Shown here: positions 1 to 64,000 of the stretch, one piece after another
Numbering within the stretch: the stretch's first letter is position 1
Layout of the letters: every line of letters starts with the position of its first letter
Assembly: GCF_000376105.1 (NCBI RefSeq)
Contig: NZ_AQWM01000003.1
Location: 62,001 to 126,000, forward strand
Reading direction: 5' to 3'
DNA length: 64,000 bases
Source of the DNA: Asticcacaulis benevestitus DSM 16100 = ATCC BAA-896
Lineage (GTDB): Bacteria; Pseudomonadota; Alphaproteobacteria; Caulobacterales; Caulobacteraceae
Translations under genes and position numbers: made by a program
The notes under the pieces: model-generated
Seen by the model: only the letters and a program-made list of their open reading frames with translations
Told to the model about the DNA's origin: nothing
Database searches by the model: none

Positions 1-5
1 ACAGA

Positions 6-320
6 GTGAATGCTAAGCCACGTTCCGGTCAGGATGAAGTGCTGAATATTTTCGAAAGCACTGGTCACTACGCTTTCATCAAAATAGATGGCCACATCCA
101 TGAACTTAGTTATGCGCCAAACACTGGCGGCGACAGTAAGGCAACCGCTTATACGGCTGAGAACCTTCTGGTCACCGAAAACCATATCGTGAGTAAGGTC
201 GAAAAAGCTATAGACGGCAATACCTACTACCTTAAAGGCAGCCTGACCGTAGCCTATAAGGGCCAAAGCCAGACTCTCAAGGTGCAAGGTATTGACTACT
301 GTTACAACGGACCCGACTAA
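6..320 (+). CDS. Hypothetical protein, probably 5'-truncated by the window edge
   Basis: Unrecognised reading frame of about 104 residues ending in TAA at 318-320. The first possible start is a GTG at position 6, but the frame is open to the left edge, so the gene may begin outside the window. The protein is polar and rich in Thr, Tyr and Lys, with alternating hydrophobic residues that suggest a small beta-rich domain. No membrane segment or known motif is visible. It is more AT-rich than the flagellar genes nearby, which may mean it was acquired. It ends 43 bp before the convergent stop of cckA. Function unknown. Confidence 0.5.
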   Translation: MNAKPRSGQDEVLNIFESTGHYAFIKIDGHIHELSYAPNTGGDSKATAYTAENLLVTENHIVSKVEKAIDGNTYYLKGSLTVAYKGQSQTLKVQGIDYCYNGPD

Positions 321-363
321 GTGGAGCGATTGAGCCCGTCAACCTCGTGACAATTGGTAGTTT

Positions 364-2538
364 TTATGCTGCCAGTTGTTCTTTGACCCGCTCCGCCAGC
401 GTTTTGATATCGAGTGGCTTGGGCAGGAACGAGATGTTCTGCTCTGCCTCCAGCAGGTCGGAGAACTCCGATTCGGCATAGCCCGAGATAAACATCACCG
501 GCACATTGCCCAGGATCGGACGCGCCAGCTTGAGCATCGACGGACCATCCATGCCCGGCATGATGACGTCGGAGATCAGCAGGTCGAAGCGGCCATTCTC
601 GGCCTCGATGATCGCCAGCGCCTCCTCGCCGTCCTCGGCCTCCAGCACCTCATACCCGCGCTGACGCAGCAGGTGCGCCGCGATGCCGCGCACGATCTGC
701 TCGTCCTCAACAAACAGGATGCGGCCAACGCCCGAAAGATCCTTCGGCACCGGCTTGGCAGCGACAGGCTTCGGTGTAGCCAGTTCCTTCTCGGTCACGA
801 TCCACACCGGCAGGAAGATGCGGAAGGTCGCCCCCTTGCCCGGCGGCGACACGATCTGGATATGTCCACCGGCCTGATTGATAATGCCGTGAACGGTCGA
901 CAGGCCAAGGCCGGTGCCTTCGCCCAACGGCTTGGTGGTGAAAAACGGCTCGAAGGCTTGCGCCGCGATCTCGGGCGGAATACCGGGGCCGGTATCGGAC
1001 ACTTCGATCAGGGCAGCGCCCTGCGCCGGTGCTTCCGGCCATCCATAGGCCTTGGCCTCTTCCTGCGTCATGGCCTCGGCGCGGATATTGACCCGGCCGC
1101 CGCCCTGGGCGCGCATAGCGTCGCGTGCGTTGACCACAAGGTTCATCATGACCATTTCCATCTGCCCTTTATCAACGTGTACATTGGGCAGGTTGCGGCC
1201 ATAGGCGGTTTCCAGCTTGACGTCTTCGCGCACCAGACGGCGCAGCAAAACCTCGGCTTCGGAGACCATTTCGCCGACATTGAGCGTAACGCGCTTGACC
1301 GTCTGCTTGCGGGCGAAGGCCAGGAGGTTGCGCACCAGATCCTCGGCGCGGGCGATGATCTGACGAATACCGTTCAGGTCTTCGTAGGACGGATCACCCA
1401 GCGGGTGATTGAGCAGGAGCTGGTCATTGCGGAACTTGAAGCCGGTCAGAAGGTTATTGAAATCGTGCGCCATGCCGCCGGCCACCTGACCGATGGCCTG
1501 CATCTTCTGCGATTGCACAAGAGTCTGTTCGAGTTTCTTCTGCTCCGACACATCGAAGAGATAGAGGCTGAAACCGCCGGCGACGTCCGACACATAGATC
1601 TGTACGGCGCGGTCGGACTTGACCGTCAGGCTGATATCGAACGGCCCGCTCTTGCCGGTGCCCAGTTTTTCTTCCAGCGCGGCGCGTGAGTTCTCGGTGA
1701 CCAGATCGCCAAATTCCATACCGCTCAGCTTGTCCGGCACCTGTTCGGTCAGGGCGGCGAAAACCGTGTTGAAATCCTTGACGCGGGCGGTGAAAAGCTC
1801 ATCGCCCATCACCAGCGCGGCGCCAAACGGGGCGGCTTCGGCAAAGGCGTCCATCACCGCCGCCGGCATATCGCTGCGTACCTCCGGCTTGGCCTCATCC
1901 GGCAGGAAGGCGTCATCCTGCACGGCGAGCGGGTTTTCATGCTTGAGCATCAGGCCGTTACCGAGCACGCCCTGGGAAGCGGCGCGCACCAGTACGAGGT
2001 CTTCGCCAAGGCGCGACACCACCATTTCGTAATCGAAGCCGCCAAGGCGGACGAGCGCGCGGCCAATGCCTTGTGCCCTCGCCTCACGCAGCGCCACGAA
2101 CAGCGCCGGGGCGTGTTCGCCCTGCGGCAAACGTTTGGCGCCGCCGCCGGCATCTTGCCAGGCCGGATTGACCGCCAGCACATGACCATCGAAGGAGGCG
2201 ACCGCCGCGGGTTCGCTTAAGGACTTGACGATATCGAGCGCCTTGAAGCCTTCCTTGTTGAGGATATCTTCGTCGGAGGAAAAGGCGAACATGCCCATGA
2301 AGACGACACCGGCGAAGGCGACGACGATGATACCGAGCACCACGCCGACCGGCAAGCGTCCGGCCACCAGCCAGACGGCGATGCAGGCGCAAACCACGAT
2401 GACGGCCACGATGCCGAGCGTCCAGGCATTGGCCACGTTTTTCAGGTTCGGCACAGCCTTGAAGCCACCGGTCTTTTCAGATGTTCCGGCCTTGGCGTCA
2501 GCCGGCTGGGTGATCGGGGTTGCGGACAAGGGGGGCAC
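364..2538 (-). CDS. cckA: Hybrid sensor histidine kinase CckA
   Basis: Membrane-bound hybrid kinase of the alphaproteobacterial cell-cycle phosphorelay. In Caulobacter CckA sends phosphate through ChpT to CtrA and CpdR. The 724-residue protein has two membrane helices at about 41-60 and 65-85, PAS-like sensing regions at about 100-330, a DHp helix with [13 protein letters not shown] (phospho-His358), an ATPase domain with N, G1 and G2 boxes ([18 protein letters not shown]), and a C-terminal receiver with [10 protein letters not shown] (Asp657) and KPL. Caulobacter CckA is slightly shorter at about 690 residues. The gene lies downstream of flhB on the same strand, as in Caulobacter. A 190-bp gap suggests its own promoter. 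Confidence 0.93.
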
Positions 2539-2728
2539 CTTTCAGGAAACTAAAACGCGGACTGGATGAGAGCGCTTGACGCTATCAGGCAGCGAATCAC
2601 TGCCCGATATTAGCCCATTTTAGATGCTGTGCGCAGTTTAAGAAAACCCGAGCTATTGCAAAGGTTTGACGCGTCATCTTTTCCACAGCCGCAGGGGATA
2701 AGCACGCCCAGGCCTGTGCAGACTTTAA

Positions 2729-3805
2729 TCAGAACCCGCGCTTTTTGCGGGTGATGACGAAGCTGATCAGCTTGGCCACGGCGGCGAAATGCTGCTCGGG
2801 GATGACATCGTCGATTTCCATGCTGGCAAAGAGGGCCCGCGCCAGCGGCGGGTCTTCGACGATCGGCACATTGTGTTTGCCGGCTTCTTCGCGGATTCTC
2901 AAGGCCACGGCATCCATGCCCTTGGCGACGCAGACCGGCGCCGACATCTCGCCCATCTCGAAATGCAGGGCCACGGCGTAGTGGGTCGGGTTGGTCACCA
3001 CCACCGTGGCGGTGGCGACGTTCTGCATCATGCGACGGCGGCCCTTTTCCATGCGGAGCTGGCGCAGCTTGGCCTTGATGTGCGGATCGCCTTCGGTCTG
3101 CTTGTATTCTTCCTTTTGCTCCTGCTTCGACATCTTCATGCGTTGCAGGAAGCGGAACTTTTGCAGGGCGTAATCGGCCGCGCCCTCAACGAACAGGAAG
3201 ATGCAGACCGCCAGCGCCAGGGCGATGGCCGCCTCATGGATATAGGGCAGGATAAGCAGCGGCGAGGCATCGGCCAGGGCCAGCATATCGTTCAGGCGGT
3301 TTTTCACCACCAGATAGACGATGAAGCCGGTGACGATCAGCTTGAGCAGGGTCTTGCCGAAGGTGATGAAGGCATCGACGCCGAACAGGCGCTTGAGGCC
3401 GGTCATCGGGTTCAGCTTGGTAAAGTCCGGCGCCAGTTTCGACGGGGTGAACATCAGGCCGGTCTGCATGACATTGCCAAAGACCCCCAGCGCCATGGAC
3501 GCGCCCATGACCATCAGCAGGATAGGGATGATATCCATGATAACGGCGCGTGCGATGGCCAGGCCGCCGTCACCTTCCAGGGAATTCAGAAGCTGATCGG
3601 GATGGGCTAAAAAGGGCAGCAGATCGACCGTCAACGAGCGGCAGATATCCGGCCCCTTGATGGCGACGATGGCGCAGGCGCCGATCAGCGATAAGGCTTG
3701 CGGCAGGTCTCCGGATTTGGCGACATCGCCTTTTTCCCGAGCCTGCTGGAGTTTACGTCCCGAGGCGTCTTCTGTTTTGTCCTCGGCATCCGTTTCATCG
3801 GCCAT
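2729..3805 (-). CDS. flhB: Flagellar export apparatus protein FlhB
   Basis: Inner-membrane component of the flagellar type III export gate; its autocleavage switches export from rod/hook to filament substrates. The 358-residue protein begins with the usual EDKTEDASGRKLQQAREKG segment, has four hydrophobic stretches (about 30-55, 85-110, 140-165, 185-210) and a cytoplasmic domain with the cleavage motif NPTH at 272-275 (TNPTHYAVAL). Length is normal. It is the last gene of fliQ-fliR-flhB, starting 3 bp after the fliR stop, which indicates co-transcription and probably coupled translation. Confidence 0.95.
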   Translation of the reverse strand: MADETDAEDKTEDASGRKLQQAREKGDVAKSGDLPQALSLIGACAIVAIKGPDICRSLTVDLLPFLAHPDQLLNSLEGDGGLAIARAVIMDIIPILLMVMGASMALGVFGNVMQTGLMFTPSKLAPDFTKLNPMTGLKRLFGVDAFITFGKTLLKLIVTGFIVYLVVKNRLNDMLALADASPLLILPYIHEAAIALALAVCIFLFVEGAADYALQKFRFLQRMKMSKQEQKEEYKQTEGDPHIKAKLRQLRMEKGRRRMMQNVATATVVVTNPTHYAVALHFEMGEMSAPVCVAKGMDAVALRIREEAGKHNVPIVEDPPLARALFASMEIDDVIPEQHFAAVAKLISFVITRKKRGF

Positions 3806-3808
3806 GGT

Positions 3809-4639
3809 CTATGCACCCGGCCGGATGAAGAAGCCAAGAAGCTCCTGGTAATGCTCGATGAAGACCATCCCCATGGTGCCGAGCGACAAGGCCAGTAAGG
3901 CGAGGCCAAACAGCACGCTCAAGGGCGTGGCGGCGAAGAAGATCGGAAAGGCGGGCATCATGCGCCCGACAAAACCGGTGGCGATATTGAACACCATGGC
4001 AAAGACGATGACCGGCGCCGAAAGCTGGAGCGCCAGCACAAGGCTTTCGCTTAGGATCCGCAGCATCATGGTGCCGGCATCGGCCACCATCACCTGCTTC
4101 ATCGGCGAGAACACCTTGTAGGAATCGACCATGGCGCGGATGAACATATGATGGGTGTTGGTGGCCCATATCATCACCAGACCGAACATGGACAGAAAGG
4201 CGCCGAGACTGGTGCTCGATTGCGCTTCGGTCGGGTTGGCGGTCTGGGCGAAGGACAGGGTGGTTTGCAGAGAGAGGATTTCCCCGGTCGTGACCAGGGT
4301 GAACAGAAGCACCCGCATCAGGGTGCCGAGCATCAGGCCGATCACCGCTTCGTGGATGACGATGCCAACCAGATCCCCCAGTCCGGCGGGCATGGGCGGC
4401 AAGGTGGGGCTGACGATGGGCGTAATGATAATGGCCAGCAACAGCGCGAAACCGATTCGCAGGCGCGGCGGCACCGCAGGATCGCCAAGGCCAGGTATCA
4501 GCATGATGATGCTGGCCAGGCGGATAAAGATCAGCCCCACGGCCCAAAGCTGCGCCGAGGTGCCGAAAAAGGAGCTGATATCCGCCCCCCCTGTATCAGG
4601 CAGGCCGGTACGAATTTGCGCGGCCGCCTGCAGGAGCAT
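3809..4639 (-). CDS. fliR: Flagellar export gate protein FliR
   Basis: Export-gate protein that forms the FliPQR core pore in the MS ring. The chosen ATG at 4639 gives 276 residues (MLLQAAAQIRTGLPD); the frame continues upstream only through fliQ in another phase and gives an implausible sequence. Six hydrophobic helices alternate with short loops, and the family motif around IHEAVIGLMLGTLMR is present. It starts 2 bp after the fliQ stop and ends 3 bp before the flhB start, so the three genes form a tight operon. Confidence 0.93.
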   Translation of the reverse strand: MLLQAAAQIRTGLPDTGGADISSFFGTSAQLWAVGLIFIRLASIIMLIPGLGDPAVPPRLRIGFALLLAIIITPIVSPTLPPMPAGLGDLVGIVIHEAVIGLMLGTLMRVLLFTLVTTGEILSLQTTLSFAQTANPTEAQSSTSLGAFLSMFGLVMIWATNTHHMFIRAMVDSYKVFSPMKQVMVADAGTMMLRILSESLVLALQLSAPVIVFAMVFNIATGFVGRMMPAFPIFFAATPLSVLFGLALLALSLGTMGMVFIEHYQELLGFFIRPGA

Positions 4640-4641
4640 GG

Positions 4642-4905
4642 TTACATTGCCGCGATTTTGTTGACGATCTCGTGCATGAAGCCGGCGAGCAGTGACCCCA
4701 TCAAGGGCAGGAGCAAGAGCAGAGCCAGAAAGACCGCGATGATTTTGGGAGCGTAGATCAAGGTGGCTTCCTGAATCTGCGTCAGGGCCTGAAACAGGCC
4801 GATGGCGACACCGACCACAAGGCCGACTAAAAGGATCGGCGTACACAGCTGAATGGTCAGCCAGATCGCATCACGTCCCACGTCCAAAACTTCTGCACCG
4901 GTCAT
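4642..4905 (-). CDS. fliQ: Flagellar export gate protein FliQ
   Basis: Small inner-membrane protein (87 residues) with two hydrophobic helices at about 15-40 and 50-75, which joins FliP and FliR in the export gate core. The sequence matches the family pattern, for example VGLFQALTQIQEATL between the helices. It is first in fliQ-fliR-flhB. Upstream are a perfect TTAA-N7-TTAA box at 4989-5003 and a palindrome at 4944-4958, fitting the CtrA-controlled early class known for fliQR in Caulobacter. Confidence 0.94.
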   Translation of the reverse strand: MTGAEVLDVGRDAIWLTIQLCTPILLVGLVVGVAIGLFQALTQIQEATLIYAPKIIAVFLALLLLLPLMGSLLAGFMHEIVNKIAAM

Positions 4906-4943
4906 TTATTCTCGTCCAAACCGTTAATATTTACCAACGCGCC

Positions 4944-4958
4944 CGGCAATATTTGCCG
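4944..4958. promoter_or_regulatory. Palindrome CGGCAA-TAT-TTGCCG, candidate FlbD (ftr-like) site
   Basis: Perfect 6+3+6 inverted repeat 39 bp upstream of the fliQ start. Nearly the same 15-mer occurs at 16575-16589 and 19918-19932, also in flagellar intergenic DNA. A further half site (TTTGCCGCC) lies at about 4973-4981. Its position between the CtrA-type box and the gene would suit repression or modulation by FlbD. The FlbD assignment is inference from position and palindrome type. Confidence 0.45.
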
Positions 4959-4988
4959 CGCAATAGGCCGAATTTGCCGCCCTAACGG

Positions 4989-5003
4989 TTAATTTCACCT
5001 TAA
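4989..5003. promoter_or_regulatory. CtrA-type box TTAA-N7-TTAA upstream of fliQ
   Basis: TTAA, seven bases (TTTCACC), TTAA, an exact match to the full CtrA recognition sequence of Caulobacterales. It lies 84 bp upstream of the fliQ ATG. The motif reads the same on both strands, so direction comes only from context; fliQ is the only gene whose promoter could lie here. Confidence 0.7.
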
Positions 5004-5050
5004 GCTATGGAGAGATTCTGACGGTAAGCGCAACTGCCCTTAAAGCAGAA

Positions 5051-5115
5051 AGCAAGAAACCCCACCACCGCATCGCTACGCTCGCGGTCCCCCTCCCCGG
5101 CAAGCGGGGAGGTAC
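5051..5115. repeat. Dispersed GC-rich hairpin repeat, copy A
   Basis: Lies in the 342-bp gap between fliE and fliQ. It starts AAGAAACCCCACCACC, continues through a short variable hairpin (GCG...CGC), then GGTCCCCCTCCCC and GGCAAGCGGGGAGG. Almost the same outer sequence occurs at 52005-52070 and, more diverged, at 58143-58212. It resembles the small palindromic intergenic elements common in alphaproteobacterial genomes. No gene is seen in the rest of this gap (5116-5247). Confidence 0.75.
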
Positions 5116-5247
5116 AAGTAAGCATGTCCCTTGATTCTACGGGCGCTTAAGGCCGTCAATTTGGATGAGAAGCTAGCCGGCTAGCGACGCAGGTACACCT
5201 CGTACCCGCAAGCGACGACTGCGACGCAGATCGCCAAATTCACGGCC

Positions 5248-5559
5248 CTAAATAGGCATGCGCATGATTTCTTGATAGGCACTAATCACCTGATCGCGGA
5301 CGGCGATGACGGTCTGGAGACTGGTCTCGGCGCTGGAAATCGCTGTCACAGCGTCGATCAGTTCGGCCTTGCCCTGTGATTGCTGCACCATCATGTTTTC
5401 GGCACCTTCGGTCGATTTGACCGTCTGCTGAAGCGCGCCCTGCAACATCTTGCCGAAGTCCGGCGCACCAACAGCCTGCCCCTCTTCCTGGCCCTTGGTC
5501 AGGTTTTGAGCTTGCTTTACAGCGGCGCCATAGGCGCGTGCGGCCATCAACGGGTCCAT
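5248..5559 (-). CDS. fliE: Flagellar hook-basal body protein FliE
   Basis: Connects the MS ring to the rod and is an early export substrate. It has 103 residues, normal for the family, with the C-terminal pattern [37 protein letters not shown]. It is the last gene of flgB-flgC-fliE, 11 bp after flgC. Confidence 0.93.
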
Positions 5560-5570
5560 GATTCAGGTCC

Positions 5571-5996
5571 TTACTTTTGCAGGATATCGAGTGTTTTTTG
5601 CGTCATGGCGCGCGCCGTCTCGATCACGTTCAGATTGGCTTCGTAGGAGCGCTGCGCCTCGCGCATATCCATGGTTTCGATCAGCGGCTGGACGTTGGAT
5701 TTCTTGACGTAGCCCTTGGCGTCGGCCGCCGGATGGGTTGGGTCGTACTCCAGACCAAAGGGCTGCATATCCGGCGTGACGCTGGCCAGCTTGACGCCCG
5801 TGGCGCCATCGATCGGCGCGGAGGTAAAGACCGGCGTCTGACGACGGTAAGGGTCAGCACCCGGCGTCTTGCCGGTTGAATCGGAGTTGGCGATGTTTTC
5901 CGCGATGATTCGCATGCGCGCCTGCTGCGCCTTAAGCGCACTGGCGGCGACCGAGAGGGTCTGATCGGAATTGACCGGCTTGTTGTTATTGATCAT
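5571..5996 (-). CDS. flgC: Flagellar basal-body rod protein FlgC
   Basis: Proximal rod subunit of 141 residues. The N-terminus carries the rod/hook signature (AASALKAQQARMRIIAENIANSDSTG), and the C-terminal helix (EAQRSYEANLNVIETARAMTQKTLDILQK) is typical of axial proteins. It is secreted through the flagellar export gate without a Sec signal. It lies between flgB (11-bp gap) and fliE. Confidence 0.95.
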   Translation of the reverse strand: MINNNKPVNSDQTLSVAASALKAQQARMRIIAENIANSDSTGKTPGADPYRRQTPVFTSAPIDGATGVKLASVTPDMQPFGLEYDPTHPAADAKGYVKKSNVQPLIETMDMREAQRSYEANLNVIETARAMTQKTLDILQK

Positions 5997-6007
5997 CTAA
6001 GCCTCCT

Positions 6008-6424
6008 TTATCTGCCCGGCGCGCGGGCTGCCATGCGCACCATGGCCATAGATTTTTCGTAGAAGCTGACAGCCGCCTGGAACTGCATCCGGCTTTCCGA
6101 CATCTTGATCATCTGTTCTTCCAACACGACGCTGTTCCCGTCCATGGTGGTTTCCGAATCGGGCGAGACGACTTCCTTACCATGTTTTACGCCGCCGCCA
6201 TCGACCGCCATATGCATGGCGTTGGTCTGGACCATGCCCAGATTGTCGTTGCCTTCGGTGGCGCCGGCCACCAGAGCGCCGAAGTCCTGCGCCCTGAGAT
6301 CGCGCGGTTTGAAGCCCGGCGTCGAAGCGTTGGCAACGTTTTGCGCCACAACCTTCTGGCGGTCGTTGAGCCAGCCCATGCGCTGCTTCAGCGCCGACAT
6401 CAGCCCTATATCCTGCGTGCTCAT
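6008..6424 (-). CDS. flgB: Flagellar basal-body rod protein FlgB
   Basis: Proximal rod subunit of 138 residues with the N-terminal signature RQKVVAQNVANASTPGFKPRDL and a C-terminal amphipathic helix (MIKMSESRMQFQAAVSFYEKSM). First gene of flgB-flgC-fliE, divergent from fliO. The 148-bp shared upstream region holds a degenerate CtrA-type box at 6534-6548 and a palindrome at 6493-6507. Confidence 0.94.
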   Translation of the reverse strand: MSTQDIGLMSALKQRMGWLNDRQKVVAQNVANASTPGFKPRDLRAQDFGALVAGATEGNDNLGMVQTNAMHMAVDGGGVKHGKEVVSPDSETTMDGNSVVLEEQMIKMSESRMQFQAAVSFYEKSMAMVRMAARAPGR

Positions 6425-6492
6425 GGATCATGCCTTTTCAGTTAACGTTCGCCCTCGACTCAACCTATGTACAGGCAGGCTCCGGGTGCATG

Positions 6493-6507
6493 GGGCAAAT
6501 TATGCCC
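6493..6507. promoter_or_regulatory. Degenerate palindrome GGGCAA-ATT-ATGCCC between flgB and fliO
   Basis: Inverted repeat with the 6+3+6 layout of the 15-bp palindromes at 4944, 16575 and 19918 but with changed outer bases. It lies between divergent flgB and fliO. It may be a weaker member of the same binding-site family. Confidence 0.25.
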
Positions 6508-6533
6508 ACCTTTTGGTTAACGAAGGCTTTAAG

Positions 6534-6548
6534 TAAACGCCGCGTTAA
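6534..6548. promoter_or_regulatory. Degenerate CtrA-type box TAAA-N7-TTAA before fliO
   Basis: TAAA, seven bases (CGCCGCG), TTAA, one mismatch from the full consensus, 24 bp upstream of the fliO start and between the divergent flagellar operons. A second TTAA pair nearby (6517-6532) has an eight-base spacer and was not called. Confidence 0.35.
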
Positions 6549-6572
6549 CCGGGATGGTTCAGTAAGGATCGT

Positions 6573-6905
6573 ATGGACGTTATCAGTACCCTCAAGGCCG
6601 TGTTCGCCCTGACCATCGTGGTTGGGCTGATACTGGGGCTGGCCTATCTGCTGCGCCGATTCGCACCGGCGCTGATGGCGAAAATGCAGGCACAGCGCGG
6701 CGCCCGCCGGCTTCAGGTCGTCGAAACCCTGGTGCTCGATCCGTCGCGCCGGCTCGTTCTGGTGCGCCTTGATGACCAGGAGCGCCTGATCCTGCTCGGC
6801 GAGGGCCGTGAACTGGATGCGCCTTCCGGCTTGCACACAAAGACATTAGAGCGGTCGATTTCACCGACGAAAGCACCTCTGGACCCCAATGATGACCTGT
6901 TCTAA
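6573..6905 (+). CDS. fliO: Flagellar biosynthesis protein FliO
   Basis: Assembly factor for the FliP export-gate protein. It has 110 residues with one N-terminal membrane helix (about 8-28, FALTIVVGLILGLAYLLRRF) and a cytoplasmic part with the FliO pattern RRLQVVETLVLDPSRRLVLVRLDDQERLILLGEG. AAGGA lies just before the ATG. It overlaps the fliP start by 17 bp, so translation is likely coupled. FliO sequences are weakly conserved, but the order fliO-fliP supports the call. Confidence 0.88.
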   Translation: MDVISTLKAVFALTIVVGLILGLAYLLRRFAPALMAKMQAQRGARRLQVVETLVLDPSRRLVLVRLDDQERLILLGEGRELDAPSGLHTKTLERSISPTKAPLDPNDDLF

Positions 6906-7713
6906 GTCGCTTTCTTCCGAGATTACCGAGACGCCGAAGCGCAAAGGCATCGGCCCGAAGACGATGAACTTTATCGTGCTGGCGGTGTTCACCCTCGCCT
7001 TCACCCTGATGATTCTGCCCTATGGCGCGCTGGCCCAGTCGGTGAATGTCGATCTCGGCAAGGGCGGCACGCTCAGCGCGCGCGTGGTGCAGCTTATCGG
7101 CCTGATGACCGTGCTGTCGCTGGCGCCCTCCATCGTCATCATGAGCACCTCATTCATCCGCATTGTTGTGGTGCTGTCGCTGCTGCGCACGGCGCTGGGT
7201 CTGCAACAGAGCCCGCCTAACGCCGTCATCATTTCGCTCGCCCTCTTCCTGTCGGCCATTGTCATGGCCCCGACCTATGAACTGGCCTACAGCCAGGGCA
7301 TCAAGCCGCTGATGGATCAGGAAATAGAACTGCCGGCTGCTTTTGAAGCCGCCAGCCAGCCGGTCAAGGCCTTCATGCTGGCGCAGGTCGATCCGAAAGA
7401 TCTCGATCTCTTCGTCGGACTGTCCAAGATTGAAGCCCCTGCCGATAAAATGGACCTGCCGGTGCGCGTGGTGACGCCCGCCTTCATGATTTCCGAACTG
7501 AAAAAGGCCTTCGAGATCGGCTTCATGTTGTTCGTGCCGTTCCTCGTCATCGATCTGGTGGTGGCGTCGGTGCTGATGTCGATGGGTATGATGATGCTGC
7601 CGCCCGTAGTCATATCCCTGCCCTTCAAGCTGATCTTTTTCGTGCTGGTCGATGGCTGGCATCTGGTCGCCGGCTCACTGGTGCAGAGCTTCCATCAGGT
7701 GCCGGGGGGGTAG
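6889..7713 (+). CDS. fliP: Flagellar export gate protein FliP
   Basis: Core export-gate subunit. From the ATG at 6889 the protein has 274 residues: a 25-residue leader, a cleavable signal-like helix ending LPYGALAQ, and three further strongly hydrophobic segments. Family motifs are clear: MSTSFIRIVVVLSLLRTALGLQQSPPNAVI and VVASVLMSMGMMMLPPVVISLPFKLIFFVLVDGW. An alternative ATG at 6964 would start directly at the signal helix and fits the family length better, but it loses the overlap with fliO. Start uncertain, identity not. Confidence 0.94.
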   Translation: MMTCSKSLSSEITETPKRKGIGPKTMNFIVLAVFTLAFTLMILPYGALAQSVNVDLGKGGTLSARVVQLIGLMTVLSLAPSIVIMSTSFIRIVVVLSLLRTALGLQQSPPNAVIISLALFLSAIVMAPTYELAYSQGIKPLMDQEIELPAAFEAASQPVKAFMLAQVDPKDLDLFVGLSKIEAPADKMDLPVRVVTPAFMISELKKAFEIGFMLFVPFLVIDLVVASVLMSMGMMMLPPVVISLPFKLIFFVLVDGWHLVAGSLVQSFHQVPGG

Positions 7714-7827
7714 ATGAGCGCGCTCGGCAAAACGACCGAGGGCATTATCTCGCGCCTTTTGCGTCGTCAGCCGCGAGATCGCGTCTATTGGTCGATGGCC
7801 TCCACGCTGATCAAGCGCGCGCTATGA
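7714..7827 (+). CDS. Possible small protein directly after fliP
   Basis: A 37-residue frame whose ATG follows the fliP stop with no gap. It is basic (many Arg and Lys) and codon use is GC-rich at third positions. No known family is recognised. Its 3' part lies antisense to the lost tail of the truncated ParE-like toxin, so the frame could be accidental. It may be a small translationally coupled protein or nothing. Confidence 0.3.
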   Translation: MSALGKTTEGIISRLLRRQPRDRVYWSMASTLIKRAL

Positions 7828-7832
7828 TAAAT

Positions 7833-8078
7833 TCACAGGATAAGCACACCCTCAATGGTGACTTCATAATAGACCGTGTAGCGACCATGCGGCAGGATTC
7901 GTAGATTTGGCCTGATCTCGGCGCGCAAACCGCCAGACAAGGGATTATCTGCAAGCGCCAGGCATTTTACACGAAGTTCAGCCACAAAACTTCTGGCGCG
8001 CTTAGGTGCATCCTGCGCGATATAGGACGCAATATCCTTTAGGTCGTTTCGCGCGGCAGCCGTAAAAGCGACGCGCAT
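7833..8078 (-). pseudogene. parE: ParE/RelE-type toxin, truncated by an in-frame TGA
   Basis: RelE/ParE superfamily toxin of a type II toxin-antitoxin pair. It is 81 residues long with the family pattern AARNDLKDIASYIAQDAP, ELRVKCLALADNPLSGG, LRILPHGRYTVYYEV. The normal C-terminus (V-I-R-V-L-H-x-x-R-D) is missing: the frame stops with TGA after EGVLIL. Beyond the stop the same frame reads IYHSARLISV and ends at a TAG at 7785-7787, giving 97 residues, a usual ParE length. The TGA stands exactly where the conserved Arg codon (CGA) is expected. The start overlaps the antitoxin stop by one base. Probably an inactivated toxin. Confidence 0.75.
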
Positions 8079-8344
8079 TAACGAACAGCTTTTACGGCTA
8101 TCGTGTCTATGATCGCATCGACCTCATCAAAAACGGCTTCGGCATCGTATCGCGCCTGATCGAGGGCAGCCGTATGTAATTCATGGCGTAGCTCTTCCAG
8201 TTTGATCTGCCGTTCCTGCTGCTTGTCTTCTAAAAGGCGCAAGCCTTCGCGCACGACTTCACTGGCGTTGTTGTAACGTCCGCTGGCGAGTTGCTCTTTG
8301 ATAAAGGTCTCGAAATGCGCGCCCAGAGCTACCGATGTTGGCAT
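8078..8344 (-). CDS. parD: ParD/CopG-type antitoxin
   Basis: Ribbon-helix-helix antitoxin expected to bind the downstream ParE-like toxin and repress its own promoter. The ATG at 8344 gives 88 residues starting [18 protein letters not shown]. Residues 3-45 show the type II ParD pattern ([22 protein letters not shown]), followed by an acidic toxin-binding tail. The 8362 frame start is less likely because ParD proteins usually begin just before the beta strand. Its stop overlaps the toxin start (TAATG). Confidence 0.85.
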
Positions 8345-8391
8345 GATCCTCTCCACTAACAATTACTAACTGATAGTAGCACATTTCAGGC

Positions 8392-8422
8392 AAAGAAAAA
8401 GGGAGGCCGTGAAGCCTCCCTT
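8392..8422 (-). terminator. Rho-independent terminator after the SPFH gene
   Basis: Perfect 9-bp stem AAGGGAGGC/GCCTCCCTT around CGTGAA. On the minus strand it is followed by a T-rich run, 9 bp after the stop of the SPFH gene. Confidence 0.8.
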
Positions 8423-8430
8423 CCCTTGTC

Positions 8431-9303
8431 TTAGCGCCTGTTGATGTCGATGAACGGCACGGCGCCGCCGGTCGTTGTCGGCAGTTTGCCGTCCCACTTC
8501 TCGATGGCGCGCAATTGCACCACTTCCGGCGAAGACGATATCGACTGCGCCAGCAGACGGTTGGCTTCGGCCTGACCGCGCGCCTGTTCGATCAGGGCAT
8601 CGGCCTGCGCCTTGGAGACCGCGACCTGAGCCTGGGCGGCGGACGCATCGGCATCGGCCTTAGTCTTCATCTGGATCGAATCGAGGATCACCTGCGGGTA
8701 GCGGATGGTGCCGATCCAGTCGAGCTGGCTGATATTGACGCCCTGTGGCTCCCATTTGCGGTTGACGCGTGCCAGGGCCTTCTGGATCACCTGCTGGCGA
8801 CCGCCGCGATAGAGGAACTCGACGCTGACCAGTTCGGTTTCCGCCGCGATGGCCGAACGGACATCGTTACGGATCGGGCCTTCAAACATCTGATCAAAGG
8901 TCAGGCGGTAACGCTTGTAAAGCGCCGGCGCCTTGGACTGATCAATCCGCATCACCAGTTGCACGTCCGCGGTCATCGGCAGGGCGTTGTTGTCGGAGAA
9001 GGTGACCTCCTCGTTTTCCGGCCCGCGCTCATCCTGTTCGCGCGTATAGGTGTAGGTGCGCTGGATCACCGGGAATTCGGCGATGCGCTCACCCGGCAGG
9101 TTGATGTGCCAGCCCGAAGGCAGCGGCGTCGGATCGACGCCGGCGCTGGGGCCGAGTGTCCGGATCTTGACGCCGACATTGCCCGGCTGGATGGTCTGCC
9201 CGCACGACACCAGCCCGAAAAGGGCCAGCACAACCACGGCACCGGCTATACCGGCGAATTTAAGGTTTTTAGGCACGGCGATACCGTTTCTGTAGTCTGC
9301 CAT
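8431..9303 (-). CDS. SPFH/Band 7 (prohibitin-like) membrane protein
   Basis: A 290-residue protein with one N-terminal membrane helix (about 14-34, ending in VSCG, which could also be a lipobox-like site), an SPFH domain at about 40-210, and a C-terminal Ala/Gln-rich coiled coil (about 215-265). This layout is typical of prohibitin/HflK-like proteins that oligomerise in the membrane and often regulate proteases or membrane domains. Monocistronic, with a clear terminator. Exact role unknown. Confidence 0.82.
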   Translation of the reverse strand: MADYRNGIAVPKNLKFAGIAGAVVVLALFGLVSCGQTIQPGNVGVKIRTLGPSAGVDPTPLPSGWHINLPGERIAEFPVIQRTYTYTREQDERGPENEEVTFSDNNALPMTADVQLVMRIDQSKAPALYKRYRLTFDQMFEGPIRNDVRSAIAAETELVSVEFLYRGGRQQVIQKALARVNRKWEPQGVNISQLDWIGTIRYPQVILDSIQMKTKADADASAAQAQVAVSKAQADALIEQARGQAEANRLLAQSISSSPEVVQLRAIEKWDGKLPTTTGGAVPFIDINRR

Positions 9304-9728
9304 AATGACATTTCGTGCTCTGCGGTCACGGGTTGCCCCCCGAAGGCGCAGAACGACGCCTTTCTGTTTTCAAGAGTAAAGTGAGTGAACCAAGCAGATG
9401 CGCGCTCTCCTTTGACGGAGAGTTGGAAGGGTCATGGTTTCGGGGGCTTGATCGCGTATAAGCAAATATGGGCTGGTGCCGAGATTTCGACTTTCGCCGC
9501 GCATAGACTTGCGGCTTAGCTTATTTAACTGACGATCATGTTCCTTCATATACTTCCATCCTCGTCATAAGACTTCGTTTGTCTTCGAGGACAGGCAGAT
9601 ATTACACGGAAGCCGGAAAGCTTAAAAGCGAAACACGACAAGGATCACACGGATGTGACTTTGCTACTGTAAGTGAAGCGGCGCCGTCGCGGCTCTGGCG
9701 GCCCCCCTTGCCACCCTCTCAAGAATCA
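9304..9728. other. 425-bp intergenic region, no gene seen
   Basis: Between the start of the SPFH gene and the stop of the TPR gene. It contains a short inverted repeat CTCTCC-N6-GGAGAG (9405-9422) and a bulged stem CCTCG-N4-AAGAC / GTCTT-CGAGG (9560-9590). The left part should carry the promoter of the SPFH gene. No convincing frame, tRNA or full promoter was recognised. Confidence 0.5.
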
Positions 9729-12700
9729 TCACGCCGTCTTGGCGGCTGGCGCAGGCGGCGCTTTCGCAGCCTTGGCGGCGGCGTCATCCTTCTGGCGGAA
9801 GCGCTTCTTCATGCCACTCACCCAGCCGGAGAAGGTATCCGTGGCGGCAGCCGAAGCCGCGAAATCCTTGGCGCTCAAGGTGCCTCCGTCGAGCGGCGCC
9901 AGGGCCACGCGCAGAGCGTCCGGCGACGACGCCGTGTCCGAGAACTTGGTGAAGCGGGTCGATAGCCGCGTCAGGGCCGGCTGATCCTTTTGCAGGCTGT
10001 AGGCCACCGCCGCGCGGATCACGCGGGCTTCATCGGCCGGGCTCAGCGGCTGCTCGCTCTTCCAGCGGTCGCCCAGGCGCTTTTCCAGCAAGGTCGCGGC
10101 AAGGGCATAGTCCTGCTTGTTCCAGTAGATATCGGCGCGCACCTCGTCGGCTTCCGGCGACTTGTCGCTGCCCAGCACGTCCAGCGCCTTGTCCGGTTCA
10201 TTCAGTTCGCTGAGCGCGCGCGCTTCCAGAATACGGCGCTCGGCCATGACCGATTTCGGCAACAGGGTGGTGCGTGTGTTCCACAGGGCGCCCAGCGCCT
10301 TCTGCGGATTCTGGTCCATCAGATAGATGGCGGCCAGATCGGCGGCCACCGACGATTTCGCCACGCCATCAAGACGGTTATTGACCTGATATTCCAGCAA
10401 CTCGGCGGCCTGATCGAGCAGATCGACATCGACCAGACGACGCACGATCCGGCGCACCATTTCATCGCCATCGGCGCCGATCGGGGTCAGCTCCTTGAAA
10501 TCGTTGAACAGGCCAAGCGCTTCGACCGGCTGGAGACCATCGGCCATGCCGCCGAGGAACAAGCCCCGGAACGCCTGATTGAGCGAGGTCTGTATTTGGG
10601 CTGACTGCGGATTGCTCATGAACGACTGACCGCCGCCCTTCAGCACCATCAGGGCCTCGCGGTAACGACCTTCGCTGAGATAGATCTGGCCCATATTGGC
10701 GATCAGTTGCAGCTCGGTATCGTCGCCGCGCCAGCGGAAACGCAGCGTATCCAGCGCCGCCAGGGTCTGGGTCGAGGTCGCTTTTTTGAGATCGTAACCG
10801 AGCATGGCGGCGTGCATGGCAGCGGGAGCAGCGATCTCGTCATCCGAAGCCCGCGCCACGGCCTGATACACCTTGAACGCGCGGGCCTTGTCGCCCTGTG
10901 CCTCGATGATCTGGGCGCTGACCAGATAGGCGGAAAGCTTTTCGAGCGGGGTCTGCGCCTGCGCCAGAGCATAGCCGATCATGGCCTCCGCCGTAACCAG
11001 ATCCTTCTGCTGCAAGGCTGAGAAAGCATAGGTCGTGCCTATGCGCACGCGCCATTCCGGCGGGAACTGATCGAGCGCCCGCAGGCCCGCCTTGAAATCC
11101 TTGACTGCATCGGCGTGGTGGCCGTCATGCATTTCACCGTAGCCTGCCCACAGGCGCGACGCCGGATCGTTGATCAGTTGTGACGATGACAGATCGGGCA
11201 CCGCCTGCGCGTAGCGTCCGGACAACATCCGCGCCACCACGCGCAAGCCGCGCACCTGAGGATCTTCCTGCGCGCGCGCATTGGTCTTGACCAGAAGATC
11301 GAGCGCGCCTTGCGCTTCATAATAGAGCCCCTGCCCGACCAGGAAACGCGCCATGGCCAGACGTGCCTTGGTGGGGGCGGCCGAACCCAGGCTGCCCTCG
11401 TCGGCGGCGGCGACCTGCAAAGCATTATAGCGCGCCAGGAACCCTTCGGCCGGCTTGGCCGACCAGTCGGCGTTCATCATGCCGGGGTAGAGCGCATTCT
11501 TGTAAACAAGCGTGGCGTCGCTCGGCCGCGCATTGGGATCGGTGGGCGACAGAGTGAGGCCCGCCGGACGCGACACCTCGATAAGATCACTGGAAGCTGT
11601 GACCTTCACATCCGGCGCCATGTGAACAATGACAGCGCCCTGCGCCGTCGAGCTGAGCGTGGCCTCCAGAAGGGTGCGCGTCGTGGAAAGCTTTTTCACC
11701 GGCCCGCGCGCCGGGATCACCGCCATGCGATCGCCGACGCCCGGATCACGAATCCAGGCGACACGCGAGGCGCCGGCGAGGTTGAGATTGAGGCTCGGCA
11801 CACCGGTCGAATCGTCGCGGATGACATCAAGCTCGTTGGCGCGATCATCGAGCGCCTTGCCGCCAAGACGCACCCGCCACACCAGTCCGTCATTGGCCAC
11901 GGACAGCGCCCCCACCGTCGGCGCTTTCAGGCGCAGCGCGGTGAAGCCGTCATTGCGTATCCATTGCGCATCCTGAACGATCATGCCGTCCTTGAGTGTG
12001 GGCGGCAGACGCAGTTCGACTTCGGAATCGAAAACCACCCAGACCGATTCGCCGCGTCGAAACACGGCGGTGGCCACGGGCCCGGCGAACGGGAAGGCGA
12101 TATCCTTGCCGCCATCGATCGCGCTGACCTCAAGCGCCACCACCGGCGCGCTGGGAGCGGGGTTGACGCGCGCCTTATCGGCCTCCGCCGCCGGCTTCGG
12201 ATCGCCCTTGATAATATCCTGCAAATTGACGACAACCTTGCCGTCTTTCTTGCCGTCGGTCGGCTTGGCATCGTCCATGGCGGCCGGATTGATCTGCACG
12301 AAGACAGCGCCGTCCTCGCGGCCGAACCGGGTTTCAAACCCGTCACTGACCGTCAGCCACAGCTCGCTGGCGCGGGCGTCGGATTTCAGCTCGACCGACT
12401 TGATGCCGACCGGCGGATTGGCACGGATGTCACCTAGATCGGGCTTGGCCTGCCCCGGCAGGCGGATCACCACCTGGCCCTTGTCACGCCGGACCGAGGC
12501 GCGGCTGCCGATGGTGCCGTAAATCTCGATCCGGCCCGATTTAGCGTTGCGACCGACACGGATATCGATATCGCCGCGTGAAGCGATCTGCGGGGCGGCA
12601 ATCGGATCGCCAAGCGCCAGACTGGCCATGCCCATGCCAACCGTTGCCGCCACAATAGCGCTGGTGCGCAGGGCGCGGTTCATCGAAAACGGCGGTTTGG

Positions 12701-12809
12701 ACTTTGGCGTTTCAAGCAAACGGCGCGCAAGCTCCATCGTCCGCGCGTGCGGTTCGGGGTGCGCAGGTTCATCCGCGGCTTCGACAGAGGCGTTATGATC
12801 TCGAATCAT
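9729..12809 (-). CDS. Large TPR-rich protein of the fliL-fliM operon region
   Basis: A 1026-residue protein of unknown function with one N-terminal membrane helix or uncleaved signal (about 47-66). An Ala/Asp-rich beta-type region follows (to about 430), and then a long series of helical TPR-like repeats from about 460 to 950 (for example ARFLVGQGLYYEAQGALDLL, ARALSELNEPDKALDVLGSD). The C-terminus is basic and Ala-rich. It is the most distal gene of a minus-strand run fliL-fliM-pflI-MotE-like-TPR, so it probably serves the flagellum as a periplasmic or envelope scaffold. A weak CtrA-like box lies 27 bp upstream. Function is inference from context. Confidence 0.75.
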   Translation of the reverse strand: MIRDHNASVEAADEPAHPEPHARTMELARRLLETPKSKPPFSMNRALRTSAIVAATVGMGMASLALGDPIAAPQIASRGDIDIRVGRNAKSGRIEIYGTIGSRASVRRDKGQVVIRLPGQAKPDLGDIRANPPVGIKSVELKSDARASELWLTVSDGFETRFGREDGAVFVQINPAAMDDAKPTDGKKDGKVVVNLQDIIKGDPKPAAEADKARVNPAPSAPVVALEVSAIDGGKDIAFPFAGPVATAVFRRGESVWVVFDSEVELRLPPTLKDGMIVQDAQWIRNDGFTALRLKAPTVGALSVANDGLVWRVRLGGKALDDRANELDVIRDDSTGVPSLNLNLAGASRVAWIRDPGVGDRMAVIPARGPVKKLSTTRTLLEATLSSTAQGAVIVHMAPDVKVTASSDLIEVSRPAGLTLSPTDPNARPSDATLVYKNALYPGMMNADWSAKPAEGFLARYNALQVAAADEGSLGSAAPTKARLAMARFLVGQGLYYEAQGALDLLVKTNARAQEDPQVRGLRVVARMLSGRYAQAVPDLSSSQLINDPASRLWAGYGEMHDGHHADAVKDFKAGLRALDQFPPEWRVRIGTTYAFSALQQKDLVTAEAMIGYALAQAQTPLEKLSAYLVSAQIIEAQGDKARAFKVYQAVARASDDEIAAPAAMHAAMLGYDLKKATSTQTLAALDTLRFRWRGDDTELQLIANMGQIYLSEGRYREALMVLKGGGQSFMSNPQSAQIQTSLNQAFRGLFLGGMADGLQPVEALGLFNDFKELTPIGADGDEMVRRIVRRLVDVDLLDQAAELLEYQVNNRLDGVAKSSVAADLAAIYLMDQNPQKALGALWNTRTTLLPKSVMAERRILEARALSELNEPDKALDVLGSDKSPEADEVRADIYWNKQDYALAATLLEKRLGDRWKSEQPLSPADEARVIRAAVAYSLQKDQPALTRLSTRFTKFSDTASSPDALRVALAPLDGGTLSAKDFAASAAATDTFSGWVSGMKKRFRQKDDAAAKAAKAPPAPAAKTA

Positions 12810-12835
12810 GAGCCCTTAATTTGGCGCATGACGGG

Positions 12836-12850
12836 TTTAACCAACGTTAA
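12836..12850. promoter_or_regulatory. Weak CtrA-like box TTTA-N7-TTAA before the TPR gene
   Basis: TTTA, seven bases (ACCAACG), TTAA, 27 bp upstream of the TPR protein start in a 68-bp gap. It is one mismatch from the full box. It might give this gene its own cell-cycle promoter within the larger operon. Confidence 0.25.
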
Positions 12851-12877
12851 TAGGACAGTAATTTAGAAGGTTAACGC

Positions 12878-13762
12878 TTACTTTTTAGCCGGCGTCGGTT
12901 TGGCCGCAGCATTAGCGGCCGGTTTAGCGTTCGCCGCCTGTGGCCCGCTGGCGGCCGGGCCGCCTGTGGTCGCCTTATCAAGCTGCTGTTGCAGGCCATC
13001 GGCGCGTTGCATCCGCTTGGCCAGTTTCTCGGTCAGATCACGCGCCGCGTCCGGCGTCATGGCGCCCAGAATGGCGGCCAGACCGCGATCCTTCATCTTG
13101 GCGGCGATCGGCAGGCGCACATCGTCGCTCATCGTGCTCAGAATAGCCGCGGCGTCCTTCGGCTTCATCGCCGAATAGACAGCGATGAGGCGATTGGTGT
13201 CGTCGTCCTGCACCTTGGTGGCCTGGTCGAGCAGGCCCTGAATCTGCGTTTTCAGCGCGCTCAGTTGCTGGATGCGGGCATCGAGCTTGGAATCCGCAGC
13301 CTCAACCAGTTGCGTGCGCGAATTGAGTTGCTGCTCGCGCTGGTCCAGTTCAGCGCGGCGCGTGCCCAGACTTTGCAGGATATTGAGCTCGTTGGGCGAC
13401 ATGCCGGCCTGCTTGGCCAGATCATTGACCGAGGTGGCGCAGATCGGCGCCATCGGAGCCGGGGTGGCCGCATCCTTGGCATGGGTGGCCGCATCAGCCG
13501 CCATCAGGGCCGGATCAACACCATAGGTCTGGGTCGGGTCATCGGGCCGGTCGGTCTCACCCTTGGGCGCCGTCCCCTTCTTGGCCGCTGATTTTTCTAG
13601 ATTTTTTGGCTTTTCGGCCTTCTTGTCACCCTTGACGTCGGCCGCGAAGGCTTCGGCGGCATGAAACGCGCCCGGCACCAGATCAAGGCTGGTGATAGCC
13701 TTCATGGCAAGGACGCCAGTGACGGCGACAGCAACGAGCGGCAGGAAACGGGGCAAGGCCAT
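12878..13762 (-). CDS. MotE-like protein (MgtE N-terminal-type domain)
   Basis: A 294-residue protein with one N-terminal membrane helix (about 5-22), a Lys/Ala-rich linker, a coiled coil (about 115-175, LGTRRAELDQREQQLNSRTQ), and a helical MgtE_N-type domain at about 180-250 (VYSAMKPKDAAAILSTMSDD, VRLPIAAKMKDRGLAAILGA). It ends in a Pro/Ala-rich tail. This is the layout of MotE, the periplasmic chaperone of the stator protein MotC in Rhizobium. It lies between pflI and the TPR gene downstream of fliM, so a stator or flagellar role is likely. Confidence 0.75.
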   Translation of the reverse strand: MALPRFLPLVAVAVTGVLAMKAITSLDLVPGAFHAAEAFAADVKGDKKAEKPKNLEKSAAKKGTAPKGETDRPDDPTQTYGVDPALMAADAATHAKDAATPAPMAPICATSVNDLAKQAGMSPNELNILQSLGTRRAELDQREQQLNSRTQLVEAADSKLDARIQQLSALKTQIQGLLDQATKVQDDDTNRLIAVYSAMKPKDAAAILSTMSDDVRLPIAAKMKDRGLAAILGAMTPDAARDLTEKLAKRMQRADGLQQQLDKATTGGPAASGPQAANAKPAANAAAKPTPAKK

Positions 13763-13777
13763 ACAGGTCTATCTCTA

Positions 13778-14500
13778 CTAGCGTTTACGCAAAGACGGCA
13801 CATCGGCGCCGCCAAATAACTCATCTTCGACCGAAACAGCCTGTCGGACCGGCAGGTTGAGCGAGCGGATCATTTCATTGAGATTGGCGACAACCAGTTC
13901 TGACATCTGAACGGCGTCGACCATCTCGCTTTCGTCTTCCGGCGTGATCTCCGGCAGCAGACTGGGACGCCCGCGCGACAGATCCTTGCGGGCATAAGGC
14001 GTCTGGCCTGGCCGGACGATATCGTTGGTGAAGGCCGTCCGGTCACGCGCTCTGGGCGCTGCCGGTTCTTCGTGGATCGAACGGATGATTTCCGGCGCCG
14101 GTTCCGGGCGAGGCGCTTCACGGACAAGCTCAGGACGCACGGGTTCCGGGCGCATCATCGACAGGCTGCGCGCCGCCTCGAAGCTGACCATCCCCTTGTC
14201 CAGTTCGCCCTGCACGCGCTCGGCGCGCGCCACCTGGAGATCGAGTTTTTGCAGGACGTCGCGGGCCGCCAGGATGCGGCCATGCAGCAGATCCTGCGAT
14301 TCGTCCGCGTTGGAACGCAATTCCTTCAACGAGTTATGGGCGCGAATAGCGGCGTCATCGAGTTCATGCACCGCCTTGGCGAAGCCTTCGTGCGCCGCGC
14401 GCAGGGCCTTGAGGCGCTTGTCGAGGCGCATGCCGAACCACAGCGCCGCCACCAGCAGCGCCATGAGGATCACATTCATGATGATGTTCGCCATGCTCAT
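13778..14500 (-). CDS. pflI: PflI-like flagellar positioning protein (DUF6468 type)
   Basis: A 240-residue bitopic protein: N-terminal membrane helix (about 5-24), a coiled-coil segment (about 28-105), a Pro/Glu/Arg-rich stretch (about 115-150, repeats of RPEPV and PRPEP), and a short conserved C-terminal helix. In Caulobacter, PflI is a bitopic, proline-rich protein encoded with early flagellar genes and needed to place the flagellum at the correct pole. Both layout and location (10 bp after fliM) match. The name rests on architecture and context. Confidence 0.65.
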   Translation of the reverse strand: MSMANIIMNVILMALLVAALWFGMRLDKRLKALRAAHEGFAKAVHELDDAAIRAHNSLKELRSNADESQDLLHGRILAARDVLQKLDLQVARAERVQGELDKGMVSFEAARSLSMMRPEPVRPELVREAPRPEPAPEIIRSIHEEPAAPRARDRTAFTNDIVRPGQTPYARKDLSRGRPSLLPEITPEDESEMVDAVQMSELVVANLNEMIRSLNLPVRQAVSVEDELFGGADVPSLRKR

Positions 14501-14510
14501 GTTTGCTCCC

Positions 14511-15689
14511 CTACTTCTTCAGGCCCTGCGTCAAACGACGCCGCGCCGCGGAGGCGAGCGGCGAATCGACACGCACAGCGATATTATGTCCCTTACGCCC
14601 CATGCGCCCGGTCGTGAGCGGAATGGCGCCGCACTTCAACTGTATCGGCGATTCGGCGTTGGCGTGCAGCATCAGGGTTTCGCCGACCTGCAAATTCAGC
14701 ACCTTGGACAGCGGCACCTGCTGCTCATCGAGCACGGCGCGCACCTCCATCTGCGTGGTCCACAGTTCGGTGGCCAGGTGGCTTTCCCAGATGTTGTCGC
14801 GGCCGAACTTCTCACCCATGAACTGCTGGAGCAGCATCTTGCGGATCGGTTCGAGCGTGGCATAGGGCAGCAAAAGCTCGACCCGGCCGCCACGGTCTTC
14901 CATGTCGATGCGCAGCTTGACCAGGATGGCGGCATTGGCCGGACGCGCGATGGCAGCGAAACGCGGATTGGTTTCCAGGCGATCGAGATTGAAACTGACC
15001 GGCGTCAGCGGCTCAAAGGCGGCCTTGGCATCGGCCAGGATAACCTCGACCATGCGCTGCACCAGCACGCGCTCAATCGTGGTGTAGGGCCGGCCTTCGA
15101 TGCGCAGCGCCGCTGTGCCGCGGCGACCGCCGAGCAAGACGTCAACGATGGAATAGATCAGGTTGGAATCAACCGTCAGCAGGCCATAATTATCAAGTTC
15201 CTCGGCACGGAAAACGGCGAGGATGGCCGGCAGCGGAATCGAGTTGAGATAGTCGCCAAAACGAATCGACGAGATGTTATCGAGCGAAACTTCGACGTTG
15301 TCCGAAGTGAAATTCCGCAAGGAGGTCGTCATCAGGCGGACCAGCCGGTCGAAGACGATTTCGAGCATCGGCAGGCGCTCATAAGACACCATGGCCGAAT
15401 TGATGATCGCCCGGATACCCGAGCGCTCGTTGTAATCGTCTTCCGAAAGGTCGAAGCCGAGCAGGCTGTCAATTTCATCCTGATTGAGGATACGCTCGGC
15501 GCCGGCGGGCATATTGAAACGCTCGCCCATGCCGCCGCCGCCGACCATGGCCTCCCATTCGGCCGCAAGGTCACCGCCGGAGTCGCCGCCACCGCCGCCA
15601 CTGGGCGCACCCGAGGCAGCGTCGGCTTCAGCGGCAAGCTCCGCCTCCCACGCCGCCATCATGGCTTCCTGATCGACTTCATCCGCCAT
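14511..15689 (-). CDS. fliM: Flagellar motor switch protein FliM
   Basis: C-ring protein that binds CheY-P and sets rotation direction. It has 392 residues. The usual N-terminal CheY-binding segment (ILNQDEIDSLLGFD) sits at about 67-80, after an extra acidic, Gly-rich leader with two similar short motifs (AAWEAEL and AAEWEAM). A CheC-like middle domain and a C-terminal SpoA/FliN-like domain (VPLSKVLNLQVGETLMLH) follow. It is second in the operon after fliL (52-bp gap). Confidence 0.95.
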   Translation of the reverse strand: MADEVDQEAMMAAWEAELAAEADAASGAPSGGGGGDSGGDLAAEWEAMVGGGGMGERFNMPAGAERILNQDEIDSLLGFDLSEDDYNERSGIRAIINSAMVSYERLPMLEIVFDRLVRLMTTSLRNFTSDNVEVSLDNISSIRFGDYLNSIPLPAILAVFRAEELDNYGLLTVDSNLIYSIVDVLLGGRRGTAALRIEGRPYTTIERVLVQRMVEVILADAKAAFEPLTPVSFNLDRLETNPRFAAIARPANAAILVKLRIDMEDRGGRVELLLPYATLEPIRKMLLQQFMGEKFGRDNIWESHLATELWTTQMEVRAVLDEQQVPLSKVLNLQVGETLMLHANAESPIQLKCGAIPLTTGRMGRKGHNIAVRVDSPLASAARRRLTQGLKK

Positions 15690-15741
15690 CAGGTCACCGC
15701 CTTGCGGGACTGGGGTTGCAACAGGTACGCGGCACGCTTCA

Positions 15742-16425
15742 TCAGGTCACCAACATGTCAACAATGAGCACAGCGTTGATCTTGTGCGGCGCCAGGATCA
15801 GATTGACCCGGCGCAGAATTTCGAGACGAAGCTGCATATTACCTTGCGAGCCGGCAAGGTCTTCCGGCCGCAATTCGCGCAGAAATCCCTGCAGTACGTC
15901 GTTGATGCGCGGCTGATTCTCGATGATCAGTTCCGAGGTCTCCTCGTCCGGGCATTCAAAGGTCAGCTTCATCTTCAGATAGGAGGCGCGACCATCAGGC
16001 GACTGGATATTGGCCACCATGCCAGGCATGGCCAGATAGGTGATGCCGTTCGGCCCCTCGGAAGCCACCGGCGTCGTCGCCGGATCGGCCTTGGCCTCGC
16101 CGCCTTCCTTCTTCTCGCCGTGACCGCCTTTTTCCTCTTTTTTCTTGTCGTCCTTCTTATCGCCGTGACCGCCCTTTTCGGCGTCCTTGCCTTTTTCACC
16201 TTCCTTGCCGTGCTCACCCGCCTTGGCAGCGTCCGCTGGCGGCTTTGGCGCCAGAAGCAGAAAATAGGCCGCAGCGCCGCCACCGCCCAGCAGCAACACG
16301 GCCGCGGCGATAATGACGATCAGCATCGGAAACTTCTTTTTCGGCGCGGCCTCGCCTTCGGCGCCCTCAGCACCGTCGACCGGCGGGGCATCCGCGTCCT
16401 TGGACTTCTTTTCTTTCTTGGCCAC
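15742..16425 (-). CDS. fliL: Flagellar basal body-associated protein FliL
   Basis: Stator-associated inner-membrane protein. The GTG at 16425 is chosen because the protein then begins MAKKEKKSKDAD, typical of FliL; the ATG at 16479 would add 18 unlikely residues. It has 227 residues: a membrane helix at about 35-55 (FPMLIVIIAAAVLLLGGGGAAAY), a very Lys/Glu/Gly/His-rich low-complexity linker (about 65-110), and a periplasmic FliL domain to the end. First gene of the operon with fliM. A perfect CtrA-type box lies at 16483-16497. Confidence 0.92.
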   Translation of the reverse strand: MAKKEKKSKDADAPPVDGAEGAEGEAAPKKKFPMLIVIIAAAVLLLGGGGAAAYFLLLAPKPPADAAKAGEHGKEGEKGKDAEKGGHGDKKDDKKKEEKGGHGEKKEGGEAKADPATTPVASEGPNGITYLAMPGMVANIQSPDGRASYLKMKLTFECPDEETSELIIENQPRINDVLQGFLRELRPEDLAGSQGNMQLRLEILRRVNLILAPHKINAVLIVDMLVT

Positions 16426-16482
16426 TTTCGCCCACCCGTCAAATACACACCAGAGCCGGATGGCTGATCCTAGCCCCAACTC

Positions 16483-16497
16483 TTAAACAAACCTTAA
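16483..16497. promoter_or_regulatory. CtrA-type box TTAA-N7-TTAA upstream of fliL
   Basis: TTAA, seven bases (ACAAACC), TTAA, exact full-length match, 57 bp upstream of the fliL GTG. In Caulobacter the fliLM operon is a classic CtrA-controlled early flagellar promoter, so function is likely conserved. Confidence 0.75.
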
Positions 16498-16574
16498 GCG
16501 CGCCCCGCGCAGGGCAGCCAGTCGCCACTATCGCCAAACATGGTTAACGATTACTTGTTACGAGCGCCCCGACG

Positions 16575-16589
16575 CGGCATTTTTTGCCG
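16575..16589. promoter_or_regulatory. Palindrome CGGCAT-TTT-TTGCCG, candidate FlbD (ftr-like) enhancer
   Basis: Near-perfect 6+3+6 palindrome about 77 bp upstream of the sigma-54 promoter at 16667, the normal distance for an enhancer-bound activator. In Caulobacter, class III genes use sigma-54 and the enhancer-binding protein FlbD. The same 15-bp pattern is found at 4944 and 19918. Confidence 0.5.
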
Positions 16590-16666
16590 CCCACTGATCT
16601 GGGCAGATTCGCGCTGGAAAGCCAAGTTTCCTTATCGAGCAAGCCTTTCCGCCTGTTAACCTTCTT

Positions 16667-16682
16667 TGGCACGGCGTTTGCA
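16667..16682 (+). promoter_or_regulatory. Sigma-54 (-24/-12) promoter of flgF
   Basis: TGGCAC-GGCGT-TTGCA, an exact match to the sigma-54 consensus with correct spacing between the GG and GC elements, about 95 bp upstream of the flgF start. Transcription would begin near 16693. It fits the sigma-54-dependent late rod/hook class of Caulobacter flagellar genes. Confidence 0.85.
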
Positions 16683-16777
16683 TGCCCTTAAAATCATGGT
16701 TAACGCGCATTTCCGGCGGATTGTTGCACATTATCCATAAGCCTTTGAAGATGAACCTCTAATTCGGGAGCCCGCGC

Positions 16778-17527
16778 ATGGATAATACCAGTTACATCGC
16801 CCTGTCGCGCCAGATCACCCTGCAAAGAGAGCTGGATATCAGCGCCAACAATCTCGCCAACATGAACACCACGGGCTACAAGTTCGAGGAATTGCTGATC
16901 AATGCCGAGCCGGGCGCTCCGGCCTACAACACACCGATCCGCACCCCGGCCAATTTTGCCTTCGATAACGGCGTCGGCCGTAACTTCACCCAGGGCACGA
17001 TGAACCAGACGGGGGCACCGCTCGATGTGGCGCTCACCAGCGAAGGTACCTTCTTCGTGGTCACTACGCCCAGCGGCACCGCCTATACCCGCGACGGCTC
17101 CTTCACCCTTTCCGGTGACGGCACGCTGATGACGCAACAGGGCTACGTCGTTCAGGGTGACGGCGGCGCCATCGTGCTCGATCCGAAAAAAGGCGAGCCG
17201 ACCATCTCCGCCGACGGCATTATCTCGCAAATGTCACAGGGCCAGACCGAACGCGTGGGCCGGCTGAACGTGGTACGCATCGCCAATATGAGCGACCTGT
17301 CGAAAAATGGCGACAGCACCTTTAGCCTGACCAGCAACGCCGCCGCCCTGCCCGCCACCAACGCCTCCGTGCGTCAGGGCTTCCTCGAAGCCTCCAATGT
17401 CAATGCGATGAGCGAAGTGACCAATCTGGTGCGCATCAACCGTGCCTATGCCAGCGTCGCCTCCGTCATCGAACAAAATTCACAACTGAACCGCACCGCC
17501 GTCGAGCGGCTCGGTCGCGTCGCGTGA
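16778..17527 (+). CDS. flgF: Flagellar basal-body rod protein FlgF
   Basis: Proximal/middle rod protein of 249 residues. The N-terminus (ALSRQITLQRELDISANNLANMNTTGYKFEE) and the C-terminal helix (MSEVTNLVRINRAYASVASVIEQ) carry the rod/hook family signature, with the central FlgF/G domain (FFVVTTPSGTAYTRDGSFTLSGDG). It heads flgF-flgG-flgA-flgH behind a sigma-54 promoter. It ends with TGA, showing that TGA is a normal stop here. Confidence 0.94.
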   Translation: MDNTSYIALSRQITLQRELDISANNLANMNTTGYKFEELLINAEPGAPAYNTPIRTPANFAFDNGVGRNFTQGTMNQTGAPLDVALTSEGTFFVVTTPSGTAYTRDGSFTLSGDGTLMTQQGYVVQGDGGAIVLDPKKGEPTISADGIISQMSQGQTERVGRLNVVRIANMSDLSKNGDSTFSLTSNAAALPATNASVRQGFLEASNVNAMSEVTNLVRINRAYASVASVIEQNSQLNRTAVERLGRVA

Positions 17528-17620
17528 TGACGATGACAGGCATCGCCCTCACGCTTTCTTTTGCGTTCAAGCGCCACGCAGGCTTTGCCTCGCAACGGCT
17601 CTGGCGCGCCGTCGCGCTTG

Positions 17621-17638
17621 CCGGATCTTGTGATCCGG
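17621..17638. repeat. Perfect hairpin between flgF and flgG
   Basis: CCGGATC-TTGT-GATCCGG, a 7-bp perfect stem in the 146-bp gap, 36 bp before the flgG start. There is no T-run, so it is not an obvious terminator; it may shape or protect the mRNA between the two rod genes. Confidence 0.4.
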
Positions 17639-17673
17639 AATGCGTAACCCTTTCGAATACCGGAGTATAACCG

Positions 17674-18471
17674 ATGCGTGCTTTGAGAACCGCGACTACG
17701 GGTATGGCCGCCCAGCAGATGAACGTCGAAGTCATCTCCAACAACATCGCCAACATGAACACGGTGGGCTTCAAAAAGCAGCGCGCCGAGTTCCAGGACC
17801 TGCTCTACCAAAACATCGAGCGCATGGGCGCCCAGTCTTCGGATTCCGGCACGGTCGTACCGACCGGCATCCAGGTCGGTTCCGGTGTGAAGACCGGCAG
17901 CGTCTACCGCATCATGACCCAAGGCAGCGCTTCCCTGACCAGCAACGATTACGACCTGTCGATCCAGGGCAAGGGCTACTTCCAGATCCTGCTGCCGTCA
18001 GGCGAAACCGCCTATACCCGCGCCGGCAACTTCTCGGTCGACGATCAGGGCCGCGTGGTCACCACCGACGGCTATCTGCTCCAGCCCAACATCAATATCC
18101 CGCAGGGCACGACCGACGTTTCGATCTCCAAGACCGGACTGGTGCAGGTCTCGACCAAAGGATCCGGCGCCACGGCCGCCACCACGGTCGGCCAGATTCA
18201 ACTCGCCTCGTTCTATAATGAAGCCGGTCTCGATGCCCAGGGCGACAACCTGTTCTTAGAGAGCGGCGCGTCCGGCGCACCCAATATCTCGACGCCCGGC
18301 GATGTCGGCTATGGCACCCTGCTGCAAGGCTATACCGAATCGTCAAACGTCGACGCCGTGTCGGAAATCACCGCCCTGATCGTGGCGCAACGTGCCTACG
18401 AAATGAACTCCAAGGTCATCACCACGGCCGATCAGATGCTGCAGACCACCAGCCAACTGGCGAGGGGATAA
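17674..18471 (+). CDS. flgG: Flagellar distal rod protein FlgG
   Basis: Distal rod subunit of 265 residues, the usual length. It starts MRALRTATTGMAAQQMNVEV followed by NNIANMNTVGFKKQRAEFQDLLYQ, and ends with MNSKVITTADQMLQTTSQLARG, the FlgG consensus at both ends. The next gene, flgA, starts 5 bp after the stop region. Part of the sigma-54-driven rod/L-ring operon. Confidence 0.96.
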   Translation: MRALRTATTGMAAQQMNVEVISNNIANMNTVGFKKQRAEFQDLLYQNIERMGAQSSDSGTVVPTGIQVGSGVKTGSVYRIMTQGSASLTSNDYDLSIQGKGYFQILLPSGETAYTRAGNFSVDDQGRVVTTDGYLLQPNINIPQGTTDVSISKTGLVQVSTKGSGATAATTVGQIQLASFYNEAGLDAQGDNLFLESGASGAPNISTPGDVGYGTLLQGYTESSNVDAVSEITALIVAQRAYEMNSKVITTADQMLQTTSQLARG

Positions 18472-18475
18472 CTGA

Positions 18476-19096
18476 ATGAAACCCTTTAAACTCCTGGCCC
18501 TGGCCTCCATTCTGATGTTGTGCGCTACGGGTGCGCAGGCCCAGATGGCCACCACCTTGTCGCTCAAATCTTCCGTCACTGACGGCGACGGCCGCATCAC
18601 CATCGGCGACGTGTTCGATAACGCCGGCGCCAGTTCAGGCGTGCTGCTCGGTTATCGTCAGGGCGCCACCACCGTGCTTGACGCCGGCATCGTCCAGACC
18701 ATCGCCGCTCGTGCCGGCGCCTATTGGGACAATCCGCGCGGCCTCCGCCGTATCATCGTCGCCAACGGTCCGGAGACGGCCTCCGCCGATGCGCCTCTGC
18801 TTGCCACCATCCCGAATGGCCAGGCCAACGCGCCGATCGCCGCCGGCTGGTCGCAGCCTTCCGGGCCGGTCGCCGTCAAGCGCGCCCAACTGGTCGCCGT
18901 GACATGGACGCAAAATGGCCTGAGCCTGACCCTGTCGGGTCTGGCGCAGAAGGACGGCGCCATAGGCGATGTCATCCAGATTCAAAATACGTCTTCCAAA
19001 AAGCTCATCGACGCGGTGGTCACCGGTCCTGGCGCGGCCGTCGCCGGTCAGGCCGCTACTCAGATGCGTAATCAAACCTTCCTGTCTTCGCGTTAG
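18476..19096 (+). CDS. flgA: Flagellar P-ring assembly chaperone FlgA
   Basis: Periplasmic chaperone for P-ring protein FlgI. It has 206 residues with a Sec signal peptide (LLALASILMLCATGAQAQ, cleavage near residue 22) and SAF/FlgA-type beta domains; the C-terminal region (GDVIQIQNTSSKKLIDAVVTGPGAA) is characteristic. It lies between flgG and flgH. No flgI is seen in the window. Confidence 0.9.
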   Translation: MKPFKLLALASILMLCATGAQAQMATTLSLKSSVTDGDGRITIGDVFDNAGASSGVLLGYRQGATTVLDAGIVQTIAARAGAYWDNPRGLRRIIVANGPETASADAPLLATIPNGQANAPIAAGWSQPSGPVAVKRAQLVAVTWTQNGLSLTLSGLAQKDGAIGDVIQIQNTSSKKLIDAVVTGPGAAVAGQAATQMRNQTFLSSR

Positions 19097-19110
19097 TATT
19101 GGTGTTTCCC

Positions 19111-19848
19111 ATGTCCAAAACCGCCTTTATCGCCCCCGCCCTGCTCGTCAGCCTGATCGCCCTTGGCGGTTGCAGTTCCGTGCGGGAAACCGTCGGCGGC
19201 CCGCAACTGACCGCCATGGCCTACCCGGCCGCCCTTGTGCCCCAGGAACAAAGCGTCATGTATCCGGCGCAAAACAACACACCGGCGTCGAGCAATTCGC
19301 TATGGCGTGTCGGGGCCCGCACCTTCTTCAACGACCAGCGCGCCCGTCAGGTCGGCGACATCCTGACGGTGCAGGTCGTGATTGATGACAGCGCCCAGAC
19401 CAGTGATTCAACCAATCGCACCCGCACCAACAGCTTCAGCGCCGCGACCCCCAGCGTCTTTGGCCTGGAGTCTTCGCTCGGCAAGATACTGCCGGGTGGT
19501 TACAACGCCTCCAAAGCTCTGGGTAATGACAGCACCTCCACCGGTGCCGGCAGCGGCTCGGTCAAGCGCTCGGAAAAAATCTCCGTCACCATCGCCGCCA
19601 TCGTTACCGGCGTTCTACCGAACGGCAACCTGATCGTTCAGGGCACGCAGGAGGTTAAAACCAATCGCGAGGTTCGCGTGCTGAGCGTGGCCGGCATCGC
19701 CCGTCCCGAAGATGTGTCCTCGACCAACACCATCAAACACACGCAACTGGCCGAGGCGCGTATCTCTTACGGTGGCCGCGGCGACATCACCAACATGCAG
19801 GCGCCCCCCGCCGCCCAGGCTCTGATGGAAAAATACTCGCCGTTTTAG
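19111..19848 (+). CDS. flgH: Flagellar L-ring lipoprotein FlgH
   Basis: Outer-membrane L-ring subunit. The ATG at 19111 is used, giving 245 residues; the longer frame starts at an unlikely TTG. The signal peptide ends in a lipobox (LIALGGC). FlgH patterns follow: NSLWRVGARTFFNDQRARQVGDILTVQV and, near the C-terminus, GVLPNGNLIVQGTQEVKTNRE. Last gene of the flgF operon. Confidence 0.94.
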   Translation: MSKTAFIAPALLVSLIALGGCSSVRETVGGPQLTAMAYPAALVPQEQSVMYPAQNNTPASSNSLWRVGARTFFNDQRARQVGDILTVQVVIDDSAQTSDSTNRTRTNSFSAATPSVFGLESSLGKILPGGYNASKALGNDSTSTGAGSGSVKRSEKISVTIAAIVTGVLPNGNLIVQGTQEVKTNREVRVLSVAGIARPEDVSSTNTIKHTQLAEARISYGGRGDITNMQAPPAAQALMEKYSPF

Positions 19849-19873
19849 ATCAAAAAGCGCGTGAAAACAAAAT

Positions 19874-19890
19874 TTAGAGCGCCGCTCTAA
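19874..19890. repeat. Inverted repeat TTAGAGC-GCC-GCTCTAA after flgH
   Basis: Perfect 7-bp arms with a 3-base loop, 26 bp after the flgH stop. It may work together with the longer palindrome at 19913-19937 as a transcription end or protein-binding site. Confidence 0.35.
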
Positions 19891-19912
19891 TGGCACCTAG
19901 GCAGATCTCTAC

Positions 19913-19937
19913 GCGCGCGGCAAAATTTGCCGCGCGC
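19913..19937. promoter_or_regulatory. 25-bp palindrome with the 15-bp ftr-like core (CGGCAA-AAT-TTGCCG)
   Basis: Perfect 12-bp arms around one central base. The core at 19918-19932 is the same 15-bp pattern as the palindromes before fliQ (4944) and flgF (16575). It lies 65 bp after flgH and about 80 bp before the O-antigen-ligase-like gene. On the plus strand it is followed by CTTT, so it could also act as a weak terminator for the flgF operon. A FlbD site is the alternative. Confidence 0.4.
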
Positions 19938-20013
19938 CTTTGACTCAATTTTGAGACTTTTACCTTAAACTGCGGGCAAGGCTCCAGACGTGGAGCTGCC
20001 ACTTTCAGGTTCC

Positions 20014-21321
20014 ATGCCCGCAACTTCGCCTGCCCACCGTGACAATGCCCAGCGCCGAGAGACGCGATCGCTGCCCCTTGCCGCGAAGGCACTGACCTGG
20101 GAGCAGATCCTTGTCTATGCCGAAATCGCGCTGACCATCTTCTGCATTCTGATGTTCTCAAACGCGCTGATCGGCCCTTTGTTCGCGCCACAAACCATCG
20201 ATGCCGCCGCGGCCGAAAGCGATTCCGCCATCCTGCGCCTGATGTGGCTGCCGGTTTATGGCGTCACTCTGGCGCTGGCCGCCTTTCGCCTGCCCCGCTT
20301 TATGCGCATTCTGCCGGGCCTGTTCATGACCGGACTTCTGGTCGGGTTGTGCCTGGCCTCAAGCTACTGGTCGATCGCCGCCGATATCACCACCCGGCGC
20401 ACCATCGCGGTAGCCGTCACCACCATCTTCGGCCTCTATCTCGCCGCCCGTTATCGTGGCGAAGACCTGGTGCAGATCATCGCTTTCAGCTTCGCGTTCC
20501 TGGCATTTGGTTCGTTTTTCGTCTGCATCTGTGTGCCATCGCTTGGCATTCATAACGATATCAACGCCGGCGCGTGGAAAGGCCTGTGGTACGAAAAAAA
20601 CCAGATGGCCGCCATGATGGTGCTGGGCTTTATCGCGGCCTGCGCCTCGGCCTATATTTCGCCGGAACGCCGCAGGATGTGGATCGGGCTGGCCATCACC
20701 ATCTTCGTGCTGGTCATCCTGTCGCGCTCGAAAACCTCGCTGCTCGCCTGCATGGCCAGCGCCCTCGCCATCCCTGTCCTGATGGCCTTGCAACGCGGCG
20801 GCGTGCTCAGCGTCATCTTCGTCTGGCTGGCGACCACGGCTGCGCTGGTCGGGGGCACGCTCTTCTATGCCGCGCCTGCACTGATCTTCAAGGCGCTGGG
20901 CAAGGACCCGACCCTGACAGGCCGTACCGAAATCTGGGCATCACTCATGCGGCTGTCCGACAAACATCCGTGGCTTGGCTATGGTTACAAGGCTTTCTGG
21001 ACACCGAGTTCGGTGCCAGCCGCCGTGGTACGGGCCGAAACCCACTGGGACGTGCCTTCGGCGCACAATGGCTGGCTTGACCTGCTCATCCAGCTTGGCT
21101 GGGTCGGTGTCATCATGTTCGGACTGGTGCTGGCGGCAGGGTTTTTCTGCGCACTGTTCCGCTTCGCCCGCGTCAAGGATGGCTTTTTCTCGGTGCTGAT
21201 CCTGCTTTTGTTCAGCTTCCTGATCCTGTCGGAAAGCTTTATTTTGTCGCAGAATTCACTGATCTGGGCGCTGTTTGTCTGCGCGCTGGCGCGGCTGACA
21301 GCCAACGCGCTCGAAGACTAA
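20014..21321 (+). CDS. O-antigen ligase/polymerase-like membrane protein
   Basis: Polytopic membrane protein of 435 residues with about ten to eleven hydrophobic helices. Between the last helices a large loop ends in AHNGWLDLLIQLGWVG, the His-containing motif of the Wzy_C/O-antigen ligase family (PF04932), and TLTGRTEIWASLM is also typical. Such proteins join polysaccharide or O-antigen to lipid carriers at the periplasmic face. The ATG at 20014 is preferred over a GTG at 19990. It overlaps the end of convergent pyrD by 4 bp. Whether it is a ligase (WaaL) or an exopolysaccharide polymerase cannot be decided. Confidence 0.8.
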   Translation: MPATSPAHRDNAQRRETRSLPLAAKALTWEQILVYAEIALTIFCILMFSNALIGPLFAPQTIDAAAAESDSAILRLMWLPVYGVTLALAAFRLPRFMRILPGLFMTGLLVGLCLASSYWSIAADITTRRTIAVAVTTIFGLYLAARYRGEDLVQIIAFSFAFLAFGSFFVCICVPSLGIHNDINAGAWKGLWYEKNQMAAMMVLGFIAACASAYISPERRRMWIGLAITIFVLVILSRSKTSLLACMASALAIPVLMALQRGGVLSVIFVWLATTAALVGGTLFYAAPALIFKALGKDPTLTGRTEIWASLMRLSDKHPWLGYGYKAFWTPSSVPAAVVRAETHWDVPSAHNGWLDLLIQLGWVGVIMFGLVLAAGFFCALFRFARVKDGFFSVLILLLFSFLILSESFILSQNSLIWALFVCALARLTANALED

Positions 21322-22385
21322 CCCGCCCCAACCGCTTCGGACACCGAACGGAAACCATCGGCTTTCAGGCACGACACCAGATCGCGGCGCACCTCATCCG
21401 CCAGACGTGGCCCCTTGTAGACCAAAGCCGAATAGAGCTGGACCAGCGAGGCGCCGGCGCGAATCTTGGCATAGGCCTGCGCACCCGACGACACCCCGCC
21501 GGCGCCGATCAACACCAGCTTGCCGCCCGACGCCGCATAGGCGACGCGCAGCGCCCGCGTCGACAGCTCGAACAACGGCGCGCCCGACATGCCGCCGCTT
21601 TCTGACGCATGGGCGGAGATGAGACCGTCACGCGACAAGGTGGTATTGGAAACAATCAGGCCATCCAGCTTGTGCGCCAGGGTCGAGGCCACCGTATCCT
21701 CGATTTCGCTGTCATCGAGATCCGGCGCGATCTTGAGGAAGATCGGATAGTTGACGCCCGACACCTTGACCAGGGCGGCGCGTGTTTCGGCGATCTGCCC
21801 CAGCAGGTCATCGAGGTGCGACTTGCCCTGAAGCGCGCGCAGACCCGGCGTATTGGGCGATGAGATGTTGATGGTGAAATAACTGCCCAGCCCCCACAGG
21901 CGCTTCAGACCGGTGACATAATCGGCCATGCGGTCGGCCGCGTCCTTGTTGGCGCCGATATTCAGCCCCATCACCGGCTTTTTACGCCGCGCATTGACCG
22001 GCTCCAGATGGCGCGAAAAGACTTCCAGCCCCTTGTTGTTGAAGCCCATGCGGTTGATAACCGCCTGATCCTCTGTCAATCGGAACAACCGCGGCTTAGG
22101 ATTTCCGCCCTGCGGCAGCGGCGTCACCGTACCACATTCGGCGAAACCGAAACCGGCGCGGGTCATGGCCACCGGCACATCGGCGTTTTTATCAAACCCC
22201 GCCGCCAGCCCGATGCAGTTGGGGAAGCGCAATATCCCGCCGTCAAAGGCGACCTCAATCGCCAGTTCCGGCGTGCTGAGGCGCGAAACAGGCCCCAGCC
22301 CCGCCTTGAGCAACAGCACCGTCAGGGTGTGCGCGTCTTCTGGCGGTAAAATGTGCAGGGCTTGAGTGGCGAGGGTGTAGATCAT
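21318..22385 (-). CDS. pyrD: Dihydroorotate dehydrogenase (quinone), class 2
   Basis: Oxidises dihydroorotate to orotate in pyrimidine synthesis, passing electrons to quinone. It has 355 residues with the membrane-associating N-terminal helices (ATQALHILPPEDAHTLTVLLLK) of class 2 enzymes. FMN-barrel motifs include NCIGLAAGFDKNADVPV, NISSPNTPGLRALQ with the catalytic Ser region, LKIAPDLDDSEIED, and VLIGAGGVSSGAQAYAKIRAGA. The SixA-like phosphatase gene precedes it by 2 bp, suggesting co-transcription. Confidence 0.96.
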   Translation of the reverse strand: MIYTLATQALHILPPEDAHTLTVLLLKAGLGPVSRLSTPELAIEVAFDGGILRFPNCIGLAAGFDKNADVPVAMTRAGFGFAECGTVTPLPQGGNPKPRLFRLTEDQAVINRMGFNNKGLEVFSRHLEPVNARRKKPVMGLNIGANKDAADRMADYVTGLKRLWGLGSYFTINISSPNTPGLRALQGKSHLDDLLGQIAETRAALVKVSGVNYPIFLKIAPDLDDSEIEDTVASTLAHKLDGLIVSNTTLSRDGLISAHASESGGMSGAPLFELSTRALRVAYAASGGKLVLIGAGGVSSGAQAYAKIRAGASLVQLYSALVYKGPRLADEVRRDLVSCLKADGFRSVSEAVGAG

Positions 22386-22387
22386 GA

Positions 22388-22876
22388 TTATTTCGCCAGA
22401 TAGATGCCGTCATAGATCGGACGGCCCGCCGCATCGATCTCGAAAACCGTGGCGGTGGCGGTGGGATAGTTGCTGCGCACCTTGTCGGTGATGTCCGGGC
22501 CGGCAGCGCCTTCAAAGAGATATTCGGCTACGAGATATTGCAGGCCGGGATTATGCGCCACCACGATCAGGCACTGGCCGTCGTTTTCGTGCGCCTCGAC
22601 CGCGCGGCGCAGCGCTTCGGAGCCCGCATTATAGAAATCTTCCGAGACCAGCGCCGGAATATCGCCGAGCACCGCCTTGACCTCCTCAAACGTGCCCTGC
22701 GTGCGGGCAGCGCTCGAAACCAGAGCGAAATCAGGCTTTACACCATAGGCTTTCAGGGCCTCGGCGACGCTGCGTGCCTCTTCGCGGCCGCGCGGTGCCA
22801 GAACACGATCGAAATCCTCACCGGATTCGGAGTCTTTTTCCGCCTTGGCATGGCGCATGAGAATTAGCTGTTTCAT
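22388..22876 (-). CDS. SixA-type histidine phosphatase
   Basis: Histidine-phosphatase-superfamily protein of 162 residues from the ATG at 22876 (MKQLILMRHAKAEKD). The catalytic RHAK motif is at residues 8-11, and a second His lies in VVAHNPGLQYL. Short single-domain members such as SixA remove phosphate from phosphohistidine on signalling proteins. The longer frame to 22930 adds an unlikely Arg-rich leader. It lies between a methyltransferase gene and pyrD. The substrate cannot be read from sequence. Confidence 0.85.
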   Translation of the reverse strand: MKQLILMRHAKAEKDSESGEDFDRVLAPRGREEARSVAEALKAYGVKPDFALVSSAARTQGTFEEVKAVLGDIPALVSEDFYNAGSEALRRAVEAHENDGQCLIVVAHNPGLQYLVAEYLFEGAAGPDITDKVRSNYPTATATVFEIDAAGRPIYDGIYLAK

Positions 22877-22926
22877 GCCGTTTCTATGGCCCAGAATCGC
22901 CCGACCGGCAAACCTGAATCGCCACT

Positions 22927-23685
22927 TCACGCGATTTCGTGATCCTTATGGGGGAGCCTCGAGGTCGGCACCGGCTGCGGCGGTGTCAGCACACCGCGCA
23001 GTTCCTGCAGGATCGATTTCTGCGGCCGCGGCGTGTGGGCTACGAACGGCCGCCGGCCGGCCTCCATCAGAATCAGCCCGCCAGTGAGCGGCCAGATACG
23101 CGGCAGCACGTTTTCCAGCGCCCCTGCCCAGCGCAAAAGGCTGCGCAAGGGCGGTGCATAAAGAGCATAGGACCAGGCCAGGGGTTCCAGTTCGGCGTCA
23201 CGCAGCGCGCTTTCCAGTTGCAGCCGGCTATAGGGCTGACCATAGCCGAAGGGCGTCTTTTCAGCATGGGCCCAGAAGCCGCCACGCGCCGCCACGCCCA
23301 GAATCAGCTTGCCATTGGGCGCCAGAAGCCGCGAGGCTTCGAGCAGAAGGCCTTGTGGCATAGGCGATTCCTCAAGGGCATGCACCATCAGGATGCGGTC
23401 GAATAGCCCGGTCGGGAACGGCAGGGCCTCTTCCTCGACGAGGGTGGTCCGGACACGCATATCGGCGGGCCAGATTTCGGCGCCTTGCGCCGCCGGCATG
23501 GCCGAAAGGACGCGGCGCGCCTCATTGAAGTGATCAAGATAGGGCGTGCAGTAGCCAAGGCCTAACACATCGAGACCGCGCAAATCGGGCCAGGCTTCGG
23601 CCAGCTTGCGCGCGATCAGGCGTTTGGCCACCAGCCCTTCGGGCGATGTGTAAAATCGGTTGAGGTCTTGGACCGGACGACGCAA
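22927..23685 (-). CDS. Class I SAM-dependent methyltransferase
   Basis: A 252-residue protein with a Methyltransf_11-type Rossmann fold. The SAM-binding region is LRGLDVLGLGYCTPYLDHF (about 34-52), followed by an acidic strand end, DRILMVHALEESP (post I/II motif) and GKLILGVAARGGFWAH. The C-terminal third is hydrophobic and Pro-rich. Alphaproteobacterial relatives often sit next to gloB, as here (divergent, 87-bp gap). The acceptor is unknown. Confidence 0.85.
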   Translation of the reverse strand: MRRPVQDLNRFYTSPEGLVAKRLIARKLAEAWPDLRGLDVLGLGYCTPYLDHFNEARRVLSAMPAAQGAEIWPADMRVRTTLVEEEALPFPTGLFDRILMVHALEESPMPQGLLLEASRLLAPNGKLILGVAARGGFWAHAEKTPFGYGQPYSRLQLESALRDAELEPLAWSYALYAPPLRSLLRWAGALENVLPRIWPLTGGLILMEAGRRPFVAHTPRPQKSILQELRGVLTPPQPVPTSRLPHKDHEIA

Positions 23686-23772
23686 GAGTTTCCCTTAAAA
23701 GCTACAGCCTGTAAGATATAGACCCGTTTCGGGAAATTATCAGTGCGAATCCTAAGATCGGCCTAAAATACC

Positions 23773-24519
23773 ATGTCCCTGATCATCGATATCTTCCCCG
23801 CCCTGCAGGACAATTACGGCTTCCTACTCAAGGATGAGACCAGCGGCCAGGTGGCGATCATCGATGCGCCGGAACCACGCGCCATCACCCGACGCCTGAA
23901 CACGTTGGGCTGGGACCGGCTCGATCATATCCTCAACACCCACTGGCACCCCGATCATGCCGGCGGCAACGCACTTTTGAAAAAACGCTTCGGCGCCACG
24001 ATCCATGGCCCGCAGGAAGTGACGCGCATCGCACCACTTGATGAGGTGCTAAAGCCCGGCGATGTCTTTATGCTTGGCGAAACGCGCCTGGATATCTTCG
24101 ATCTGGGCGGCCATACGCTCGGTCATATCGGCTACGTCGATCGCGCCGGCGGCAACGCTTTTATAGCCGACACCCTGTTTCCGCTCGGCTGTGGCCGCCT
24201 GTTCGAAGGCACGCCGGAGCAGATGTGGGCCAGCCTGCAACGCATCGCTGAGCTGTCCGACGAGACGGTCCTCTACAGCGCTCACGAATATACGCTGTCG
24301 AATCTGAAATTTGCCGAGAGTCTGGGAGAAGACGCCGCTTTGGCCGCACGCGCGGCCACGATCCGGGCCTTGCGTGACCACGGCGAACCGACCGTACCGT
24401 CGACCGTAGCTGAGGAAAAAGCGACCAATCCGTTTCTGGTTTATCCGTTACGAGAAAAGGATTTTGCCGCGCAGGCCGCGAAATTCGGTGAATTACGCAA
24501 GGCCAAAGACCGGTTTTAA
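23773..24519 (+). CDS. gloB: Hydroxyacylglutathione hydrolase (glyoxalase II)
   Basis: Cleaves S-lactoylglutathione to lactate and glutathione, the second step of methylglyoxal detoxification. It has 248 residues. Metal ligands are in THWHPDHAGG (HxHxDH) at about 56-65, a His at GGHTLGHIGY, an Asp at FIADTLF, and a last His in YSAHEYT. The glyoxalase-II C-terminal domain (NPFLVYPLREKDFAAQAAKF) binds the substrate. Its stop overlaps the end of the convergent next gene by 4 bp. Confidence 0.95.
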   Translation: MSLIIDIFPALQDNYGFLLKDETSGQVAIIDAPEPRAITRRLNTLGWDRLDHILNTHWHPDHAGGNALLKKRFGATIHGPQEVTRIAPLDEVLKPGDVFMLGETRLDIFDLGGHTLGHIGYVDRAGGNAFIADTLFPLGCGRLFEGTPEQMWASLQRIAELSDETVLYSAHEYTLSNLKFAESLGEDAALAARAATIRALRDHGEPTVPSTVAEEKATNPFLVYPLREKDFAAQAAKFGELRKAKDRF

Positions 24520-25310
24520 CGTCCGCCGATGGTGTAGCTGGCCAGCACCACATTGAAGATGCGCTTGGACGAAACGCGACCGCCCCAGGTGCCGCGTGAG
24601 GTATCGAGCTTCATCACCAGCACACCATTTTGCACGGTGGCGCTCGGCGGCCGGCCTTCGACAAATTCAACCGAATGAATGGGCTCAAGGATCTTGCGGC
24701 CGCGATTCTGCTGGGACACGCGCACCAGCGCCTGAGCGGTGACATCGGCGGCATCGGCATAGAGATAATCGGCGCCGGGCGTCACATCGGGGGCATCGAA
24801 ACGGAAATTACGACCTACGGCCAGACTGACACGCCGGCTGGCGCGCACCAGGGATTGAAACAACAGACCCGGCGACATCTTTCCGGGTGTAAAGGATTCG
24901 GCCTTGCCGGTGACCGCCACCGGATCGCCTGTCGGGCGGTCATCGCTGAACAGGATCATGCCGCCCCAGCGCGTCGATTTCAGAACCGGCTCACCGACAT
25001 CATTTTTATAGATGACATCGCCCTTGGGGCCTTGCGTCGGTGTCAGCAGCCAGACCTCATCGTCGCCATCGAAGCGGACAAAAACGCTTTTGCCCGACTG
25101 ATCGAGAACGAAGCTTTCGCCATCTTCAGAAGTAAAATGCGCCACTGCGGGCGTTGAGGACGATTTCGCATCCTTGCCCTTCTTGCCGAACATCGCTTCT
25201 TTGAGCGAACGCGGCCCTTCCGCCATCGCAGTGCCGGACTGGGCTACGCAGATCGTCAGGATCAGGGCGCTTAGGAGTCGTATCAGGAGGTGTGCCGGGG
25301 ACTTCTTCAT
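24516..25310 (-). CDS. Secreted protein of unknown function (DUF4908-like)
   Basis: A 264-residue protein with a Sec signal peptide (LLSALILTICVAQSGTAMAEG, cleavage near 31). The mature protein has a short basic segment (FGKKGKDAKSSS) and then a beta-rich region with many Asp and Gly. The C-terminal part resembles the DUF4908 family of Caulobacterales, but that name is from memory and uncertain. Monocistronic and convergent with gloB. Function unknown. Confidence 0.65.
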   Translation of the reverse strand: MKKSPAHLLIRLLSALILTICVAQSGTAMAEGPRSLKEAMFGKKGKDAKSSSTPAVAHFTSEDGESFVLDQSGKSVFVRFDGDDEVWLLTPTQGPKGDVIYKNDVGEPVLKSTRWGGMILFSDDRPTGDPVAVTGKAESFTPGKMSPGLLFQSLVRASRRVSLAVGRNFRFDAPDVTPGADYLYADAADVTAQALVRVSQQNRGRKILEPIHSVEFVEGRPPSATVQNGVLVMKLDTSRGTWGGRVSSKRIFNVVLASYTIGGR

Positions 25311-25385
25311 TGCGTCGATATCTAAGGTCCGACTTGGGCAGATTTAAGACGCGCTTCGACATAAATTAAGGCAAAAACGTATACG

Positions 25386-25417
25386 AAAAAGGCGCCTGCG
25401 AGATCGCAAGCGCCTCT
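25386..25417 (-). terminator. Terminator downstream of phaB
   Basis: Stem AGGCGC-N-TGCGA / TCGCA-N-GCGCCT with a two-base loop. On the minus strand it is followed by TTTTT. It lies about 140 bp after the phaB stop, and no gene is seen between them. Confidence 0.7.
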
Positions 25418-25555
25418 AGATCTTTTGAGAGTCACGACAAAGTCGCTCCGGTAAGTCGAAAAATGCTGGCGTTTGAGCACCTGCCGCGACGTGTAGTTTG
25501 GTACACGAGCAAGGGCGCGCAAAGCGACGGCGTTTTGCAGACCACCAGAGCGCGC

Positions 25556-26278
25556 TTAGAGCATGTGTTGGCCGCCATTGACGGCGATGGTGGCGCCTGT
25601 GATGAACGACGCCATGTCGGATGCCAGGAAAGCGCAGATTTCGGCGACTTCTTCCGGCGTGCCAAGACGACCAACGGGAATACCGGCGACGATCTTATCC
25701 AGGACGGCAGGGGCGATGGCCGAGACCATTTCGGTGCTGGTATAGCCCGGCGCCACGCAATTGACCGTGATGCCCTTGTTGGCCGATTCCATCGCCAAAG
25801 CCTTGGTGAAGCCGATCATGCCGGCCTTGGCAGCCGAATAGTTGGTCTGGCCTGCCTGGCCCTTTTGGCCATTGATCGACGAGATATTGATGATGCGACC
25901 GTAACCGCGCTCACGCATGCCTTCGATGACCTGGCGCGTCATGTTGAACACGCTGTCCATATTGGTGTGGATGACGTCCTGCCACTGCTCTTTCGACATC
26001 TTGTGAAAGAAACCATCGCGCGTGATGCCGGCATTGTTGACCAGCACTTCGATAGGCCCAAGCTTGGCCTCGACCTCTTTCACGGCGCGGGCGCAGTCAT
26101 CGAAATTGTCGACGCTGCCCTTGACGATAGTGACGCCATATTCTTCGGCGATCTTCCGCGCCGCCTCTTCATTACCGGCGTAACCCGCCGCGACCGTCAG
26201 GCCGGCATCCTTCAAACGCTTGACAATCGCCTTGCCAATACCGCGCGTGCCACCGGTGACCAGTGCTACTCTACCCAT
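25556..26278 (-). CDS. phaB: Acetoacetyl-CoA reductase PhaB
   Basis: NADPH-dependent short-chain dehydrogenase reducing acetoacetyl-CoA to (R)-3-hydroxybutyryl-CoA for polyhydroxybutyrate. It has 240 residues. The cofactor motif TGGTRGIG is at about 8-15, NNAGITRDGFFHKM at about 86-99, and the catalytic Ser-Tyr-Lys are in NISSINGQKGQAGQTNYSAAKAG. The C-terminus AFLASDMASFITGATIAVNG is usual. It lies 27 bp downstream of phaA. Without the neighbour it could be taken for FabG. Confidence 0.93.
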   Translation of the reverse strand: MGRVALVTGGTRGIGKAIVKRLKDAGLTVAAGYAGNEEAARKIAEEYGVTIVKGSVDNFDDCARAVKEVEAKLGPIEVLVNNAGITRDGFFHKMSKEQWQDVIHTNMDSVFNMTRQVIEGMRERGYGRIINISSINGQKGQAGQTNYSAAKAGMIGFTKALAMESANKGITVNCVAPGYTSTEMVSAIAPAVLDKIVAGIPVGRLGTPEEVAEICAFLASDMASFITGATIAVNGGQHML

Positions 26279-26305
26279 AAGAAAAATCCCTCTCTGTAAA
26301 ATTTT

Positions 26306-27487
26306 TTAAATTGATTCAACGGCCAAAGCGACGCCCATACCGCCACCGATACACAAAGTGGCGAGGCCCTTTTTCGCGCCGGAACGCTGCATTTCGTGCA
26401 GCAGGGTGACCAGAACGCGGGCGCCGGACGCACCGATCGGGTGACCAATGGCGATGGCGCCGCCGTTGACATTGACCTTGCTGAGATCCCAGCCGAGTTC
26501 ACGGTTGACCGAAATGGCCTGCGCGGCGAAGGCTTCGTTGGCTTCGATCAGGTCGAGATCGCCGACCGACCAGTTGGCCTTGGCCAGCGCCTTGAGCGTG
26601 GCCTGGATCGGGCCAGTGCCCATGATCGCCGGATCGACACCGGAAATCCCGGAAGACACAATGCGGGCCAACGGCTTGAGGCCGCGCTTGTCGGCTTCGG
26701 CGCGCGACATCAGCACCACGGCGGCGGCACCGTCATTCAGGCCCGAAGCGTTGGCGGCAGTGACGGTGCCTTCCTTGTTGAAAGCCGGCTTGAGACCGGA
26801 AATGCTGTCGATGGTGACGCCGTGACGGATAAACTCGTCCTTATCGACGACCGTATCGCCCTTGCGGCCCTTGATGGTATAGGGCGCGATTTCAGCGTCA
26901 AACTTGCCGGCCTTCTGGGCAGCCTCGGCCTTATTTTGCGAGGCGACAGCAAACTCATCCTGTTCCTGACGCGAAATGCCGAACTTCGTGGCGACGTTCT
27001 CGGCCGTCTGGCCCATGTGATAGTTGTTGAAGGCGTCCCACAGGCCGTCCTTGATCATGGTATCAATCATGGAGAGATCGCCCATCTTCTGACCGGCGCG
27101 GATATAGGCGGCGTGAGTCGCCATCGACATGCTTTCCTGACCACCGGCAACGACTATGGCGCTTTCACCGAGCGCGACCTGGGCTGCTCCCAGAGCGACC
27201 GCGCGCAGGCCGGAACCGCAGATCTGGTTGAGCGACCAGGCCGGGGCTTCATAAGGCACGCCTGCCTTGACCGAAGCCTGACGCGCCGGCCCTTGGCCTT
27301 GCGCGGCCTGCAAAACCTGACCGAGAATGACTTCGTTGATGTCCGCGGGCTGAAGACCGGCCCGCTCTATCGCCGCCTTGATGGCGTGGGCGCCCAGATC
27401 ATGCGCGGGAATGGCGGCGAAACTGCCAAGGAAAGAGCCCACGGGTGTGCGGGCGGCGGAGACGATAACGACTTCATTGACGGACAT
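26306..27487 (-). CDS. phaA: Acetyl-CoA C-acetyltransferase (beta-ketothiolase) PhaA
   Basis: Condenses two acetyl-CoA to acetoacetyl-CoA. It has 393 residues with thiolase motifs: the active-site Cys in [18 protein letters not shown] (about 85-102), [28 protein letters not shown] with the catalytic His, and the second Cys in [11 protein letters not shown] near the C-terminus. First gene of phaA-phaB, divergent from phaR across 427 bp. Confidence 0.94.
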
Positions 27488-27714
27488 ATTGGGTTTCCTT
27501 GGTAGTTTTTACGGTAGTCTTCTGGGTATCGTTTTCCGGAGATGAAAACACTTATTCCTAAGGGACTTAAGACACCTGACAGGCGAAATCAAGTTACACG
27601 GTTATGACAGTTCCTGAATAGTGGTTTCACTTTATGACCGTATGGGTGCCCTAACGTGAAGGCCGCGTCACGCACCAATTCGCCATGGCAACGCCTTATG
27701 CCTTCAACTTTTTG

Positions 27715-27757
27715 TGCGCAATAAACAGCGCAACACTCAAGGCTAGGCTATTGCGCA
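27715..27757. promoter_or_regulatory. Inverted repeat TGCGCAATA / TATTGCGCA in the phaA-phaR gap
   Basis: Two perfect 9-bp arms, 27715-27723 and 27749-27757, separated by 25 bp that hold a further GCGCAAC. TGC-rich palindromes are the known type of PhaR target in Paracoccus and Rhodobacter. It lies in the gap between divergent phaA and phaR. Candidate operator for one or both. Confidence 0.45.
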
Positions 27758-27860
27758 TGACACAATAGATGGGGCCTTGTTTTAAAGGCGTTTGCGGCAT
27801 TTCAACGCAGGCCCTTTACGCACAAGCAAAAAAGAGCTTATGTTGTGGGTGCGAAATGAA

Positions 27861-27876
27861 TGCAACATAGCTTGCA
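27861..27876. promoter_or_regulatory. Inverted repeat TGCAA-N6-TTGCA just upstream of phaR
   Basis: Perfect 5+6+5 palindrome 39 bp before the phaR ATG, directly upstream of the AGGAGG ribosome binding site at 27904-27909. Its position suits autorepression by PhaR, which is known to repress its own gene in other alphaproteobacteria. The link is inference. Confidence 0.45.
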
Positions 27877-27914
27877 GCGCAACAAACACATCAGGACGAG
27901 TCCAGGAGGCATCT

Positions 27915-28550
27915 ATGGCAGAGACCAAGACACGGGCAAAACGCGGCGAAGGCGATCGCGTCATCATCAAGAAATACGCCAACCGGCGTTTGTACAACAC
28001 TGCCACCAGCTCCTACGTCACGCTCGACAACCTGTCGGACATGGTCCGTCAGGGCGTTGACTTCGTGGTCTATGACGCCAAGAGCGGCGACGACATCACC
28101 CGCACCGTTCTGGCGCAGATCATCTTTGAAGAAGAGAGCCACGGCCAGAACCTGCTGCCGATCCAGTTCCTGCGCCAGCTCATCAGCTTTTATGGCGACA
28201 GCATGCAGAACCTGCTGCCGACCTACCTCGAAATGTCGCTCGATGGTTTCGCCAAGCAGCAGGAGCGCTTCCGCTCGCAATTCTCAACCGCTTTTGGCGG
28301 CACGCCCGGCCTCGGCTTCTTCGATGAGCAGGTGTCGCAAAACCTGGCCATGTTCGATCGCGCCATGCGTATGTTCTCGCCGTTCTCGTTCGCCAACACA
28401 GCCGGTCAGACGGGTGCAGCCACACCGGATTACGCCGCCCCATCGGAAAGCGCCCCCGCCGCCAAGCCGGAAACCGATCAGGTACGCGAACTGCGTCAGC
28501 AGATGGAAGCCATGAAGGCCCAGATCGACCAGTTGGCTTCAAAAGGCTAG
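27915..28550 (+). CDS. phaR: Polyhydroxyalkanoate synthesis regulator PhaR
   Basis: DNA- and PHB-binding repressor of PHA granule genes. The ATG at 27915, preceded by AGGAGG, gives 211 residues. The N-terminal PHB_acc_N domain (about 14-75) has the signature IIKKYANRRLYNTATSSYVTLDNLSDMVRQG. Two PHB accumulation regulatory motifs follow (EEESHGQNLLPIQFLRQLIS), then an Ala/Pro-rich linker and a C-terminal coiled coil (ELRQQMEAMKAQIDQLASKG). Divergent from phaA-phaB. No phaC or phasin gene is in the window. Confidence 0.94.
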   Translation: MAETKTRAKRGEGDRVIIKKYANRRLYNTATSSYVTLDNLSDMVRQGVDFVVYDAKSGDDITRTVLAQIIFEEESHGQNLLPIQFLRQLISFYGDSMQNLLPTYLEMSLDGFAKQQERFRSQFSTAFGGTPGLGFFDEQVSQNLAMFDRAMRMFSPFSFANTAGQTGAATPDYAAPSESAPAAKPETDQVRELRQQMEAMKAQIDQLASKG

Positions 28551-28625
28551 GGGACACAGCGACTGTTCACGATGTGCGCGACAGTCGCACCTCCACATAG
28601 TTTTTTAGCAAAGATGCTGTAGGTT

Positions 28626-28901
28626 ATGCCTATGAGTTCTGATAGCAAATTGCCGGTGCCTGCCGGTCCCGTCATCGAGCACGAGCCCGGCTATGCGCCG
28701 CGCGGTCGCAAACGCCGCGCGACCACCGAAGCCGAGGATGCGACCTACGCGGCGCAAATGTTGAGTGGCGGCGAGAAACGCGGTCTGCGCGGCGGCCCCG
28801 AAACACTGGGGCGGGCAAAATCGACCTATCTCAAGTCGGAATATTCCGGCCCGAACGACCGCCGGCCGCAGCCAGGCCGCGTCACCAAGACTGAAATCTA
28901 A
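28626..28901 (+). CDS. Small conserved-looking basic protein after phaR
   Basis: A 91-residue polar, Arg/Pro/Gly-rich protein without membrane segment, probably mostly disordered (GYAPRGRKRRATTEAEDATY, AQMLSGGEKRGLRGGPETLG). A second ATG at 28632 is equally possible. Codon use is GC-rich and coding-like. It lies 75 bp after phaR on the same strand and before a hairpin at 28935. No family recognised. Confidence 0.6.
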   Translation: MPMSSDSKLPVPAGPVIEHEPGYAPRGRKRRATTEAEDATYAAQMLSGGEKRGLRGGPETLGRAKSTYLKSEYSGPNDRRPQPGRVTKTEI

Positions 28902-28934
28902 CACTATTTTAGCGGCACGCTCTTTGCAGAGTGC

Positions 28935-28958
28935 AAGGCTCCTTATCAGCGGAGCCTT
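28935..28958 (+). terminator. Hairpin AAGGCTCC-N8-GGAGCCTT
   Basis: Perfect 8-bp stem 33 bp after the previous stop, followed only by ACGTGTTTTCCC, so a weak terminator. Its right arm (GGAG) is also spaced correctly to act as ribosome binding site for the small frame at 28961. Confidence 0.5.
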
Positions 28959-28960
28959 AC

Positions 28961-29068
28961 GTGTTTTCCCTTACAAAAGCCCATAAAAGCCGCGGCCAGT
29001 GGACGCGCTTTGCGACACGCGCCTTTGATATCTTCACCGTGACACTGATCTTCGCCGTGTTTGGGTAG
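28961..29068 (+). CDS. Possible 35-residue membrane peptide
   Basis: GTG start six bases after GGAG, reading MFSLTKAHKSRGQWTRF and ending in a hydrophobic stretch FDIFTVTLIFAVFG before TAG. Third codon positions are strongly G/C, as in real genes of this genome. It could be a small membrane peptide or the surviving start of a degraded gene. No family recognised. Confidence 0.35.
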   Translation: MFSLTKAHKSRGQWTRFATRAFDIFTVTLIFAVFG

Positions 29069-29108
29069 TTTGATGGGGCTTAAACAGGCGTGACTTTAAG
29101 TCTACTCT

Positions 29109-29143
29109 CCACGGCTCACTGTTTATCACAGACTGAGCCGTGG
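29109..29143. terminator. Inverted repeat CCACGGCTCA / TGAGCCGTGG
   Basis: Perfect 10-bp arms with a 15-base loop, followed on the plus strand by a T-run starting near 29155. It follows the small frame at 28961-29068 and probably ends plus-strand transcription. Confidence 0.55.
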
Positions 29144-29214
29144 CAAGGGCGCCATTTTTTTATTACAGAATAGGCCGTCGCGCACATTTGCGCGGGCCAT
29201 GCGGCCTGAGCTGG

Positions 29215-29246
29215 ATAAAACATTGATATCGCTTGCGATATCAATG
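29215..29246 (-). terminator. Terminator overlapping the stop codon of the next gene
   Basis: Perfect 12-bp stem CATTGATATCGC / GCGATATCAATG with a two-base loop (29221-29246), followed on the minus strand by TTTTATCC. The TGA stop of the 29241-29759 gene lies inside the stem, so the last codons of the gene form the terminator. Confidence 0.75.
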
Positions 29247-29759
29247 CCCGAAGTCGATATCCTTGCGCGCCGAGATGGCGGTGACAATAAATCCAGCCAG
29301 AACGTCCATGAGCGTCATGAAGGTCAGCAGGAAAAAGATCGAAGTGGCAAAGGGACGGAACAGCAGGAACTCAACCAGGCAAACAATGAACAGGACCATC
29401 GACAGCGAGTGGTTGACGATGGCGACGCTGTCGGACTTGGTCGATTTCAGCAGTTCAAAAAACAGACAGATCAGGGCGCCGAAGAGGATGATGTCGCCAA
29501 TGCTGATGGCCCAGCGCGTACCAGGCGACGGCATGGGCATATTAATCAGTATCTGCGTCGAAGCGTTATAGGCCGACGCCGGATCGGTGCCGCCAAAAAG
29601 CGAAAACAGCGCCAGAATATTGTAAACGGCGAACGGTATAACCAATAAAGGAAATGCGGTAAGCAAGCTGAACCCCTTCTTGTGCTCTGTGGCCGGCGGT
29701 TGTTTATCGTACATGCCGATAGCCGCTTCCTGAGCAATGAGATCGCGGTCGATAGCCAT
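29241..29759 (-). CDS. Four-helix membrane protein of unknown function
   Basis: A 172-residue protein with a 30-residue cytoplasmic N-terminus and four membrane helices at about 31-52, 82-103, 113-132 and 138-160. The loop after helix 1 contains SAYNASTQILINMPMPSPG. No enzyme motif is seen. It starts 23 bp after the stop of the glycosyltransferase gene (29783-30514), so the two are probably co-transcribed and the protein may act in the envelope. Confidence 0.75.
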   Translation of the reverse strand: MAIDRDLIAQEAAIGMYDKQPPATEHKKGFSLLTAFPLLVIPFAVYNILALFSLFGGTDPASAYNASTQILINMPMPSPGTRWAISIGDIILFGALICLFFELLKSTKSDSVAIVNHSLSMVLFIVCLVEFLLFRPFATSIFFLLTFMTLMDVLAGFIVTAISARKDIDFGH

Positions 29760-29782
29760 ACAACTTCTCCCTTTATGCCGTT

Positions 29783-30514
29783 TCAGCTTTCACTGACGTA
29801 TCCAGGCCGACGTAAACGACGATTTAACCACATTACACCCGGTAAATCGGAAAGCGCTACAGCTAAACGTCCGATATTGGTATATTTGGACTGACCTGTG
29901 GTACGTAAGCGATCATCGACAGGTTCAAATAAAATTTCAAAGCCTTCCCGCGTCACCAGCGATGGCAGGTAGCGGTGCATCTGATCGAAGTAGGGCAGAC
30001 GCAGGAAAACCTCACGGCGCAAGGCTTTCAGACCGCAGCCTGTGTCATCGGCCTTGTCGTTCAACAGGCTCTTGCGGATGCTGTTGGCCCAGCGCGACGC
30101 CCATTTCTTTGACGCCGTATCCTGACGATTGCGACGCTGACCGGCCACCATGCCGACCTCCGGCGCGGCTTCGCTCAAGATGCGCGCCATACGGGCGGCA
30201 TCGGCCGCCGGATTTTGGCCGTCGCCGTCGAGCGTGACGACAATATCGCCCTTTGCCGCGAAAACACCGCTGCGCATGGCGCCGCTCTTGCCGACGTTCT
30301 TTGCGTGACGCAGCACGCGCAAAGCCGGGATATCGGCCTTCGACGCCACCAGACGCGCGTGGGTATCGTCACGGCTGGCGTCATCGACCATGAGGATCTC
30401 GTAGCCACCAATGCCGAAGAGCTTTGAAAACTCCGCCTCGATTTCTCTGGCGACTTGTACGCAAGCGCCTTCTTCGTTATAGACGGGCACCACGGCAGAG
30501 ACGGTTACAGGCAT
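29783..30514 (-). CDS. Family 2 glycosyltransferase (polyprenyl-phosphate sugar synthase type)
   Basis: A 243-residue GT-A enzyme with VVPVYNEEGACVQVAREIEAE at the N-terminus, VDDASRDDTHARL, and the metal-binding DGDGQNPAADAARM. DTGCGLKALRREVF and the C-terminal GQSKYTNIGRL are typical of dolichol-phosphate mannose synthase-like and RgtE/ArnC-like enzymes, which load a sugar on a polyprenyl phosphate. There is no C-terminal membrane domain. The divergent neighbour is an ArnT-type transferase, a likely partner using the lipid-linked sugar. Confidence 0.85.
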   Translation of the reverse strand: MPVTVSAVVPVYNEEGACVQVAREIEAEFSKLFGIGGYEILMVDDASRDDTHARLVASKADIPALRVLRHAKNVGKSGAMRSGVFAAKGDIVVTLDGDGQNPAADAARMARILSEAAPEVGMVAGQRRNRQDTASKKWASRWANSIRKSLLNDKADDTGCGLKALRREVFLRLPYFDQMHRYLPSLVTREGFEILFEPVDDRLRTTGQSKYTNIGRLAVALSDLPGVMWLNRRLRRPGYVSES

Positions 30515-30640
30515 GTGAAGCTCGTATCGGGAGTTAGGGCAAAGGCTTGAAACCCATTGGGTTTTGAGCCGTCATAGGCTCTTTGGCCGCTGACGTAAAT
30601 AGTTATCGCCCGCAAGCTGTCGCGGTCTTTGAGGGGTTTC

Positions 30641-32359
30641 ATGGCCGGCATCACTTTACAAGGCATGATCCAGCTTCTGCAAGGCCCCTTTGTCCGCATG
30701 GCCTCGAAGGGCCGGCGCGGGCCGCTGCTGGCCGCCCTACTCGCATTCATCGTCGCCCTGCCCTGCGCCCTTATGCTGCCACCGCTCGACCGCGATGAGT
30801 CGCGTTTCGTGCAGGCCTCGGCGCAGATGATGGAAACGCACGACTATATCAATATCAACGTGCAGGAGGTGCCGCGCTATAAAAAGCCGGTCGGCATCCA
30901 TTGGCTGCAGGTGGCGGCCGTCAAGCTGACCTCCAAGGTGGCCAAACGCGATATCTTCCCTTACCGCCTGCCCTCGCTGCTCGGCGCAGCGCTGGCGGCG
31001 TTTGCCTGCGCCTGGGGCGCTTCCTATGCTTTTGGCACCCGAACAGGCACCAAGGCCGGACTTCTGTTCGCCGTTACCTTCATGCTGTCGACAGAAGCCT
31101 TCTGGGCCAAGACCGACGCCGTTCAGTGCGGGCTGGTGACCCTGATGATGGCGGCGCTGGCGCAGATCTACCTGCGCACCCGTGACCTCGGCGTGGATGA
31201 TCCACGGCCCAAAATGCCCTGGCTTAAACTGGTCTTCTGGCTGGCGGTCGCCGGCACCATCCTGATCAAGATCATCATCGGCCCGATGATACTGGCCGCC
31301 ACCCTGCTGACGCTCTTCGCCTGGGACCGCAAGGTGCGCTGGGCGCGCAATCTGAGCTGGGGCTGGGGTCTGATCCTTGTCCTGCTCATCTGCGGCCCGT
31401 GGTTTATGGCGATCACCGTGGCCACCGACGGCCAGTTCTGGGTCGGGGCGGTTGGCAAGGATTTCGCCGACAAGATCAGCGGCGGCTCCGAAGGACATGC
31501 CGGCTGGCCGGGCTACCATCTGGCCCTGCTGCCCATCACCCTGTTCCCGGCGGCCTGGTTCCTCGGCGGCGCGTTGCAGACGGCGATCTCGCGTCGGCAT
31601 GAGGCGGCCATCCGCTTTGCCATCGCCTGGTTCCTGCCGGCCTTTATCATCTTCGAGCTGTCGCCGACCAAGCTGCCGCACTACACCCTGCCAGCTTTTG
31701 GCGCCCTGATCTGGCTATGCGCCGTTTCGATGGATGTGCCGCTGAAGACCTGGGCCAAGGCGCTAAACGCCGCCGCCGGCCTCATCGGCGGGCTGGTGAT
31801 CTCCGTGATCGCCATCGCCGGCTATCATCTCTACGGCGCGTCCGACGCCCTGATTTTCGTTGTCGCCGTGGTGTCGTCGGCGCTAGTGCTTGCTATCCTC
31901 GGTGGCTGGCTGATGTGGCGCAATCGTCAGCGTGCCGGTTTCGCTTTCCTGCTGGCGGCCGGTATATTGGCGCATCTCAGCTTCGTCAGCGAGCTTGTGC
32001 ATCTGAAGCCTTTGTGGATTTCCAAAATGCTGGAGACGGCGCTGGTGACGGCGCATCTCGATCCGCGCCAGGGTGTAGCGCCCGGGCCGGTGGCCATCAT
32101 CGGCTACGCCGAACCGAGCTTTGTCTTCGCTATGGGCACCAAAACGGAACTGCTCAACGAAGACGCCAAAGGCGCCGTCGCCGCCCTGCGGGAAGGCCGG
32201 CCAGTCTTTGTTGAATCGAAGTTTGAAAAGGCGTTTCAGACGGAAGCCAAGACTGCAGGTATCGTTCCGCACGCGGTCAGCCAGGTCAAAGGTCATAACT
32301 ATAATGGCCATGATCAGGCGCTAACGCTTTACAGCAACACGCCCACTGCCGGTAAATAG
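30641..32359 (+). CDS. ArnT/RgtC-type membrane glycosyltransferase (GT83)
   Basis: A 572-residue polytopic protein with about twelve hydrophobic helices and the GT83 signature in the first periplasmic loop (PPLDRDESRFVQASAQMME), then YKKPVGIHWLQ. Such enzymes move a sugar from polyprenyl phosphate to lipid A or core at the periplasmic face. Caulobacter lipid A carries galacturonic acid, so a GalA transferase is plausible; aminoarabinose is the other option. The ATG at 30641 after GAGGGG is preferred to an upstream TTG. Confidence 0.85.
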   Translation: MAGITLQGMIQLLQGPFVRMASKGRRGPLLAALLAFIVALPCALMLPPLDRDESRFVQASAQMMETHDYININVQEVPRYKKPVGIHWLQVAAVKLTSKVAKRDIFPYRLPSLLGAALAAFACAWGASYAFGTRTGTKAGLLFAVTFMLSTEAFWAKTDAVQCGLVTLMMAALAQIYLRTRDLGVDDPRPKMPWLKLVFWLAVAGTILIKIIIGPMILAATLLTLFAWDRKVRWARNLSWGWGLILVLLICGPWFMAITVATDGQFWVGAVGKDFADKISGGSEGHAGWPGYHLALLPITLFPAAWFLGGALQTAISRRHEAAIRFAIAWFLPAFIIFELSPTKLPHYTLPAFGALIWLCAVSMDVPLKTWAKALNAAAGLIGGLVISVIAIAGYHLYGASDALIFVVAVVSSALVLAILGGWLMWRNRQRAGFAFLLAAGILAHLSFVSELVHLKPLWISKMLETALVTAHLDPRQGVAPGPVAIIGYAEPSFVFAMGTKTELLNEDAKGAVAALREGRPVFVESKFEKAFQTEAKTAGIVPHAVSQVKGHNYNGHDQALTLYSNTPTAGK

Positions 32360-32365
32360 CAGGCC

Positions 32366-33376
32366 TTATTCGGCCGGCAGATCGCTATCCTCATCGTCCT
32401 TGAGTCGCTTGCGAGTCATGGCGCGCGCCACCGACACGGATACGATCACGGGCGACAGCAGCCAGACATAGGCCATGCGCCATATCCCCTTACCCTTGGC
32501 GCGCTTCTTGAAATAGTAGGTCAGGCCATTGCCCTTGTTACGTTCGACAAACATCGGTTCGACGCGTGAGGTATGACCTTCGTGAACCACCTCAGCCTGG
32601 GGATGGAACAGCACCGCGCCGCCCATCTCACGAGCACGCCAGCACAGGTCAACGTCTTCGACATGCAGGAAGAAATTGCTGTCAAAGCCTTTCAGACGGG
32701 CGAAATCTCGCTTCGAGACCGCGAAACAGGCACCGGAAATCGTCGGCACAGGCGCAGGGCCCGCCGGCAGCGGCTGATCCTCATAATGGATTTCGTATTT
32801 TTGCAGGGCAGGTAGCCATTTGGCGAGATGCAGCAGTGACACGAGCGTTGTCACCGGCGTTACCTCGCCCCGTCTGGCACCGCGCTGCTCGCTCATATCG
32901 GGGTTCAGCAGACGCGCACCGACGATGCAGGGCGACGGCTGATTCCTGGCGGCATCTATCAGGCGGCGTGTGCAATCATGCTGCAGCATGGCATCCGGAT
33001 TAAGGAAAACCAGCCACGGCTGATTGGCAAGGATAGCGCCCAGATTGGCAGCGCGGCCAAAACCAATATTGCCATGCCCCTGAACCAGCAGGATGTGATC
33101 ATGATCTTCCTTAAGGTCACGCAGCATCTGCGCGACCTTTTCGGAGGAACCGTTGTCGATAATGATGAACTGGGTCACATGCGGATCGTTCAGCACCCGG
33201 TTGATGCTGTCAAACAGCACCTTGCCGGTATGGAAAACGATCATGATGACCGTGATGCCATCCGCCGCATTCGCATCGGGTCCCAAGTCCAGATGCTGGA
33301 CGAAGTAATTCGCCTCGCTGGTGGCGAGCTTGCGCTCCTTGAGCATGTCGATGATGGAGGGCGGCAGATGGTTCAT
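32366..33376 (-). CDS. Family 2 glycosyltransferase, rhamnosyltransferase-like
   Basis: A 336-residue protein. The GT-A core at about 38-270 includes [76 protein letters not shown] and [16 protein letters not shown], the pattern of WbbL/RfbF-like cytoplasmic enzymes for O-antigen or capsule. The C-terminus has a basic, weakly hydrophobic stretch that may contact the membrane. It starts 4 bp inside the end of thrS, so translation is likely coupled. Confidence 0.88.
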
Positions 33377-35310
33377 GCGTCACGCGTCCTTAGATCTGGG
33401 GGCGTGGCTTCTGCCGACAGGCGCGCGACGGCATCCGCCACGCTCAGAATGGTCTGGCCTTCGGAGCCGAGGAAGCGCAGGGCGACTTCGCCCGTTTCGG
33501 CTTCCTTGCGACCGACGACGGCGATCACCGGCACCTTGGCCAGCGAGTGCTCGCGCACCTTGTAATTGATCTTTTCATTGCGCACATCGGTATCGACGCG
33601 CAGGCCTGCCTTGCGCAGGGCCGCCGCGACGGTCTCCGCGTAAGGATTGGCGTCCGAAGTGATCGGCGCGATGACGACCTGCACCGGCGCCAACCAGATC
33701 GGGAACTTGCCGGCGTAGTTTTCGATCATGATGCCGATGAAGCGCTCGAACGAGCCTAAGATAGCGCGGTGAAGCATGACCGGACGCTGGCGCGAACCGT
33801 CTTCGGCGACATATTCGGCATCAAGGCGTTCGGGCAGCACATAATCGAGTTGCAGGGTGCCGCAGGTCCATTCACGACCGATGGCGTCCTTGACGATGAA
33901 ATCGAGCTTAGGCGCGTAGAAGGCGCCGTCGCCTTCGGCGATCACCACCTCGACGCCGGCCTGACGCGCGGCTTCCGCCAGCATGCCTTCGGCCTTGTCC
34001 CAGAATTCATCCGAACCAGCGCGATTTTCCGGGCGCGTTGCCAGGTTGATATAGGCCGTTTCCATACCGAGATCGGCGTGGATCATGCGGGTCAGGCGCA
34101 CGAACTTCTCGGTTTCCTCGACGATCTGGTCTTCGCGGCAGAAGATGTGGGCATCGTCCTGCGTGAAGCCGCGCACGCGCATCAGACCGTGCAGCGAACC
34201 CGACGGCTCGTAGCGGTGGCAGGCGCCAAATTCGGCCATGCGCATCGGCAGTTCCTTATAGGAACGCAAACCGACCTTGAAGATCTGGACGTGGCCGGGG
34301 CAGTTCATCGGCTTGAGCGAAAGCGTTTCGCCTTCAACCGTTTCGCAGATGAACATGTTGGGGCGATACTTATCCCAGTGGCCGGACTTTTCCCAGAAGG
34401 AACGATCGAGCACCTGCGGCGTCTTGACCTCGACATAGCCGGAATCATCGAGACGACGGCGCATATAGGCCTCAAGCGTGCGCCACAACTGCCAGCCCTT
34501 CGGGTGCCAGAACACCATGCCGCGGCCTTCTTCCTGCATGTGGAAGAGATCCATGGCGCGGCCGATCTTGCGGTGATCGCGCTTTTCGGCTTCCTCGATG
34601 CGGGTGATATAGGCTTCGAGATCGGCATCCGTGGCCCAGGCCGTACCGTAGATGCGCTGCAATTGCGCATTGTTGTGGTCGCCGCGCCAGTAGGCGCCGG
34701 CCAGCTTGGTCAGCTTGAACGCCTTGCCGATAAATTTCGACGACGGCAGGTGCGGCCCGCGGCACAGATCCTTCCAAGCGTCGCCGTGGCGATACATGGT
34801 GATGGTTTCCGTACCCGGCAGATCGCGGATAATTTCGGCCTTGTAGGCCTCGCCGATCGATTCGAAATGCTTGATGGCGTCGTCGCGGTCCCAGACCTCG
34901 CGCACGATCTTCTCGTCGCGGTCAACGATCTCTTTCATCTTCGCTTCGATTTTGGCGAAGTCGTCGGTGCTGAACGGCTCGTCGCGGGCGAAATCGTAAT
35001 AGAAGCCGTCCTCGATCGATGGCCCGATGGTCACCTGCGTGTTCGGGAACAGTTCCTGCACCGCCTCGGCCAGGATGTGGGCCGTGTCGTGACGTATGAC
35101 TTCGAGCGCCTCGGGGGCGTCGCGCGTCAAGATTTCCAAAGCCCCCCCCTCTTCCAGTGGCCGGTCGAGATCAAGCAGCGTACCATCGAGCTTGATCAGA
35201 ACGGCCTTCTTCGCCAGCGATTTTGACAGGCTTTCGGCAATGGCCCTGCCGGTTGTCCCCCTGTCGAAGCTGCGAACGGCGCCATCGGGAAACTTCAAGT
35301 CTATCATCAT
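33373..35310 (-). CDS. thrS: Threonyl-tRNA synthetase
   Basis: Charges tRNA-Thr. The ATG at 35310 gives 645 residues starting [12 protein letters not shown]. Domain order: TGS (1-60), editing domain with [16 protein letters not shown] (HxxxH) and the distal [12 protein letters not shown], class II catalytic core ([11 protein letters not shown], motif 2 [22 protein letters not shown], motif 3 [17 protein letters not shown]), and an anticodon-binding C-terminus. The longer frame to 35358 adds a poor basic leader. Its end overlaps the glycosyltransferase start by 4 bp. Confidence 0.97.
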
Positions 35311-35448
35311 CTTAGTCACTCTCGTCTGGCGACCTGTAGCCCTTACGGCGGGCTTCATCGCGCAATAAATTTAATAAGGTTTCGATATGGTCTTGGAAAA
35401 CCACCACGAAACCGGGTTTGATGCGACGCGAAAGCGCCATACCAGACC

Positions 35449-35688
35449 TTACTCTTTCGGTTCCTTCGGCAGAACCGGATCATAGCCGCTGCTGCCCCCC
35501 GGCCGACAGCGACAGATACGCTTAATCCCCATCCATGACCCTTTTATGGGGCCGTGGATAATCATGGCTTCAGCGGTATATTCCGAACAGGTCGGCCGGA
35601 AGCGGCAGCCCTGACCGATGTAGGGCGACAATGTGAGCTTGTAGGCTCGCAGCGCCGCACGCACGGAACGTTCGTAAGGAGCGGTCAT
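35449..35688 (-). CDS. yidD: Membrane protein insertion efficiency factor YidD
   Basis: A 79-residue protein from the ATG at 35688 (MTAPYERSVRAALRAYKLTL). It has the family hallmarks SPYIGQGCRFRPTCSEYTAEA and RICRCRPGGSSGYDPV, with Cys residues as usual. YidD helps YidC-dependent insertion of inner-membrane proteins. The frame continues to 35802, but the extra leader is unlike the family. The next genes upstream on this strand are the IscU-like gene and cysS. Confidence 0.94.
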   Translation of the reverse strand: MTAPYERSVRAALRAYKLTLSPYIGQGCRFRPTCSEYTAEAMIIHGPIKGSWMGIKRICRCRPGGSSGYDPVLPKEPKE

Positions 35689-35816
35689 GTGCCATCGAAT
35701 GGAGAAAAAGTTGAACCACGTCAACCCTGCAAATACCCGCCCCCGCGTTAGGGGTATTATGGAACCTATTTTCGTTTGAATGGCAAGCGCCTCGAAGCAC
35801 AACCTGACATTTTATT

Positions 35817-36239
35817 TTACGGGCGTGACGAAATAGCCGCAACTGTGGCATCAAACGCCAGAAGGGTCGAAGCGTGGCGCGCCGGGAACTCCTTGACGGA
35901 AGACAGAATTCTCAAATCCTCGAAACGTGGCGGAAAGTCTGCCGGCTCATCTTTAAGGAGATGACGCAGGGCATCGCGCGCTTCTGTCACCTCTGCGGCG
36001 GTGGCGCCGATGACATGCTGACTGAGAATCGCCGCACTGGCCTGACCGAGCGCGCAGGCCTGCACCTGCTGGGCGAATTCGGTGATCACTTCGCCGTCCA
36101 TATTCAGCTCGATATGGATGGTCGAGCCACACAGCTTGGCGACCTTATCGGCCACGCCTTGCGGCGCCGCCAGATGACCGACGTGCTGAAGCTGCGTGGT
36201 GCGGCGCAGGATTTCGCGGGAATAGAGGTCGTCGATCAT
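35817..36239 (-). CDS. IscU/NifU-like scaffold protein with altered ligands
   Basis: A 140-residue protein of the NifU N-terminal family. The first Cys is in AKLCGSTIHIEL (Cys37), the second in VQACALGQASAAILS (Cys62). The usual Asp after Cys-Gly is Ser here, and the third Cys near the C-terminus is replaced (FPARHASTLLAFDA). It may use His122 or Asp130 as ligand, or serve as a carrier rather than a classic Fe-S scaffold. It lies between yidD and an SRPBCC protein. Confidence 0.8.
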   Translation of the reverse strand: MIDDLYSREILRRTTQLQHVGHLAAPQGVADKVAKLCGSTIHIELNMDGEVITEFAQQVQACALGQASAAILSQHVIGATAAEVTEARDALRHLLKDEPADFPPRFEDLRILSSVKEFPARHASTLLAFDATVAAISSRP

Positions 36240-36278
36240 GAGGCCTAGATGGGTTGCGCGCCAAACATGCGCAAGGCG

Positions 36279-36836
36279 CTACTTGCTGCCGAACGGACCG
36301 AACAGTTTCGGACCGCGCCAGTTGGGTTTTTTCTTGGCCAGGGGTTCAGCATCCGGGGTAGCCTTGGCGACCTGTGGCGCGGGCGTATACGGATTGGCGG
36401 CAAATTGCGCCTCGGCCTTGCTTTTCAAGGCCTCGCCAAACGCCTCGAAACCCGTGCGGATAAGGCTGCGATAGCGCTTGCCTTCGCGTTCCGACAGATA
36501 GCCGTTGAACATGGCGCCGATCGAAAAGCCCGCGCCAGTATCACTCAGAATATCGAACTCGAAATAACGCACCAGGGTGCCGGCATAGAAGGGCTTGGGC
36601 ACGCTGACATGGATATGCGACAGCGGCGTCCAGTCGGCGATAAAGCCGTCCGTCTCCCAGGTACCCAGGCCTTCGTAATATTCCTCAAGGTGGATCGGAG
36701 CGCCAAAGGACAGCCTAGCGTCCGTCTTTTTGTGGATCGGGCTCCATTCCGGCCAGGCATTGATATCGGCGATGATGGCATAGACATCATCGACGGGCGC
36801 GGCGATGCCGACGCGGTGTTCGATCTTCAAACCCAT
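36279..36836 (-). CDS. SRPBCC (START-like) domain protein
   Basis: A 185-residue protein with one SRPBCC helix-grip domain at about 1-145: the N-terminal strand KIEHRVGIAAPVDDVYAIIADINAWPEWSP, the central beta sheet, and a final helix SLIRTGFEAFGEALKSKAEA. The Pro/Lys-rich tail is short. Such proteins bind a lipid-like ligand or act in polyketide or coenzyme chemistry. The start shares one base with the cysS stop, so it is co-transcribed with cysS. Ligand unknown. Confidence 0.85.
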   Translation of the reverse strand: MGLKIEHRVGIAAPVDDVYAIIADINAWPEWSPIHKKTDARLSFGAPIHLEEYYEGLGTWETDGFIADWTPLSHIHVSVPKPFYAGTLVRYFEFDILSDTGAGFSIGAMFNGYLSEREGKRYRSLIRTGFEAFGEALKSKAEAQFAANPYTPAPQVAKATPDAEPLAKKKPNWRGPKLFGPFGSK

Positions 36837-38236
36837 CAGTTCGTCGCCTTCACTTTCCAGCTTGCGCCGCCGGCGCTGTCCATGACCTCGATATTGAGCG
36901 CATCCAGTTCCTTTCGGATGCGATCAGCTTCCGGCCAGTTCTTTTCCGCCCGCGCCACCGCACGTGCCGCAATCAGGGCTTCAACCTGCGCCGTCAGATC
37001 GTCACCCGCGCCCTGCTTGAACCAGGCCTCGGGGTCACCCTGCAGCAGGCCAAGCGCCGCACCGGCCGCCAGAAGATCCGCCTTGGCCATCATGCGCCCG
37101 GCTTCCGAGGTCGCCGTTTCCAGCACCTTGGCCAGCGCGGAAAGCTCAGCCAGAGCCTGAGGCGTATTAAGATCGTCGCACAGGGCCTCCAACACGCCCG
37201 CCGGCACCACCACGTCGCGCACCGGCACGTCCTGCGCCTTGCGCAAGGCGCCATAGAGGCCATCAAGGCGCTTATGCGTCTGGCTGATCAGCTCATCCGT
37301 CCAGTCGAGCGGCGCGCGGTAATGCGCCGACAGCAGGGCGAGACGTAACACCTCACCCGGCGTCGTCTTGATCATTTCGTGCACCAGCTTCACATTGCCG
37401 AGTGACTTTGACATCTTTTCCTTGCCGAAATCGAGGAAGCCGTTGTGCATCCAGTACCGCGAGTAGGCGTCGCTGTCATGGGCATGGCCATGCTGGGTGC
37501 AGACGCCCTGCGCAATTTCGTTTTCGTGATGCGGGAAGATCAGATCGTGGCCGCCGCCGTGGATATCGATCGGCAGGCCAAGATTGGCCTCGATCATCGC
37601 CGAGCACTCGATATGCCAGCCGGGACGCCCCTCGCCCCACGGGCTTGCCCACAAAGGCTCACCCGGCTTGGAGGGCTTCCACAGCACAAAATCCTGCGGG
37701 TTTTTCTTATAGGGCGCCACTTCGACACGGGCACCAGCGATCATATCATCGAGCGAGCGGTTCGACAGGGCGCCATAGGCCTTGTAGCTCTCGACATCGA
37801 ACAGCACATGCCCTTCGGCCGGATAGGCGTGGCCATTATCGATCAGCGCCTGGATCTGATGCAGGATGGCGTCCATATTATGGGTGACGCGCGGTTCTAA
37901 CGTCGGGCGCAGCGCACCGAGCGCCGCCATGTCGGCATTATAGATGTCGGCGTAGCGGTTGGTGATGACCGAGATATCGACGCCTTCGTCCATCGCCTTC
38001 TTGTTGATCTTGTCATCGACGTCGGTGATGTTGCGCGCATAGGTGACATGGCTTTCGCCATACAAATGACGCAGCAGACGAAACAGCACATCGAACACCA
38101 CAACCGGGCGCGCATTGCCGATATGGGCGAAATCGTAGACGGTCGGCCCGCAGACATACAGCGTCACACGCTCAGGATTGTTGGGCGTAAATTGGACTTT
38201 TTCACGCTTCAGCGTGTCGTGAATATGCAGTTTCAT
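36836..38236 (-). CDS. cysS: Cysteinyl-tRNA synthetase
   Basis: Charges tRNA-Cys. The ATG at 38236 gives 466 residues (MKLHIHDTLKREKVQFTP). The class I HIGH motif is HIGNARP (about 36-42) after the zinc Cys in YVCGPTVYD. Further zinc ligands lie in WHIECSAM and GGGHDLIFPHHENEIAQ, and KMSKS is exact in GKEKMSKSLGN. The C-terminus has the helical anticodon-binding domain. The upstream extension to 38326 is unlikely. Confidence 0.96.
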   Translation of the reverse strand: MKLHIHDTLKREKVQFTPNNPERVTLYVCGPTVYDFAHIGNARPVVVFDVLFRLLRHLYGESHVTYARNITDVDDKINKKAMDEGVDISVITNRYADIYNADMAALGALRPTLEPRVTHNMDAILHQIQALIDNGHAYPAEGHVLFDVESYKAYGALSNRSLDDMIAGARVEVAPYKKNPQDFVLWKPSKPGEPLWASPWGEGRPGWHIECSAMIEANLGLPIDIHGGGHDLIFPHHENEIAQGVCTQHGHAHDSDAYSRYWMHNGFLDFGKEKMSKSLGNVKLVHEMIKTTPGEVLRLALLSAHYRAPLDWTDELISQTHKRLDGLYGALRKAQDVPVRDVVVPAGVLEALCDDLNTPQALAELSALAKVLETATSEAGRMMAKADLLAAGAALGLLQGDPEAWFKQGAGDDLTAQVEALIAARAVARAEKNWPEADRIRKELDALNIEVMDSAGGASWKVKATN

Positions 38237-38544
38237 CAGCGTTTTTGGAGAATTTCGGTTGTAATCAAAGGGCTCCCTCCCATATAGACGCGGCAAGCCC
38301 CCAATGCCACGTAAAATCTGCACCATGTAAAATCTTGGCCAGAGTGATCCAATTTTCGCAAGGACGTAGTATAAGGGGCTCTAATGTTGGTTTTTGGTAC
38401 TGCCATAAACTGACCGGCCCTCATGCAAGAACGCCACGGCACGCGCCGGCTGATTTTATGCGGGTTATATTGTGAGGGATACCGCGCGTCCTTCCGGAAC
38501 CGTCGTTCCGGCGCCACTGGGTAGCCCTGGGAACCGAATGTATT
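38237..38544. other. 308-bp region between divergent cysS and folE
   Basis: Should hold both promoters. A short stem TCCGGAA-CCG-TTCCGG-type sequence near 38493-38512 is visible before folE. No convincing regulatory motif, small gene or RNA was recognised. Confidence 0.4.
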
Positions 38545-39201
38545 ATGGATAGCCTTGATCCTGTGTCGAACCTGACCACCGAAGCGAACAATCTGCTAAA
38601 CACCTCCAAGCCCAAGAGCGTCGTCACCTACACCAACCGCCCGTCGCGCGAAGAAGCGATGGCCGCCGTCAAGACGCTGCTGGCCTGGGCCGGTGACGAT
38701 CCCGAACGCGAAGGCCTGCTCGATACGCCCAAGCGCGTCGTCGATGCCTACGGCGAATGGTTCCAGGGCTATACCGAAGACCCCGCCAAGGAACTGTCGC
38801 GCACCTTCGAGGACGTACAGGGCTATGACGATATGGTCATGCTGCGCGAAATCGATGTCGAATCGCACTGCGAGCATCACATGGCGCCCTTCCTCGGCAA
38901 GGCCTGGGTGGCCTATATGCCGACCTCCAAGGTCGTCGGCATTTCCAAGATCGCCCGCGTTGTCGAAATCTTCGCCAAGCGCCTGCAAACGCAGGAAACC
39001 ATGACCAAGCAGGTCGCGGACGCGCTGGAAGAGTCGCTGGCGCCGCTGGGTGTCGCCGTGCTGATCGACGCCGAACACCAGTGCATGAGCACGCGCGGCG
39101 TCCACCACAAGAACGTCACCACGGTCACAACGCGCTTCACCGGCGTGTTCAAGACGGATCAGGCCCTGCAAGATCGCTTCCTGCGCCTGATTCATCGATA
39201 G
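38545..39201 (+). CDS. folE: GTP cyclohydrolase I
   Basis: Makes 7,8-dihydroneopterin triphosphate from GTP, first step of folate (and queuosine) synthesis. It has 218 residues with zinc and active-site motifs: [20 protein letters not shown] (Cys and His ligands), [20 protein letters not shown] and [17 protein letters not shown] with the second zinc Cys. The C-terminus is [10 protein letters not shown]. The last 29 bp of the gene are repeated 74 bp downstream. Confidence 0.96.
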
Positions 39202-39271
39202 AGGCGCCGTATTTGGCGTGCGATCTTGTGAAACGTAAAAGACAAGATCGCTTCCTGCGCCTGATTCATCG
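39169..39271 (+). repeat. 29-bp direct duplication of the folE 3' end
   Basis: The sequence encoding the last residues of FolE (DRFLRLIHR) at 39169-39197 is repeated exactly at 39243-39271, again followed by a stop (TAA). Between the copies, GCGATCTTGT (39220-39229) is the inverted complement of ACAAGATCGC (39242-39251), so the spacer and second copy can fold. It looks like the scar of a slippage or template-switch event. Confidence 0.9.
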
Positions 39272-39296
39272 CTAAACCTTATCTCTTTCTGAAAGA

Positions 39297-39327
39297 AGCG
39301 GCCCCGCTCCGGCAGGGCCGCTTTTTT
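39297..39327 (+). terminator. Rho-independent terminator of folE
   Basis: Perfect 8-bp stem AGCGGCCC / GGGCCGCT with a 10-base loop followed by TTTTT, 95 bp after the folE stop and after the duplicated folE end. Confidence 0.88.
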
Positions 39328-39420
39328 ATGCCCCTCATAATATTTAATAACCTTGCTTTACAAAGTATCATGTAAGGCATAATTTATGGTCACGCAATAC
39401 GCATTATGGAGGAGAACACC

Positions 39421-39858
<438 letters not shown>

Positions 39859-40143
39859 GGCCTTGGGTATAGGCGTCCTTGGCGCTGGCCGTCCGTGACA
39901 CCGGTGGACGCCGGAAGCCGCCCGGTTTTCGGCATTTTTAATTGATAACGGCGCTCCGGCATGAAATATTCTTAATCTCTGCCCGTTATGACCGCCTTTC
40001 AGGCTTTACATTTAACTCTGACTTGTCCTAAATCGCTACCGACAGGTCAGACAGGCAGCGCCACGATTGCGCCGTCCGTGGCCTAACGGCATATGTTTGT
40101 CCCCCGCGGATCGCGTCCGTGGAGGCTTTAAGGGAGTTAAACT

Positions 40144-40590
40144 ATGGGCGCTAAGCTCGGTGGCGGCGGCGGCGGTAAGTATACGGTCGCGCAAAATTCG
40201 GACATCAACGTCACGCCTTTCGTGGACGTCATGCTCGTTCTCCTCATCATCTTCATGGTGTCCATCCCGGCCGCCACGGTGTCTATCAAGCTCGACCTGC
40301 CGCCCGCAAAGGCGCCGCCCACGAACGAAAAGAAGCCGGATCCGGTCTTCATCTCGATCATGGGTCCTGAAGACATCTATATCGGGCCACAAAAGACCAG
40401 CATGGACCGCCTGATCGGCGATGTCGCCGCTGCGCTTCGCGTCACCGATCCCAACACCCCGCTCAGCGACCAGCGCATTCTGGTGCGTGGCGACAAGGAC
40501 ATCAAGTATGAGGACTTCGTGAAGGTGATCAACGAGCTGCAACAAAACGGCTACCTCAAGATCGGCCTGATCAACGAAGACATCGAATAG
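40144..40590 (+). CDS. ExbD/TolR-family protein, copy 2
   Basis: Tandem paralogue of 148 residues with a Gly-rich start (GAKLGGGGGGKYTVAQNSD), the same NVTPFVDVMLVLLIIFMVSI helix with its Asp, and a closely similar periplasmic domain (SIMGPEDIYIGPQKTSMDRL, VINELQQNGYLKIGLINEDI). GGGAG lies 9 bp before the ATG. It is separated from copy 1 by 285 bp that should carry a promoter, and is followed after 3 bp by a third ExbD-like gene. The pair looks like a recent duplication. Confidence 0.92.
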   Translation: MGAKLGGGGGGKYTVAQNSDINVTPFVDVMLVLLIIFMVSIPAATVSIKLDLPPAKAPPTNEKKPDPVFISIMGPEDIYIGPQKTSMDRLIGDVAAALRVTDPNTPLSDQRILVRGDKDIKYEDFVKVINELQQNGYLKIGLINEDIE

Positions 40591-40593
40591 TCT

Positions 40594-40947
40594 TTGGCTT
40601 CCAAGACAAAAAATCTGTTACACATTCTCGCCGCGATAGTTTGCTCTGTCGCGGCGAGTTCGTGTGTGCGGCTTGAACCCGCACGCCAGCCTGACAAGCC
40701 CTATTGGCTGAGGACAATTTCCCTTAATATTGAAGCGCCGTGTAATTACTACGTTGATGGAAAGAGCATTTTTCAGGAAAAGTTAATTGAAGAGCTTAAC
40801 GTTGCGCAAGGCACAGACATGCAGCGTGTGCGCGTTCTGATCAAACCTGACCTCGATGTTCAATACTCAGAAGTCGCTCGGACGATCGACAGGCTTCATG
40901 AAGCGGGCTACATTAAGATTGGTTTGATCTCGGCAGATAAGGAATAG
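40594..40947 (+). CDS. Putative lipoprotein with an ExbD-like periplasmic domain
   Basis: A 117-residue protein starting at TTG 3 bp after exbD copy 2. A signal peptide ends in a lipobox-like SVAASSC (Cys24). The rest lines up by eye with the whole ExbD periplasmic domain: TISLNIEAPCNYYVDGKSIF with VFISIMGPEDIYIGPQKTSM, and YSEVARTIDRLHEAGYIKIG with YEDFVKVINELQQNGYLKIG. The ExbD membrane helix and its Asp are absent. Codon use is AT-richer than the neighbours, suggesting fast divergence. It could be a decoy or partner for ExbD dimers, or a decaying copy. Confidence 0.7.
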   Translation: MASKTKNLLHILAAIVCSVAASSCVRLEPARQPDKPYWLRTISLNIEAPCNYYVDGKSIFQEKLIEELNVAQGTDMQRVRVLIKPDLDVQYSEVARTIDRLHEAGYIKIGLISADKE

Positions 40948-40996
40948 ACGACTATTTCAGCTATGCCTTGTCCTGATCCAATGTTATGGCCTGCCT

Positions 40997-42022
40997 ATGA
41001 CCACTTCCGAAGATTTTGACGATGAGCTCGACGCCCTTTCAGAAGACGTTGCTGAAGCACACATCCTGACCACGACGATCGATGCCGACAGCGACGATCT
41101 CGGCGACCGCCTCGACCGCGTGCTGGCCGGCCACTTTCCCGATCTGTCGCGCGCACGTTTGCAGGCCCTGATCGGTGAGGGTCGCCTGACGTTTCAGGGC
41201 AAGGTGATCAGCGACGGCAAGCACAAGGCGAAGGCCGGCGACTACAGCCTCATCATCCCTGCCCCGACCAATGCCACCCCCGAACCGCAAGACCTGCCGC
41301 TGGAAATCCTGTTCGAGGACGAACATCTGATCGTGGTCAACAAGCCGGTCGGCATGGCGGCGCATCCGGCGCCCGGCACGCGCGACGGCACACTGGTCAA
41401 CGCCCTGCTCTATCACTGCGGCGATTCGCTATCCGGCATCGGCGGGGTACTGCGTCCCGGCATCGTCCACCGCCTTGATAAGGACACCTCCGGCATTCTG
41501 GTCGCCGCCAAGTCCGATGTGGCCCACCGCGCTTTGAGCGAACTGTTCGCCCGCCACGATATAGACCGCGAATACCGCGCCGTCGTCAGGGGCTCGCCCA
41601 AATACATGACCGGCACGGTGACGACGCGTCTTGGCCGCTCGCACCACGACCGCAAGAAAATGGCGGTCTTGCGCGCTGGTGGCCGCGAAGCGATTACGCA
41701 CTATCGGCTGGAAGAGGTCTTTGGCGACGACAAACCCCTGGCCGCCCTGCTGACCTGCCGTCTCGAAACCGGCCGCACCCACCAGATCCGCGTTCATATG
41801 GCGCATCTCGGCTGTCCGTGCCTCGGCGATCCGGTCTATGGTTCCGGCGCGCCGGCCAAAGAGGTTCAGGCGATTCTGAAAGAGCTGGATTTCAACCGCC
41901 AGGCCCTGCATGCCGGCCTGCTTGGCTTTGTGCATCCGGTGACGGGCGAAAAACTGAAATTCAAAGCCCCCCTGCCCGACGATATGCAGGAACTGGTCGA
42001 TGCGCTCGCGGATATGTATTGA
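40997..42022 (+). CDS. rluD: RluD-type 23S rRNA pseudouridine synthase
   Basis: A 341-residue RluA-family enzyme with an acidic N-terminal tail, an S4 RNA-binding domain (about 35-85, LDRVLAGHFPDLSRARLQAL), and the catalytic domain with the Asp in GIVHRLDKDTSGILVAAKSD. Further motifs are EYRAVVRGSP, LETGRTHQIRVHMAHLGCPC and GDPVYG. RluD modifies helix 69 of 23S rRNA; RluC or RluA cannot be fully excluded. It precedes rpoH, a pairing also found in other alphaproteobacteria. Confidence 0.9.
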   Translation: MTTSEDFDDELDALSEDVAEAHILTTTIDADSDDLGDRLDRVLAGHFPDLSRARLQALIGEGRLTFQGKVISDGKHKAKAGDYSLIIPAPTNATPEPQDLPLEILFEDEHLIVVNKPVGMAAHPAPGTRDGTLVNALLYHCGDSLSGIGGVLRPGIVHRLDKDTSGILVAAKSDVAHRALSELFARHDIDREYRAVVRGSPKYMTGTVTTRLGRSHHDRKKMAVLRAGGREAITHYRLEEVFGDDKPLAALLTCRLETGRTHQIRVHMAHLGCPCLGDPVYGSGAPAKEVQAILKELDFNRQALHAGLLGFVHPVTGEKLKFKAPLPDDMQELVDALADMY

Positions 42023-42253
42023 GGGTCAATGACCCGTTAGCCGCATTGTGCAGCGCACTCACCGAACTGTGATCCTGTAACACCGTGCGTTTATGATAGA
42101 TTTGCCCTCCCAAATCGCTTTTGACTCGGATTTTAACGTTTTCCCTGAGCGGGGGGTCTTTTTTTCGTCAAAAGGCTTCCTAAATCTACACACAGTTGTC
42201 GGGCATGTTACCCCCTCCCGTGTGTCCCCCTCACACGACAAGGCGCTGGTCTC

Positions 42254-43264
42254 ATGTCCGACACGACCTCCTATTCTGACCTCTCGTCAGAGTCCCAATC
42301 CGACAAGGCTTCACCAGAAAGCGATAAACCGATGAGTTCTCTTGCCCTGACCTCTTCATCCAATCTTGCTACGCGCGACGGCGCCAGCCTGCCGGCCCTC
42401 ACCCCGGACGGCGGCCTCAATCGTTATCTGTCTGAAATCCGCAAATTCCCCATGCTGCCCAAGGACGAAGAGTTCATGCTGGCCAAGCGCTGGGCTGAAC
42501 ACCAGGACCCGAAGGCCGCGCACAAGCTGGTCACCTCGCACCTGCGCCTCGTCGCCAAGATTGCCATGGGTTATCGCGGCTATGGCCTGCCGGTCGGCGA
42601 AGTGATCTCCGAAGGCAATGTCGGCCTGATGCAGGCGGTCAAGAAATTCGATCCCGATCGTGGCTTCCGCCTCGCCACCTACGCCATGTGGTGGATCAAG
42701 GCGTCGATCCAGGAATACGTCCTGCGCTCGTGGTCGCTGGTCAAGATGGGCACCACCGCGGCTCAGAAGAAGCTGTTCTTCAACCTGCGCAAGGTGAAGT
42801 CGGAAATCTCGGCACTGGAAGAAGGCGACCTGCATCACGAGCACGTCGAACAGATCGCTACCAAGCTGGGCGTATCGGAAACCGACGTCATCAACATGAA
42901 CCGCCGCATGTCCTCGGCCGATTCGTCGCTGAACGCGCCCTTGCGCGCTTCAGAAGGCGATTCGGAGTGGCAGGACTGGCTGGTCGATGACAAGCAGCAG
43001 TCACAGGAAACCGTTCTGGCCGACAATCAGGAATACGGTCAGCGCATGGACCTGCTCCAGGCCGCCATGGGCGAACTGAACGAGCGCGAAAAGGAAATCC
43101 TGACCGAGCGCCGTCTGAAGGATTCGCCCACCACGCTGGAAGATCTGGCCGAGCGCTTTGGCGTTTCGCGCGAACGCGTCCGCCAGATCGAGGTGCGCGC
43201 CTTTGAAAAACTGCAGAAGGCCATGGTCGCGGCCTCTATCGCCGCAACGCCGGTTTCGGCTTAA
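42254..43264 (+). CDS. rpoH: RNA polymerase sigma factor RpoH (sigma-32)
   Basis: Heat-shock sigma factor. Region 2 is at about 80-150 (GEVISEGNVGLMQAVKKFDPDRGFRLATYAMWWIKASIQEYVLRSW), the RpoH box at AAQKKLFFNLRK, region 4 at about 265-325 (LEDLAERFGVSRERVRQIEVRAFEKLQ). From 42254 the protein has 336 residues, with a Ser-rich leader of about 40 residues not typical of RpoH; an ATG at 42332 would give 310 residues. The 231-bp upstream gap should hold its promoters, but none was recognised with confidence. Confidence 0.94.
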   Translation: MSDTTSYSDLSSESQSDKASPESDKPMSSLALTSSSNLATRDGASLPALTPDGGLNRYLSEIRKFPMLPKDEEFMLAKRWAEHQDPKAAHKLVTSHLRLVAKIAMGYRGYGLPVGEVISEGNVGLMQAVKKFDPDRGFRLATYAMWWIKASIQEYVLRSWSLVKMGTTAAQKKLFFNLRKVKSEISALEEGDLHHEHVEQIATKLGVSETDVINMNRRMSSADSSLNAPLRASEGDSEWQDWLVDDKQQSQETVLADNQEYGQRMDLLQAAMGELNEREKEILTERRLKDSPTTLEDLAERFGVSRERVRQIEVRAFEKLQKAMVAASIAATPVSA

Positions 43265-43286
43265 GTCTGCTTGCCTTTTGAACGCT

Positions 43287-43316
43287 AAAAGCCGGTCCGC
43301 AAGGGCCGGTTTTTTA
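43287..43316 (+). terminator. Rho-independent terminator of rpoH
   Basis: Stem AGCCGG-T-CC / GG-G-CCGGTT with loop GCAA, followed by TTTTTT, 22 bp after the rpoH stop. It reaches the end of the convergent next gene. Confidence 0.85.
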
Positions 43317-43994
43317 TTGCCCCCGCACAAATATATTGCCGGTCAGGCGTCCGATCAGCGGGTCTTCGCTAAACACCATGTCCTCCGGAATAATACCGGA
43401 ATGCAAGAGATTGCCCTGATAGATGATCAGGCGATCAGCCACGCCTTCTATGAAGCCGGTCCGCTCAAAAAAGGATGTGGAGCCCGACATATAGCCATGT
43501 GTGGCTTGTTCCGTCTCGCTTTGCCGTATCGCACTGTAAGCGTCACGATTGCCCTCGGTAACCTGCTCGATACCCGTGGCGCGATGACGGTAAAAGGCGG
43601 TTCCTGATCCGGGCGTGTCGCTCAGATAATGCAGAACCGCCAGATAGCCGGGATGTGTTTGATCGAAATGCGGCGCCTTCTGTCCGGACAGCAGGCTTTC
43701 CGGCGCCGTCGTCACCATGGAAAAGCTGGCTTCCTGAAGCGAGAACCCTTTGAATCCAAACACCTCACCGATAAAGGGCACGCAAGCCTCAACCGTGCGT
43801 GCGACATAGCCAAAGCCGGCAGGGTCCGACGGCAGCAAAAGACGGCGCAGGCCCGGATAGCGCGTGGTGCGCTCGGCTGGAAACGGCGCCAGAGACTTGC
43901 CCAGGGCACGTATCTCCTGCAAGGCGCCCGAAAAATCATCGAGAATCAGGATGGGAGCCTGGGACTGGCCAAAGGTTAGAACTTGAGATTTCAT
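43314..43994 (-). CDS. DUF6445-like protein with 2OG-oxygenase-like motifs
   Basis: A 226-residue soluble protein. Its middle part, PHFDQTHPGYLAVLHYLSDT followed by SGTAFYRHR, and the later YQGNLLHSGI, place a His-x-Asp pair and a distal His as in Fe(II)/2-oxoglutarate oxygenase folds. Relatives in Caulobacterales and Sphingomonadales (DUF6445) often lie near tryptophan halogenases and TonB receptors, but neither is here. Family name from memory; reaction unknown. Confidence 0.6.
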   Translation of the reverse strand: MKSQVLTFGQSQAPILILDDFSGALQEIRALGKSLAPFPAERTTRYPGLRRLLLPSDPAGFGYVARTVEACVPFIGEVFGFKGFSLQEASFSMVTTAPESLLSGQKAPHFDQTHPGYLAVLHYLSDTPGSGTAFYRHRATGIEQVTEGNRDAYSAIRQSETEQATHGYMSGSTSFFERTGFIEGVADRLIIYQGNLLHSGIIPEDMVFSEDPLIGRLTGNIFVRGQ

Positions 43995-44073
43995 GGACGA
44001 TCAGGCTGGAGATGGGAATGACAGCCAGACTACGTCATTTCGCCGACAAAGAAACGCTATAAAGCGCGATATG

Positions 44074-44868
44074 TCAGGCAGCCTTACCAGCGCCAGGCGC
44101 ATCTTCAATCTTGAACAATTTGGCCAGCACCGCCACCGGCGCTTTCAGCATCTCCCCGGTCATGGCGGAGGACTTGTAGGCCTGGAAGATTTCGGCCACG
44201 GCGCCTTTAAATTCTGGATGGGGGATCGCTTTACAGGCCGGCACCAGAACTTCGAGCTGGGCGGTGATGGCGCGCTTGGCCTGTTTGCGATCCGTATCGA
44301 ATTGCTGGCTGGCGGCCCGCAGGATGCGCACGCTCTGCTCAATCCGCTTCATGCCGTCCGACATGGTCTCTGGTGCGCGCGTGCTGGGGCCGGAGCCCGA
44401 ATTGAAGCGCCGGCGATCAGGGCCGACATACATCACCGCTTCGATCCACGGCGGCGACTTGGTGACGACGTGTTCCAGGCGCTTGAGCAGATCGCCCGAG
44501 GCGAACGGCTTCTTCATGACCTCATCACTGCCGCAATCGCGCGCTTCTTTCAGCGTTTCCGGCAGTTCATTCGGCGCCATCATGATGACGGGAATCTTGC
44601 GGCATGGCAGGTCGGAGCGACGCAGGGCGGTTATAAATTTGGCGCCTTCGAGCTTGGCGCCCTTGAGATCGCAGAAGATAATCTGGGGGTCGAAGGTTTC
44701 GCACAACACCTCGGCGCGCCGGTCATCGTGTTCGACCTGCACCTTTTCGACGCCCAGAACGCGCAGCATATCCATCAGGATGCGCGCATAGGCAGGATTG
44801 CTTTCAAGCACCAGCACCCGCTTAAGATGCGGCTTCAGTTTGGCGGCCAGTTTGGGATCGAGCGAGAA
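44074..44868 (-). CDS. Response regulator-like protein with degenerate receiver
   Basis: CheY-like receiver domain in the N-terminal half (RVLVLESNPAYARILMDMLR ... IIFCDLKGAKLEG ... VIMMAPNELPE ... VMKKPF) followed by about 140 residues of mostly helical sequence with YVGPDRRRF. The phospho-acceptor Asp and the Lys are kept, but the acidic pair at the first strand is only Glu-Ser and the usual Thr/Ser is Ala. The TTG start at 44868 is chosen because it follows GTGAG and begins near the domain; GTG at 44910 or TTG at 44946 are alternatives. Partner unknown. Confidence 0.65.
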   Translation of the reverse strand, partial: FSLDPKLAAKLKPHLKRVLVLESNPAYARILMDMLRVLGVEKVQVEHDDRRAEVLCETFDPQIIFCDLKGAKLEGAKFITALRRSDLPCRKIPVIMMAPNELPETLKEARDCGSDEVMKKPFASGDLLKRLEHVVTKSPPWIEAVMYVGPDRRRFNSGSGPSTRAPETMSDGMKRIEQSVRILRAASQQFDTDRKQAKRAITAQLEVLVPACKAIPHPEFKGAVAEIFQAYKSSAMTGEMLKAPVAVLAKLFKIEDAPGAGKAA

Positions 44869-44954
44869 CAAGGATGACTCACGACAGGAATGATTATCAT
44901 GAGCGTACACCCTATTGGTAAAAATAGATTTTACTGTGCAGCGCAAAACGCGAC

Positions 44955-44990
44955 AAAAAATAAGGCGCCGATCGCTCGGCGCCTTTTTGG
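44955..44990. terminator. Bidirectional terminator between purA and the regulator gene
   Basis: Perfect 10-bp stem AAGGCGCCGA / TCGGCGCCTT with loop TCGC, flanked by AAAAAATAA on the left and TTTTTGG on the right. On the minus strand it follows the purA stop by about 20 bp and is followed by TTATTTTTT. It mainly ends purA transcription. Confidence 0.85.
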
Positions 44991-45005
44991 GTCTTTTGTG
45001 GCCTG

Positions 45006-46295
45006 TTAGTCCTGAAACGGATCGCGCATCAGGATGGTGTCCTCGCGTTCCGGCGAGGTCGACAACAGCGCCACCGGCGCGCCGATCAGTTCTTCGATGC
45101 GGCGGACATATTTGACGGCGTTACCCGGAAGGTCTTTCCACGAACGCGCGCCTTGCGTGCTCCCGCTCCAGCCTTCGATCTCCTCATAGACCGGCTCGAT
45201 GCCCTGCTGGTCCTTGAAGCTGGCCGGCAGATAGTCGAGCACCCGGTCACCGACCTTGTAGCCGACACAGACCTTGATGGTTTCGATGCCGTCGAGGATA
45301 TCGAGCTTGGTCAGGGCGATACCGTCGATGCCATTGATGGCGATCGACTGGCGTGCCAGAACCGCATCCAGCCAGCCGACGCGACGGGCGCGACCGGTAA
45401 CCGTGCCGAATTCGTGACCGCGCGTGGCAATGCCCTGGCCGATCTCGTCGAACAGTTCGGTGGGGAACGGGCCGGAACCAACGCGGGTGGTGTAGGCTTT
45501 CAGGATGCCGAGAACATAGCCGACCGACTTCGGGCCCATGCCGGAACCGGCAGCGGCCTGGCCGGCCACGGTGTTGGACGAGGTGACGAACGGATAGGTG
45601 CCATGGTCGATATCGAGCAGAGCGCCTTGCGCGCCTTCAAACAGGATGCGCTTGCCTGCTTGCTTGGCCTTATCGAGCACGTACCAGACCGGCTGGGCGA
45701 ACGGCAGGAGGCGCGGCGCGATGTCCTTCAGCTTCTGGGTCAGGGCAGCCACATCAACCGGCTCGAGGCCTAGGCCCGAACGCAGGGCGTTGTGGTGCGC
45801 CAGCAGGCGGTCGATTTTCGATTCCAGCGCGTCGAGATCAGCCAGATCGGCGACACGGATGGCGCGACGGCCCACCTTGTCTTCGTAGGCCGGACCAATG
45901 CCGCGGCCGGTGGTGCCGATCTTGCCGGCGCCGGCGGCGGCTTCGCGTGCGATATCGAGTTCGGAGTGGATCGGCAAAATCAGGCAGGCGTTATCGGCCA
46001 GCACCAGAAGTTCAGGCGTGATCTTGAGGCCCAGCGCTTCGACACGGCCGATTTCATCGAACAGCGCCCACGGATCAATGACCACGCCATTGCCGACGAT
46101 AGAGAGCTTGCCCTGAACGACGCCGGACGGCAGCAGGGAGAGCTTGTAGACCTTGCCATCCACGACGAGCGTGTGACCGGCATTGTGACCGCCCTGAAAA
46201 CGCACGACGACATCGGCACGGTTGGAGAGCCAGTCGACAAGCTTGCCCTTGCCTTCGTCGCCCCATTGAGCGCCAATTACGGTTACGTTTGCCAA
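45006..46295 (-). CDS. purA: Adenylosuccinate synthetase
   Basis: Joins IMP and aspartate with GTP in AMP synthesis. A TTG at 46295 (after GGAG) gives 429 residues beginning [20 protein letters not shown], the family start; an in-frame ATG at 46313 would add six residues. GTP-binding loop GDEGKGK at about 13-19, [29 protein letters not shown] and [10 protein letters not shown] are all present. A terminator lies right behind it. Confidence 0.96.
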
Positions 46296-46437
46296 GATGA
46301 TTGCTCCGGTCACAGAATATTGCAGCGCAGGCCTTAGCCATGCGCGTGTTAGCCGGTGGCACCCTATAGAGGATGAATCAGCGCTTGTAACCCTCTAATT
46401 TGGGTAATGAACACGCTGCCGGATTGACAAGTGTTTC

Positions 46438-46471
46438 AAACTTTTCCTTCCCCGTTTACTGGGAAGGAAAG
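46438..46471 (-). terminator. Hairpin TTTCCTTCCC / GGGAAGGAAA behind serC
   Basis: Perfect 10-bp stem (46443-46452 and 46461-46470) with an 8-base loop CGTTTACT, about 12 bp after the serC stop. The loop and stem are like the dispersed hairpin repeats (compare CCCCGTAAACGGGG at 53010), so it may be a short copy of that family used as terminator. Confidence 0.5.
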
Positions 46472-46482
46472 ATGAAACTACG

Positions 46483-47670
46483 CTACGCCACTTCCAGTGC
46501 GGCCAGCGCCTCGGCATAGGCCCATTCCAGCCACGGCAGCAGCGAATCGATATCGTCCGCATCGACTGTGCAACCGCACCAGATGCGTAGGCCCGGAGGG
46601 GCGGCGCGATAGCCGGTGACATCAAAGGCCACGCCCTCGATCTCCAGCAGCGAGCCGATCTTCGCCGCCAGCTTCGCCTGCACCTCGGCCGGTTGCGCCT
46701 GCACAGCCGGATCAACGAACTTAAGGCAAAGCGAGGTGGTCGAGCGCTGATCTTCGACCTCGGCGACGAAATCGATCCACGGCGTCGCTTCGACCCATTC
46801 GCGCAAGGTATTGAAGTTGCGGTTGCAGCGATTGATCAGACCTTCGAGCCCGCCCTCAAGCGAAGCCCAGCGCAGGGCGTCGAGATAGTCCTCGATCACC
46901 AGGAACGAATAGGTGTTGATGGCGTCGCCACCGATAATCTTCATATCCGCTATTTGAGTGTTATTTGGCCCCTTAGCCTTAAGGCGCAGCACCTTGGGGA
47001 TCGGACGGCCGGAGTCCCAGGTATTCAGGCGATCAATAGCCTTAGGCGACAACACCAGCACGCCAAAGCCCGCCTCACCGCCCAGCGCCTTCTGGAAGGA
47101 GAAGGTGACGACGTCGAGTTTTTGCCACGGCAGTTCCATGCAGAAGGCCGCCGAGGTGGCGTCGCACAGCACCAGCCCCCTATGGCCATCGAGGAAGTCT
47201 GAATTGGGCACGCACACGCCGGACGTGGTGCCATTCCACGGGAAGACCAGATCGGCCTGCGGGTCAATCTGGCTCAGGTCCGGCAACTGGCCATACGGCG
47301 CTGACAGCACTTCACAATCGAGCTTGAGATGGTTGACCGCATCATCGGCCCACAACTGTCCAAAGCTTTCAAAGGCCAGAAGCTGCGCCTTGCGCTCACC
47401 GAGCAGGTTCCACATGGCGGCCTCGAAGGCGCCGGTATCCGACGCCGGCATGACCAGCACATGATAGTCCGCCGGGATTTGCAGGATCGAGCGTGTCAGA
47501 TCAATCGCTTGGTTGAGCCGCGCCACCGTCACCTTGGAGCGGTTCGAACGCCCGACCGGCGCCCCCGTCAGGGCAGATACGCTCCAGCCCGGACGCTTCG
47601 AGGTCGGTCCGGATGAAAACCACGGACGTTCCGGGGCACGAGCGGGCTTGTTGGCGGAAAAAGTCGACAT
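46483..47670 (-). CDS. serC: Phosphoserine aminotransferase
   Basis: PLP enzyme making 3-phosphoserine in serine synthesis, and also used for pyridoxal phosphate synthesis in many bacteria. The ATG at 47670 gives 395 residues (MSTFSANKPARAPERPWFSS). It is of the alphaproteobacterial type with FSSGPTSKRPGWS near the N-terminus, the PLP Asp in LCDATSAAFCM, and the Schiff-base Lys in VTFSFQKALGGEAGFG. No serA or serB lies in the window. Confidence 0.93.
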   Translation of the reverse strand: MSTFSANKPARAPERPWFSSGPTSKRPGWSVSALTGAPVGRSNRSKVTVARLNQAIDLTRSILQIPADYHVLVMPASDTGAFEAAMWNLLGERKAQLLAFESFGQLWADDAVNHLKLDCEVLSAPYGQLPDLSQIDPQADLVFPWNGTTSGVCVPNSDFLDGHRGLVLCDATSAAFCMELPWQKLDVVTFSFQKALGGEAGFGVLVLSPKAIDRLNTWDSGRPIPKVLRLKAKGPNNTQIADMKIIGGDAINTYSFLVIEDYLDALRWASLEGGLEGLINRCNRNFNTLREWVEATPWIDFVAEVEDQRSTTSLCLKFVDPAVQAQPAEVQAKLAAKIGSLLEIEGVAFDVTGYRAAPPGLRIWCGCTVDADDIDSLLPWLEWAYAEALAALEVA

Positions 47671-47972
47671 ATTAGCCCCCAAAGGTACGGCACAATTCTT
47701 GTGCGCTCTTTGCGCTTCTGGCCTTGCGAGGGCAAGCCTTTTTTACCGATCCTCCCTTAACAATCGGCGTGATCAAACAAAATCGCATTTTATGATGCGC
47801 GCTCATAGTGTTTTGCGGTCGCCGGTTATCTATCCGACTGATTTATAAGGAAAACAGTCCGCCAAGATGAACCGAATATGAACCGCGCCGTTCAGGTAAG
47901 GCTCAGGCGCCGCATGTTTATATAGGTCCAACGCTAAGGCATAGCGTGAGACACATTTAACGGAGAAAGACG
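47671..47972. other. 302-bp region between divergent serC and the first small secreted-protein gene
   Basis: Contains a hairpin CTTGC-GAGG-GCAAG followed by TTTTTT on the plus strand (about 47724-47744), and, closer to the right gene, a GAAC-type palindrome at 47879-47894 and a TATATA box near 47919. The hairpin with T-run lies 50-75 bp upstream of serC in the opposite sense, so its role is unclear. Confidence 0.4.
47879..47894. promoter_or_regulatory. Operator-like palindrome TGAAC-N6-GTTCA, first copy
   Basis: Followed by CAGGTAAGGCTCAGG. The same arrangement (CTGAAC-N6-GTTCAG, then CTCAGGCTCAG) is found at 48629-48646 at the same distance from a paralogous gene, about 80-95 bp before each start. 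It is probably the binding site of a common regulator, with -10-like TATATA 25 bp downstream. Confidence 0.55.
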
Positions 47973-48377
47973 ATGAAAAAGACCCTGATGACCCTGGCTG
48001 CCATTGCCGCCACCCTGACCACCGTCGCCGCCCCGGCGATCGCCACAGCCGCCCCGCGTCACGCCACGGTCATTGTGGTTGACGATCGCGGCCGCGGTCC
48101 GGCCCGCGACCATTTCGGCGCTTCCGCCGAACTCAACAACCGCATCGATCGCCTGGACAGCCGCATCGACCAGGGCCGCCGCACCGGCGCGCTCAGCGCC
48201 CGCGAAGGCCGCCGCCTCGATAGCGAACTGCGCAACATCATCGCTTTGAAACGCGGTTATGAGCGTTCGGGTCGCGGCCTGAACCGTGACGAGGTGGCCT
48301 CGCTCGATAACCGCCTGGATCGCCTGCAAGGTCAGATCCGCTTCGAGAAGCGCGACGGCGATAACCGTCGCTGGTAA
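47973..48377 (+). CDS. Small secreted helical protein, paralogue 1
   Basis: A 134-residue protein with a clear signal peptide (KTLMTLAAIAATLTTVAAPAIATAA). The mature part is basic and helical with regularly spaced Arg, Leu and Ile: LNNRIDRLDSRIDQGRRTGA, REGRRLDSELRNIIALKRGY, ERSGRGLNRDEVASLDNRLD. The gene at 48723 has the same pattern, so they arose by tandem duplication. Likely periplasmic; function unknown. Confidence 0.75.
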   Translation: MKKTLMTLAAIAATLTTVAAPAIATAAPRHATVIVVDDRGRGPARDHFGASAELNNRIDRLDSRIDQGRRTGALSAREGRRLDSELRNIIALKRGYERSGRGLNRDEVASLDNRLDRLQGQIRFEKRDGDNRRW

Positions 48378-48425
48378 CGGCTGAGGCTGACGGTCGCCTT
48401 GAAGACCGTTCGTCTCCTATCCCTT

Positions 48426-48457
48426 AAGGCGCAGGACTCAGGTTCTGCGCCTTTTGT
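48426..48457 (+). terminator. Rho-independent terminator after paralogue 1
   Basis: Perfect 9-bp stem AAGGCGCAG / CTGCGCCTT with a 10-base loop, followed by TTG and part of a T-run, about 50 bp after the stop. The rest of the gap up to 48628 shows no gene. Confidence 0.8.
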
Positions 48458-48628
48458 GCGGGTGAAATAGGCACGCATCCTGGTGAATATAAATAATTTT
48501 TTATTTTTCCGCCTTTGGGCTGTAACAGTGTCGCAACAATCCGGCTGTCCGCAAAGCCTTACCCGGCAAGCCTCCGCAACGCCGTTCGGTGTAATCGGGC
48601 CAAAAGCCGGCGCTCAGCTAAACGCCAC

Positions 48629-48646
48629 CTGAACCCCGCCGTTCAG
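48629..48646. promoter_or_regulatory. Operator-like palindrome CTGAAC-N6-GTTCAG, second copy
   Basis: Perfect 6+6+6 inverted repeat followed by CTCAGGCTCAG, 77 bp before the second paralogue. Same arrangement as at 47879-47894, and the sequences downstream (GGTCCA, CGCT, GAGACACAT) are also alike, so promoter and leader were duplicated with the gene. Confidence 0.6.
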
Positions 48647-48722
48647 CTCAGGCTCAGCCGCGGGGGCCTAGATTGGGTCCATCGCTGATCAACAGCGAGA
48701 CACATCACAAAGGATCACCGCT

Positions 48723-49121
48723 ATGACTACCGCATCGAAAACCACCAAGACCCTGTTGGCCACCCTCATCATGAGCGCCGGCCTGACCTCCATGAGCATG
48801 GCCGCTCATGCCGCCCCGACGCACCCGCCGATACACGCTAGTTCGCAAGCCGAGCGCCAGGACATGCGCCAATCCACCGATCTCAATGACCGTATCACCA
48901 GCCTGCGCAGCGATCTCAACCAGGGCCAGCGCTCCGGCCGCATCAGCCGCAAGGAAGCGGCGCGCCTGACCGGCAGGCTAGATAACATCACCACCTTGAA
49001 GCGCAGCTATGAGCGTTCTGGTCGTGGTCTGACCCACAACGAGATCCGCACGCTCAATGCGAAGCTCGACACCCTGTCAGGCCAGATCCGCACGCAGAAG
49101 CTGGATCATAATCGCCACTAA
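48723..49121 (+). CDS. Small secreted helical protein, paralogue 2
   Basis: A 132-residue protein with a signal peptide (TLLATLIMSAGLTSMSMAAHAA) and the same helical repeat as the gene at 47973: LNDRITSLRSDLNQGQRSGR, RLTGRLDNITTLKRSYERSG and LNAKLDTLSGQIRTQK. The N-terminal half has diverged and is Ser/Thr/Gln-rich. Its own promoter copy lies at 48629. Function unknown, perhaps envelope stress. Confidence 0.75.
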   Translation: MTTASKTTKTLLATLIMSAGLTSMSMAAHAAPTHPPIHASSQAERQDMRQSTDLNDRITSLRSDLNQGQRSGRISRKEAARLTGRLDNITTLKRSYERSGRGLTHNEIRTLNAKLDTLSGQIRTQKLDHNRH

Positions 49122-49128
49122 GCTAGGA

Positions 49129-49280
49129 TTATCCTCCCCTGTAGCGCAGCGCACGGCAACTTCGTTGTGAGGAAGGTGGCGGACTTGTCCCGCCGGAGGG
49201 GGCGCTCCCGTAATCTGTAAGAGCCCCCCTCCGTCACGGACTGCGCCGTGACACCTCCCCCGCTTCGCAGGGGAGGATAA
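49129..49280. repeat. 152-bp nested palindromic element
   Basis: Perfect 13-bp terminal inverted repeats (TTATCCTCCCCTG at 49129-49141 and its complement at 49268-49280). Inside are smaller stems such as GGCGGAC-TTGTCCCGCC, GGAGGGGG / CCCCCCTCC and GTCACGG / CCGTGAC. It carries no gene and lies between paralogue 2 and thiD. It looks like a MITE-like or REP-like element related in base composition to the hairpin repeats at 5051, 52005 and 52974. Confidence 0.7.
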
Positions 49281-49286
49281 AGGAAC

Positions 49287-50066
49287 TCACAGCAACCAGT
49301 TATGGCGCAGGGGGCCATGGCCTTCGCCCAACCCCGGCGCCATCAGGATCGCACCCCCGACATAGTCACGCGCCAGCCCGACCGTTTCCTGAAGCGGCCG
49401 GGCTGCCCGCGTCAGGGCCGCGCACGCACTGGCAAGCGTGCAGCCGGTGCCATGGGTATGCTTCGTATCAATGCGTTCAGACGTGAAGCGATGCTCCCCT
49501 TCGGCGGTGAAGAGGAAATCGACGACTTCCGGCCCCTCCAAATGTCCGCCCTTAATCAGCACGTTCTTCGCGCCCATCCCGAGCAATGCCGCGCCGGCCT
49601 TGCGCACATCGTCTTCGTTTTCGATCCTGAGCCCGGTCAGGGCCATGGCTTCGGGCGTATTGGGGGTCAGCAGATCGGCCAGCGGCAGCATCAGCGCCTT
49701 CATGGCGTCGACCGCGCGGTCCTTCATCAGGGCGTGGCCCCCCTTGGCCACCATCACCGGATCGACCACGGTAAAGATGTGTGCGCTTTCCAGCACCAGC
49801 GACACCGCCTCCATCACCTCGATATCGGCCAGCATCCCTGTCTTGATAGCGTCGGCGCCGATATCATCGAGACAGGCCATGGCCTGCGCCGTGATAAAAT
49901 CGGGCGGCACCGCCATGACATCGGAGACGCCAAGCGTATTTTGCACGGTCAGGGCGGTGATCGCGGTCATGGCGTAGCCGCCCAGGCAGGTGACCGTCTT
50001 GATATCGGCCTGGATGCCCGCCCCGCCGCTGGGGTCGGAACCGGCAATAATAAGAACGCGGTGCAT
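49287..50066 (-). CDS. thiD: Hydroxymethylpyrimidine/phosphomethylpyrimidine kinase
   Basis: Phosphorylates HMP and HMP-P for thiamine synthesis or salvage. The ATG at 50066 gives 259 residues (MHRVLIIAGSDPSGGAGIQA). Ribokinase-like motifs: AGSDPSGGAGIQADIKT, DAIKTGMLADIEV, VVDPVMVAKGG, NTPEAMALTG, and the anion-hole/catalytic THGTGCTLASACAA. CGGAG lies before the start. No other thi gene and no clear TPP riboswitch is near. Confidence 0.94.
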   Translation of the reverse strand: MHRVLIIAGSDPSGGAGIQADIKTVTCLGGYAMTAITALTVQNTLGVSDVMAVPPDFITAQAMACLDDIGADAIKTGMLADIEVMEAVSLVLESAHIFTVVDPVMVAKGGHALMKDRAVDAMKALMLPLADLLTPNTPEAMALTGLRIENEDDVRKAGAALLGMGAKNVLIKGGHLEGPEVVDFLFTAEGEHRFTSERIDTKHTHGTGCTLASACAALTRAARPLQETVGLARDYVGGAILMAPGLGEGHGPLRHNWLL

Positions 50067-50172
50067 AAGAACTCCGGGGCTTGGGTTTACGCGACTTAAA
50101 TCACCGGACACTTGTCCTTGATGGCCAAATCGGCGCATTGTGCTCCCCACCAAATTCAAATAGGAGGTGTCC

Positions 50173-50433
50173 ATGCCCCTGACAACCTCGTTTTACAAAA
50201 GCGCCATCGCGCGCGGCACCTATCGCCACTACAAGAACAAGCTCTATCAGGTCTTCGGCACCGTCACCCACTCGGAAAGCGAAGAGATCATGGTGCTGTA
50301 TGCGCCTCTCGATCAGCCGGCCGGAGAGGCCCGCCTGTGGGTCAGGCCGCTGGATATGTTCACAGAAACGGTCGGGACGCCGGAGGGCACCGTGCCGCGT
50401 TTTGCCCTTATCGAAGCGGATGCCGAATCGTGA
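50173..50433 (+). CDS. DUF1653 domain protein
   Basis: An 86-residue protein starting at the ATG after AGGAGG. It is a single DUF1653 domain: GTYRHYKNKLYQVFGTVTHS, ESEEIMVLYAPLDQ and LWVRPLDMFTETV match the family pattern (RHYKG, HSET, LWVRP, MF). The biochemical role of DUF1653 is unknown. Its TGA overlaps the GTG of the next gene, so the two are translated together. Confidence 0.88.
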   Translation: MPLTTSFYKSAIARGTYRHYKNKLYQVFGTVTHSESEEIMVLYAPLDQPAGEARLWVRPLDMFTETVGTPEGTVPRFALIEADAES

Positions 50434-50783
50434 GCGACGCCGACCGCTGGATAGAGCTTGAGCCTGAGGCCTTCGCCGAGCGCGATCATCCGATCCTGAA
50501 AGCGATGCGTGGCACGCTGATTCTGGTGCGGCTCAATCAGATCGACGCCAATGACGAGATGATGAGTTTTGAAATCCTGGCCGGGCAACTGATCCGCGCC
50601 AACCGCTCGGAAGGCTTCGTGCTGTCGCTGGTGGGCAAGAAATCCGGCGAACTGCTGTTCCTGCCGCTGGTTCCGGCGGCCTTCAACCTGCAACCACCTG
50701 GGCAATACAGACTGACCTGCGGCACGGTCATTGAGGATCCGTTGTTTCTGGGCGCCTTTGATATCTATGCGGCGGCGCACTGA
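50430..50783 (+). CDS. Small soluble protein coupled to DUF1653
   Basis: A 117-residue acidic protein from a GTG at 50430 (MSDADRWIELEPEAFAERDH), overlapping the DUF1653 stop. It contains TLILVRLNQIDANDEMMSFE, LAGQLIRANRSEGFVLSLVG and YRLTCGTVIEDPLFLGAFDI, with no membrane segment. No family recognised. The tight overlaps on both sides indicate a real three-gene unit. Confidence 0.65.
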   Translation: MSDADRWIELEPEAFAERDHPILKAMRGTLILVRLNQIDANDEMMSFEILAGQLIRANRSEGFVLSLVGKKSGELLFLPLVPAAFNLQPPGQYRLTCGTVIEDPLFLGAFDIYAAAH

Positions 50784-50896
50784 TGACGATTCCCTGGGCC
50801 GACATGCTGCGCGATCCGTTCCTGCTGATCACCGGCGGGCTGTTCATCGCCATCGCCGTCTTTATGCTGGTTCAGAAAATGCGCCAGAAGCCTTAA
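50783..50896 (+). CDS. 37-residue single-pass membrane protein
   Basis: Its ATG overlaps the previous stop (TGATG). It reads MTIPWADMLRDPFLLITGGL followed by FIAIAVFMLVQKMRQKP: a short amphipathic start, one hydrophobic helix (about 13-31) and a basic end, the usual topology of small inner-membrane proteins. The coupling and GC-rich third positions support it. Function unknown. Confidence 0.6.
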   Translation: MTIPWADMLRDPFLLITGGLFIAIAVFMLVQKMRQKP

Positions 50897-50952
50897 ACCT
50901 GTAGACCACGTTCATAACCGGGCTTGACTGCCCTATCGGCTTTGAAGCCGCC

Positions 50953-51063
50953 ATGCAGGCGGCGTTTCCGAAGGCCCAGATGAACTATGGCGACCGTTTC
51001 TGGCCCGTTGTACGTGGCTTGGGTTTGGCAGCTAAGGAGCGGTGCCATTTCACTCTGAAATGA
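50953..51063 (+). other. Possible gene fragment
   Basis: A 36-codon frame (MQAAFPKAQMNYGDRFWPVV and RGLGLAAKERCHFTLK, stop TGA) with coding-like codon use that continues upstream in frame to a TAG at about 50900. It has no ribosome binding site and no partner, and looks like a remnant of a larger gene lost in the 195-bp gap. Confidence 0.3.
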
Positions 51064-51091
51064 TCTAAGAACGAGACTGGGGGAGAATTAA

Positions 51092-51616
51092 ATGACTGAA
51101 CATTTTCAAGCCATTGGCTACAAGCTCAAACTTGAGAACTACAATGGGTTCTTCAAAGCATGGCTTAAGAAAAATTATGTCACCAAATTCAAGCTGCTTA
51201 TAGTCCTTGCATATGCTGCTTTTCTAGCAGCCATCCCGTGGACCAACAGGGGATGGGCGCATTTCGATATTGCCAGCATAATCACCTGTATATTGTTCTC
51301 AGCCCTTCTTGTTTTCGTGATTATACCCTTGGTCACCTATCTTTTGACCGTCGCTCAATATTTCAGTGGCGGAACTTCAAAAAAAGAAAACTCCATAGAA
51401 ATTTCTTCTGCCGGCGTTGTTAAATCATCTGATACGACCCGGATTGAACTCAAATGGACTGCAATACACGACGTGATCGAGACACAAAAAACCATCCTCC
51501 TGTTCACGAACTGAAAGTGTGCGCTGATTATTCCCAAGCAAGCCTTTACATCTAAAGAAGAGGTTACAGCCTTTACAACGGCTGCCAGGAACTACTGGGC
51601 CCAGAACAAAACCTAA
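51092..51616 (+). pseudogene. YcxB-like membrane protein interrupted by TGA
   Basis: Frame of 140 residues with two membrane helices (about 33-50 and 62-88, in FKLLIVLAYAAFLAAIPW and IITCILFSALLVFVIIPLVTYL) and a following YcxB-like beta region (IEISSAGVVKSSDTTRIELK). It stops at TGA 51512-51514 after TILLFTN, in the middle of the domain. The same frame continues with KCALIIPKQAFTSKEEVTAF to a TAA at 51614-51616, giving 174 residues; IPK-x-AF is the expected end of YcxB domains. So one nonsense change broke the gene. AT-rich, probably acquired. Confidence 0.65.
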
Positions 51617-51696
51617 ATAAAATTCCTGCATTTCCGCCTTGCGTCTCAGCCCACCTTACTGTATCAGCACGATAACACGCTACTACAGTGATACAG

Positions 51697-52005
51697 ATGA
51701 CGATTGACACCAAAATCAGCCATACGGATTCCGATGCCCTTGCCGAAGCGTTGCTTGGTATGGAGTCGATCGAAGAGGTGAAAGCCTTCCTCGATGACCT
51801 GTGCACGCCTTCGGAACTGCGGGCCTTCGCCGAACGTTTCAAGGTGGCGCGCCTGCTCGATGAAGGCCAGTTGTCGTATCGCGAAATTTCCGAGCGCACC
51901 GGCGCCAGCACCACCACCGTCACCCGCGTGGCGCGTTTCTTACGGGAAATGCCGCATCAGGGTTACCGGCGGGTGCTGGACAAGATGAAGACTGAAAAGA
52001 AGTAA
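51697..52005 (+). CDS. TrpR-family (YerC/YecD) regulator upstream of hisG
   Basis: A 102-residue helical protein with the Trp repressor fold: EVKAFLDDLCTPSELRAFAE, then the helix-turn-helix LSYREISERTGASTTTVTRV. It is the YerC/YecD type, not true TrpR. In Firmicutes a member of this family (HisR) has been proposed as regulator of histidine genes, and here it lies 80 bp before hisG on the same strand. A role as his repressor is therefore a good guess. The GTG at 51688 is a less likely start. Confidence 0.82.
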   Translation: MTIDTKISHTDSDALAEALLGMESIEEVKAFLDDLCTPSELRAFAERFKVARLLDEGQLSYREISERTGASTTTVTRVARFLREMPHQGYRRVLDKMKTEKK

Positions 52006-52070
52006 GAAACCCCACCACCAACGCGCAAGCGCGCGTCGGTCCCCCTCCCCGGCAAGCGGGGAGGTATAGA
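52005..52070. repeat. Dispersed GC-rich hairpin repeat, copy D, before hisG
   Basis: AAGAAACCCCACCACC, a variable stem GCGC-AA-GCGC, GGTCCCCCTCCCC, GGCAAGCGGGGAGGTATAG. It nearly repeats 5051-5115. Its first bases overlap the stop of the regulator gene. Its right end GGGGAGG is 20 bp before the hisG ATG, so it contributes the leader of hisG. Confidence 0.8.
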
Positions 52071-52084
52071 CACAAGAGTACGTT

Positions 52085-52966
52085 ATGACTGAACCACGCT
52101 TACGCATCGCTGTTCAAAAATCCGGCCGTCTGGCGGATCGCTCCGGCGAGCTGATCTCCGGCGCGGGCCTGCGCATCATCAAGGGCGCCAACGAACTGCT
52201 GTATCGCATCGAAAACCAGCCGATCGACCTACTGCGCGTGCGTGACGACGACATCCCCACCTTCGTGGCCGATGGCGTCGCCGAACTGGGTATAGTCGGT
52301 TACAATGTGCTGGCCGAGCACTTCCCGGACCGCGATCTGGAAAGCATGATCGTCCAGCGCCTTGGCTTTGGTTCCTGCACGCTGAAAGTGGCCGTTCCGA
52401 ACGATGTCGATTACACCGGCCCGCAGTGGCTGGAAGGCAAGCGTATCGCTACGTCCTACCCAAATATCCTAGGCAAGTGGCTGAAGGACCATGGCGTCAC
52501 GGCGGAAATCGTCGAGATGCGCGGTGCGGTCGAGGTGGCCCCCCGCATGAAGATCGCCCACGCCATCTGCGATCTGGTCTCCACCGGCGCGACCCTCGAA
52601 GCCAACGGCATGAAGGCGACCGACCTGGTGCTGAAATCCGAGGCCGTGCTGATCAAGGCGCCTCATGCCCCCGCGCCCGAACTGGCCCACACCTATGACA
52701 TGCTGCTGCGTCGCTTTGACGGCGTGACGGCCTCCACCGGCGCCAAGTACGTCATGATGAACGCGCCGCGCGTCCATCTTGATGAGATCATCAGGATGAT
52801 CCCCGGCGCCGACGCCCCGACGATCATGCAACTGGCTGGCCGAGAAGACACGGTCGCCGTCCATGCGGTCTGTCAGGAAAACGTGTTCTGGGAGACGCTC
52901 GACAAGCTGAAAGCGGCGGGCGCCTCGGCGATCCTGGTGCTGCCGATTGAAAAGATGATGAAATAG
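52085..52966 (+). CDS. hisG: ATP phosphoribosyltransferase, long form
   Basis: First enzyme of histidine synthesis (ATP + PRPP). It has 293 residues, the length of the long form with a C-terminal ACT-like regulatory domain, so no HisZ is needed. It starts LRIAVQKSGRLADRSGELIS; DIPTFVADGVAELGIVGYNV, the PRPP-binding ICDLVSTGATLEANGMKATD, and a C-terminus AVCQENVFWETLDKLKAAGA are typical. Histidine feedback is expected from the family. Confidence 0.95.
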   Translation: MTEPRLRIAVQKSGRLADRSGELISGAGLRIIKGANELLYRIENQPIDLLRVRDDDIPTFVADGVAELGIVGYNVLAEHFPDRDLESMIVQRLGFGSCTLKVAVPNDVDYTGPQWLEGKRIATSYPNILGKWLKDHGVTAEIVEMRGAVEVAPRMKIAHAICDLVSTGATLEANGMKATDLVLKSEAVLIKAPHAPAPELAHTYDMLLRRFDGVTASTGAKYVMMNAPRVHLDEIIRMIPGADAPTIMQLAGREDTVAVHAVCQENVFWETLDKLKAAGASAILVLPIEKMMK

Positions 52967-52973
52967 GAGAGTT

Positions 52974-53093
52974 TCCCCCTTCCGTCATTTGCTCCGCAAA
53001 TGCCACCTTCCCCGTAAACGGGGCAGGAAAATTCGGTTCTTATCCCGCCCCGTTTACGGGGAGGGGGGACCGCGAAGCGGTGGGAGGGGGAAG
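52974..53093. repeat. Large hairpin repeat between hisG and hisD, copy E
   Basis: Outer arms TTCCCCCTTCC and GGGAGGGGGAA, inner perfect 15-bp arms at 53010-53024 and 53047-53061 (centre CCCCGTAAACGGGGC), plus small stems CATTTG-CTCCG-CAAATG and ACCGC-GAA-GCGGT. It belongs to the same GC-rich family as copies at 5051, 49129 and 52005. In the hisG-hisD transcript it would form a very stable structure, possibly protecting the 5' part. Confidence 0.75.
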
Positions 53094-53104
53094 TCGTAGT
53101 GACA

Positions 53105-54403
53105 ATGAAGACCTTTGTTTGGAAAAATCTCAGCGCGGCGGAACGGAAGGCGGCTTTGGCGCGTCCGGAAAACCGCCGCGATCCGCGCGTGGCCGAGACC
53201 GTGCGCACGATCTTTGATGACGTGGAAACCCGCGGTTTTGCCGCGCTCATCGACTGGTCGGTCAAGCTCGATGGCCACGCCCCGCGCTATGTGAAGCTTG
53301 GCCAAGACACGGTCGATGCCGCCCGCGCACAACTGGCGCCCGAAGACCTGGCCGCTATGGAACTGGCGGTCGACAACGTCCGCGCTTTCCAGCAAGCCGA
53401 GCTGCCGGCCGATGGCCCGCTGATCGCGCCGAAGCCCGGCCTCAGTCTGCAGCGCGTCTATCGCCCGATCACCACCGCCGGCCTCTATGTGCCCGGTGGC
53501 ACCGCGCCCCTGTTCTCGACCCTGATCATGACCGCCGTGCCCGCACTGGTGGCAGGTGTCCCTAACCGCGTCTGCGTTATGCCGCCGGCGCGCGATGGCT
53601 CGATCGCGCCCATGATGATCGCCACGGCCGCCGCGTCCGGACTGGAATCCATGTGGCTCGTCGGCGGCGCGCATGCCATAGCCGGTCTGGCGCTCGGCGC
53701 TTTTGACGGCATCCCCGCCGCCGACAAGCTGTTTGGTCCGGGCAACAAGTATGTCGCCGAAGCCAAGCGTCTGGCCACCGAGCGCGTCTCCGGTCTGGCC
53801 ATCGACATGCCCGCCGGTCCTTCGGAACTGCTGGTCATCGCCGACGATACCGCCAACGTGAAACTGGTCGCCGCCGACCTGCTCAGTCAGGCCGAACACG
53901 ATGCCGACGCTCAGGTCATCCTCGTGGCGCTCTCCGCGGACATTGCCGCCAAAATCGCCGCGGAAGTCGAGGTTCAGGTGTCGCACCTGCCGCGTGAAAC
54001 CATCGCGCGCGCCTCGCTCGAACAGGCCCGGCTGTTCATAGTGGCCTCCATCGCAGAGGCCGCCGAGGTCTCCAATCTCTATGGCCCGGAACACCTGGCC
54101 ATCCAGATCGCCGATGTCGACGTCCTCATCCCGCAACTGACCGCCGCCGGCACCATTTTCGCCGGCGCCTATGCTGCGGAAACCTTCGGGGATTATGCCG
54201 CCGGCCCAAGCCACGTCCTGCCGACCGATGGCGCGGCCCGTGCCTGGGATGGCATCACCGTCCGCTCGTTCCTGACCAGCTTTGTCGTGCAGAAGGCGAC
54301 CCGCGAAGGCGCTGCCGCCATCGCCCCCGCCGCGGCCCGCCTCGCCCGCCTCGAAGGCCTCGAAGCCCACGCGCTTGCGGCTGATTTTCGATTGGAAGTT
54401 TAA
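53105..54403 (+). CDS. hisD: Histidinol dehydrogenase
   Basis: Last two steps of histidine synthesis (histidinol to histidine, NAD). It has 432 residues from ATG 53105. Motifs: YVPGGTAPLFSTLIMTAVPA, KLFGPGNKYVAEAKRL, DMPAGPSELLVIADDTANVK, QAEHDADAQVILV with a zinc ligand, YGPEHLAIQ, and the C-terminal SFLTSFVVQK. The GTG at 53099 is a less likely start. It ends 1 bp before the next ATG. Confidence 0.96.
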   Translation: MKTFVWKNLSAAERKAALARPENRRDPRVAETVRTIFDDVETRGFAALIDWSVKLDGHAPRYVKLGQDTVDAARAQLAPEDLAAMELAVDNVRAFQQAELPADGPLIAPKPGLSLQRVYRPITTAGLYVPGGTAPLFSTLIMTAVPALVAGVPNRVCVMPPARDGSIAPMMIATAAASGLESMWLVGGAHAIAGLALGAFDGIPAADKLFGPGNKYVAEAKRLATERVSGLAIDMPAGPSELLVIADDTANVKLVAADLLSQAEHDADAQVILVALSADIAAKIAAEVEVQVSHLPRETIARASLEQARLFIVASIAEAAEVSNLYGPEHLAIQIADVDVLIPQLTAAGTIFAGAYAAETFGDYAAGPSHVLPTDGAARAWDGITVRSFLTSFVVQKATREGAAAIAPAAARLARLEGLEAHALAADFRLEV

Positions 54404-54404
54404 G

Positions 54405-55889
54405 ATGTTTAACTCCCCCTTCTCTTCCCTGAATGCGTCCGGCGCGGGTCTCGAATCCCTGCCGCCATCGCTGGAGCCCCTGCGCGAGCGCATGGCCGAT
54501 TATTACGGCGTGGAATCGCACCAGTTGCAGGTGACACGCGGCGCCTCGCACGCCATGGAGATACTCATGCGCCGCCTGCGCGTTCATGGCCATGAGTTCG
54601 TCTGGGCCGGGCCTGACCACTATCTCGAAGATCTGTGCAGCGTCTATAATCTCAGCATCCGCAAGCCGCCGGAAAATGCGCCCTTCACCAAGGGCGGCGG
54701 CTTCTGCCTGGTTCACAATCCACGCCAGACCGATGGCAAGGCATGGGACCTTATCGCCGCCCGCACGCTTGCGGTCGATCTCTTCCCGACGATCCTGGTC
54801 ATCGATGAGAGCTATTTCGACGCCTGCACGGCGGACTCCATGGTCGAACTGGCGATCAACGAGCCCAACGTGGTGGTATTGAAAAGCCTGTCCTACCTCT
54901 TCGGCATGGCCGGTGCGCGCGTCGGTGCGCTGATCGCCAACACCAAGACCCTGCAAGGCCTGCTGAAATTCTGCGAACCGCACCCTCTGCCCACGCCCTC
55001 GGTGCGCGCCGCTGAGGCCGCCCTGTCGCCGTCGCGCGCCCTGACCGTGCAAGGCCGCGTCGATATGATCCGCACCGAACAGGCGCGCGTGCGCGAGGCC
55101 TTGTCGCGTTCAAAGCACCTGGAGAGCTTCGATCTCAACGACGGCCCCTTCATGCTGCTGCGCCCCAAGGCCCTGCTGCAAACCCAGACCGCGCTCAAGC
55201 GCTTGGGCCTGGCGCCGCAGGTCACGCCGACCGGCCTGTTACTTGCGCTCGGCGATATCGCCACCAATAACCGCATCCTGAAGGCGCTCGATGTCGCGCC
55301 GGCCGACAAGGCCCCGCGCGTCGGTGAAATCCTGCGTGACACCAAGGAAACCAAGATCTCGGTGCAGGTCAATCTCGACCAGCCCAAGCCGGTCAAGGTC
55401 CACACCGGTGTCGGCTTCTTCGATCACATGCTCGATCAGGTGGCCACGCACGGCGGCTTCTCTCTGCAACTGGCCTGCGAGGGTGATCTGGAGATCGACG
55501 CCCACCACACGGTCGAGGACTGTATGCTGGCCTTCGGTCAGGCGCTGAAGATCGCGCTTGGCGATCGCGTCGGCATGGCGCGCTTCGGCTTTGTGCTGCC
55601 GATGGACGAGACCGAGGCGAAGGTCTCTATCGATCTCGGCGGCCGTCCGTTCTGCGTCTTCAAGGGCGAATTCCAGTCCACGCACATCGGCGATTACCAG
55701 ACCGAGATGACAGCGCACGCCTTCCGCTCACTGTCGGAAACGCTCGGCGCCTCGATCCATGTCGAGGTCAGTGGCGGTAATGATCACCACAAGACGGAAG
55801 CATGCTTCAAAGCGCTCGGCCGCGCCCTGCGTCAGGCCACGCGCGTCGAAGGCGACGCCCTGCCCTCGACCAAGGGAATGCTCGCCTGA
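54405..55889 (+). CDS. hisB: Fusion of a lysine-less HisC-like domain with imidazoleglycerol-phosphate dehydratase HisB
   Basis: A 494-residue protein. Residues 306-494 are a full IGPD domain with GVGFFDHMLDQ (336-345), AHHTVEDC (366-373) and GGNDHHKTEACFKA (457-470), which dehydrates IGP. Residues 1-300 resemble histidinol-phosphate aminotransferase: TRGASHAMEIL, VIDESYFDA (PLP Asp134 and Tyr137 region) and NVVVLKSLSYLFGMAGARVG. At the Schiff-base Lys (usual LRTLSKAFGLAG) there is Tyr164, the NPNNPTG motif is NPRQTDG, and the substrate Arg near the end (LRITIG) is missing (LLLALG). The domain is about 50 residues short. So HisB is probably active and the HisC part not. Confidence 0.9.
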   Translation: MFNSPFSSLNASGAGLESLPPSLEPLRERMADYYGVESHQLQVTRGASHAMEILMRRLRVHGHEFVWAGPDHYLEDLCSVYNLSIRKPPENAPFTKGGGFCLVHNPRQTDGKAWDLIAARTLAVDLFPTILVIDESYFDACTADSMVELAINEPNVVVLKSLSYLFGMAGARVGALIANTKTLQGLLKFCEPHPLPTPSVRAAEAALSPSRALTVQGRVDMIRTEQARVREALSRSKHLESFDLNDGPFMLLRPKALLQTQTALKRLGLAPQVTPTGLLLALGDIATNNRILKALDVAPADKAPRVGEILRDTKETKISVQVNLDQPKPVKVHTGVGFFDHMLDQVATHGGFSLQLACEGDLEIDAHHTVEDCMLAFGQALKIALGDRVGMARFGFVLPMDETEAKVSIDLGGRPFCVFKGEFQSTHIGDYQTEMTAHAFRSLSETLGASIHVEVSGGNDHHKTEACFKALGRALRQATRVEGDALPSTKGMLA

Positions 55890-55932
55890 CCAGGGTCACG
55901 GACCCTGGACCCATTAGTTATTGGATTATAAA

Positions 55933-56544
55933 ATGACCGGAAACGGTGCTGAAATTATTGTCGTCGAAATCGGATGTGCCAATACCGCTTCCGTCCTGTT
56001 CGCACTGGAACGGCTGGGTGCCAAAGCGCGCCTCAGCTCCGATCCGGCGGAAATCGCGGCCGCGACCAAGGTAGTGTTGCCCGGCGTCGGCGCAGCGGGT
56101 TTCGCCATGTCGCGTATACGTGAGTTGGGGCTCTATGACACCATTCGCGGATTGAAAGTGCCGCTGCTCGGTGTCTGTCTCGGCCAGCAACTGCTGTTTG
56201 AAGGGTCAGAAGAAGGCGATGTCGAATGCCTGGGCCTGATCCCCGGCCGGGTCACGAAAATGACCGCTTCTCAGGATTTGGTGGTGCCGCATATGGGCTG
56301 GAACCAGCTTGAGGTCATCGAGACCGATCCGTTGAACGCCGGTGTAAACGATGGCGACTACGCCTACTTCGTTCACAGTTTTGTCTGTCCGGTCAATGAG
56401 TTTACGCTCACAACCAGCACCTACGGCGCCCCGTTCGCCGCCATGGTGCGCAAGGGTAATGTGTTCGGCTGCCAGTTCCACCCGGAGCGCTCCTCGGCCA
56501 CCGGCGCCAGGATTTTAGAGAATTTTCTGCGAGTAAGCCTGTGA
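55933..56544 (+). CDS. hisH: Imidazole glycerol phosphate synthase glutaminase subunit HisH
   Basis: Supplies ammonia from glutamine to HisF. It has 203 residues from the ATG at 55933. The class I glutaminase triad is visible: Cys in LLGVCLGQQLLFEGSEEGD, His and Glu in GCQFHPERSSATGARILENF; the PGVGAAGFAM segment is also typical. The start motif is slightly changed (VVEIGCANTASV instead of IDYGMGNLRSV). Its stop overlaps the hisA GTG by 4 bp. Confidence 0.94.
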   Translation: MTGNGAEIIVVEIGCANTASVLFALERLGAKARLSSDPAEIAAATKVVLPGVGAAGFAMSRIRELGLYDTIRGLKVPLLGVCLGQQLLFEGSEEGDVECLGLIPGRVTKMTASQDLVVPHMGWNQLEVIETDPLNAGVNDGDYAYFVHSFVCPVNEFTLTTSTYGAPFAAMVRKGNVFGCQFHPERSSATGARILENFLRVSL

Positions 56545-57272
56545 TCCTTTACCCCGCCATCGACCTGATCAACGGCGAATGCGTCCGCCTGGCGCAGGGG
56601 CGCTTCGACGCCGTGACCAAATACGATTCCGATCCTTTCAAGCGCCTCAACCTGTTCAATGAAGAGTTTGCCCAATGGGTGCATATCGTTGACCTCGATG
56701 GCGCCAAGGCCGGTTCGCCTCAGCAGCACGAACTGATCGGCCGTCTGGCCAGGGCGTCACGCGCCAAGATCCAGAGCGGCGGCGGGGTGCGCTCCCGCGA
56801 ACACGTCCAGACCCTGCTTGATGCCGGCGTCTCGGCGGTCGTGGTCGGCTCGGCGGCGGTAAAGAACCCCGAAGAGGTGCGCGGCTGGCTGCGTGATTTC
56901 GGTAAGGACCGCATCACCCTGGCGCTGGATGTGCTGCCGACAGCCGATGGTGATTTCGACGCCGCCCTGCATGGCTGGGTCGAAGGCTCAGGTATCTCGC
57001 TGTGGGATGTGCTCGACTATTATCCCTTCGGCGTGGCGCAGCGCATTCTGGTTACCGACGTGTCGCGCGACGGCATGCTGATGGGCCCGAACATGGACTT
57101 GATGAAGGCCCTGCGCAAAAAGCGTCCCGACCTCGAAATTCAGGCGTCCGGTGGCGTGAAATCGGTCGAAGACCTGTATGATCTCAAGGCGCTGGGCGTA
57201 CATGGCGCGATCGTTGGCAAGGCGATTTACGAAGGTCTCATAGACCTGAAAGCAGCGCTTAATGTCGGATAA
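56541..57272 (+). CDS. hisA: ProFAR isomerase HisA
   Basis: Amadori isomerase of the histidine pathway, a 243-residue beta/alpha barrel. The catalytic Asp residues are in [20 protein letters not shown] (start) and [19 protein letters not shown]. Phosphate-binding loops: [20 protein letters not shown] and [20 protein letters not shown]. It starts with GTG, overlapping hisH by 4 bp. Confidence 0.95.
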
Positions 57273-57359
57273 GCTTCGCTTCCCGCCCTTAAGGCCATCC
57301 TTTTCTTATCGCGCTTTTGAGTCCAAAAAGTGCGTTACACTTTTTGGAAAGCGCTCGTA

Positions 57360-58142
57360 ATGTTGGCTAAAAGTACACTGGCACGCCGCATCATCCCCTG
57401 TCTCGACGTCAAGGACGGCAAGGTCGTCAAGGGCGTGCAGTTTGTCGGCCACGAAATTCTCGGTGACGCCGTCGATATGGCCCTGCGCTACCGTGATGAA
57501 GGCGCGGACGAACTGGTGCTTTATGACATCACGGCCTCCAGCGAAGGCCGCACGGTCGATTACAACTGGGTGTCGCAGATCGCCCGCGCACTCGACATTC
57601 CGTTCTGCGTGGCCGGCGGCATCCGCAGTGCTGAGCAGGCCGTGAAATGTCTGAACAGCGGTGCCGACAAGGTGTCGATCAATTCCCCGGCGCTGGAACG
57701 TCCTGACCTGATCAATGAACTGGCCGAGATGGCCGGATCACAATGCGTGGTGGTCGGGATCGACAGCCGCGAAACCGATGGCGACTATTACGTCCACCAG
57801 TATTCCGGTGATCCGGACAAGATCCGCACGGTGGGGCGTCGCACGCTCGACTGGGTGGTCGAGGCCAAACAGCGTGGCGCCGGCGAGATCGTGCTCAACT
57901 GCATGAACCAGGACGGCGTGCGCAAGGGCTATGATATCAAGCAGTTGCGTCTGGTGCGCGACCTGATCGACATTCCTCTGGTGGCATCCGGTGGCGCTGG
58001 TGCGCCGGAGCATTTTGAAGACGTGTTCAATCAGGCCGACGTGTCCGGTGCGCTGGCCGCCAGCGTGTTTCATAAGAAAATCATTGCCATTCCGGATTTG
58101 AAGCGTGATCTTCGCGCCGCTGGAATTGTGGTACGACTGTAA
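57360..58142 (+). CDS. hisF: Imidazole glycerol phosphate synthase cyclase subunit HisF
   Basis: Cyclase that with HisH makes IGP and AICAR. It has 260 residues from ATG 57360 ([20 protein letters not shown], catalytic Asp). Other motifs: [60 protein letters not shown] (second Asp) and [14 protein letters not shown]. An 87-bp gap from hisA is the largest inside this part of the operon. Confidence 0.96.
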
Positions 58143-58212
58143 GCAAGACACTCCACCACCACGCCGCATGTGCGGCGTGGTTCCCCTCCCCATCAGAGAT
58201 GAGGAGGTATAA
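58143..58212. repeat. Dispersed GC-rich hairpin repeat, copy F, supplying the hisIE ribosome binding site
   Basis: TCCACCACC, a perfect internal stem ACGCCGCA-TG-TGCGGCGT, GGTTCCCCTCCCC, then ATCAGAGATGAGGAGGTATAA. Same plan as 5051 and 52005 with a different internal stem. Its right end contains AGGAGG, 9 bp before the hisIE ATG at 58217, so the repeat forms the ribosome binding site. Confidence 0.75.
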
Positions 58213-58216
58213 GAGA

Positions 58217-58867
58217 ATGAACATGCCCGAAGCTCACAAACTGCCGAACGCCCTGACCATCAAGGATATCGACCAGATCGATTTCGCCAAGGAAGGCGGA
58301 CTGGTGCCCGCTGTCGTGCAGCACGCCGACACGCTCCAGGTGCTGATGCTCGGCTATATGAACGCCGAAGCGCTGAAAGCCACCCTGCAAGGCGGCCTCG
58401 TCACCTTCTGGTCGCGCTCGAAAAACCGCCTGTGGAGGAAGGGCGAGACCTCCGGCGACACGCTGGAGCTCGACCACATCCTGACCGATTGCGACGAGGA
58501 CGCCCTGCTGGTCTATGCCCGCCCCAAAGGCCCGACCTGCCACACCAAGACAACCTCCTGCTTTGGCACCGAGACCGCGCCCGGTATCGGCTTCATGGGC
58601 CATCTGGCGCATGTGGTGAAGGATCGCGCCAAGGCGCCGCCCGCCGATAGCTATACCGCCCGCCTGATGCAGAAGGGCATCGCCAAGATCGCCCAGAAGG
58701 TTGGCGAGGAAGGTCTGGAGACGGCCCTGGCCGGTCGCGCCGGTGATCTCGACGAACTGCACAACGAAGCCGCCGACCTGCTCTATCACCTCGAAGTGCT
58801 GTTGATGGCGCGCGACACCAGGCTGGAAAACGTGCTCGAAACCTTACGCGAACGCCACCGCGGCTAG
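58217..58867 (+). CDS. hisIE: Bifunctional phosphoribosyl-AMP cyclohydrolase / phosphoribosyl-ATP pyrophosphatase
   Basis: Steps two and three of histidine synthesis in one 216-residue protein. The HisI part (about 1-120) has MLGYMNAEALKATLQGGLVT, FWSRSKNRLWRKGETSGDTL and the zinc Cys/His in GPTCHTKTTSCFG. The HisE part (about 130-216) has SYTARLMQKGIAKIAQKVGE followed by EGLETALAG and NEAADLLYHLEVLL. The ATG at 58217 follows AGGAGG from the repeat. Last gene of the his run. Confidence 0.95.
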   Translation: MNMPEAHKLPNALTIKDIDQIDFAKEGGLVPAVVQHADTLQVLMLGYMNAEALKATLQGGLVTFWSRSKNRLWRKGETSGDTLELDHILTDCDEDALLVYARPKGPTCHTKTTSCFGTETAPGIGFMGHLAHVVKDRAKAPPADSYTARLMQKGIAKIAQKVGEEGLETALAGRAGDLDELHNEAADLLYHLEVLLMARDTRLENVLETLRERHRG

Positions 58868-58924
58868 GATTTACAGGCGCCCGTTTTTGTGATGACATGG
58901 CTCTCAAACGGGGGATGCGGCGTG

Positions 58925-59443
58925 ATGGCCCAACATAGGTATCTTGTCGGCGCCAACGCCCTTTTTTCGCCGTCCGGGCGGATCAACCGGCTGCAATTCG
59001 CGCTCAATTTCTGGATGTTCCAGATCATCTATCTGCTGATACTGCTCGGCGTCGACATGCTGCCCGACGCTGTGAGCGACGAACTGATGTCAAAGCTCGA
59101 CCAGCCGGTTACCTGGCTGACCATGGTGCTAACCGTGCTGCTTTACTACGCCATGTTCTGCCTGATGGCGATGCGCTTGCATGACATAGGCCTGACCGCC
59201 TGGCTGGCGCTCGTCCTCTTCGCCGGTATCGCCCCCAATCTGATCGGCGTGTTCGGCGGTCCGGCTTTGGCCGCCAACGAAGACCTGATGATCAACCTTT
59301 CCAATCTCTCCACGCTCGGCAATCTGGCGGTGCTGATCGCCGGCCTTCTGCTGACCTTCTGGCCAGGCATGGCCGGGGCCAATCCTTATGGTCAAAGCCC
59401 GAACGAAATCACTTTGCCGAGTTGCGAAATTTCTGATCGTTAA
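58925..59443 (+). CDS. DUF805 membrane protein 1
   Basis: A 172-residue membrane protein with an N-terminal FSPSGRINRLQFALNFWMFQ (the R-x-x-R-x-x-F type entry of DUF805), about four helices, and the conserved MRLHDIGLTAWLALVLF between helices. DUF805 proteins (YhaH-like) are inner-membrane proteins of unknown function. An earlier GTG start at 58889 is possible. It may be co-transcribed with hisIE (57-bp gap). Confidence 0.8.
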   Translation: MAQHRYLVGANALFSPSGRINRLQFALNFWMFQIIYLLILLGVDMLPDAVSDELMSKLDQPVTWLTMVLTVLLYYAMFCLMAMRLHDIGLTAWLALVLFAGIAPNLIGVFGGPALAANEDLMINLSNLSTLGNLAVLIAGLLLTFWPGMAGANPYGQSPNEITLPSCEISDR

Positions 59444-59533
59444 GCCTGTGGTTTTGGAAAAAGAAGCCCCAGACAAACGCTTTACAGCCTACCCGCGGCG
59501 GCTTAGGCTTGGGGTCTACGGATGGAGCTTTGA

Positions 59534-59986
59534 ATGATCGGTTTTCTCTTTTCCCCGACCGGCCGCATAAGCTGCACGCAGTTTTTCAGCGCCATCGCGC
59601 TTGTCATGCTGACCATGCTCCTGATCGGCTTCGGCCTCGGCACCTTGCCGGCGCTCGATGCGTCCCTGATCCTGAGCGCCCTGTGGATCGTGCTGACCTG
59701 GCCGCTGGCCTGCGCCCTGATAAAGCGGCTGCATGATACCGGCCGCTCAGCCACATGGCTCTGGCTGTTGGCCCCGCAGGTCGCCATGGCGATTGCGTCG
59801 CTGGCCGTCGGCGGCTTCATGCCGGGTTTTGTTCTGTGGATCATGAATATCCTGGGCATCCTCAGCAATACCCTTTGCTGGGGCCTGATCCTGTTCCTTG
59901 CGGTCCGCACCGGTGACGTCGGCGATAATGCCTATGGTGCCGATCCGCATGACCAGCGTGGCGCAATTGCCGCAAATCTGCAATAA
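59534..59986 (+). CDS. DUF805 membrane protein 2
   Basis: A 150-residue paralogue: FLFSPTGRISCTQFFSAIAL at the N-terminus, four hydrophobic helices, and the family motif IKRLHDTGRSATWLWLLAPQ. It lies 90 bp after the first DUF805 gene. A tandem pair in the same orientation, function unknown. Confidence 0.85.
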   Translation: MIGFLFSPTGRISCTQFFSAIALVMLTMLLIGFGLGTLPALDASLILSALWIVLTWPLACALIKRLHDTGRSATWLWLLAPQVAMAIASLAVGGFMPGFVLWIMNILGILSNTLCWGLILFLAVRTGDVGDNAYGADPHDQRGAIAANLQ

Positions 59987-60086
59987 TCTGCAACCGCACA
60001 CATAAATTACTCGCATGTGGATTGCCACGGGGCGCGGTTCGGATCATGGTTACCGCCTTCATTCGCCGCTTCTGAGGTCCGATCCT

Positions 60087-60272
60087 GTGTCGTCTTTTTT
60101 TGACATGCTCACAGCCCTGATCGCCCTGATCATTTCGGCGGCCTTCCTGCATTTTGGCGGCGGCGAAAAGACGACCGCCCCCGACCCGGCGTCAGCCAGC
60201 CCGTCACAGCAGGAAACAGTGATGCCGTCGGATAATCACGCGGCCTCAAAGAATGACGACCAAAGGTCGTGA
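60087..60272 (+). CDS. Small protein with one membrane helix
   Basis: A GTG at 60087 nine bases after GAGG gives 61 residues: SSFFDMLTALIALIISAAFL then HFGGGEKTTAPDPA and a polar Ser/Gln-rich tail. One N-terminal helix and a disordered tail. The frame extends to 60015 (85 residues) with an unlikely leader. No family recognised. Confidence 0.45.
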   Translation: MSSFFDMLTALIALIISAAFLHFGGGEKTTAPDPASASPSQQETVMPSDNHAASKNDDQRS

Positions 60273-60445
60273 ATCTAGCCTCGTCCGACAAAAAGCTTTG
60301 CTAAAAGCGTAAGTTGGCGATAACTTTCTCCTTCAGGGAGAAACCTGCTCAAATCTTAAATGCTGACATGCGATGGAGGATGCGCAAGCGACCGCACCGC
60401 ATGGAAAGCTCGCAGCCGGAGACGTCCGGCTTCAGGATCACTTGG

Positions 60446-63205
60446 ATGAAATCACGCCGCCCCCCGCTCAATCTGACCGAGCCGAAACTGAAATCGGCCG
60501 AAGCCCGCCTCAATGCCGCGGATGGCCTGTCAGACGATGCGGCGACATCAGACATGGAGATTGCTGCCCGCATCGCCGGGGAAACCTTGCGCGCACGCGA
60601 TATCCTTGATGCGCCTCTGGATGCGCCGGATATCCGCCCTGAGCCAAGGCTGGAAGCGCAGCCGGGTTACCACTATAAGCCGCGTCCGGGTCCGTCCTTC
60701 CCTGAAGCGTCCCCCATTCATGAAACGCCACCTGAGAGCCAGATCATTCCACCGCCCGAAATCACACCACCCGTAACGACCGCGCCCGAGGAAAAGCCTG
60801 CTGAGACAAAACGTGACCTCAGCACGCTCAAGGTCAAACCCGAAGGCATCATGAAGATCACCGGCATGTCCGGCGCGCTGTTCTGGAGTCTCACCCTCTT
60901 TGTCAGCCTCCTGTGGGCGTGCGGTCTGACCGCCTTCGCCTTCGGGGCGCAGAGCAATCTCAGCGCCATGCTCTACGCACCATTCCGCATCGTGGTTCTG
61001 GCCTTCCTGGCGCTTTTCCCGGCGGGTCTGATCTTCGCCTCGGCCTTCGCCTTGCGTAACGCCGCCGCCCTGTCGCGTCAGGCCAGCCGTACCGCCGCCC
61101 TGGCCGATGCCTTGCTGGCGCCGGCCGCCGCCGCCGCGCACCAGACCGGCGATCTGGTCGATGCGCTGCGCGGTCAGGTCGATCACGCCGTCCGCGCCGT
61201 GCGACTTGCCCATGCCGATATTTCCGATCTCAGCACCAAGCTGAAACTCGAAACCGAACGCCTGCAGGACGCAGCCCAGATCGCCCGCGCCGCCACCCAG
61301 TCGGTGACGCGCTCGCTCGAATACGAACGTGAGGCCCTGGGTGCGCTCAGTGACTCGCTCGGCACGCAGGCCAACGGCATTATCGAAGCCGTCGACCGCC
61401 AGGCCCGCATGGTGGCCGACGCCTCCGACCTGGCTCAGACCCAACTGTGCGAAGCCGAGGCCAGCCTGGCGTCCAGCGCCGGCACCATGATGACCGCCGT
61501 CGCCGATGTCTCCGATGCCGCCCGCTCCGCCAGTGAAGATCTTGACCGTCAGGCCGTGCGGCTTGAAACCGCCGGCGCCGGCGTCGTCGATCAGATCCAA
61601 ACGGTCGAGGAAGGGCTGGCGCAGCAGCGCGCCGGTCTTGTCTCCGCCGCCCTGTCCTTGCGCGCCGATCAGGACGATTTCGCCGTCCACATCGAAAACC
61701 AGCGCGCGCAACTCACCGAAGCCCTGTCGATCACCCGGCTCGCCACGGTCGATCTCGGCGAAACCTCGGCGCGCGGCATCGATGTGCTGCGCGATATCGT
61801 GGTGTCGGCGCAGGAGCATTTCCGCGCCGTCAATGGCGCCGCCGAGAACGAACGCACCGCCTTCGAGACACGCATCCACGGCACCTTGTCCAACATCTCG
61901 GTCATGGCCGCCGATGCGCGTGACGATCTGGTCGATGAAACCCGCCGTGCGCTCGAGCAGCTCAATATCGCCGCCGCCGAAGCCAAGCGCGCTGCCGATC
62001 AGGCCGCGCAGGCTGCGCAAGGCCGTGTCGACCGCCTCAACGAAACCATCTTCGAGGCCAGCAAGAAGGCCGATGAAGTGTTCGATGCCCGCTTCTCCGT
62101 TGCGCGCCGGCTGATCGAGGAATCCTCCGACCTGATCAGCGAAGCCGGTGACCAGACAGCGCAAAAAATCGACAACAGCTTCGCCCATACGCGCCAGACC
62201 CTGGCCGAGATGAACAGCGCGCTCATCGAACTCTCCAGTGGCGCCGATCAGTTGCCGAGCCTCGCCCAGGCGCGCATTGCCGAAATCCGCCAGAGCGTGG
62301 AAGACGGTATCAACGCCATGATGGCCGCCGCGCAAAAAGCCGCGCAGGAAACCGAGGCGGTCGACGCCGCCTTCCAGGAGCGCGTGAAGCGCAATTACGA
62401 TATGCTGACCGAGGCCGTGCGCCTGATGGGCGTGATCGCCAACGACCTGCCGCCACCGCCGGTCGCAGTGGCACCGGCCACGACAGCACCTGCACCACGC
62501 GCCGAAACCCCCGCACCTCAGCCGGCGCCGCAACCCGCACCCGCCAGACCCGCCGCACCGCCCCTGCGCCTGCGTCTGACGCCGCAGACTTCGCCGCTTA
62601 ACAATGGCGCCGAAACGCGCCCCTCGCCCGGCCCCCAATCAGCCCCCCAGCCCGCCCCGAAGCCTGTGGCCATGCCCGCCCCACCGTCGGTCGCCAAGCC
62701 ATCGCCGGCGCGCGCCAACGCCAACACTCATGACGGCTGGTCATGGCGGGAGCTGCTGAACGGCATGGAGGGCCGTGAACCCGCCCCTGCGCCCGCTACC
62801 TCCGCGGCGCCGGCGACCGGTGCTCAGCCGCCGCTCGATCCGGAGTTCGACAGCCTCGATGATCTGATGATCGCCGAGGTCAACGCCATGGGGGTCGATG
62901 CCGCCTCGCTGCTCAGCCGTGCCCGCATCGAGGAAACCATCGGCGCGATCATCGCCGAGGACAATGAAGGTGCGCGCATGGTGGTCCGCCGCGTGGCGCC
63001 CGCCGCCATCCGAAGACTGAGCCGGCGGTTGCTGTCCGATGCGCAATTGCGTCAGCAGGCCAATGATTTCGCCACCTTCTACGACCAGCAGATCAATATG
63101 GCACTGATGTCGAAGGACGTCAGCAAGGCGCTGAATGAGGTGCTGTCGAACGATTCCGGCCGCGCCTATCTGTTGCTCGATGCCGCCATCAGTGACCTGA
63201 TCTGA
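60446..63205 (+). CDS. tipN: TipN-like cell-polarity protein
   Basis: A 919-residue protein from the ATG at 60446 (MKSRRPPLNLTEPKLKSAEA). Layout: a disordered Pro/Glu-rich part (1-140), two membrane helices at about 143-163 and 178-200, a long Ala/Asp/Gln-rich coiled coil (about 215-670), a Pro/Ala linker (675-785), and a conserved C-terminal domain (about 800-919, VDAASLLSRARIEETIGAII, RRLSRRLLSDAQLRQQANDF). Caulobacter TipN, the birth-scar polarity marker that also guides flagellum placement, has two N-terminal helices and a long coiled coil and is of similar size. Its stop overlaps the next start. Start uncertain. Confidence 0.6.
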   Translation: MKSRRPPLNLTEPKLKSAEARLNAADGLSDDAATSDMEIAARIAGETLRARDILDAPLDAPDIRPEPRLEAQPGYHYKPRPGPSFPEASPIHETPPESQIIPPPEITPPVTTAPEEKPAETKRDLSTLKVKPEGIMKITGMSGALFWSLTLFVSLLWACGLTAFAFGAQSNLSAMLYAPFRIVVLAFLALFPAGLIFASAFALRNAAALSRQASRTAALADALLAPAAAAAHQTGDLVDALRGQVDHAVRAVRLAHADISDLSTKLKLETERLQDAAQIARAATQSVTRSLEYEREALGALSDSLGTQANGIIEAVDRQARMVADASDLAQTQLCEAEASLASSAGTMMTAVADVSDAARSASEDLDRQAVRLETAGAGVVDQIQTVEEGLAQQRAGLVSAALSLRADQDDFAVHIENQRAQLTEALSITRLATVDLGETSARGIDVLRDIVVSAQEHFRAVNGAAENERTAFETRIHGTLSNISVMAADARDDLVDETRRALEQLNIAAAEAKRAADQAAQAAQGRVDRLNETIFEASKKADEVFDARFSVARRLIEESSDLISEAGDQTAQKIDNSFAHTRQTLAEMNSALIELSSGADQLPSLAQARIAEIRQSVEDGINAMMAAAQKAAQETEAVDAAFQERVKRNYDMLTEAVRLMGVIANDLPPPPVAVAPATTAPAPRAETPAPQPAPQPAPARPAAPPLRLRLTPQTSPLNNGAETRPSPGPQSAPQPAPKPVAMPAPPSVAKPSPARANANTHDGWSWRELLNGMEGREPAPAPATSAAPATGAQPPLDPEFDSLDDLMIAEVNAMGVDAASLLSRARIEETIGAIIAEDNEGARMVVRRVAPAAIRRLSRRLLSDAQLRQQANDFATFYDQQINMALMSKDVSKALNEVLSNDSGRAYLLLDAAISDLI

Positions 63206-64000
63206 TGCGCCTTATCATCCGCGACGAAACCTTCCCGATTGCCGGGCGCTTCACCATTGCCCGCGGGTCGAAAACCGAGGCGCGGGTGATCTATGTCGAG
63301 CTGGAAGACCAGGGCCATATCGGCCGCGGCGAGTCCGTGCCCTATGCGCGCTATGGTGAAAGCATCGGGCAATCCCTGGCCGATCTCGAACGCGCGCGTC
63401 ACCAGATCGAAGGCGGCATCGGTTTCTCCGACCTGCACGATGTGCTGCCGGCCGGTGCGGCACGCAATGCGGTCGATTGTGCCCTGTGGGATCTGAACGC
63501 CAAGCTGACCGGCATCCCGGCCTGGCAGACGGCAGGCCTGAAACGCCTCGATCCGTTGAAAACGGCCTATACGCTCAGCCTCGATACGCCCGAAGCCATG
63601 GGGGCACAGGCCTCCGTCAATGGCCGTCGTCCGGTGTTGAAGCTGAAGATCGGCGGCCCGAACGATCTCGATCGTGTCGAGGCCGTGCGCAACAAGGCGC
63701 CGCACGCGCGCCTCATCGTCGATGGCAATGAAGGCCTGTCGTTCGAGGACCTGCAACGCATGGCGCCCGAAATGAAGAAGCTCGATGTCAAGCTGATCGA
63801 ACAGCCGCTCAAGGTTTCCGAAGACGAGCAACTGCTCGGCTATGACAGCCCGGTGCCTTTGTGCGCCGACGAAAGCCTGCATACCCGCATGGAACTCGAC
63901 CGCTGCTCGCGGCTTTATACCTATGTCAATATCAAGCTCGACAAGGCCGGCGGCCTGACCGAAGCCCTGGCGCTCAAGGCCGAGGCGAAAGAGGCCGGAC
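63205..64000 (+). CDS. Dipeptide epimerase (enolase superfamily), 3' end outside the window
   Basis: The first 265 residues of an L-Ala-D/L-Glu-type epimerase acting on peptidoglycan-derived dipeptides. The ATG overlaps the TipN-like stop (TGATG). Enolase-superfamily catalytic residues are visible: the K-x-K in VLKLKIGGPNDLDR, metal ligands in LIVDGNEGLS, KLIEQPLKV and LCADESLHT, and the second Lys in NIKLDKAGGLTEA. The gene is cut by the window end; about 50-60 residues are missing. Confidence 0.9.
   Translation, partial: MRLIIRDETFPIAGRFTIARGSKTEARVIYVELEDQGHIGRGESVPYARYGESIGQSLADLERARHQIEGGIGFSDLHDVLPAGAARNAVDCALWDLNAKLTGIPAWQTAGLKRLDPLKTAYTLSLDTPEAMGAQASVNGRRPVLKLKIGGPNDLDRVEAVRNKAPHARLIVDGNEGLSFEDLQRMAPEMKKLDVKLIEQPLKVSEDEQLLGYDSPVPLCADESLHTRMELDRCSRLYTYVNIKLDKAGGLTEALALKAEAKEAG

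Follow-up and report, generated by a model that had tools for sequence, protein, structure and literature searches.

A HisC-fold domain without catalytic residues is fused to HisB in Asticcacaulis and evolves under purifying selection

Fusions among histidine biosynthesis genes are well known. The portion of Fani et al. (2007; PMC1963479) used here names hisNB, hisIE, hisHF, hisIED, and the hisA/hisF elongation, which, like the gene described below, unite genes of the pathway; neither hisC-hisB nor hisD-hisB is among these five fusions, and hisC is not named there as a fused gene. The gammaproteobacterial bifunctional HisB (HisNB) similarly joins IGPD to an N-terminal enzyme domain for another pathway step, but that domain is a HAD phosphatase, whereas in the gene studied here it has a HisC fold and lacks catalytic residues. 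PLP-enzyme homologues that lack the PLP lysine and serve another role also have a precedent in LCB1 of serine palmitoyltransferase, as described in PMC3794620. LCB1, however, forms a subunit of its own alongside an active paralogue, whereas the dead domain considered here is fused to a different enzyme. In a literature search of titles and abstract openings, neither a HisC-HisB or HisD-HisB fusion nor a lysine-less HisC was described.

Arguments about how an enzyme domain that has lost its activity comes to be indispensable mostly start from endpoints. In the present case, related genera retain the lysine-bearing fusion, genomes with both copies, a dead but constrained domain, a short leftover, and complete loss. 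Cells that lose the partner enzyme, HisB, should show a clear-cut phenotype, namely failure to grow unless histidine is supplied, and it can be tested directly whether the pseudoenzyme domain serves a need or is only held in place by its reading frame.

The window, i.e. the whole 64,000-nucleotide stretch of the Asticcacaulis benevestitus genome that was analysed, carries a his operon on the forward strand, in the order hisG (long form; 52085..52966; TIGR00070, TIGR03455), hisD (53099..54403; TIGR00069, 424 bits), the HisC-fold/HisB fusion gene (54405..55889), hisH (55921..56544; TIGR01855), hisA (56541..57272; TIGR00007), hisF (57330..58142; TIGR00735; start codon uncertain), and hisIE (58199..58867; NF002747). 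Each of the six his neighbours of the fusion gene scores above the cut-off of its own NCBIfam model, and a single base separates the hisD stop from the ATG of the fusion. Translation gives the open reading frame, frame, and coordinates already reported for this gene in the initial annotation, with 494 amino acids plus a stop, and Pfam and NCBIfam searches confirm the fusion of a HisC-like domain to HisB proposed there. Specifically, Aminotran_1_2 matches residues 101–257 (62.8 bits, cut-off 19.7) and IGPD (PF00475) residues 334–475 (190 bits, cut-off 27).

The two halves score very differently against the models of the enzymes they resemble. The HisB domain (residues 305–494; 55317..55886, forward strand) belongs to IGPD, with PF00475 above its cut-off and the His/Glu metal motifs kept: H341, H349, HHTVED, DHHKTE, and K469 are all there, and the motif residues are invariant in 14 aligned sequences save V370, D460, K463, and T464. 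This domain passes NF002111 (239.1 bits, cut-off 231), and its top NCBIfam score is to the bifunctional HisB model (280.8 bits), below that model's cut-off of 443. A HisN-type phosphatase for the next step lies elsewhere in the genome (TIGR02067, 290.9 vs. 275.15 bits). By contrast, the HisC-fold domain (residues 1–300; 54405..55304, forward strand) reaches 92.8 bits against TIGR01141, far below the cut-off of 276.55. Its first residue falls at the position of the HisC ANENP motif, and the N-terminal arm is therefore absent.

Alignment with E. coli HisC (1fg3) places Tyr164 (54894..54896) on the lysine of LRTLSK, as the initial annotation had it. In the cofactor loop, the NPNNPTG-type motif is replaced by NPRQTDG (residues 105–111; 54717..54737), so that NPTG reads QTDG and the NPTG asparagine corresponds to Gln108; the C-terminal substrate arginine corresponds to Leu279, and both of these losses had been correctly recognised. 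Site labels follow the residue numbers and roles of E. coli HisC. The Asp and Tyr positions of VIDESY (residues 132–137; 54798..54815), which contact PLP in HisC, are kept, as is Arg172 (54918..54920), at the position of the PLP-phosphate arginine (Arg222 of E. coli HisC). All of these sites lie on the forward strand.

The same pattern extends across the genus. Among the 24 Asticcacaulis fusions, aligned to 23 lysine-bearing fusions, the Schiff-base site is Phe in 13, Tyr in 11, and Lys in none; the position is thus aromatic in 24/24, with 2 Tyr/Phe changes along the tree. The NPTG asparagine is absent in 24/24 (Gln 11, Met 8, Leu 5), as are the Asp of GAD (Ser 23, Thr 1) and the C-terminal arginine (Leu 15, Ile 9). 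Other PLP-site positions are kept, namely the ring Asp (24/24), the Tyr (23/24), the phosphate Ser (24/24), and the Arg (23/24). The 19 aligned lysine-less fusions of group g3, which is probably Brevundimonas and is so named below, have Leu at the lysine site, and they keep instead the positions of the substrate Arg (18/19) and Tyr55 (19/19).

The fold can be predicted with confidence. An AlphaFold2 model of residues 1–305 (26-row alignment) has a mean pLDDT of 86.3 and a pTM of 0.85, and its closest PDB matches are the HisC structures 1gey, 1gew, 7szp, 1fg3, and 1gex (TM by query 0.78–0.83). The assignment to fold type I aminotransferases refers to this predicted model of residues 1–305 only; the model of the full-length fusion has a pTM of 0.59, too low to fix the domain arrangement. 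Based on the computed homology, missing residues, and predicted fold, the domain in the window is a HisC-fold domain without catalytic residues. It shares with HisC (TIGR01141; E. coli 1fg3/1gey) the predicted fold, clear sequence homology, and the Asp/Tyr/Ser/Arg positions of the PLP site, and it differs in having no Schiff-base lysine, NPTG asparagine, C-terminal substrate arginine, or N-terminal arm; it is thus placed outside HisC by these catalytic residues and by its TIGR01141 score. Judged from sequence comparisons, with enzyme homology, lost catalytic residues, and retention under selection, it would qualify as a pseudoenzyme.

Could the domain still be an enzyme, with Lys160 (54882..54884, forward strand) or another residue standing in for the lysine? 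Lys160 is invariant in 24/24 Asticcacaulis, and a position in the PLP site had been named as the finding that would overturn the noncatalytic reading. The alignment, however, puts it on the Arg of RTLSK, four residues before the Schiff-base lysine, and every other fusion in that comparison (23 lysine-bearing, 19 from Brevundimonas, and 13 further lysine-less ones) has Arg there. The NPTG asparagine and substrate arginine are lost as well. Lys160 is therefore not favoured as a replacement lysine, and we regard a surviving enzymatic activity as very improbable.

Another putative function for the emptied pocket is that of a ligand sensor or relay, which would tune HisB by binding histidine, a phosphate of the pathway, or non-covalent PLP. 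The phosphate Ser and Arg, ring Asp, and Tyr positions kept in Asticcacaulis would suit such a sensor, as would the substrate Arg and Tyr55 positions of Brevundimonas. Against it, the NPTG Asn, GAD Asp, and substrate Arg are gone in Asticcacaulis, and the pocket residues that are kept differ between the two genera, so that we find a sensor improbable.

If the fused domain is inactive, histidinol-phosphate aminotransferase must be supplied by another gene, and the expectation that a real hisC lies elsewhere was borne out. The genome of the window encodes two standalone HisC with the SK motif, scoring 290.6 and 285.9 bits against the TIGR01141 cut-off of 276.55. One of these complete copies (L064; C56, 17401–18420) sits close to other aminotransferase-family matches. 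The other 23 fusion-bearing Asticcacaulis each have one HisC above the cut-off.

We looked for standalone HisC in 62 of 93 lysine-less genomes (47/56 with a recognisable domain, 11/17 with leftovers, and 4/20 with HisD-HisB) and in 23/23 lysine-bearing genomes. It scores above the cut-off in 61/62 of the former, the sole exception, G127, reaching 275.6 against 276.55 bits. Among the lysine-bearing genomes, a further HisC passes the cut-off in 6/23, and in 17/23 none does. The association between lysine loss and a second hisC gives a Fisher P of 3e-13 on raw counts that ignore ancestry and score G127 as having a copy; once ancestry is counted, it is represented by 1 independent pair on supported branches and 5 on all branches, too few to support it statistically. 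The redundancy pattern fits a takeover of step 7 by a separate HisC.

In several lysine-less genomes, a complete standalone hisC is located ~2.7 kb downstream of HisB (G033:C6:70590, G132:C11:48687, G127:C37:105516, G067:C17:59829, and G110:C23:18633), as though the gene had joined the his operon close to its end. Within the Brevundimonas group, one genome carries a full lysine-bearing fusion (L107; G144:C1:756445–758088) together with a standalone HisC.

The same order also contains fusions that bear the lysine and others at different stages of loss, which the initial annotation did not recognise. A search of 61 genomes, including that of the window, reveals the fusion in 24/25 Asticcacaulis genomes, again including that of the window; the 25th (G004, 87% complete) has no HisB match. 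The genus name rests on G011, one of these genomes, which is identical to plasmid pASTEX01 of A. excentricus CB 48 over 1601 bases. An order-wide search of 249 genomes used a lysine-bearing fusion as query, with matches listed down to E ~1e-46, weaker than the fusion-type matches. Together they yield 117 Caulobacterales genomes with fusion-type HisB, 93 from the order-wide search and 24 (23 Asticcacaulis and G033) from the search of 61 genomes. A full HisC domain with the lysine is found in 23 of these, 56 have lost the lysine and retain a recognisable domain, 17 have short leftovers, 20 have HisD-HisB, and 1 is cut by a contig end.

The 56 lysine-less genomes with a domain comprise 24 Asticcacaulis, 19 Brevundimonas, 8 f3 g26, 2 f3 g35, G033, G127, and G132. 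Pfam returns strong Aminotran_1_2 plus IGPD on the full-length fusions L194, L195, and L212, weak Aminotran_1_2 plus IGPD on G033 and G127 (22.7 and 21.3 bits, cut-off 19.7), IGPD only on two of the leftovers, and Histidinol_dh plus IGPD on two HisD-HisB proteins. The leftover extensions measure 187–222 residues in the 17 genomes, and they are taken to descend from HisC on the basis of their place in the gene. Several genomes are left out or doubtful: G216 is not included, the gene of G202 lies in two parts on separate contigs, that of G278 runs off its contig, and G255, with an interrupted hisD frame, is counted as HisD-HisB with doubt. HisD fused straight to HisB, with no HisC domain, occurs in f4 g31 and part of f3 g26, e.g. 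at L181:456–2570 (G083) and, on the minus strand, L157:298–2199 (G067).

Outside Caulobacterales, a search of 385 genomes of the class recovers 8 full-length fusions in 5 alphaproteobacterial families, all with the lysine (8/8), though the strict cut-off and intact query used there may have passed over degraded fusions; in a ninth (G367) the contig stops short of the lysine site. In one alphaproteobacterial MAG, the HisC-HisB fusion comes immediately after a gene that looks HisG-like by sight, with no hisD between (L195:2958–5482). A lysine-bearing HisC-HisB fusion is also present in a Bacteroidales MAG (L212:3851–5494), perhaps as an independent fusion.

In a HisB tree, 11/12 order HisB taken as unfused (9 with ≤30 in-frame residues upstream and 3 with longer open frames) group together in a single clade that excludes the fusion-type HisB. 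One of the two main groups, however, includes two sequences from gammaproteobacterial MAGs in which hisC stands apart from hisB, and one or more fusion origins are therefore possible. The best tree has 5 changes of lysine state, although the data do not reject a single clade for the lysine-less rows outside family f4 and genome G132 (P = 0.144). As its most likely ancestor, the domain has a HisC-HisB fusion, covering steps 6 and 7, that still bears the lysine in 23/117 genomes.

Given this gradation, we compared selection on the domain with that on working genes. Across 24 Asticcacaulis, dN/dS (ω) is 0.062 for the dead domain, 0.081 for standalone hisC, and 0.042 for HisB, with 0.052 for hisD in 23 genomes. 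The log-likelihood of the domain is −10216 with ω free and −11589 at ω = 1 (kappa fixed too), a difference of 1373. An ω of 0.062 is far from 1 and rules out simple neutral decay in Asticcacaulis. The same direction is seen in three sub-clades, where the domain has ω of 0.057, 0.022, and 0.039 against 0.069, 0.041, and 0.055 for hisC. We dropped the stronger proposal that the domain is under tighter constraint than catalytic hisC, because the ranges from 40 bootstraps overlap (0.050–0.075 for the domain and 0.068–0.094 for hisC) and the protein rate over the whole genus is above that of hisC; constraint on the Asticcacaulis domain is comparable to that on working hisC by dN/dS, about as strong and not uniformly stronger. 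The initial view of a retained noncatalytic domain, rather than free decay, agrees with these values.

A slower kind of decay deserves separate consideration. A domain without any job could be trapped, since frameshifts and stops would remove HisB, and it would then shrink through in-frame losses only, ending in HisD-HisB. Such a process would leave the graded extensions seen in relatives (about 272–310, 222, and 187–222 residues, then none), and short leftovers are indeed less constrained, with ω of 0.185 in 13 f4 genomes against 0.044 for their HisB; by comparison, lysine-bearing f4 fusions (n = 15) have ω of 0.070 in the HisC part and 0.040 in HisB. Protein change across the genus is likewise faster in the domain than in hisC, with an LG tree length of 3.15 vs. 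2.06 (about 1.5 times) and 33% vs. 53% invariant columns.

Slow decay would also account for the open frame without any function. No start codon in codons 230–341 is common to the genus (24 genomes), the best candidates being residue 250 (13/24) and residue 280 (12/24), and a frameshift or stop in the domain would therefore as a rule remove HisB too. The intact frame and IGPD motifs stressed in the initial annotation hold as observations and fail as an argument for function, because HisB lies downstream in the same open reading frame with no conserved internal start.

The strength of selection in Asticcacaulis, however, speaks against a jobless domain, both in the low ω and the likelihood difference and in its placement: the lowest 50-codon interval, codons 151–200 of the gap-free alignment (ω = 0.024), surrounds the lost lysine, making the region around the dead site the most constrained part of the domain. 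Moreover, in 17 close pairs, some sharing a genome, the domain is no faster than hisC (summed dN 0.78 vs. 1.00; summed dS 9.2 vs. 10.5). We read the Asticcacaulis domain as having diverged more early on and being tightly constrained now, and we consider slow decay unlikely. The picture is not uniform among genera. In Brevundimonas, ω is 0.096 for the domain against 0.038 for HisB (19 genomes), and, in 10 genomes, the domain is less constrained than hisC (0.080 vs. 0.067; tree length 10.5 vs. 4.1).

A predicted fold under strong purifying selection implies that the domain does something selection sees. Our preferred reading, which we hold to be somewhat probable, is that it was formerly the HisC half of a bifunctional enzyme and is now a pseudoenzyme kept because the HisB 24-mer depends on it to fold, stay soluble, or assemble. 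In the lysine-bearing form, step 6 by HisB yields imidazole acetol phosphate, which the fused HisC presumably transaminates in step 7. A separate HisC may then have taken over step 7 in the Asticcacaulis lineage, after which the fused copy would have lost the N-terminal arm, the lysine, the NPTG asparagine, and the substrate arginine. The vacated cofactor site may be filled by the aromatic side chain that replaces the lysine. We infer the order of these events, the aromatic filling, and the structural role alike.

It seems that this lineage produces HisB solely in fused form, so the domain must fold or risk damaging HisB, and it is on this ground that a need for folding, solubility, or assembly is proposed. 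According to PMC10978614, the IGPD family assembles as a 24-mer, and in a plant IGPD the outer surface of this assembly is formed by the N-terminal sheet. By analogy, 24 cofactor-free HisC folds would sit outside the HisB 24-mer and decorate its shell. Such a need cannot be general, since relatives have HisB without the domain (20 HisD-HisB and 17 with a leftover only), and a folding constraint alone would lower ω too.

Alternatively, the domain might be a putative docking module for another His enzyme, for instance by pairing with standalone HisC as LCB1 does with LCB2. HisC is a dimer and uses the product of HisB, and 32 residues are invariant in Asticcacaulis and variable in the lysine-bearing fused HisC. 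Other HisC-like genes of the genus, where they match the domain, nevertheless share ~25–35% identity over part of its length, and docking appears quite improbable to us.

Beyond the structural role that we prefer, we give an even chance to a broader proposition: the catalytic domain of a bifunctional enzyme would have become a noncatalytic component, maintained by selection, of the enzyme it once partnered, and its cofactor site would have been remodelled around an aromatic residue in Asticcacaulis or a leucine in Brevundimonas. All stages, from the ancestor with its lysine through redundancy, pseudoenzyme, and leftover to outright deletion, would then survive within one order, and they may have arisen on several independent occasions.

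Just upstream of hisG, the window also encodes a Trp-repressor family protein (51688–52005; PF01371, 82.6 bits), which is a possible candidate for the regulator of the his operon.
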